From positions 1-21,375 of the IMG/VR virus record IMGVR_UViG_3300034106_004560: a stretch of DNA of 21,375 nucleotides; one strand, given 5' to 3'. The DNA is from a virus. The position numbers and the translations under genes are program-made. Positions 1 to 21,375 of this stretch are shown one piece after another. Below the pieces are notes generated by a model that saw nothing but the letters and a program-made list of their open reading frames with translations, was not told the origin of the DNA and did no database searches. Numbering within the stretch: the stretch's first letter is position 1; the number at the start of each line of letters is the position of its first letter.

Positions 1-1
1 A

Positions 2-2302
2 TACAGCAATTATAATTCATTAATTACTAGAATATTTTATACAACCGAAGTTGCAGAACAAGTATCAGCATCGACTACTGATCCTAGCGGTGGTAATATA
101 ACCGCTACAAATCCATATACAATTACTGAATACGATGCAAACCCACCACCATATTATTTTTATGCAAGAGATGAAGTAGTTGGAGTAGATAATGTAACCT
201 ATTATTACTACAGCACACCTCCAATTGAAGCACAAGTTCCATCTTTGTCAGATGATTTTAATAGAACTGTATCGGTTGGATTAGGTACTGCAAGTGGTGG
301 ATTTACTTATGGCGGACCATCAAGAGGCAACAATACCTGGAGTGTAAATGGAAGCAGGGCAGTAAATTCTTCTGGCGATTTAGGCGACAACCCAATGAAA
401 ACTGTTGATGCAGGTAGTTTTAACCAATCGGTTTCTGTTGATACTTTTGGTGGTGGCCTTGGAGCAGCAGTATGGGTAGCATCAACATCTTCTTTTTGGT
501 CAGTAGTACCAGATTATACATATATATTAAATCCAGGTGATGGCTTTGTTTATAGATGTTCAACTAATTTAACTACAATATACGATCCAAATGAAGATTG
601 TCCACCTTTAGCAATATTAGGATCAAATCCACAATCTGAAGGATATACATTTAGTGATGTTGGATTAAGATGTAGTGCATGTACTACATCAACAACAAAT
701 GTAACAACTTATCCATGCACACTTTCAGCAACATCATACTCATGTCCAGACACTGGTCCATTAGGCGGAGATAGGTGTACTTCTTGTGCAACTTCTAGTA
801 GCTATCCATGTACTGGAAGCATAGTTACAACTTCAACCTGTCCAGATTTTGGATCAATAGGTGGAGATAGATGCACTGCTTGTACAGAAAATGCAACTAT
901 AACAGAGCAGTTAACTTGTTCTGGATCAAATTCAGGAAGCACTTGTCCAGGAACTGGAAGCTTAGCAGGACAAAGATGCGGTGCTTGTAACTCTGTTGCA
1001 GCATGTACTGGATCACAAGTTTCTACAACCTGTCCAGATACTGGACCAAACGTAGGAGATAGATGTGGATCTTGTTCAGGAGAACCAGAAACAATTTCTG
1101 TATTAACCTGTTCTGGATCTGATAGTTCGACATCTTGCCCAGGTACTGGAAGTTCTGTAGGACAAAGATGTGGTGCTTGTAACTCTTTTGCATCATGTAG
1201 TGGTTCTACTACAACTAGTTCATGTCCAGATACTGGACCAAACGTAGGAGACAGATGTGGTGCTTGTTCAACAAATATAGATTCTTACATTACAATAACT
1301 TGTTCTGGTTCTAGCTCTGGAGGATCTTGCCCAGGTACTGGAAGTAGTGTTGGACAAAGATGTTCATCATGTAGTTCATCTACATCAACTTCAAATCTTT
1401 GTACTGGTTCTAGCAGCTCAGCATCTTGTCCAGGCACTGGGCCAAATGCTGGAGACCGATGCGGTGCATGTTCTTCTAGCACTTCAACATCTTATTCATG
1501 TACTGGATCAGGTACATTTGCATCACCACAATCAACGGGAGGTTGTAACGCAAGTAGAGTAAATCTGGCATGTTCATTTACTGGAACATCTGGAACTGGA
1601 GATAGGTTAAGATATAACTATACATTATGTCGAGCAAATAGCACTACAACAAATACTTATGCTATAAGACAAAGTGTAACAACAACAACCTATAGCTGGT
1701 CAACAAATCAATCTCAAACCATAACAACAACAAGCTATAGCTATTCAGTTAGAGTACAAGCTTATACTTATTCAACTAATGCTTATCAAAATCAAACAAT
1801 AATATATTATACTTATGCAATTAGACAACAAGGATATACATGGTCAACAAATGCGCTTGAAAATGTTACAACATATACTTATACATATCAGGTAAGAGAT
1901 ACAGCACTTGGATACATATACACTAAGAGAGATACTGTTACTGAAGAAGTTACTAGAAAAACATATTATGCAGTAGAAGAAGTTTCTGCAGATGTGTATA
2001 CTTATTACTCAGAATTAAAACTTTATCAATTTGTCGGCGCTAGTCCAACCTTAATTGATTCAAAAATTATAGCTACTTTTGAAAATGAGCCTGGACTTGA
2101 ATTTAATACAACTTATTATATTCCAATAAATAGCGTACAGGCAGAAACTTCAGGAAATACAATTACTGCAACTGGGCAAACAAGCAGCTCTTCGGGTAGC
2201 GTAAGCTATATTTATGGGGGATCTAAAGGATCATATGTGGGTGTAATTGCTATGGCAGCAGTAACAAATCAAGGAAGTACGTTAGACAATTTCTCAGCCT
2301 AA
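2..2302 (+). CDS. Repeat-rich fibre-like virion protein, 5' end missing
   Basis: The frame is open from the first bases of the window, so this is the C-terminal 766 residues of a longer protein; the internal TTG at 245 is not the real start. From about residue 82 it has a DDFNR...GLGTASGG...WSVNGSRAV stretch like the laminin-G/concanavalin-like domains of phage tail proteins. Residues about 248-490 hold eight cysteine-rich units with the core CP(D/G)TG..(G/V)(D/Q)RCGAC. Residues about 553-650 hold Tyr/Thr-rich units. The C-terminus is Gly/Ser-rich. No enzyme motif is visible. The domain make-up and the following small structural-type genes suggest a tail fibre or surface adhesin that meets the host cell; this role is inference. 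It ends just before a strong promoter. Confidence 0.75.
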   Translation, partial: YSNYNSLITRIFYTTEVAEQVSASTTDPSGGNITATNPYTITEYDANPPPYYFYARDEVVGVDNVTYYYYSTPPIEAQVPSLSDDFNRTVSVGLGTASGGFTYGGPSRGNNTWSVNGSRAVNSSGDLGDNPMKTVDAGSFNQSVSVDTFGGGLGAAVWVASTSSFWSVVPDYTYILNPGDGFVYRCSTNLTTIYDPNEDCPPLAILGSNPQSEGYTFSDVGLRCSACTTSTTNVTTYPCTLSATSYSCPDTGPLGGDRCTSCATSSSYPCTGSIVTTSTCPDFGSIGGDRCTACTENATITEQLTCSGSNSGSTCPGTGSLAGQRCGACNSVAACTGSQVSTTCPDTGPNVGDRCGSCSGEPETISVLTCSGSDSSTSCPGTGSSVGQRCGACNSFASCSGSTTTSSCPDTGPNVGDRCGACSTNIDSYITITCSGSSSGGSCPGTGSSVGQRCSSCSSSTSTSNLCTGSSSSASCPGTGPNAGDRCGACSSSTSTSYSCTGSGTFASPQSTGGCNASRVNLACSFTGTSGTGDRLRYNYTLCRANSTTTNTYAIRQSVTTTTYSWSTNQSQTITTTSYSYSVRVQAYTYSTNAYQNQTIIYYTYAIRQQGYTWSTNALENVTTYTYTYQVRDTALGYIYTKRDTVTEEVTRKTYYAVEEVSADVYTYYSELKLYQFVGASPTLIDSKIIATFENEPGLEFNTTYYIPINSVQAETSGNTITATGQTSSSSGSVSYIYGGSKGSYVGVIAMAAVTNQGSTLDNFSA
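743..1475 (+). repeat. Eight cysteine-rich coding repeats, partly in a 192-bp super-repeat
   Basis: Core motifs begin at 743, 839, 944, 1031, 1136, 1223, 1328 and 1427. From 944 to 1328 the spacing alternates 87 and 105 bp, so a 192-bp (64-residue) two-part unit repeats: a G-type core (CPGTGSSVGQRCGAC) followed by a D-type core (CPDTGPNVGDRCGAC). Each unit carries about four cysteines, which suggests a chain of small disulphide- or metal-stabilised knots. The repeats are conserved as protein but diverged as DNA, so they are old and kept by selection. Confidence 0.85.
1658..1960 (+). repeat. Tyr/Thr-rich coding repeats (YxxR ... STN)
   Basis: Units start at 1658 (YAIRQ), 1742 (YSVRV), 1814 (YAIRQ) and 1886 (YQVRD), spaced 84, 72 and 72 bp. 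The first three also carry a Y(T/S)(W/Y)STN segment. The alternating Tyr/Thr pattern fits repeated beta-strands, as in fibre shafts. The repeat is degenerate at its 3' end. Confidence 0.7.
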
Positions 2303-2308
2303 TCGCTG

Positions 2309-2337
2309 TAGACAAATATACATAGATTATGTATAAT
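2309..2337 (+). promoter_or_regulatory. Sigma70-type promoter
   Basis: TAGACA (2309-2314), a 17-base spacer and a perfect TATAAT (2332-2337) lie in the short gap after the fibre gene. The expected start near 2344 sits just ahead of the ribosome site AAGGAGG (2347-2353) for the gene at 2358. Confidence 0.75.
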
Positions 2338-2357
2338 ATAAGAAACAAGGAGGAACT

Positions 2358-2588
2358 ATGCCAGAATTACCACCAGTTAAAATAGCATTTATTATTGACG
2401 GAGAAGTAATAGATATTTTGCACACAGATGAAAGATTAGGTGCAATATTTACAAGCAATCCAATTATTAAAAATGTTACTGGACAATTAATTACAGATGA
2501 TGGAATTGTTCAGGTAGGATCTACTTATAATTCAGAAACAAATGAATTTGGTCCAAAGCCAGAAGAAATAACAGAGCCAACGGAATAG
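2358..2588 (+). CDS. Small phage protein of unknown function
   Basis: A 76-residue acidic protein starting with IAFIIDGEVIDILHTDERLGAIF and ending in a Pro/Glu-rich tail after VQVGSTYN. The 'DGEV.D..HTDERL.AI' opening and the 'V.VG..Y' ending resemble short proteins encoded near tail genes in many phages, but I cannot name a family with certainty. It is the first gene behind a sigma70-type promoter and has a near-consensus AAGGAGG four bases before ATG, so it should be well expressed. No cysteines, membrane segment or catalytic motif is visible. A tail-associated or assembly role is a guess from position. Confidence 0.7.
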   Translation: MPELPPVKIAFIIDGEVIDILHTDERLGAIFTSNPIIKNVTGQLITDDGIVQVGSTYNSETNEFGPKPEEITEPTE

Positions 2589-2590
2589 CA

Positions 2591-2866
2591 ATGTCACAAA
2601 AAACACCTTTTCAAATATGGAAAGAAAAAAATGCTGGGGATAAAGTCAGACCCTGGGATTTATTAAATCCAAAAATTGGAAGAGTAGATGATGATACATT
2701 TAAATATAGATATGAAAATCATTGTTTAAATTGTCCGTCATTAATTAAAGCAACAAAAACTTGCAAAAAGTGTGGATGCTTTATGACAGAAAAAGCAAAG
2801 CTTCCTCATGCTGGATGCCCTCTCGGAAAATGGGGACCAGTAACAGAGACTAAGGATGTTATTTAA
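2591..2866 (+). CDS. Small zinc-binding phage protein (CxxC ... CxCFM ... CPLGKW)
   Basis: A 91-residue protein with Cys at 45, 48, 58, 61, 63 and 76 in the order CLNC, CKKCGCFM and GCPLGKW. This is a compact zinc-knuckle arrangement that I recognise from small conserved proteins of T4-like and other large phages (DUF6171-like). No enzyme activity is known to me for the family; metal binding is predicted from the paired cysteines. The N-terminal half (FQIWKEKN...PWDLLNP) is hydrophilic. It starts three bases after the previous gene and its stop overlaps the next ATG (TAATG), so it belongs to the same transcription unit. Confidence 0.75.
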   Translation: MSQKTPFQIWKEKNAGDKVRPWDLLNPKIGRVDDDTFKYRYENHCLNCPSLIKATKTCKKCGCFMTEKAKLPHAGCPLGKWGPVTETKDVI

Positions 2867-3090
2867 TGGATTTAGAAAAACAAGAAAAAATTGATATTAT
2901 TAATGTGCACTTAAAAAGCATTGTAAATAATATTTTTAATATAAATATGTTAATTATTCAAGAGTCTGCAGTGACTCCAATTAATCAAGACTCAGTAGAT
3001 GCTTTAGAATTACAGCTAGAAAATGCATTTGCAAAAAAACAAGCATTACAAAGCGAATTAGAAAAGGTAACAAATGAACCAGGAGAATAA
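2866..3090 (+). CDS. Small coiled-coil protein, unknown function
   Basis: A 74-residue, mostly helical protein. An N-terminal hydrophobic heptad pattern (IINVHLKSIVNNIFNINMLII) is followed by a charged coiled-coil-like stretch (ALELQLENAFAKKQALQSELEKV). The start overlaps the previous stop (TAATG) and the end overlaps the next gene by 17 bases, a sign of translational coupling. It resembles the next gene product in size and helix content, which suggests they act or assemble together. No specific function can be assigned. Confidence 0.65.
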   Translation: MDLEKQEKIDIINVHLKSIVNNIFNINMLIIQESAVTPINQDSVDALELQLENAFAKKQALQSELEKVTNEPGE

Positions 3091-3262
3091 AGCAAGTTTA
3101 GTCATTACAGCGTTGCAACAAAGAATAGGTGAATTGGTATCAAATTATGAAACTCAAATTGCAATATTACGTGCAGAGATTACACAACTTGTGGAAAAGG
3201 AAAATGCTAAAGATCAAGCAAAAGAAGAATACTCAGAGCATCTTAATAACCTCTCCGACTGA
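3074..3262 (+). CDS. Small coiled-coil protein, unknown function
   Basis: A 62-residue helical protein (LVITALQQRIGELVSNYE, then AILRAEITQLVEKEN), similar in style to small coiled-coil proteins seen among phage structural genes. The ATG lies inside the end of the preceding gene. Its last 59 bases overlap a plausible start (ATG at 3204) of the next gene in another frame. A +1 shift near its stop would instead fuse it to that protein; see findings. Separate genes are the simpler reading. Confidence 0.65.
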   Translation: MNQENKASLVITALQQRIGELVSNYETQIAILRAEITQLVEKENAKDQAKEEYSEHLNNLSD

Positions 3263-3608
3263 TTTCCCTTCAGGAATTGCTGTTAAAACAGACAAGGGTA
3301 CTTACTGGATTAAAGACGGAAAAAGATACAAGTTGATATCTAAAAGAGCAGAGGAGTCTTGGTCTTTTACTACAGTAAATGCTACAGAGTCTGCCTTATC
3401 TTTAATTAAACAGTCTGGTAAATTAGGGTTTAGAGATGGCGCTTTGATCAAGAACATTGCAGATGGTAAAATGTATTTAATATCGCAAAATAAAAAGCGT
3501 CATATTGTGAACCCAGATTCATTTTCTAAATATGGACTTAATAGGTCTAATATTGTAGAAGTAAGCGAATCGGAAATAAATTCACATGAATTAGGAGAAA
3601 ATTTATAA
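3204..3608 (+). CDS. YLI-GKKR repeat protein, probable virion/adhesion factor
   Basis: The frame is open from 3129, but I prefer ATG 3204, which has a purine-rich AAAAGG just upstream; this gives 134 residues. Two copies of a beta-type repeat are visible: GIAVKTDKGTYWIKDGKRYKL, then GALIKNIADGKMYLISQNKK followed by HIVNPDSFSKYGLNRSNIVEVSESEINS...G. The second matches the widespread 'YLI.(D/N)GKKR.I.....F...G......V.VS...(L/I)' repeat of Gram-positive and phage surface proteins. It probably contributes to host attachment or a cell-surface-facing virion part (inference). Its stop overlaps the next ATG (TAATG). Residues before about 16 lie in the overlap with the upstream gene and are the least certain part. 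Confidence 0.65.
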   Translation: MLKIKQKKNTQSILITSPTDFPSGIAVKTDKGTYWIKDGKRYKLISKRAEESWSFTTVNATESALSLIKQSGKLGFRDGALIKNIADGKMYLISQNKKRHIVNPDSFSKYGLNRSNIVEVSESEINSHELGENL

Positions 3609-4033
3609 TGGCAGCAAATTGGAAAGTTGTAACATTTAATGAGGGTGCCCCATTTGACCCAAATGATTTAAATCAATTACAAGATAATTTAACAGATGTT
3701 TTTACAAAATCTACAAGCTTATTAAATGCTACAAAAGACTCTAGTGGTCAAAATAGAGTAGCAGTCACAGATCAAGGCACAGCATCAATAATATTAAAAG
3801 GTACAACCCCAGCATCCGTATCAGTAACATTTACTCCGTCATTTACAGCAGGTACAGATACTGGATTTGTTGCTTCAATGGCACAAGCTTTAACTTCTAC
3901 AACTGGAAATGTATCAGTATCAGCAGTTTTAAATACAGATAAAACAGGCGGAACAATATATGCAGTAAGCAATAAGGCAACTACCTCAACAATAAGTGTT
4001 AATTGGATAGCAACTCAACTTAAAACTATTTAA
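3608..4033 (+). CDS. Probable fibre/virion protein with C-terminal beta-sandwich
   Basis: A 141-residue protein. The N-terminal 45 residues (NWKVVTFNEGAPFDPNDLNQLQDNL) look like the attachment segment found at the start of many phage fibre proteins. The rest is Thr/Ser-rich beta-sequence (SVTFTPSFTAGTDTGFVAS, then TISVNWIATQ). The spacing of F.P.F ... V.V.. ... I.VNWIA resembles H-type-lectin-like or receptor-binding tips of phage fibres. No catalytic motif is seen. It closes the structural module; the next sequence is a promoter and a terminator. AGGAG stands about ten bases before ATG. Confidence 0.65.
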   Translation: MAANWKVVTFNEGAPFDPNDLNQLQDNLTDVFTKSTSLLNATKDSSGQNRVAVTDQGTASIILKGTTPASVSVTFTPSFTAGTDTGFVASMAQALTSTTGNVSVSAVLNTDKTGGTIYAVSNKATTSTISVNWIATQLKTI

Positions 4034-4036
4034 TGC

Positions 4037-4064
4037 TTGACAGGTTATAAGAATATGTTAAAAT
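4037..4064 (+). promoter_or_regulatory. Strong sigma70-type promoter with extended -10
   Basis: Perfect TTGACA (4037-4042), 16-base spacer, TAAAAT (4059-4064) preceded by TGT, which makes an extended -10. Transcription should begin near 4071, only about 8 bases before the hairpin at 4079. Confidence 0.8.
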
Positions 4065-4078
4065 ATAGCATGTTCAAT

Positions 4079-4103
4079 AAAGTCACGAAACCGTGACTTT
4101 TTT
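4079..4103 (+). terminator. Rho-independent terminator or 5' attenuator hairpin
   Basis: A perfect 9-bp stem (AAAGTCACG with CGTGACTTT) closes a 4-base AAAC loop and runs into a T tract ending at 4103. It can end transcription from the structural genes. It also lies directly downstream of the promoter at 4037, so it may act as an attenuator or 5' stabilising hairpin. Confidence 0.8.
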
Positions 4104-4119
4104 AATTTAAGGATATTAA

Positions 4120-4935
4120 ATGTCTAATGATTTAAAGTGGATGCTGTCATCGGATCAGCAATTTCCATATCAAGATGATAAAATGATTGAGCTTTGGTTT
4201 AAGGTTATGAAGTGGTTTAAGCCAGATGTTGTAGACTATCTTGGCGACACAGATGATCAGGCTTGCTACAGTAGATTTACAGAAGGAAAGCCAACAGAGT
4301 TTTTAAAGGCATACAAGAATGACGACGTAACAAATGATTTAGAGTTAATGCTAAAAGACATGAAGTTTGAGGCAAGTGGTGCCCGTGAATTTTATGAAAG
4401 AACAAGAAAGATGCTTCCAAACGCACAACTATTCTCAGCGTTAGGAAATCATGATATTAGAATTTTTGATTATTTGGATAAGAAAATTCCTGAATATGCA
4501 AAGCATGTTACCCCAGAAGCTTTATGGAGTTTAGATTCATTAGGATATGATTATATTTATTATAATGAATTGCCAAAGAAACGTTTTGGAGATATCCACG
4601 TCCATCATGGAATTTCAATTTCAGCAACAGGGTCGGTTAGAAAAGACATGGAAGATCTACAAGTATCTTTAATTAGAGGACATTCTCATAGGATTGCATC
4701 TCATTTAGTTACTTATGAATTAAGAAATAAAGGCAAGGGGGAAACTTTGCGTGGATATGAGATTGGTCATATGTGCGATGAAAAGGGTCCAGGAATGAAA
4801 TATACCCAGCATCATGACTGGCAAAAGGGATTTGCAATAGCGCATATTGAAAATGGAAAGTATCCACACGTTAACATGATACACGTATCACCAGACTATA
4901 CTTGTGTAGTAGACGGGAAATTGTTTACTTTATAA
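4120..4935 (+). CDS. Calcineurin-like metallophosphoesterase
   Basis: A 271-residue protein with the metallophosphoesterase motif series in order: SDQQ (D12), GDTDD (42-46), GNHD (109-112), HHG (162-164) and GHSH (187-190). These residues bind two metal ions and the phosphate in the family. Motif I normally reads DxH; here it is D-Q-Q, a variant I associate with phage members. Substrates in phages are varied (nucleotides, RNA ends or phosphoproteins), so the substrate is open. AAGGAT is five bases before ATG. This is the first gene after the promoter/terminator pair at 4037-4103 and opens the replication-side gene block; its stop overlaps the next ATG. Confidence 0.85.
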   Translation: MSNDLKWMLSSDQQFPYQDDKMIELWFKVMKWFKPDVVDYLGDTDDQACYSRFTEGKPTEFLKAYKNDDVTNDLELMLKDMKFEASGAREFYERTRKMLPNAQLFSALGNHDIRIFDYLDKKIPEYAKHVTPEALWSLDSLGYDYIYYNELPKKRFGDIHVHHGISISATGSVRKDMEDLQVSLIRGHSHRIASHLVTYELRNKGKGETLRGYEIGHMCDEKGPGMKYTQHHDWQKGFAIAHIENGKYPHVNMIHVSPDYTCVVDGKLFTL

Positions 4936-5120
4936 TGAAATGTCAAAAGTGTAAAGGCAGAGTTTTTGTAGATAGAGTTTTTTCTCAAAAACTACATGTT
5001 GAATTGTTCTGCATGCAGTGCGGGAAAAGGTGGATGATTAGTAAAGAAACGAGTGCGTTCGGAAAATGGCTAGAAAAAATGGATCAAAAGCACGCAAAAA
5101 ATTTCTCTATTTCTTCTTAA
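4935..5120 (+). CDS. Small zinc-ribbon protein
   Basis: A 61-residue basic protein with two CxxC pairs: MKCQKCKG at the N-terminus and CMQCGKRW near residue 33. This spacing is typical of a zinc ribbon that binds nucleic acid or protein. I place the start at ATG 4935, which overlaps the stop of the phosphoesterase (TAATG) and puts the first CxxC at the usual distance from the N-terminus; an in-frame extension to 4902 would sit inside the neighbour. It overlaps the next gene by 55 bases. Function unknown. Confidence 0.7.
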   Translation: MKCQKCKGRVFVDRVFSQKLHVELFCMQCGKRWMISKETSAFGKWLEKMDQKHAKNFSISS

Positions 5121-5545
5121 ATAATAAATTACATAAAGTAATTAGGTTATCTAGGCCTAGAGACGAAGTAGTCGCTTGGTGTTATGCTGAGAAAAAAAGA
5201 ATGATGTATAGTTATTCCGACGTTTTAAAAAAAATGGAAAACGCATATACGATAAAAGATGTAGGCTTAATTCTTGGAAGACATAAAGTTACAATTGAAG
5301 AGTATATCTTGCAAGGAAAAATAAAGAAACCTCAAAAGGTATATCCGATAAGTAATCCAGATAGCTTGTGGTATAAGTTTATGTTTAGTGAGTCTGACAT
5401 ACTTGATTTACATGCGTATATCCTAGAAGCTGGATATGTAAAAAATATACCCAGCAGGTCAGAATTAAGGGCACTTCTCAAAAACAATATTATATTGTAT
5501 ACTAAAACTGAATCTGGATTCGTTCCAGTGTGGAAGGCGGACTAG
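5066..5545 (+). CDS. MerR-like helix-turn-helix DNA-binding protein
   Basis: A 159-residue basic protein. The first 15 residues are Lys/Arg-rich. Residues about 60-95 (AYTIKDVGLILGRHKVTIEE, then a 'QGKIKKPQKVYPI' wing) form a winged helix like those of MerR or excisionase proteins. The end (FVPVWKAD) and overall plan match HTH proteins I recall from actinophage genomes. It probably binds DNA as a regulator or replication accessory factor. It overlaps the upstream zinc-ribbon gene and shares TAGTG with the next small gene. Confidence 0.7.
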   Translation: MARKNGSKARKKFLYFFLNNKLHKVIRLSRPRDEVVAWCYAEKKRMMYSYSDVLKKMENAYTIKDVGLILGRHKVTIEEYILQGKIKKPQKVYPISNPDSLWYKFMFSESDILDLHAYILEAGYVKNIPSRSELRALLKNNIILYTKTESGFVPVWKAD

Positions 5546-5658
5546 TGGAAAAAAGCAGAGTTGTTACTTGTGATATTTGCCATAAAGATATAGAGGTTCG
5601 CTGGGGAATATTTGCTAATGAAACTTTAAATAGACATAAGAAGGCGGAGCATAAATGA
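5545..5658 (+). CDS. 37-residue C2H2-type zinc-finger mini-protein
   Basis: A GTG start overlaps the upstream stop (TAGTG) and the TGA overlaps the next ATG (ATGA), so the gene fits its slot exactly. The protein reads CDICHKDIEVRW...LNRHKKAEHK: a Cys-x2-Cys and a His-x4-His pair separated by about 18 residues, a minimal C2H2 finger. Such fingers usually bind DNA or RNA. It fills what would otherwise be a 109-base gap. AAGGCGG in its 3' end serves the following gene. Confidence 0.65.
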   Translation: MEKSRVVTCDICHKDIEVRWGIFANETLNRHKKAEHK

Positions 5659-5858
5659 CAACAGTAGTTAAGGTTGATCTATCCTTTACTAGAAACCTAG
5701 GAAATTTTGAAAGCATTAAAATTGGAATAGGCGTAGAAGACAATGTGCGTAATGGAGAAAATGTAGATACTGCCACTGAGCGTGTTTATAAATTTGTCGA
5801 AGAAAAGCTTATTGAAAAAACTCAAGAAATAGAGAAAGAATTAAAAGATGGAAAATGA
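5655..5858 (+). CDS. Conserved-looking small phage protein, unknown function
   Basis: A 67-residue protein: a beta-rich N-terminus (VVKVDLSFTRNLGNFESIKI, then GIGVEDNVRNGE) and a charged helix (TATERVYKFVEEKLIEKTQE). I recognise the plan from short proteins of actinophages, but no function is known to me. AAGGCGGAG lies about six bases before ATG. It overlaps the next gene by 11 bases, placing it in the operon that leads into the helicase. Confidence 0.65.
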   Translation: MTTVVKVDLSFTRNLGNFESIKIGIGVEDNVRNGENVDTATERVYKFVEEKLIEKTQEIEKELKDGK

Positions 5859-6195
5859 TCTAGTCATTTCCCAGGCTGAAAAAAATAAACAGCCCTACAT
5901 AATGCTATGGAAATACGAAAAGCTTTATGAGGAAAAGTACGGCAAAAAACCAGTTTTGAATAAATTTAGAGATAAGATGGCGATGAAGGACGTTATTGAA
6001 AGCGTTGGCTTTGATAGAGGAATGACCCTTTTAGAGTATTATTTTAAACTAATAAAGCATGGACATCCTTTAATATTTTTTTTATACAATTTTGACAAAA
6101 TTGATTCTGCACAAAAAGAATTAGAAAAAGATAAGGCAAAAAGAAAAATTTTAAGAGAACAAACTAAAAAACTAGTAGAGGAAGTAGATGAATGA
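5848..6195 (+). CDS. Hypothetical helical protein upstream of the helicase
   Basis: A 115-residue, Lys/Glu-rich, probably all-helical protein (PYIMLWKYEKLYEEKYGKKP, FRDKMAMKDVIESVGFDRG, then a long charged C-terminal helix). Its stop overlaps the helicase start (ATGA), so the two should be made together. Position just before DnaB and lack of an enzyme motif would fit a helicase loader or replisome adaptor, but that is inference; I see no ATPase motif as in DnaC-type loaders. Confidence 0.65.
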   Translation: MENDLVISQAEKNKQPYIMLWKYEKLYEEKYGKKPVLNKFRDKMAMKDVIESVGFDRGMTLLEYYFKLIKHGHPLIFFLYNFDKIDSAQKELEKDKAKRKILREQTKKLVEEVDE

Positions 6196-7430
6196 ATACC
6201 GAAGCAACACTAATATCCGCAGTGTGTCAAAATAAAGACATTAGCACCCTGCTTGCAGATAACGTAGATGATCTTTTTACGTCACATAGGGATATTTGGG
6301 AGGGCTTAAAGTCTTACTATTATAAGTTTAAGGCTGTGCCAGAGGCTAGTGTTCTTCAGGAAAAATTTCATGACTTTGACCCAGACATTAATGTAAAGGC
6401 TGAAACTGGATACTACCTAGATAAATTAAAAAATGAATACTTGTCTTCACAATTAAAAAACATACTTCTTCAATCTGGATCTGCTTTAAAGCAAGATGCT
6501 GCCTCAAGAGTACTTGCAGATATGCAAAGCAAATTAGCAAACCTTTCAAGGTTTACAAATAATGTAAGAGACTTAGACGTTATAGATTTAGACTCTGCAA
6601 CAAGGCACTTCTCTTCAGTAAAAGACAGAGCTTCAGTAATGGGCGGAAGTCCAGGAATACTAACTGGATTTAAAGCAATAGATGCTGCATACCCAACTGG
6701 AATGGCGCCAGGACATTTAATCGTTGCTATTGGATGGCCAGGAAAAGGAAAGACATGGTTTACTTCTTATCTTGCATGCAAAGCTTGGGAGCAAGGATTT
6801 AAACCAATGATTGTTTCTTTGGAAATGTCTCCAGAAAATATGCGTGATCGTATTTATACAATGCTTGGCTCTGGACTATTTAAGGCTAGTGATCTTTCTC
6901 GAGGAGATATTAATATTGATGATTTTAAATCTTGGGGTACTAAAAGATTTGAAGGAAAGAATAGTTTTGTTTTAGTTTCTAATGAAGGAAATACAGAAGT
7001 AACTCCAGCGACTGTTCAAGGAAAGATAGATCAACACAAGCCAGATTTAGTTATTTTAGACTATCATCAATTGTTTAATGATAATAAGAGAAGTCATTCT
7101 GAGGTAGAAAGAAACAGAAATATTTCTAGAGAGTTTAAATTGCTTGCAGTTTCAAACAACATCCCCGTTATAGATATTACAGCGGCAACAGCCGATGACG
7201 TATCTGATCAAGATGATCCGCCAATGATGAGCCAAGTAGCTTGGTCTAAAGCGATAGAGTATGATGCTGATATGGCAATGGCTATCCACAAACATCCTGG
7301 AACAAATTTAATTGAAATTGTTTCTAGAAAGAATAGACACGGACACGAGTTTGCTTTCCACTTAGACTGGGATATAAATAGAGGAATAATTAAAGAACTA
7401 TACGATTATGCACCAGCACAAAACAATTAA
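6192..7430 (+). CDS. dnaB: DnaB-type replicative DNA helicase
   Basis: A 412-residue protein, slightly shorter than bacterial DnaB (about 450-470). The N-terminal 120 residues are the helical primase-binding-type domain (EATLISAVCQNKDI...). The RecA-like motor follows: Walker A GWPGKGKT (181-188), SLEMS with E211, Walker B DLVILDYHQ (285-293), and an arginine/motif-4 segment SRKNRHG (378-384). It should unwind DNA as a hexameric ring at the phage fork, with the primase encoded next door. AGAGGAAG stands about seven bases before ATG, and the start overlaps the upstream stop. Confidence 0.92.
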   Translation: MNTEATLISAVCQNKDISTLLADNVDDLFTSHRDIWEGLKSYYYKFKAVPEASVLQEKFHDFDPDINVKAETGYYLDKLKNEYLSSQLKNILLQSGSALKQDAASRVLADMQSKLANLSRFTNNVRDLDVIDLDSATRHFSSVKDRASVMGGSPGILTGFKAIDAAYPTGMAPGHLIVAIGWPGKGKTWFTSYLACKAWEQGFKPMIVSLEMSPENMRDRIYTMLGSGLFKASDLSRGDINIDDFKSWGTKRFEGKNSFVLVSNEGNTEVTPATVQGKIDQHKPDLVILDYHQLFNDNKRSHSEVERNRNISREFKLLAVSNNIPVIDITAATADDVSDQDDPPMMSQVAWSKAIEYDADMAMAIHKHPGTNLIEIVSRKNRHGHEFAFHLDWDINRGIIKELYDYAPAQNN

Positions 7431-7701
7431 AAAATTTCAAATTGAAGTTTTTTTCAAAGAAGATTCTGATATGATTCGTATAAAAAATCAATACGAAAAT
7501 ATTTTGACTCATGATATGAGATCAAAAGGATATGCCAGGGTACTTGACATAGACACAGCATTTTCGGTAGAATTTACAGGTGAAACATGGAAGTTCTTAA
7601 TGACCTTACATGGCATATATGTAGGAAGGAGGAAGGCATGGGAATCGTCAGGGATAACACAAGGAAAAGTAATTCCACGCAGTATGCACCAAACCATATA
7701 A
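7408..7701 (+). CDS. Small phage protein between helicase and primase
   Basis: A 97-residue protein (KKFQIEVFFKEDSDM...SKGYARVLDIDTAFSVEFTG...MTLHGIYVGRRKAWESSGI...PRSM). The central WKFLMTLHGIYVGRRKAW block looks strongly constrained and resembles an actinophage family of unknown function that I recall near replication genes. It overlaps the helicase by 23 bases and the primase by 64 bases in another frame. The C-terminal sequence keeps its character inside the overlap, so I keep the full length. No catalytic motif is visible. Confidence 0.65.
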   Translation: MHQHKTIKKFQIEVFFKEDSDMIRIKNQYENILTHDMRSKGYARVLDIDTAFSVEFTGETWKFLMTLHGIYVGRRKAWESSGITQGKVIPRSMHQTI

Positions 7702-8636
7702 AGTCTGTTGTTAAAGAAATTGGACTAAGGATAATTAGTGAGTCTAATCACAATTTAGTTTTGTATTGTCCATTTCATAACAATACTCATACGCCTTGCT
7801 TTTATATTAGTGAAGAAAATGGAGCATGGATATGCTTCAACCCAGCATGTGCGGAATCTGGAAACATTATTCAATTAGTTAAAAGAATTTGTAATAAAAA
7901 TGATTTTGAAGCTATAAGATTGGTTTCAAACAAAGAGAGCGAGTCCCTAGATAATTTTGATATTCTTTTAAGCCAAGCCTTAGAAGATAAGCCAGAGTTT
8001 GTTGAGTTTGATTCCAAGAAGCTAGATGAGCTTTATTTGGGACTAACTCTTAGTAAAGAAGCAAGAGATTATTTTGAGACAAGAGGGATAAATTCAGAGT
8101 CTATGAATTACTTTAGACTGGGTTACTCTGAATCTCAAAACATGGTAGTTGTTCCAGTGCACAGCCCAGACGGACTCCCAGTAGGAATAGTTGGAAGATC
8201 TATAGCTGAGAAAAAATTTAAAAATAGCACCAACCTTCCTAAGAATCAAACATTGTTTAATATACACAGGGCAAAGAAAATTGGTAGCCACGTAATCATT
8301 GTTGAATCTAGTTTTGATGCTATCAGGGTACATCAGGCTGGATTCCCAAATGTTGTTGCCACTCTAGGGGGTCACCTATCAAGCAACAATCTTAATTTGT
8401 TAAATAGATACTTTACAAAAATTACTATAATGACAGACGCAGATTCAGCTGGCAGAGAACTTGGATTGTCTATTTCTTCTAGTTTAAGAAATAAAGATAT
8501 TCTTTGGGCTTCTTGTGAATATGGTAAAGTTTATCAAAATAATGCGAAAGACGCAGGAGATTTATCAGAAAAAGAAATTAAGGAATGCATAATAAATTCA
8601 GTGTCCGATGTGGAATACAAATCCTGGACATTATGA
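7638..8636 (+). CDS. dnaG: DNA primase with CHC2 zinc finger and TOPRIM domain
   Basis: I choose ATG 7638 because AGGAGGAAGG lies directly upstream; the frame is open further, to 7587. The 332-residue product has a CHC2-type zinc finger (CPFH 44-47, C66, C71) that reads template DNA, a linker, and a TOPRIM fold with E223 (IVESSFDAIR) and the DAD pair (267-269), the metal ligands for RNA primer synthesis. A KDAGD segment (304-308) completes the fold. There is no long C-terminal helicase-binding domain as in bacterial DnaG (about 600 residues), as often in phages. It works with the helicase encoded just upstream. Confidence 0.88.
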   Translation: MGIVRDNTRKSNSTQYAPNHIKSVVKEIGLRIISESNHNLVLYCPFHNNTHTPCFYISEENGAWICFNPACAESGNIIQLVKRICNKNDFEAIRLVSNKESESLDNFDILLSQALEDKPEFVEFDSKKLDELYLGLTLSKEARDYFETRGINSESMNYFRLGYSESQNMVVVPVHSPDGLPVGIVGRSIAEKKFKNSTNLPKNQTLFNIHRAKKIGSHVIIVESSFDAIRVHQAGFPNVVATLGGHLSSNNLNLLNRYFTKITIMTDADSAGRELGLSISSSLRNKDILWASCEYGKVYQNNAKDAGDLSEKEIKECIINSVSDVEYKSWTL

Positions 8637-8644
8637 TACAATGG
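8632..8644 (+). promoter_or_regulatory. Extended -10 promoter TATGATACAATGG
   Basis: TGA-TACAAT (TACAAT 8637-8642) lies across the primase stop codon, with no good -35 box. The same 13-mer recurs at 19869. A start near 8649 would give a roughly 39-base leader with a small GATGG/CCATC hairpin (8652-8668) and AAAGGAG before ATG 8688. Confidence 0.5.
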
Positions 8645-8687
8645 TAAAACAGATGGATCTATACCATCAACTACAAAAGGAGAAGAA

Positions 8688-9356
8688 ATGAGCATAGTAA
8701 AAGGTCTAAAAGACCTAAATAAAGCACTAGACAAGCCTGCATATTCAGGCGGAGAAGAAAATAAAGGTCGTTGGTTAAAAATTGAAGATGGAGAAAGCGT
8801 TAAGATTAGATTTCTTCAAGAGTTGGATGCAGATTCACCCAACTACAATGACAAACTCGGATGTGGATTTATTGCCTTAGAGCATACCAATCCAAAAGAT
8901 TATCGAAGAAAAGCTCTAGACACCATGGAGTCAGAAGGACGAGACTGGGCGCAAGAACAGCATCGCAAAGATCCAAAGGCTGGATGGAAAGCTAGAACCC
9001 GTATCTATATCAATGTATTAGTTGATGACGGAAAGAATGATCCATATGTTGCAATATTGTCTCAGGGAACAAGTGGAAAAACAATTACTCCTACATTAAT
9101 CGAATACGCTGGTGAAATGGGAAGTATTACAAATTTAAATTGGCGAATTAAAAGAAACGGTAGCAAGACAGACACAAGCTACACAATTATTCCTTTGGCC
9201 AAAGATGAAACACCTTTTGATTTTTCAAAATTAGAACTATTTGATCTTGAAAAAACTGCTGTAAGGAATGTTCCATACGCAGAACAAGAGTCTTTCTACA
9301 TGGGAGAGTCCTCACAAGAACTAGCAGTTGCCTCAACTGGTAGCGTAGAGTGGTAA
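8688..9356 (+). CDS. Probable single-stranded DNA-binding protein (phage gp32-like)
   Basis: A 222-residue protein. The early KGRWLKIEDGESVKIRFLQE strand pair and the following charged, aromatic core (WKARTRIYINVLVDD, TNLNWRIKRNGSKTDTSYTI) match the OB-fold pattern of phage T4-gp32-like SSBs as annotated in actinophages. The C-terminus is Ser/Glu-rich but not the classic acidic tip. Its place after helicase and primase, with its own promoter, a good AAAGGAG site and a terminator directly behind, fits a protein needed in high amounts at the fork. Identification rests on plan and context, not on a diagnostic motif. Confidence 0.65.
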   Translation: MSIVKGLKDLNKALDKPAYSGGEENKGRWLKIEDGESVKIRFLQELDADSPNYNDKLGCGFIALEHTNPKDYRRKALDTMESEGRDWAQEQHRKDPKAGWKARTRIYINVLVDDGKNDPYVAILSQGTSGKTITPTLIEYAGEMGSITNLNWRIKRNGSKTDTSYTIIPLAKDETPFDFSKLELFDLEKTAVRNVPYAEQESFYMGESSQELAVASTGSVEW

Positions 9357-9366
9357 ATTAAATATG

Positions 9367-9400
9367 CTGGGGGTGGCTCTTGCCACCCTCAGTTTTATTT
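9367..9400 (+). terminator. Rho-independent terminator
   Basis: An 11-bp stem (9367-9377 with 9382-9392, one G.T wobble) with a TCTT loop is followed by TTTTATTT. It ends the helicase-primase-SSB unit. Its 3' arm also holds the -35 box of the next promoter. Confidence 0.9.
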
Positions 9401-9408
9401 AGTAAAAT
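9380..9408 (+). promoter_or_regulatory. Promoter overlapping the terminator, leaderless start
   Basis: TTGCCA (9380-9385), 17-base spacer and TAAAAT (9403-9408). The -35 box lies inside the terminator stem-loop. The predicted start is at or next to ATG 9415, which has no ribosome site, so the mRNA would be leaderless, as is common in Actinobacteria. Confidence 0.6.
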
Positions 9409-9414
9409 GTAATC

Positions 9415-9621
9415 ATGACTACATACGATATACCAGATCCATTTCAAGAATTTGTGTATAATAAATATAAAAATTATGTAGGAGCAGTTTACAACTTTTT
9501 TGCCAGAGAGTGGCATGTAAAGTGTGGCTGCTGCAAGAAAGATATATACGCACCAACTAAAAAAACATTAACTAGTACCAGGCTGTATCACACCAGAAAC
9601 GAATGTCAAGGCGGTTATTAA
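9415..9621 (+). CDS. Small cysteine-containing protein, leaderless
   Basis: A 68-residue protein with an N-terminal aromatic helix (DPFQEFVYNKYKNYVGAVYN), then KCGCCKKDIYAPTKKT and a final HTRNEC. The CGCC and H...C residues could bind one zinc ion. It has no Shine-Dalgarno sequence and begins about seven bases after a -10 box, so translation should start at the 5' end of the mRNA. Its stop overlaps the polymerase ATG (TAATG), and AAGGCGG in its 3' end serves the polymerase. It may help set polymerase expression; its own function is unknown. Confidence 0.65.
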   Translation: MTTYDIPDPFQEFVYNKYKNYVGAVYNFFAREWHVKCGCCKKDIYAPTKKTLTSTRLYHTRNECQGGY

Positions 9622-12600
9622 TGAGTTTTACACATCTACACGTTCATTCATATTATTCTTTAATGGACGGTCTTAATTCTCCAAAAGAGTTATGCCAAGC
9701 AGCAATAGACGCTGGCCAAACATCTATAGCAATTACAGATCATGGAACATTGTCATCCCATAGAGAAATGCAAATTGCTGCAAAAGAATTAGGTATTAAG
9801 CCAATTCTTGGAGTAGAGGCTTACATATCCCCAACAGATAGATTTGATAGATCGTCTGCAACAGACAAAAGCATACAGGCGTACAATCACATTATCCTGC
9901 TAGCTAAAAATAAAAACGGATTAAAGAATATTAACTCATTACAAGAGATAGCTTGGAATGAAGGGTTTTACCATAAGCCTAGAATTGATATGGAGATACT
10001 AAAAGAATATGCAAAAGATATTATTGTTCTTTCTGGATGCCTTAATGGACTTATTAGTAAGTGCATTGAAAAAGAAGAGTTTGAGGAAGCGGAAAATATA
10101 CTTAAAGATTTTAAGAAAACTTTTGGCGAAGATTTTTACATTGAGGTACAATCTCACAATCCAAAAGAAATAAATAGCAAGTTGCTAGAATTAGCAGACA
10201 AATTAGGAATTAAGCCAGTAGCGACTGGAGATGCCCATTACGCAAAAGGCGAAGATAAGACTTTAGAAGAAGCAATGCTTATTCTATCTACATCTCCTAA
10301 ATCAGATAAAGAATCAGACTTTGAGGTTTCTAGGGGTATGGGAGATGTACTAGACAGACTTAATTATCTATACCCAGACAGAAGAATATCATTCCAAGAC
10401 TATAATTTATTTATTCAGACTAGAGAAGAAATTGAATCCGACTTTAAGAAATGTGACATTAAACGAGTAGACATTTATGAAAATACTATGGAGATAGCGG
10501 AAAAAATTGGAGAATACGATTTTAACAGGGGTCTAGACCTACTCCCTATCCCAAAGACCAATGCCGACCAAAAGCTGTCTGATATGGCCTTTGAAGGCCT
10601 AGAAAGACTACACCTGACCTCGTCATGGATGGGAAATGACTTATATGAGCAAAGGCTGGTAGAAGAATTAGAAATTATTAAAGATAAAAATTTTGCCTCT
10701 TATTTCCTAGTTGTTGCAGATATGATTAATTGGGCTAAACAAAATGAAATAATGGTTGGACCAGGACGTGGTTCAGCAGCAGGATCATTAGTTTGCTATG
10801 CCTTGGGAATTACAGATGTAGACCCAATTGAATACGACCTTTTGTTCTTTAGATTTATTAACCCAGACCGTAACGATTTTCCAGATATTGATACTGATTT
10901 TGAAGATCGTCGACGCAAAGAAGTAAAAGATTATCTTAAAAAGAAATTTAAACACGTTGCGTCAATATCAACTTTTACTTATTTTAAAGACAAGGGAGTT
11001 GTAAGGGATGCTGCTCGTGTATTTATGGTTCCTCTGTCTGATGTAAACAGGGCAATGAAACAAGTTGATACATTTGAAGAGTTTATAGATTCACCTAACA
11101 CAAAAGAATTTAGAATGAAGTACCCAGAAGTTTTATGGCTTGCAGAAAAGTTACGTGGAAAAATTAGAAGTGTTGGTGTTCACGCTGCTGGAGTAGTCGT
11201 GGCAAAAGAAGATTTAAGAAACTTTGCACCCATAGAATCTAGAGAAGATCCTCAAGATAAAGTTTCAGGAAGAATTCCAGTCGTTGCATACGACATGGAC
11301 ACGGTTGCTGATATTGGATTAATTAAAGTAGATGCTCTTGGTTTAAAAACTCTTTCTGTTATTTCTGATACTATCAAAGCAATTAAAGAAAGATCTGGCA
11401 AGGAAATAAATTTGTCTCAATTAGATTTTAAAGACCCAAAGGTTTATAAAAATTTAAGCGAAGGTTATACTAAGGGAGTGTTTCAAGCAGAAGCAGTACC
11501 TTACACAAACTTGTTAATAAAAATGGGAGTAGATAAATTTGAAGACTTGGCTGCCTCTAACGCTTTAGTAAGACCAGGAGCCATGAATACCGTAGGAGTT
11601 TCTTACGTAGCAAGAAAACGTGGGCAAGAGCCTACGCAATATGTTCATGAGATAATGCGTCCTTTTACAGAAAACACATACGGAGTTATTATATATCAAG
11701 AACAGGTTATGCAAGCATGCGTCTATCTAGGCGGAATGTCTTGGTCAGAAGCTGACAAAATTAGAAAGGTTATTGGTAAAAAAAGAGATGCAACAGAACT
11801 TGACGAATTCAAAGATAAATTTATTAATGGGGCTTCAAAACACATTTCTCAGAAAAAGGCCCAGTCCCTTTGGAGTGATTTCGAGGCTCATGCTGGCTAC
11901 TCTTTTAATCGTTCTCATGCTGTCTCTTATTCCATGCTTACTTATTATACGGCTTGGCTTAAAACTTATTACCCTCTTGAGTTTATGTTTTCGGTTCTTA
12001 AAAACGAAAATGATAAAGATGCTAAAACTGGCTATCTTATTGAAGCGAAAAGATTAAACCTTAAGATACTTCTTCCAGACATAAACAATTCAAATGTTTA
12101 TTTTTCATTAAAAGAAGATGCAATGCAATTTGGATTAGCAGATATAAAGTTTATATCTGACAGTATTGCTAACAAAATTATAGAAAGAAGGCCTTATGCC
12201 AATTATTCCGATTTCATTCAAAAAGCCTCTGCGAAAGGTAGCGGGATTAATAGTAGGGCTGTATCTGCTCTTAATGCTATTGGTGGTGCTTCTTTTGAGG
12301 ACAATCCCAGAACTGGCAAGGAAAAAGAAAACTACTACGAATACCTAGGCATTCCTACCTTTACAGTAGACTTGCCACCAAGAATTAAATCACAGGCAAG
12401 ACCAATTTCAGAATTTGAAGACCTAGGATCTTTCCCTTTGTTTGGAATGGTTAAGAGTATTAAGAGGGGAACGGGTTGGTCACGAATTGAAATTGTAGAC
12501 GAGACTGGTACCGTAGGTTTATTTCATACAGAGCAAACTCAAATTGAAACTGGACAGATGTATTTTATATTAGTTGGGGATAATAGAATTGCAAGGTATA

Positions 12601-12899
12601 TTAAAGTTTCTGAAATAGACCCTAATGGAACAGATCTGTTTGTCGATTATTTATATAGAAAAGAATATGACATGCAAGAAGATGAGCAGATGGTAGTTAA
12701 TTTTAGTCCATACAAAACTAAAGCTGGAAAAACTATGGCGCATATTGTCATGACAGACAAGAATAAGAATTTAACTAGAGCAATTGCATTTCCAACAATG
12801 TATTCAAAAGTTTTAGGCAAAATGCGTGAAGGAATGAAAAGTAAGCCAGTTCTATCAAAACTAGATGATGGAACCTTAATGATAAAGGAGATAAAATGA
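9621..12899 (+). CDS. dnaE: DNA polymerase III alpha subunit (DnaE type) with intact PHP domain
   Basis: I choose ATG 9621 (AAGGCGG upstream, TAATG overlap), giving 1092 residues. The N-terminal PHP domain keeps the metal ligands I would expect for a working exonuclease: H7, H9, D16, H41, E66, H90, C140, D204, H206. The polymerase core shows GPGRGSAAGS (380-389), PDIDTDF with D422 and D424, and D571 in KVDALGLKTL. FNRSHAVSYS (762-771), a helix-hairpin-helix region and an OB-like C-terminus follow. It is close to bacterial DnaE in length and should be the phage's own replicative polymerase, possibly proofreading through PHP. No intein or break is seen. Codon use shifts locally near 11860-12060. 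Confidence 0.95.
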   Translation: MSFTHLHVHSYYSLMDGLNSPKELCQAAIDAGQTSIAITDHGTLSSHREMQIAAKELGIKPILGVEAYISPTDRFDRSSATDKSIQAYNHIILLAKNKNGLKNINSLQEIAWNEGFYHKPRIDMEILKEYAKDIIVLSGCLNGLISKCIEKEEFEEAENILKDFKKTFGEDFYIEVQSHNPKEINSKLLELADKLGIKPVATGDAHYAKGEDKTLEEAMLILSTSPKSDKESDFEVSRGMGDVLDRLNYLYPDRRISFQDYNLFIQTREEIESDFKKCDIKRVDIYENTMEIAEKIGEYDFNRGLDLLPIPKTNADQKLSDMAFEGLERLHLTSSWMGNDLYEQRLVEELEIIKDKNFASYFLVVADMINWAKQNEIMVGPGRGSAAGSLVCYALGITDVDPIEYDLLFFRFINPDRNDFPDIDTDFEDRRRKEVKDYLKKKFKHVASISTFTYFKDKGVVRDAARVFMVPLSDVNRAMKQVDTFEEFIDSPNTKEFRMKYPEVLWLAEKLRGKIRSVGVHAAGVVVAKEDLRNFAPIESREDPQDKVSGRIPVVAYDMDTVADIGLIKVDALGLKTLSVISDTIKAIKERSGKEINLSQLDFKDPKVYKNLSEGYTKGVFQAEAVPYTNLLIKMGVDKFEDLAASNALVRPGAMNTVGVSYVARKRGQEPTQYVHEIMRPFTENTYGVIIYQEQVMQACVYLGGMSWSEADKIRKVIGKKRDATELDEFKDKFINGASKHISQKKAQSLWSDFEAHAGYSFNRSHAVSYSMLTYYTAWLKTYYPLEFMFSVLKNENDKDAKTGYLIEAKRLNLKILLPDINNSNVYFSLKEDAMQFGLADIKFISDSIANKIIERRPYANYSDFIQKASAKGSGINSRAVSALNAIGGASFEDNPRTGKEKENYYEYLGIPTFTVDLPPRIKSQARPISEFEDLGSFPLFGMVKSIKRGTGWSRIEIVDETGTVGLFHTEQTQIETGQMYFILVGDNRIARYIKVSEIDPNGTDLFVDYLYRKEYDMQEDEQMVVNFSPYKTKAGKTMAHIVMTDKNKNLTRAIAFPTMYSKVLGKMREGMKSKPVLSKLDDGTLMIKEIK

Positions 12900-13126
12900 C
12901 AGACAGCGCTTCAGAGATATTTAAAGCAATGAGTTCTTCAAAGATACTTGTAGCAATATTAAAAACTCAAAAAGAGGTTTTAGTACCTATTGATATATTT
13001 TTTGGATTAGGGGATGAAGAGAATTTAAAGGTAGAGTTTGACGATGTCTCAAGAAATTTTGTATTTAAATTGTCAGAAAATTCTGGCGAAAAAAATGCTA
13101 TAATGGATGAAACAGAGAAAGAATAA
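12896..13126 (+). CDS. Small acidic protein between polymerase and RecA
   Basis: A 76-residue protein (SKILVAILKTQKEVLVPIDI, FFGLGDEENLKVEFDDVSRN, then an acidic tail). The alternating hydrophobic pattern suggests a small alpha/beta fold. I recall similar proteins next to phage polymerases but no function. AAGGAG lies five bases before ATG and the start overlaps the polymerase stop (ATGA), so it is coupled to the polymerase. An extended -10 element for the next gene lies in its 3' end. Confidence 0.6.
   Translation: MTDSASEIFKAMSSSKILVAILKTQKEVLVPIDIFFGLGDEENLKVEFDDVSRNFVFKLSENSGEKNAIMDETEKE
13096..13104 (+). promoter_or_regulatory. Extended -10 promoter in front of recA
   Basis: TGC-TATAAT (TATAAT 13099-13104) lies 24 bases before the RecA start. 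No -35 box is at the right distance (a TTGTCA at 13070 is too far, 23 bases). It could give RecA extra transcription. Confidence 0.45.
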
Positions 13127-13128
13127 AA

Positions 13129-14133
13129 ATGACAATTTTAATGGAAGAGGTTTTAGCAAAGCTGGATTCAAAAACAAGAGAAAGAGTTCAGTCTGCAGTA
13201 GATGTTAAAATCATAAAACAAAAAACTCCAAGTATTGGTTTAAACTTAGCACTCAACGGTGGACTTGGACATGGAAGACAGGCCTTGGTATGGGGGAATA
13301 AGTCTTCTGGTAAATCTTCCTTTTGTTTGCAAATGATTGCTCTTGCTCAAAAAGAAGGAAAAACTTGCGCCTGGATTGACGCGGAACATTCCTATTCCCC
13401 AGAGTGGGCAGAAAAATTAGGCGTTGACTCATCAAAACTAATATACTCGCCAGCTAAAACTATTAACGACATGGTGGACATTGCAACAAAACTTATGTCT
13501 GCAGATATAGATATTATTGTAGTTGATTCAATATCAGCTTTGTTGCCTGCAATATATTTTGAAAAAGATGGCGACGAGTTAAAAGATTTACAAGATACAA
13601 AACAGATAGGCGCAGAAGCAAAGGATATGACCCACGCAGTCAAAATGTTAAACTATGCAAACAAAAACACATTATTGGTTCTCATTTCACAGCAAAGAAA
13701 CCAGTTTGGATCTATGCACGCCTCCCATATTCCAACAGGGGGAATGGCGGTCAAGTTCTTTTCTTCTACGGTCATTAAGCTTTGGTCCTCAGAAGCTGAG
13801 GCTAATGCTATCAAGGCAGGTATTAAAGTTGGCGATAAAATTATTGAACAGAGAGTTGGAAGGCCAGTCAATTGGATTGTCGATTACAACAAACTCGGCC
13901 CCCCTAATTTATCAGGACAGTACGACTTCTATTACCAAGGAGATCATTTAGGAGTTGACGATATTGGAGAAACTTTAGACGTAGCAGAAATGTGCGGATT
14001 AGTTGAAAAAGGTGGCGCTTGGTACACAGTTAACTCAGAAAGATTGCAGGGTAGATCTAAAGCCGTACAGTATCTAAAGGATAATCCAAAGGTTGTTGAA
14101 AAACTTAAGAAAGATATAGATGCTAAGATTTAA
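13129..14133 (+). CDS. recA: RecA-like recombinase
   Basis: A 334-residue RecA/UvsX-family protein. It has Walker A GNKSSGKS (56-63), the catalytic glutamate in WIDAEHSY (E86), Walker B IIVVDS (129-134), and an L2-like DNA-binding region after LISQQRNQFG (187 on) with TGGMAVKFF. It should form filaments on single-stranded DNA and drive strand exchange, supporting recombination-dependent replication with the nearby Cas4-like nuclease and resolvases. The start is ATG 13129 or the in-frame ATG 13141; neither has a strong ribosome site. The end overlaps the next gene by 14 bases. Confidence 0.93.
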   Translation: MTILMEEVLAKLDSKTRERVQSAVDVKIIKQKTPSIGLNLALNGGLGHGRQALVWGNKSSGKSSFCLQMIALAQKEGKTCAWIDAEHSYSPEWAEKLGVDSSKLIYSPAKTINDMVDIATKLMSADIDIIVVDSISALLPAIYFEKDGDELKDLQDTKQIGAEAKDMTHAVKMLNYANKNTLLVLISQQRNQFGSMHASHIPTGGMAVKFFSSTVIKLWSSEAEANAIKAGIKVGDKIIEQRVGRPVNWIVDYNKLGPPNLSGQYDFYYQGDHLGVDDIGETLDVAEMCGLVEKGGAWYTVNSERLQGRSKAVQYLKDNPKVVEKLKKDIDAKI

Positions 14134-15034
14134 TGACATTGAAAATGTAAAGGCATATAAGTTAATTGATGGAGCCATCCTGTATCAAAATGTTTTAAAA
14201 GATACTGAAGAGGTACTGTCATTTTTTAAAGAAGCAGAATTATACAAAGAAGATGTGTACGTAATGAAAAAATTTCATAATTGGGGGCAGTACGGAGTAA
14301 TGACTGAAATTGACTCAACCAGTTACCACGGATTTACTCCAGAACATTTTGATCCAAATGATCAAGAGCAAGTAAAACAAAAATCGGTTTTTGAAAAACT
14401 TGAAGATGCTTATAATTTTGTTAAAAAAGATTTTATGATTAAATATGGAAATAAAGATATTTGGCCAAGTCATTATAGCAAAGTCGATCTTTTTAATGAA
14501 TCTGAAAATACAAGAATTGCATTTTTAAAATATGATTTAGAGCTGGCAAAAAAAGCCGAACTACAAAAATTTAATTTTAGTGCTTTTCATAGCGATTTTT
14601 TTGAACAAGACATGGACACTCCTGGATATAAATTAATTTTTACTGTTATGATATATTTAAATGATGAATACGGTGGAGGGGAAATATGTTTTTGGGATGG
14701 AAAAAAAATAGTAGGATACAAACCAAAATCTGGGGACATTCTTGTTTTCCCTTCTTGCGAGCCATTTTATCACGGAGTTTTAAATATTAATAAATCTGAT
14801 AGGTACGCAATTAGAATGAACTACACCGCAATTACAGAAGGGTCAGAAGAATTTAAAAGTGGAACCCTTACACCATCATTAAATTATACTAATTATAAAG
14901 TAGGATACATATGGATAAAAGATGGAAATAAGTTTTACTCTAGCCCAGAAGCAGAAAAGCAAATTTCTACTTCCCCCCCATTAATTTTAAATTTAGATCA
15001 AATGGAAAGAGTGTTAATTGATGCCAAACATTAA
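14120..15034 (+). CDS. 2-oxoglutarate/Fe(II)-dependent oxygenase (prolyl-hydroxylase-like)
   Basis: A 304-residue protein with the double-stranded beta-helix signature: HSD (H157, D159), then FTVMIYLNDEYGGGEICFWD, GDILVFPS, and the second iron ligand H218 in YHGV, with R228 in SDRYAIRMNY as the probable 2-oxoglutarate anchor. This matches the prolyl 4-hydroxylase superfamily. The N-terminal 130 and C-terminal 65 residues are extra and may bind substrate. Phage members could hydroxylate proteins or nucleobases; the substrate is unknown. It overlaps recA by 14 bases, so it is co-transcribed with the recombination genes. Confidence 0.85.
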   Translation: MLRFNDIENVKAYKLIDGAILYQNVLKDTEEVLSFFKEAELYKEDVYVMKKFHNWGQYGVMTEIDSTSYHGFTPEHFDPNDQEQVKQKSVFEKLEDAYNFVKKDFMIKYGNKDIWPSHYSKVDLFNESENTRIAFLKYDLELAKKAELQKFNFSAFHSDFFEQDMDTPGYKLIFTVMIYLNDEYGGGEICFWDGKKIVGYKPKSGDILVFPSCEPFYHGVLNINKSDRYAIRMNYTAITEGSEEFKSGTLTPSLNYTNYKVGYIWIKDGNKFYSSPEAEKQISTSPPLILNLDQMERVLIDAKH

Positions 15035-15212
15035 TGAATTTTTTGATAAAAAAGAAATAGTACAGCAATCTGCTTTAGAAGAAATTATTGGCACAAAGCC
15101 TTGCCATAAATGCGAAAAGAATGCAGAAAAAGCTTTTTGGGATCCATCAACCTTTACTCTTTCTTGGACATGCCCAGACGGGCACAGTTCTCAGCACTTG
15201 GTGAACAGATAA
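15021..15212 (+). CDS. Small zinc-ribbon protein
   Basis: A 63-residue protein with CHKCEKN near residue 28 and TCPDGHSS near residue 50, a CxxC...CxxxH zinc-ribbon pattern. ATG 15021 is preferred over the TTG just before it. It overlaps the oxygenase end by 14 bases, and its stop overlaps the next ATG (TAATG). A nucleic-acid-binding accessory role for the nuclease gene behind it is possible but unproven. Confidence 0.65.
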   Translation: MPNINEFFDKKEIVQQSALEEIIGTKPCHKCEKNAEKAFWDPSTFTLSWTCPDGHSSQHLVNR

Positions 15213-15523
15213 TGTCAGAAAGATCAGAAGCAAAAAGAGATGGTGCAAAGCAGCAAAAAAATAGTGGACGTGGGGATTACCAAAAAGGGGATGCTCAATG
15301 GGGCAATTTTGTGGTAGATTATAAAGAATATGAAAAAACAATTTCTGTTTCCAAAGATATGTGGGCTAAGATATGCACAGATACATTTAAGGTAAATAGA
15401 GACAAGCACCCAGTACTTAAACTTGTTCTGGGATCTTCTGGCAATAAAGTAAGGCTTGCAGTAATTGAATGGTCATTGTTAGAACAACTAATAGAATCTG
15501 GAGAAGCTCATGGGATCAAATAA
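15212..15523 (+). CDS. PD-(D/E)XK Holliday-junction-resolvase-like nuclease
   Basis: With the ATG at 15212 (overlapping the upstream stop) the product is 103 residues; the longer open frame to 15110 lies inside the neighbour. It reads AKRDGAKQQKNSGRGDYQKG, then GDAQWGNFVVDYKEYEKT...W. The GD...(x8)...DxK spacing with a preceding NSGRG is the pattern of small archaeal-Hjc/phage recombination nucleases of the PD-(D/E)XK fold. It would cut branched DNA made by RecA. The ...WAKICTDTF...HPVLKLVLG block fits the rest of the fold. A second resolvase candidate (RuvC-like) is at 18291. Confidence 0.6.
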   Translation: MSERSEAKRDGAKQQKNSGRGDYQKGDAQWGNFVVDYKEYEKTISVSKDMWAKICTDTFKVNRDKHPVLKLVLGSSGNKVRLAVIEWSLLEQLIESGEAHGIK

Positions 15524-15647
15524 CAAAATTCCTTTTAATCCTACTGTTATTAAAAATGGTAGAATTATTAGAATTAGAAAAGACGGAACAATAAAGGCCG
15601 ATCTTGGGCCTGTCAAGTCAAATAAGAAAAGGATTAAGAATGTCTGA
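15510..15647 (+). CDS. 45-residue basic mini-protein
   Basis: ATG 15510 has GGAG six bases upstream and lies inside the end of the nuclease gene; the TGA at 15645 overlaps the next gene. The product is strongly basic (NGRIIRIRKDGTIKADLGP, then SNKKRIKNV), with a short beta-hairpin look. It exactly fills the gap between its neighbours. Function unknown; nucleic-acid contact is likely from the charge. Confidence 0.6.
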   Translation: MGSNNKIPFNPTVIKNGRIIRIRKDGTIKADLGPVKSNKKRIKNV

Positions 15648-15978
15648 GGATAAAAATACTCTTGAGTTAATTAGCTCAATTACAGAATTTAATGACCTTC
15701 ATGAATACATGAGCGATGAACAGCTAGACAAGGCTTTATCAATTGTGGTAAAATTATTAATGAATCCAGATGTGCCTTCTGCTAAAGCACCATATTTAAT
15801 TATAGAGCTGCAAGCAATGTCAACTAAGTTTTCAATGATGGCTTCTGTTTATTCTACTATTGCAAAAGATAAAGCAGGATCAGTTAATAATAATAAAAAG
15901 AACATTTATTATTCAGCAAAGGAGTCTATAGACAAATTGGTAGATGCACTTAAATATGTAGTTAGGTATAACTCATGA
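15640..15978 (+). CDS. Helical protein of unknown function
   Basis: I choose ATG 15640 (AAAAGGA upstream) rather than a TTG at 15604, giving 112 residues. It is mostly helical (LISSITEFNDLHEYMSDEQL, AKAPYLIIELQAMSTKFSMM), ending in a Lys-rich helix. I recall no function for this plan. It overlaps the upstream mini-gene by 8 bases and shares ATGA with the next gene, so the B12-like genes that follow are in the same transcription unit. Confidence 0.6.
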   Translation: MSEDKNTLELISSITEFNDLHEYMSDEQLDKALSIVVKLLMNPDVPSAKAPYLIIELQAMSTKFSMMASVYSTIAKDKAGSVNNNKKNIYYSAKESIDKLVDALKYVVRYNS

Positions 15979-16424
15979 TTCAAAAAAGAATTATGCTGGT
16001 GTTTATTTTTATTGGTTCAGCAATAGGATTGTTTGTTTTAAATTCTAATCAACCAGAGTGCATTAACCTATACGTAGACTACGGAAATAATTCTACAGTA
16101 GAAAAGAAATGCGTCAGTGCCAGTGGTAAAGTTAATTCTTTAGATCTATTAAAGACACATGGGTATAATATAGAGGGAACAGTAAAGTATGGAAATGCTG
16201 TTGTCTGCAGAGTAAATAATTTTCCCAACAACAGTGTTGAAAAATGCCAAGACATGCCACCAGAAAATGCATATTGGGCCGTGTTAGTAAAAAAGAATCA
16301 GGCCTTGCCATTTCCAAGAAATGAATGGGGCTGGGCACAAAAGGGAATTAATGAAACTTTTGTCGAACCAGGAGACCACCTTGGCCTAGTATTTTCTACT
16401 AAAGGAGAAGTAAGATGGCCGTAG
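15975..16424 (+). CDS. Membrane-anchored DUF4430/transcobalamin-C-like protein
   Basis: A 149-residue protein. Residues 5-22 form a hydrophobic signal anchor after a Lys/Arg start; no lipobox is seen. The outer domain reads INLYVDYGNN, then SLDLLKTHGYNIEGTVKYGN, VVCRVNNFPN...KCQDMPPENAYW, and ends FVEPGDHLGLVFS. This order (VDYG, LDLLK, C.(I/V)N.FP...C, AYW, PGD) is that of DUF4430, a domain like the C-terminal part of human transcobalamin and found beside cobalamin ECF transporters in Actinobacteria. Cys pairs 29/46 and 78/91 could be disulphides. With a cobalamin adenosyltransferase two genes on, a role in corrinoid capture at the cell surface is likely but inferred. Confidence 0.7.
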   Translation: MIQKRIMLVFIFIGSAIGLFVLNSNQPECINLYVDYGNNSTVEKKCVSASGKVNSLDLLKTHGYNIEGTVKYGNAVVCRVNNFPNNSVEKCQDMPPENAYWAVLVKKNQALPFPRNEWGWAQKGINETFVEPGDHLGLVFSTKGEVRWP

Positions 16425-16558
16425 AATTATTAGAAGAAAAGGTTAAGAATAAATCTTTTCCAGTATTAATTATTGCTCAGCTTTTTATAACAGTTTTTGC
16501 TTTATATGTAGTTAATGAAATTGCAGTAGATGTTTGGCGTTCTTTAAGGGGTCACTGA
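16415..16558 (+). CDS. 47-residue single-span membrane protein
   Basis: ATG 16415 follows AGGAG by seven bases and the gene overlaps both neighbours (10 bases upstream, TGATG downstream). A charged N-terminus (VELLEEKVKNK) leads into one membrane segment (FPVLIIAQLFITVFALYVV) and a short basic end (WRSLRGH). It sits between the DUF4430-like gene and the adenosyltransferase, so it may help anchor or couple them. Function unknown. Confidence 0.65.
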   Translation: MAVELLEEKVKNKSFPVLIIAQLFITVFALYVVNEIAVDVWRSLRGH

Positions 16559-17055
16559 TGGTAATACTAAGTAAAATTTATACTAAAACTGGCGATGATG
16601 GGCAAACCTCTAACGCTAATAACGAAAGGGTATCTAAAACTAGCCCTATGATGGAAGCTATAGGTGCTGTAGATGAGGCCAACTCTGCTATTGGAATGGC
16701 AACCGATGAGTATAATAATATTATTGAAAGAGTTCAGAGCGACTTATTTGATCTTGGCGCAGAGCTTGCAGGTGCTTCAACAATAACAATATCTGAAAAC
16801 AGAGTAACATATTTAGAAAATGTAATTGATGACTATAATGAGTATCTAGAACCTTTAAGATCTTTTGTTTTGCCAACAGGACCACTGCACAATGCAAGGA
16901 CTGTTGTAAGAAGGGCAGAGCGTGAAGTTTGGAAGATAGAAAACGTAAATCCAAACATTGCTAAGTATTTAAATCGTCTATCAGACTTATTGTTTGTTAT
17001 GGCTAGATATCATAATAAAGGAAAAGAAAAAATGTGGGTGCCAAACAATGGGTAG
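16558..17055 (+). CDS. ATP:cob(I)alamin adenosyltransferase, PduO/MMAB type
   Basis: ATG 16558 (AAGGGG six bases upstream) gives 165 residues. It transfers adenosyl from ATP to cob(I)alamin to make coenzyme B12. Visible signatures: the ATP loop KIYTKTGDDGQTS (6-18), GAVDEANSAIG (36-46), FVLPTGPLHNARTVVRRAER (103-122) and YLNRLSDLLFVMAR (137-150). The loop after LP is about five residues shorter than the usual LPGGS..AA.LH, and the protein is shorter than most (about 185-190), yet the RRAER core is intact. Phages with class II ribonucleotide reductase need adenosylcobalamin; none is in this window. It forms a tight group with the DUF4430-like and small membrane genes. Confidence 0.9.
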   Translation: MVILSKIYTKTGDDGQTSNANNERVSKTSPMMEAIGAVDEANSAIGMATDEYNNIIERVQSDLFDLGAELAGASTITISENRVTYLENVIDDYNEYLEPLRSFVLPTGPLHNARTVVRRAEREVWKIENVNPNIAKYLNRLSDLLFVMARYHNKGKEKMWVPNNG

Positions 17056-17066
17056 AGACATAATAA
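17047..17066 (+). repeat. Direct repeat copy 1 (ATGGGTAGAGA start region)
   Basis: 20 bases matching 17243-17262 with two mismatches. It covers the stop of the adenosyltransferase and a dead-end ATG (15 codons). It looks like a duplicated start of the exonuclease gene. Confidence 0.6.
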
Positions 17067-17091
17067 TTATATTTTTTTGGGGAGACATTAA

Positions 17092-17244
17092 GTGAAAAAA
17101 GTATGGGCTTTAATTACAATATCAGCAACAGCGATCCTTTCAGGTTTAGCGTTATCTAAATTTTTAAAATGGGTTGGGCAACAAGAAGTTTTTGACTTTG
17201 ACCTAAATGAGGACATAGATAATGATGAATGGAATAAAGATTAA
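17092..17244 (+). CDS. 50-residue membrane protein with acidic tail
   Basis: GTG 17092 follows GGGGAGA by six bases. The product has a short Lys start, one membrane segment (VWALITISATAILSGLALS) and an acidic tail (FDFDLNEDIDNDEWNKD). It could be an anchored protein or a signal peptide with a small secreted part. Its stop overlaps the next ATG (TAATG). Near-identical 20-base repeats flank it (17047 and 17243), suggesting it was added into an older adenosyltransferase-exonuclease junction. Function unknown. Confidence 0.6.
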   Translation: MKKVWALITISATAILSGLALSKFLKWVGQQEVFDFDLNEDIDNDEWNKD

Positions 17245-17262
17245 TGGGTAGAGATATAGTAA
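17243..17262 (+). repeat. Direct repeat copy 2 (start of exonuclease gene)
   Basis: Matches 17047-17066 at 18 of 20 bases, 196 bases apart. This copy holds the working ATG of the Cas4-like gene. Confidence 0.6.
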
Positions 17263-18029
17263 AGAACCTCAAGTTTAAAAAGCATACTGGTAAGCATTTC
17301 GATCCAGAAAAATTTGCTCAACTGCTTGATGAGGCGTATCGTAATACAAAAAGAGCAGATGGAGAGATGACAAAAAAATCATTTAGCCCAAGCTCTTTAG
17401 GTTACGGTCATGGAACCTGTCCAAGATATTGGTATATGGCTTTTTCTGGTGCTATGTTTATTGACGATAATGACGCAGTTGCCGTTGCCAATATGTCACA
17501 AGGAACACAGGCACACGAAAGACTTCAAAAGTTAATATCCACAATGCCTGAGTGGAAAGCGGAAGAAGAAGAGATTGTAAATGAGTATCCCCCAATTAGA
17601 GGATTTATAGATTTAATAATGGAATATGATGGAGAGACAGTCATTGGTGAAATTAAAACAGCAAAGCAAGAAGTTTGGGATGGAAGGCAATCAGAGATGA
17701 AGCCAACACCCAACCACCTTCTACAGCTATTGACTTATATGAAACTTAAAAAAGCTAAAGAAGGATTTTTTCTGTATGAGAATAAAAACACTCAGGAACT
17801 TATAGTAATTCCAATTTCCATGAATGAAAAAAATACTGAAATCATTGAGGAAGCATTTTTGTGGATGTGTGAAGTTTGGGATAATTTTAAAGACGGAGAT
17901 CTTCCAATGAAACCAGCAGGAGCAACAAAATCCAAAATGCCTTGCACTTATTGCCCTGTAAAAAAAGAATGTTACTCAGGACTAATAGGCACAGTTCAAA
18001 TAGAGTCCTATAAGGTTCCTAAATTATGA
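17244..18029 (+). CDS. Cas4/RecB-like Fe-S exonuclease
   Basis: A 261-residue PD-(D/E)XK nuclease. Motifs: C59 in GTCPRYW, H91 in TQAHERL, D123 in GFIDLIM, the ExK pair E136/K138 in GEIKTAK, Q161 in LQLLTYM, and a C-terminal CTYCPVKKEC (C234, C237, C243). The four cysteines match the iron-sulphur cluster of Cas4 and AddB nucleases. It should degrade or resect DNA ends and feed RecA. There is no Cas1, Cas2 or CRISPR array, so this is a phage recombination enzyme like the 'Cas4 family exonuclease' of actinophages. Its stop overlaps the next ATG (ATGA). Confidence 0.88.
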   Translation: MGRDIVKNLKFKKHTGKHFDPEKFAQLLDEAYRNTKRADGEMTKKSFSPSSLGYGHGTCPRYWYMAFSGAMFIDDNDAVAVANMSQGTQAHERLQKLISTMPEWKAEEEEIVNEYPPIRGFIDLIMEYDGETVIGEIKTAKQEVWDGRQSEMKPTPNHLLQLLTYMKLKKAKEGFFLYENKNTQELIVIPISMNEKNTEIIEEAFLWMCEVWDNFKDGDLPMKPAGATKSKMPCTYCPVKKECYSGLIGTVQIESYKVPKL

Positions 18030-18304
18030 TATGCCAAAACAAAGAATGCTCAAAAGAATTTGAGCCAAAAACTCATAATCAAAAGTATCATAGCGATGAG
18101 TGCTGCCGAATGGCTACCAACAAAAGGATTATGGAGAAGTACTACGAAAAAAAGTCTATAAAAAATGGTCTTGTTCGAAATTGCAAAAAATGCAAAACTA
18201 AGTTAAGTAGATACAACAACTCAGATATTTGCTCTGTTTGTGAAAAAAATATTATAGAGCATAGTAAAAAAATAATATGGAACTTGATAAATGAACTTAG
18301 CTAG
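18026..18304 (+). CDS. Double zinc-finger protein
   Basis: A 92-residue, Lys-rich protein. The first finger, MICQNKECSKEF...QKYHSDECC, has Cys 3, Cys 8, His 22 and Cys 26, like the short fingers seen in phage and HNH-associated proteins. The second is a ribbon with CKKC (53-56) and CSVC (69-72). It probably binds DNA or RNA. It is coupled to the exonuclease by ATGA and overlaps the RuvC-like gene by 14 bases, so a helper role in DNA processing is plausible, though unproven. Confidence 0.7.
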   Translation: MICQNKECSKEFEPKTHNQKYHSDECCRMATNKRIMEKYYEKKSIKNGLVRNCKKCKTKLSRYNNSDICSVCEKNIIEHSKKIIWNLINELS

Positions 18305-18863
18305 TTTAGTAAAATCAAAAGCAAATAGAGTACTTGGCATCGATGCCTCAACTACATCTATAGCCTTTTGTTTAATGGAAAACTCAGTTCCAATTAAATG
18401 GGGGAAAATAAATTTAGCAGGACAAGATATTTATGAAAAAATATATAATGCCAAGGTTAGAATGAATTTAATGTTAAAAGAATTAAAGAGTGATTATGTT
18501 GCCGTAGAGGGAGCAGTGCTTGTCAGATCACCAGATGCTGTGATAAAATTATCTTATGTCTATGGGGTTGTTATTGCTGAGCTTATGTCTACTGGTGCTA
18601 AGGTTATTACTATTAGCCCATCCTCGTGGCAGGCGTTCATTGGCAACAAAAATCCAACAAAGGATGAAAAATCTGTTATAAGATTAGAAAATCCTGGGTA
18701 TGCAGACTCATGGTACAAAAATCAATTAAGGAATATGAGAAAGCAAAGGACCGTTGATTATTTTAATAAAAAATATAATTTAAATGTAATAGATTTTGAT
18801 GTTGCAGATTCATTTGGAATTGCACACTATGCAAACAAGGTGCTTACAGAAAGGCAAACATGA
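18291..18863 (+). CDS. RuvC-like Holliday junction resolvase
   Basis: A 190-residue RNase-H-fold protein. Acidic active-site residues stand in the RuvC order: D18 in VLGIDASTTSIAF, E73 in YVAVEGAVL, and D170/D173 in DFDVADSFGIA. It should cut four-way junctions symmetrically, resolving RecA products before packaging. The start ATG 18291 overlaps the zinc-finger gene and has only a weak ribosome site; its stop shares ATGA with the next gene. A second, unrelated resolvase candidate is at 15212. Confidence 0.85.
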   Translation: MNLASLVKSKANRVLGIDASTTSIAFCLMENSVPIKWGKINLAGQDIYEKIYNAKVRMNLMLKELKSDYVAVEGAVLVRSPDAVIKLSYVYGVVIAELMSTGAKVITISPSSWQAFIGNKNPTKDEKSVIRLENPGYADSWYKNQLRNMRKQRTVDYFNKKYNLNVIDFDVADSFGIAHYANKVLTERQT

Positions 18864-19621
18864 TTATTCAAATTATAGGACTTCCAGGTTCTGGTAAAAC
18901 AGAATTAGCTAAATCTTTAAAAGAAAGAATTAATGCTATTCACCTTAATGCAGATGAGGTAAGAGCTACTGTTAATTCTGACTTAGGATTTACTCCAGAA
19001 GATCGCATAGAACAAGCAAGACGTATGGGGGCTATGGCAAGACTTATTGCCAATCAAGGAGTTGCTCCAGTTATTGTAGACTTTGTTTGCCCAACAGCGG
19101 AAACTCGTAAAGCATTCGGTAAGCCAAATATTTTAATATTTATGGATACTATTACGCAAAGTCGTTTTGAAGATACAAATAAAATGTTTGAGCGCCCTGA
19201 AATTGCCAACGCATATTTTTCTAATCATGAACTAAATGCTGAAGAAAAAGCATCTCAAATAATTGAAAAACATGGCTTGCATGATTGGTCTGCACCAACA
19301 ACACTTATGCTTGGTCGCTATCAACCATGGCATGAGGGGCATCACGCTTTATATAAAGAAGCTGGTAAACGAACTAACCAAGTATTACTTGGAGTACGAA
19401 ATACATACAATACAAGTGAGAAAGATCCACTTAAGTTTGATCAGGTAAAAGAGTACATTGCTAAAGATAAATTTATGGATGGCGCATTAGTGCTAAGACT
19501 TCCTAACATTACTAATATTGTTTATGGTCGTGACGTAGGATATAAGATTGAACAAGTAGATTTGGGGGCAGAGATTCATGCTATTTCGGCTACTGAAAAA
19601 CGTAAAGAACTGGGCATCTAA
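18860..19621 (+). CDS. APS-kinase-like / nucleotidyltransferase fusion protein
   Basis: A 253-residue two-domain protein. Residues 1-140 look like adenylylsulfate kinase: Walker A GLPGSGKT (7-14), LNADEVR (usual LDGDNVR), GFTPEDRIEQARRMG, then VIVDFVCP. The DGDN and KGLY substrate motifs are altered, so the substrate may differ from APS. Residues 148-253 are a cytidylyltransferase-fold nucleotidyltransferase: GRYQPWHEGH (152-161, the HxGH-type motif) and ISATEKR (242-248), as in NMN or sugar/phospho-alcohol nucleotidyltransferases. Kinase plus nucleotidyltransferase could phosphorylate and then activate one small metabolite. Codons are richer in CGT, GCT and CTT than in neighbours, which hints at later acquisition. 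Confidence 0.8.
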   Translation: MIIQIIGLPGSGKTELAKSLKERINAIHLNADEVRATVNSDLGFTPEDRIEQARRMGAMARLIANQGVAPVIVDFVCPTAETRKAFGKPNILIFMDTITQSRFEDTNKMFERPEIANAYFSNHELNAEEKASQIIEKHGLHDWSAPTTLMLGRYQPWHEGHHALYKEAGKRTNQVLLGVRNTYNTSEKDPLKFDQVKEYIAKDKFMDGALVLRLPNITNIVYGRDVGYKIEQVDLGAEIHAISATEKRKELGI

Positions 19622-19709
19622 TGTTGGACAAGGAATTGCAGATGCAGAAGATAGATATATTAAAAATATGTTTAAGGAAGATATAGATGATGAAAGTAAC
19701 CAAGACTAG
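19578..19709 (+). CDS. Possible 43-residue protein in an overlapping frame
   Basis: ATG 19578 opens a frame through the end of the fusion gene and across the following 65-base gap to TAG 19709. The product has a protein-like composition (NWASNVGQGIADAEDRYIKN, then an acidic end EDIDDESNQD). It would explain the gap before the DUF2061 gene and overlap it by 23 bases. There is no strong ribosome site, and the first part lies under another gene, so it may be a shorter or spurious frame. Confidence 0.4.
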   Translation: MLFRLLKNVKNWASNVGQGIADAEDRYIKNMFKEDIDDESNQD

Positions 19710-19893
19710 ATCTTTTGTTAAGGCATTAAGTTATCGCATATGGGGAACTTTGTCCTCTGTTGCTGTTGCTTACGTGATTACAAAAAATGTTTCGCTATCT
19801 ATAACAATTGCTTTTTGGGAAACTACTGTTAAAATATTTATTTATTACGCACATGAGCGTGGTTGGAATATGATACAATGGGGAAGAAAATGA
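19687..19893 (+). CDS. DUF2061 family membrane protein
   Basis: A 68-residue protein matching DUF2061: TRSFVKALSYRIWGTLSSVA, AYVITKNVSLSITIAFWE, then KIFIYYAHERGWN and WG at the end. The family has two predicted membrane segments and no firmly known activity. From memory, bacterial members are often encoded beside sulfate-activation genes such as cysC, which fits the APS-kinase-like gene next door here. ATG 19687 or 19690 are both possible; AAGGAAG is upstream. Its stop overlaps the next small gene (ATGA). Confidence 0.85.
   Translation: MMKVTKTRSFVKALSYRIWGTLSSVAVAYVITKNVSLSITIAFWETTVKIFIYYAHERGWNMIQWGRK
19869..19881 (+). promoter_or_regulatory. Possible extended -10 promoter TATGATACAATGG
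   Basis: Identical 13-mer to that at 8632-8644 (TGA-TACAAT), again with no good -35 box, lying nine bases before the ATG of the HTH mini-gene. It also encodes residues of DUF2061, so it could be chance. Confidence 0.35.
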
Positions 19894-20036
19894 AGTTGTA
19901 CCAAAGTGAAGAGTGGCTGTATCGAAGATATGTGGTTCAGAAAAGAAGTGTTACACAGATTGCTATTGAATGTAAAACCTCTGCTATGACTATACAGAGA
20001 TATTTAACTAAGTTCGAATTAATTAGGAGGAGATAA
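19890..20036 (+). CDS. 48-residue helix-turn-helix protein
   Basis: ATG 19890 overlaps the DUF2061 stop, and the TAA overlaps the next ATG (TAATG). The product is essentially one HTH: EEWLYRRYVVQKRSVTQIAI, then ECKTSAMTIQRYLTKFELIRRR. The 'IA.E...S..TI.RYL..F' register is that of the resolvase/terminase-type HTH seen in many phage DNA-binding proteins. It is likely a small DNA-binding regulator or helper for the packaging genes that follow. The GGGGAAG ribosome site stands close to the ATG. Confidence 0.7.
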   Translation: MKLYQSEEWLYRRYVVQKRSVTQIAIECKTSAMTIQRYLTKFELIRRR

Positions 20037-20359
20037 TGCTTAAGCCAGTATATGAAGATGTAAAAAACTTTAGCTGTCAGGATTTATATTTACGTTCAGT
20101 CGGAGCGCCAGCTGGAATGAAAATATGGGATGCCTGTCATGAAATTGCACACATGCTAATTGAAAAAAATATTTCATACGGTAATTCAGCCCTTGAGCCT
20201 GCAAGAATATTTTCAACGGCGGATTCTAAAGAGCAATTAAAGGTCAGAATTGATGATAAATTGAATAGAGTAAGAAACAATAAGGGTTTTGCTGGAGATA
20301 ACGATATAGATGATTTAATTGGATACTTAATATTATATAAAATAGCCAATTCTAATTGA
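20036..20359 (+). CDS. Nmad1/DUF1599-like phage protein
   Basis: A 107-residue helical protein with ACHEIAHMLIEKNISYGNSA, then EPARIFS, KVRIDDKLNRVRN and DNDIDDLIGYLILYKIA. The YGNSA...KVRIDDKL.R....D...DLIGYL order matches a common phage family related to DUF1599 ('nucleotide modification associated domain 1'), related in fold to MazG-like helical proteins. Its activity is not established; a link to nucleotide metabolism or modified DNA is only suggested by the family name. It has the best ribosome site in its neighbourhood (AGGAGG, five bases before ATG). Confidence 0.65.
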   Translation: MLKPVYEDVKNFSCQDLYLRSVGAPAGMKIWDACHEIAHMLIEKNISYGNSALEPARIFSTADSKEQLKVRIDDKLNRVRNNKGFAGDNDIDDLIGYLILYKIANSN

Positions 20360-20384
20360 CATTTCAGTCAACTAAAAGTATACT
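20356..20384 (+). promoter_or_regulatory. Strong promoter for terminase genes, leaderless start
   Basis: Perfect TTGACA (20356-20361), 17-base spacer and TATACT (20379-20384). The expected start near 20391 is two bases before ATG 20393, and no ribosome site is present, so the terminase mRNA should be leaderless. Confidence 0.8.
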
Positions 20385-20392
20385 TATGACAT

Positions 20393-20929
20393 ATGGAAAT
20401 TGAATTATCTGATCATTTTGATCGAATGAATAAAGTAGTTGAAGAACTTTTAAAAGGAAGTAATCCTGCTCAAATATCTTCATTGACTGGCTTTAAAAGA
20501 GCTGAGGTCGTTGAGTATATAGATGAGTGGAAGTCTATTGTTAAAAATGACTCTACTTCTAGAGATAGAGCAAAAGAAGCTGTCTCTGGCGCAGACCAAC
20601 ATTATGCAATGCTTATTAAAGAAGCTTGGAAAACTGTAGATGATGCAGACCAGCAAGGTCAATTAAACGTAAAGGCTACTGCGTTAAAATTAATTGCTGA
20701 CATAGAGACAAAAAGAATTGCAATGTTGCAACAAATTGGATTACTAGATAATCAAGAAATTGCAGATCAAATTGCAGAAACAGAAAGAAAGCAAGATGTT
20801 TTAGTTTCAATATTAAGGGATGTTGCGAAGGACTACCCAGATATAAGAAGAGAAATTATGAAAAGACTTTCGCAAATAACTGGAGTGGTTGAACCTATAG
20901 AGATAATAGAGTCCAAAAATGTCATTTGA
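20393..20929 (+). CDS. terS: Probable terminase small subunit
   Basis: A 178-residue protein directly before the large terminase gene. Residues about 15-50 (VVEELLKGSNPAQISSLTGF, then KRAEVVEYIDEWK) form an HTH suited to recognising packaging DNA. Long helices follow (ATALKLIADIETKRIAMLQQ...), fitting the oligomerisation core of TerS. The C-terminus overlaps the large subunit by 11 bases. Assignment rests on plan and neighbour rather than a diagnostic motif, as TerS families diverge strongly. Confidence 0.7.
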   Translation: MEIELSDHFDRMNKVVEELLKGSNPAQISSLTGFKRAEVVEYIDEWKSIVKNDSTSRDRAKEAVSGADQHYAMLIKEAWKTVDDADQQGQLNVKATALKLIADIETKRIAMLQQIGLLDNQEIADQIAETERKQDVLVSILRDVAKDYPDIRREIMKRLSQITGVVEPIEIIESKNVI

Positions 20930-21375
20930 TTTTTCTGATATCATTGACATGCTTGATGGCGAAGAGTTTGACGAAAAGCCAGTATCGCTAAGAGATTTTG
21001 TAACTGATGAAAAATATCTAGGTCTACCAGAACTTTCAGAATATCAATACACATTAATTGAAAAAAGCTCACAGGTGTATAAAGAGTCTACTTTAATAAA
21101 ACTTTTTGGAGAAGAAGAAGGACATAGAATGTTTAAGCAAACTGCCAACGAGGTAGTTGCTCAGCTAGGAAAAGGATCTGGAAAAGACTACTGCTCAACA
21201 ATTGCAGTTTCGTATATTGTATATCTATTGCTTTGCTTAAAAGACCCCGCGTCTTATTACGGAAAACCTCCTGGCGATTCAATAGACATTATCAATATTG
21301 CCATTAACGCCCAGCAAGCAAGCAACGTATTCTTTAAAGGGTTTAGAACTAGAATTGACAAGTCCCCATGGTTTG
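20919..21375 (+). CDS. terL: Terminase large subunit, 3' end missing
   Basis: 152 codons are present before the window ends. An acidic N-terminus (residues 1-30) leads to ELSEYQYTLIEKSSQVYKES and NEVVAQLGKGSGKDYCSTIA, where LGKGSGKD (83-90) is the Walker A loop of the packaging ATPase in a form known from actinophage terminases. IDIINIAINAQQASNVFFKG follows, as in TerL proteins. Walker B and the nuclease domain lie outside the window. The protein drives DNA into proheads with the preceding small subunit. The start at 20919 has only a weak ribosome site and is probably translated by coupling. Confidence 0.85.
   Translation, partial: MSFDFSDIIDMLDGEEFDEKPVSLRDFVTDEKYLGLPELSEYQYTLIEKSSQVYKESTLIKLFGEEEGHRMFKQTANEVVAQLGKGSGKDYCSTIAVSYIVYLLLCLKDPASYYGKPPGDSIDIINIAINAQQASNVFFKGFRTRIDKSPWF

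Follow-up and report, generated by a model that had tools for sequence, protein, structure and literature searches.

A mobile phage gene cassette joining a transcobalamin-like outer domain to a cobalamin adenosyltransferase, a candidate vitamin B12 supply line

Three linked phage genes encode an outer domain with the fold of the transcobalamin beta domain (D4430c), a 47-residue membrane protein (TM47) and a PduO-type ATP:cob(I)alamin adenosyltransferase (ATR). We consider it likely that this cassette is a phage supply line of vitamin B12 for the synthesis of dNTPs. The genes stay together in related phages, frequently next to a B12-dependent ribonucleotide reductase, and the chromosomal relatives of the outer domain are found in actinobacterial ECF transporter operons, part of which lie behind cobalamin riboswitches. 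The cassette provides a concrete and testable genetic candidate.

Results and Discussion

Gene arrangement of the cassette

The DNA analysed, hereafter the window, is a virus record of 21,375 bases that carries phage replication genes of the DnaB-, DnaG-, DnaE- and RecA-type, as well as RuvC-type and Cas4-exonuclease-type genes. The preliminary description had proposed a cassette of four genes at 15975-17244. All four open reading frames were located there; three of them form a linked unit, and the fourth, encoding a 50-residue membrane protein, turned out to be an insertion. The features are as follows.

15640..15978, plus strand: neighbouring gene of the phrog_9818 family, function unassigned; marks the insertion slot, outside the cassette
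15960..17060 (approximate), plus strand: exchanged block D4430c-TM47-ATR, from the DNA identity profile between phages
15975..16424, plus strand: D4430c, 149 residues; N-terminal helix and outer transcobalamin-beta-like domain (residues 28-143)
16415..16558, plus strand: TM47, 47 residues; single-pass membrane protein by eye, with a conserved [VI]D[VI]WR...GH tail
16558..17055, plus strand: ATR, PduO-type ATP:cob(I)alamin adenosyltransferase of 165 residues, a short form with loops deleted
17092..17244, plus strand: 50-residue membrane protein gene; insertion in part of the window's group, outside the cassette

As read from the window sequence, D4430c, TM47 and ATR are arranged head-to-tail with overlaps: an ATGA overlap joins the upstream gene to D4430c, D4430c and TM47 share 10 nt, and the junction of TM47 and ATR is TGATG, of which the A is common to both genes. 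The start of ATR is the ATG at 16558 and not the TTG at 16534. The upstream gene matches phrog_9818 with an E-value of 1.3e-44, and the alignment of TM47 (A2) comprises 9 sequences. Of 129 mapped loci, 12 have the 50-residue reading frame, the window and repeats of one record being counted; it has no counterpart in loci L003, L009, L021 and L034. Control of the phage cassette by a riboswitch was considered and rejected, as no cobalamin riboswitch was found at gathering score in the window and 11 phage loci. PADLOC identified no defence gene, and D4430c had no match there at E-values up to 0.01.

The adenosyltransferase

The assignment of ATR as a PduO-type adenosyltransferase was borne out by its score of 171.4 bits against Pfam family Cob_adeno_trans (PF01923; cut-off 24) and of 156 bits against NCBIfam PduO_Nterm (TIGR00636; cut-off 108.45), by the best solved relative (2g2d, E 2.6e-30) and by its motifs. 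The motifs TKTGDDG, VDEANS, VRRAER and YLNRLSDLL, which we take to form the active site, are invariant in the 13 aligned phage sequences and largely common to 2g2d. Judged from its sequence, ATR is predicted to catalyse the adenosylation step.

For a tree of adenosyltransferases, 241 rows were reduced to 49, hosts included, by dropping sequences shorter than 150 residues, those with X and near-copies. All 15 phage representatives fall on one side of a single branch (95/91), and the short ATR of the window lies in a phage clade with a long branch. Two independent captures, one of the short and one of the long phage forms, are not claimed, as this single branch allows for one capture. The long-form phage enzymes are 72–78% identical to those of small actinobacterial genomes, and the closest match to the window's ATR in GenBank phage records has 42% identity.

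Fold of the outer domain

No family could be assigned to D4430c in Pfam (E up to 1), PHROGs or NCBIfam (E up to 0.1). A comparison with PDB sequences gave a chance-level match (best E 0.024), and the D4430c profile found no match in the PDB, transcobalamin included, at E-values up to 10. The preliminary description had pictured a DUF4430/transcobalamin-C-like domain. In sequence this did not hold for DUF4430, as the Pfam family is absent from the matches of all 35 members at E-values up to 1, in a search where HMMER filters drop most weak matches; in fold it did. A first AlphaFold2 model, built from 13 phage sequences, had a pLDDT of 65, and transcobalamins took the first nine places among its PDB matches. 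An improved model from 26 phage and 9 actinobacterial sequences reached a mean pLDDT of 83.4 and a pTM of 0.74, being weaker in the first 30 residues (pLDDT 52–64 per block). The helix at model residues 5–21 is read as a membrane anchor, and D4430c is probably membrane anchored.

A structural match of the outer domain to transcobalamin had been named beforehand as a test, and every one of the best 14 matches of the improved model is to transcobalamin, to intrinsic factor or to 3u7z, which we take to be a DUF4430 protein. In Foldseek the top 14 (transcobalamin or 3u7z) have probabilities of 0.99–1.00 and E-values of 0.0035–0.045, no match reaching 0.001. VIA-align gave transcobalamins, intrinsic factor and 3u7z as its first 14 rows, with Z-scores of 9.7–11.1 over residues 28–143, followed by a row at 6.0. 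In the model, helix 55–61 is followed by strands 66–69 and 73–80. According to the available text of PMC1796856, an extra hairpin after the helix is a mark of the transcobalamin clade and contacts B12; the strand pair of D4430c, identified by the order of elements and not by superposition, is its counterpart. The isolated beta domain of human transcobalamin binds cobalamin, albeit with lowered affinity, as stated in the available text of PMC5599065, and the human beta-domain structure 5np4 is among the VIA-align matches. Four cysteines are invariant in all 35 aligned D4430c proteins, 9 of which are chromosomal. No alpha/alpha-toroid partner, such as transcobalamin has, was found among the 10 window proteins scanned. 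A fold search of viral models with D4430c gave no convincing match (best E 0.075), a missing match in this search not being proof of absence.

Binding of corrinoids by D4430c would be in line with this fold. The beta-grasp ligand-binding superfamily is broad, including polysaccharide-export, DNA-uptake and redox proteins in the available text of PMC1796856, and D4430c could in principle bind another small ligand. Weaker structural rows such as Wza and GfcC, and the riboflavin name of the S component encoded beside its relatives, would agree with such a ligand. We nevertheless regard this as very improbable: the best structural rows stand well above the others, and the phage adenosyltransferase, the adenosylcobalamin-dependent phage reductase and the bacterial cobalamin riboswitches all indicate B12.

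Linkage of the three genes

D4430c loci were collected without reference to ATR. In a first set, all 55 loci with room (3 of 58 being truncated) have TM47 and ATR as the next genes; in a second set, 68 of 73 do (7 of 80 having less room), the two sets having many records in common. The linkage of the three genes is therefore more than chance, since searches with D4430c only recover the other two. As several loci came from one record, 162 loci with D4430c reading frames of at least 135 residues without X were grouped into 26 clusters at 88%; TM47 is next in 26 of these and ATR in 25. That the two genes should stay together in related phages had also been set as a test, and they do so with some exceptions. 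The five exceptions of the second set belong to the L156 group, in which D4430c and TM47 are present without ATR in pieces of 12–23 kb. Conversely, of 80 ATR loci, D4430c and TM47 are present in 49 and absent from 27 that do have the upstream gene; the remaining 4 are truncated. In these 27 loci the phrog_9818 neighbour lies upstream of ATR and so marks the slot, which in locus L124 is occupied by an unrelated gene for 250 residues.

This pattern, with D4430c and TM47 gained or lost together and ATR retained, with another gene in their slot and with the pair also occurring on its own, would suit a scheme where only ATR is metabolic and D4430c-TM47 is a different surface module, acting for example in superinfection exclusion by blocking a receptor component of B12 import. 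Such a scheme does not account for the position of the pair directly behind a B12-dependent reductase in other genome contexts, the L156 group included, nor for exchange tracts of the pair that take in ATR, nor for chromosomal relatives in transporter operons, and it appears unlikely to us. We prefer to see pair and enzyme as parts of one B12 supply line.

Class II ribonucleotide reductase in related phages

A survey of related phages for a class II ribonucleotide reductase, which the preliminary description had recommended, placed such a gene directly upstream of D4430c, often overlapping it, in 19 of the 26 clusters. This enzyme belongs to the RTPR type and matches 1l1l with an E-value of 2.1e-93. 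The NPCAE motif and C129, C386, C666 and C671, which presumably have the catalytic roles, are invariant in the 5 sequences of alignment A5. Matches to TIGR02505 were obtained in 26 of 40 records, 10 of them above the cut-off; these 40 were picked from the loci, mostly longer ones, and a reductase was present in 18 of the 20 records of at least 70 kb among them. The window's group has the reductase elsewhere in the genome, in 7 of 20 records and in 7 of the 8 with at least 70 kb. In the window record, a fragment, no reductase was found.

Reductases of the RTPR kind match in 1,197 of 50,697 GenBank phage records, nearly all with less than 60% identity. Since they are so widespread, co-occurrence alone says little; adjacency and a control say more. 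The control consisted of 30 long reductase records (47–113 kb), chosen from 160 reductase loci for having no adjoining cassette; D4430c and ATR are both absent from 29 of the records and both present in one. The cassette is not a general property of phages with this reductase, as it adjoins the gene in 3 of 80 loci of a group A (one being the query's own record) and in none of 80 of a group B; these were the best 80 of at least 582 and the best 80 of at least 587 matched relatives, and 10 and 22 of the loci, respectively, have less than 1500 bases downstream. The reductases of locus L168 and of Actinomycetia phage DSL-LC01 (Dishui Lake) share 79% identity; no match for ATR or D4430c was detected in the record of this phage.

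Block exchange and selection

Between 16000 and about 17060, the DNA of the window is 96–100% identical to locus L003 in each bin of 100 bases, compared to 69–76% in the other aligned pieces, and similar islands (88–100%) are seen with L009, L021 and L034. With L010 the high identity continues downstream, so the right-hand border varies. Locus L063 is 95–97% identical to the window in the aligned pieces and lacks exactly D4430c-TM47 (15980-16557), its upstream gene running straight into ATR; it also lacks 18854-19888 and diverges after the 50-residue gene. D4430c, TM47 and ATR have been transferred as a block between phages. The cassette genes are under purifying selection, with dN/dS values of 0.12–0.24 for D4430c (5 pairs, a sixth being saturated), 0.10 and 0.28 for TM47, and 0.02–0.06 for ATR (4 pairs, a fifth being saturated).

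Chromosomal relatives in ECF operons

A pattern scan based on the phage alignment identified 17 chromosomal relatives of D4430c, all actinobacterial by title; it covered 84,980 species, each represented by a single genome, and would miss relatives without the two scanned motifs. They belong to Aurantimicrobium, Tetrasphaera, Ornithinibacter, Knoellia, Pedococcus, Marmoricola, Nocardioides and two MAGs named at order or family level, and the 9 that were aligned are 24–37% identical to the window's D4430c. In all 16 loci with room, the relative is succeeded by EcfT-, EcfA- and S-like genes in this order; the remaining locus (L208) stops about 0.4 kb downstream. Of the 7 loci scanned for cobalamin riboswitches, 4 (L205, L206, L210 and L212) have one at 1.1–1.7 kb upstream of the relative, and it is from their riboswitches that we take the ECF operons to be B12 importers. 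In Aurantimicrobium the relative is followed by a fused EcfT/EcfA gene, an S gene, one small gene and then a cobalamin-dependent metH on the opposite strand.

An SCO2321-like alpha/alpha-toroid protein is encoded upstream of the relative in 12 of 17 loci. It is toroid-type by weak cyclase and prenyltransferase matches, and three such proteins scored 66–132 bits against NF053823 (cut-off 300). With a toroid protein in this position, the chromosomal operons may encode a transcobalamin-like binder in two halves, each with a gene of its own.

No ECF genes were seen among the window proteins scanned (a record of 21 kb) nor, by eye, in four phage loci. This would be expected if D4430c held or salvaged corrinoids at the surface, for instance B12 from lysed neighbours, without delivering them to an importer. 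The chromosomal relatives, situated within the transporter operon itself wherever there is room, speak against such a function, which we judge to be quite improbable, and for delivery to an importer of the host.

Hosts and SCO2322 proteins

The phages probably infect freshwater actinobacteria; by our assignment the small genomes would be Nanopelagicales and the phages would come from fresh water. In the available text of PMC7527133, the B-vitamin needs of 'Ca. Planktophila' (Nanopelagicales) are described as being covered by taxa that occur alongside it, among them one with genes for B12 synthesis. A class II reductase scored above the cut-off in 10 of 14 small genomes. Hosts without ATR were considered as a general reason for the phage gene and rejected: none was matched in Aurantimicrobium, but 111 of 118 members of the class, small genomes included, have one. 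Since so many already possess the enzyme, that of the phage may only add to the ATR dosage.

The presumed hosts do not generally carry D4430c itself. The D4430c profile (A4) matched 2 of 14 small genomes, namely Aurantimicrobium (E 1.1e-37) and one weakly and partially (E 0.0063), and four other genomes that were looked at have an SCO2322-like protein. In these four small actinobacterial genomes (1.3–1.4 Mb) the genes for the SCO2322-like protein and for an EcfT-like protein come after a cobalamin-riboswitch match, which is above gathering score in one genome and below it in three. Two of the operons were read to their end, and there EcfA and S-component genes come next. Two of the four proteins are members of the SCO2322 family at 154 and 139 bits (cut-off 85), and CbiQ (EcfT) scored 40.4 bits in one of two operons and gave nothing in the other. 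The D4430c relative thus occupies the slot held elsewhere by SCO2322. The S component of the small genomes is 42% identical to that of Aurantimicrobium, and in Pfam the S component of the host transporter scores best, at 30.8 bits (cut-off 26.7), as one of the riboflavin type. Given this score, it is the riboswitch, and only the riboswitch, that points to B12 as the substrate.

Rotation of the two halves of the SCO2322 proteins raised their score against the D4430c profile in all four cases, to 17.2–24.3 bits vs 11.5–18.1 bits (a gain of 4 to 8), shuffled sequences reaching at most 3.3 bits; with a phage-only profile the gain was 0.4 to 0.8 bits. These scores suggest that SCO2322 proteins may be circular permutants of the D4430c fold.

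Proposed role of the cassette

We propose that the mobile cassette would secure adenosylcobalamin for the class II reductase of the phage. D4430c, anchored and facing outward, would bind cobalamin or another corrinoid in the way of the transcobalamin beta domain and pass it to an importer of the host, most likely an actinobacterial ECF-type transporter; D4430c resembles the SCO2322-like or D4430-like secreted component of such transporters. The docking of D4430c to the importer or membrane may fall to TM47. Inside the cell, ATR would adenosylate the reduced corrinoid, and the adenosylcobalamin would serve the phage reductase, and the class II reductase of the host where present, to yield more dNTPs.

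The joint role in B12 uptake and activation that had been suggested at the outset gains support from the fold, the linkage and the reductase neighbour, and in this role corrinoid binding and raised uptake are the parts that we infer. Capture and import are deduced from the fold, the relatives and the neighbouring genes, and a benefit to the phage during infection from linkage and selection. To a moderate degree, we also favour the broader proposal that reductase, capture protein, membrane adaptor and ATR, often in one operon, constitute a complete cofactor supply line, i.e. a viral system of vitamin acquisition that boosts import and activation in an auxotrophic host and is traded as a unit. 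The cassette would let the virus secure its own vitamin supply. If true, this would place viruses directly in the traffic of vitamin B12, among hosts that probably rely on other organisms for their B12. The cassette also gives a functional lead for a family of proteins from actinobacterial transporter operons that has no family model of its own here.

Comparison with known systems

Adenosyltransferases, reductases and B12-dependent phages are of known kinds. Phages with a class II RTPR and cobaviruses (PMC10547690, PMC6775973) likewise have a B12-dependent reductase; in the available passages of these two papers no phage genes for capture or adenosylation are reported, and the word 'adenosyltransferase' does not occur in either main text. 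That viruses with such a reductase could regulate or promote the uptake or production of B12 is put forward as a suggestion in the available text of PMC10547690, and viral genes from wastewater include a cobA-type adenosyltransferase according to that of PMC11183165. In the literature searched, which took in few subscription papers and no preprints, we found no account of a phage surface protein that captures a vitamin and is linked to its activation and use. Searches of GenBank phage records found no close relative of ATR, no relative of D4430c and no DNA match to 15900-17100.

Compared to PduO-type adenosyltransferases, the window's ATR scores above the curated cut-offs and keeps the motifs, and it differs in its length of 165 residues with loop deletions and in the long branch of its phage clade. 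With the beta domain of transcobalamin and intrinsic factor, and with 3u7z, D4430c has the fold of residues 28–143 in common; in contrast to transcobalamin and intrinsic factor, it has no alpha/alpha toroid in the same protein and no detectable sequence match to them, and it is probably membrane anchored. Unlike the ECF operons, the phage combines the secreted domain with TM47 and ATR, and neither transporter genes nor a riboswitch were seen. The anchor helix of the phage D4430c is N-terminal, whereas several bacterial relatives have, by eye, a C-terminal anchor. The closest parallel lies in the actinobacterial ECF operons with secreted proteins of the SCO2321 and SCO2322 types (NF053823 and NF040672), in which relatives of D4430c fill the slot of the secreted component.

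Gene insertion and exchange around the adenosyltransferase gene

In the window, the Cas4-type exonuclease gene begins with ATGGGTAGAGA, and a second copy of this sequence stands at the end of the cobalamin adenosyltransferase gene; the two copies flank the inserted gene for a 50-aa membrane protein (17047-17255, read from the sequence). This duplication resembles a scar left by insertion of that gene. The site between the adenosyltransferase gene and its upstream neighbour accepts differing inserts, since phage locus L124 carries a 250-aa gene (1365-2117) where other phages have D4430c, with its predicted transcobalamin-beta-like domain, and the 47-aa membrane protein TM47.

Other genes of the window

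Positions 14120-15034 encode a 2OG-Fe(II) oxygenase-type protein; in many relatives its identity is 82% or less, or the protein was not found. The product of 18860-19621 is APS-kinase-like at its N-terminus and weakly nucleotidyltransferase-like (phrog_10255) at its C-terminus, and a DUF2061 membrane protein is encoded nearby (19687-19893). Towards the left end, a large ORF (245-2302) contains repeats rich in Cys, of the form SCPGTG..GQRC/GDRCGAC. It includes a tandem repeat of period 192 (938-1363), and its product is possibly a tail or surface protein.

Bacterial genomes

In Aurantimicrobium minutum (L204), a relative of D4430c occurs together with ECF genes and metH; no adenosyltransferase match was found in the genome. 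Genome G164 (L446) has a second gene resembling ribonucleotide reductases (348603-350354), which scores under the NrdJ cut-off. About 0.6 kb upstream of this gene, and on its strand, is a strong cobalamin riboswitch (102 bits). The SCO2322-like proteins of L447, L448, L451 and L452 seem to be circularly permuted versions of the D4430c/transcobalamin-beta-like domain.
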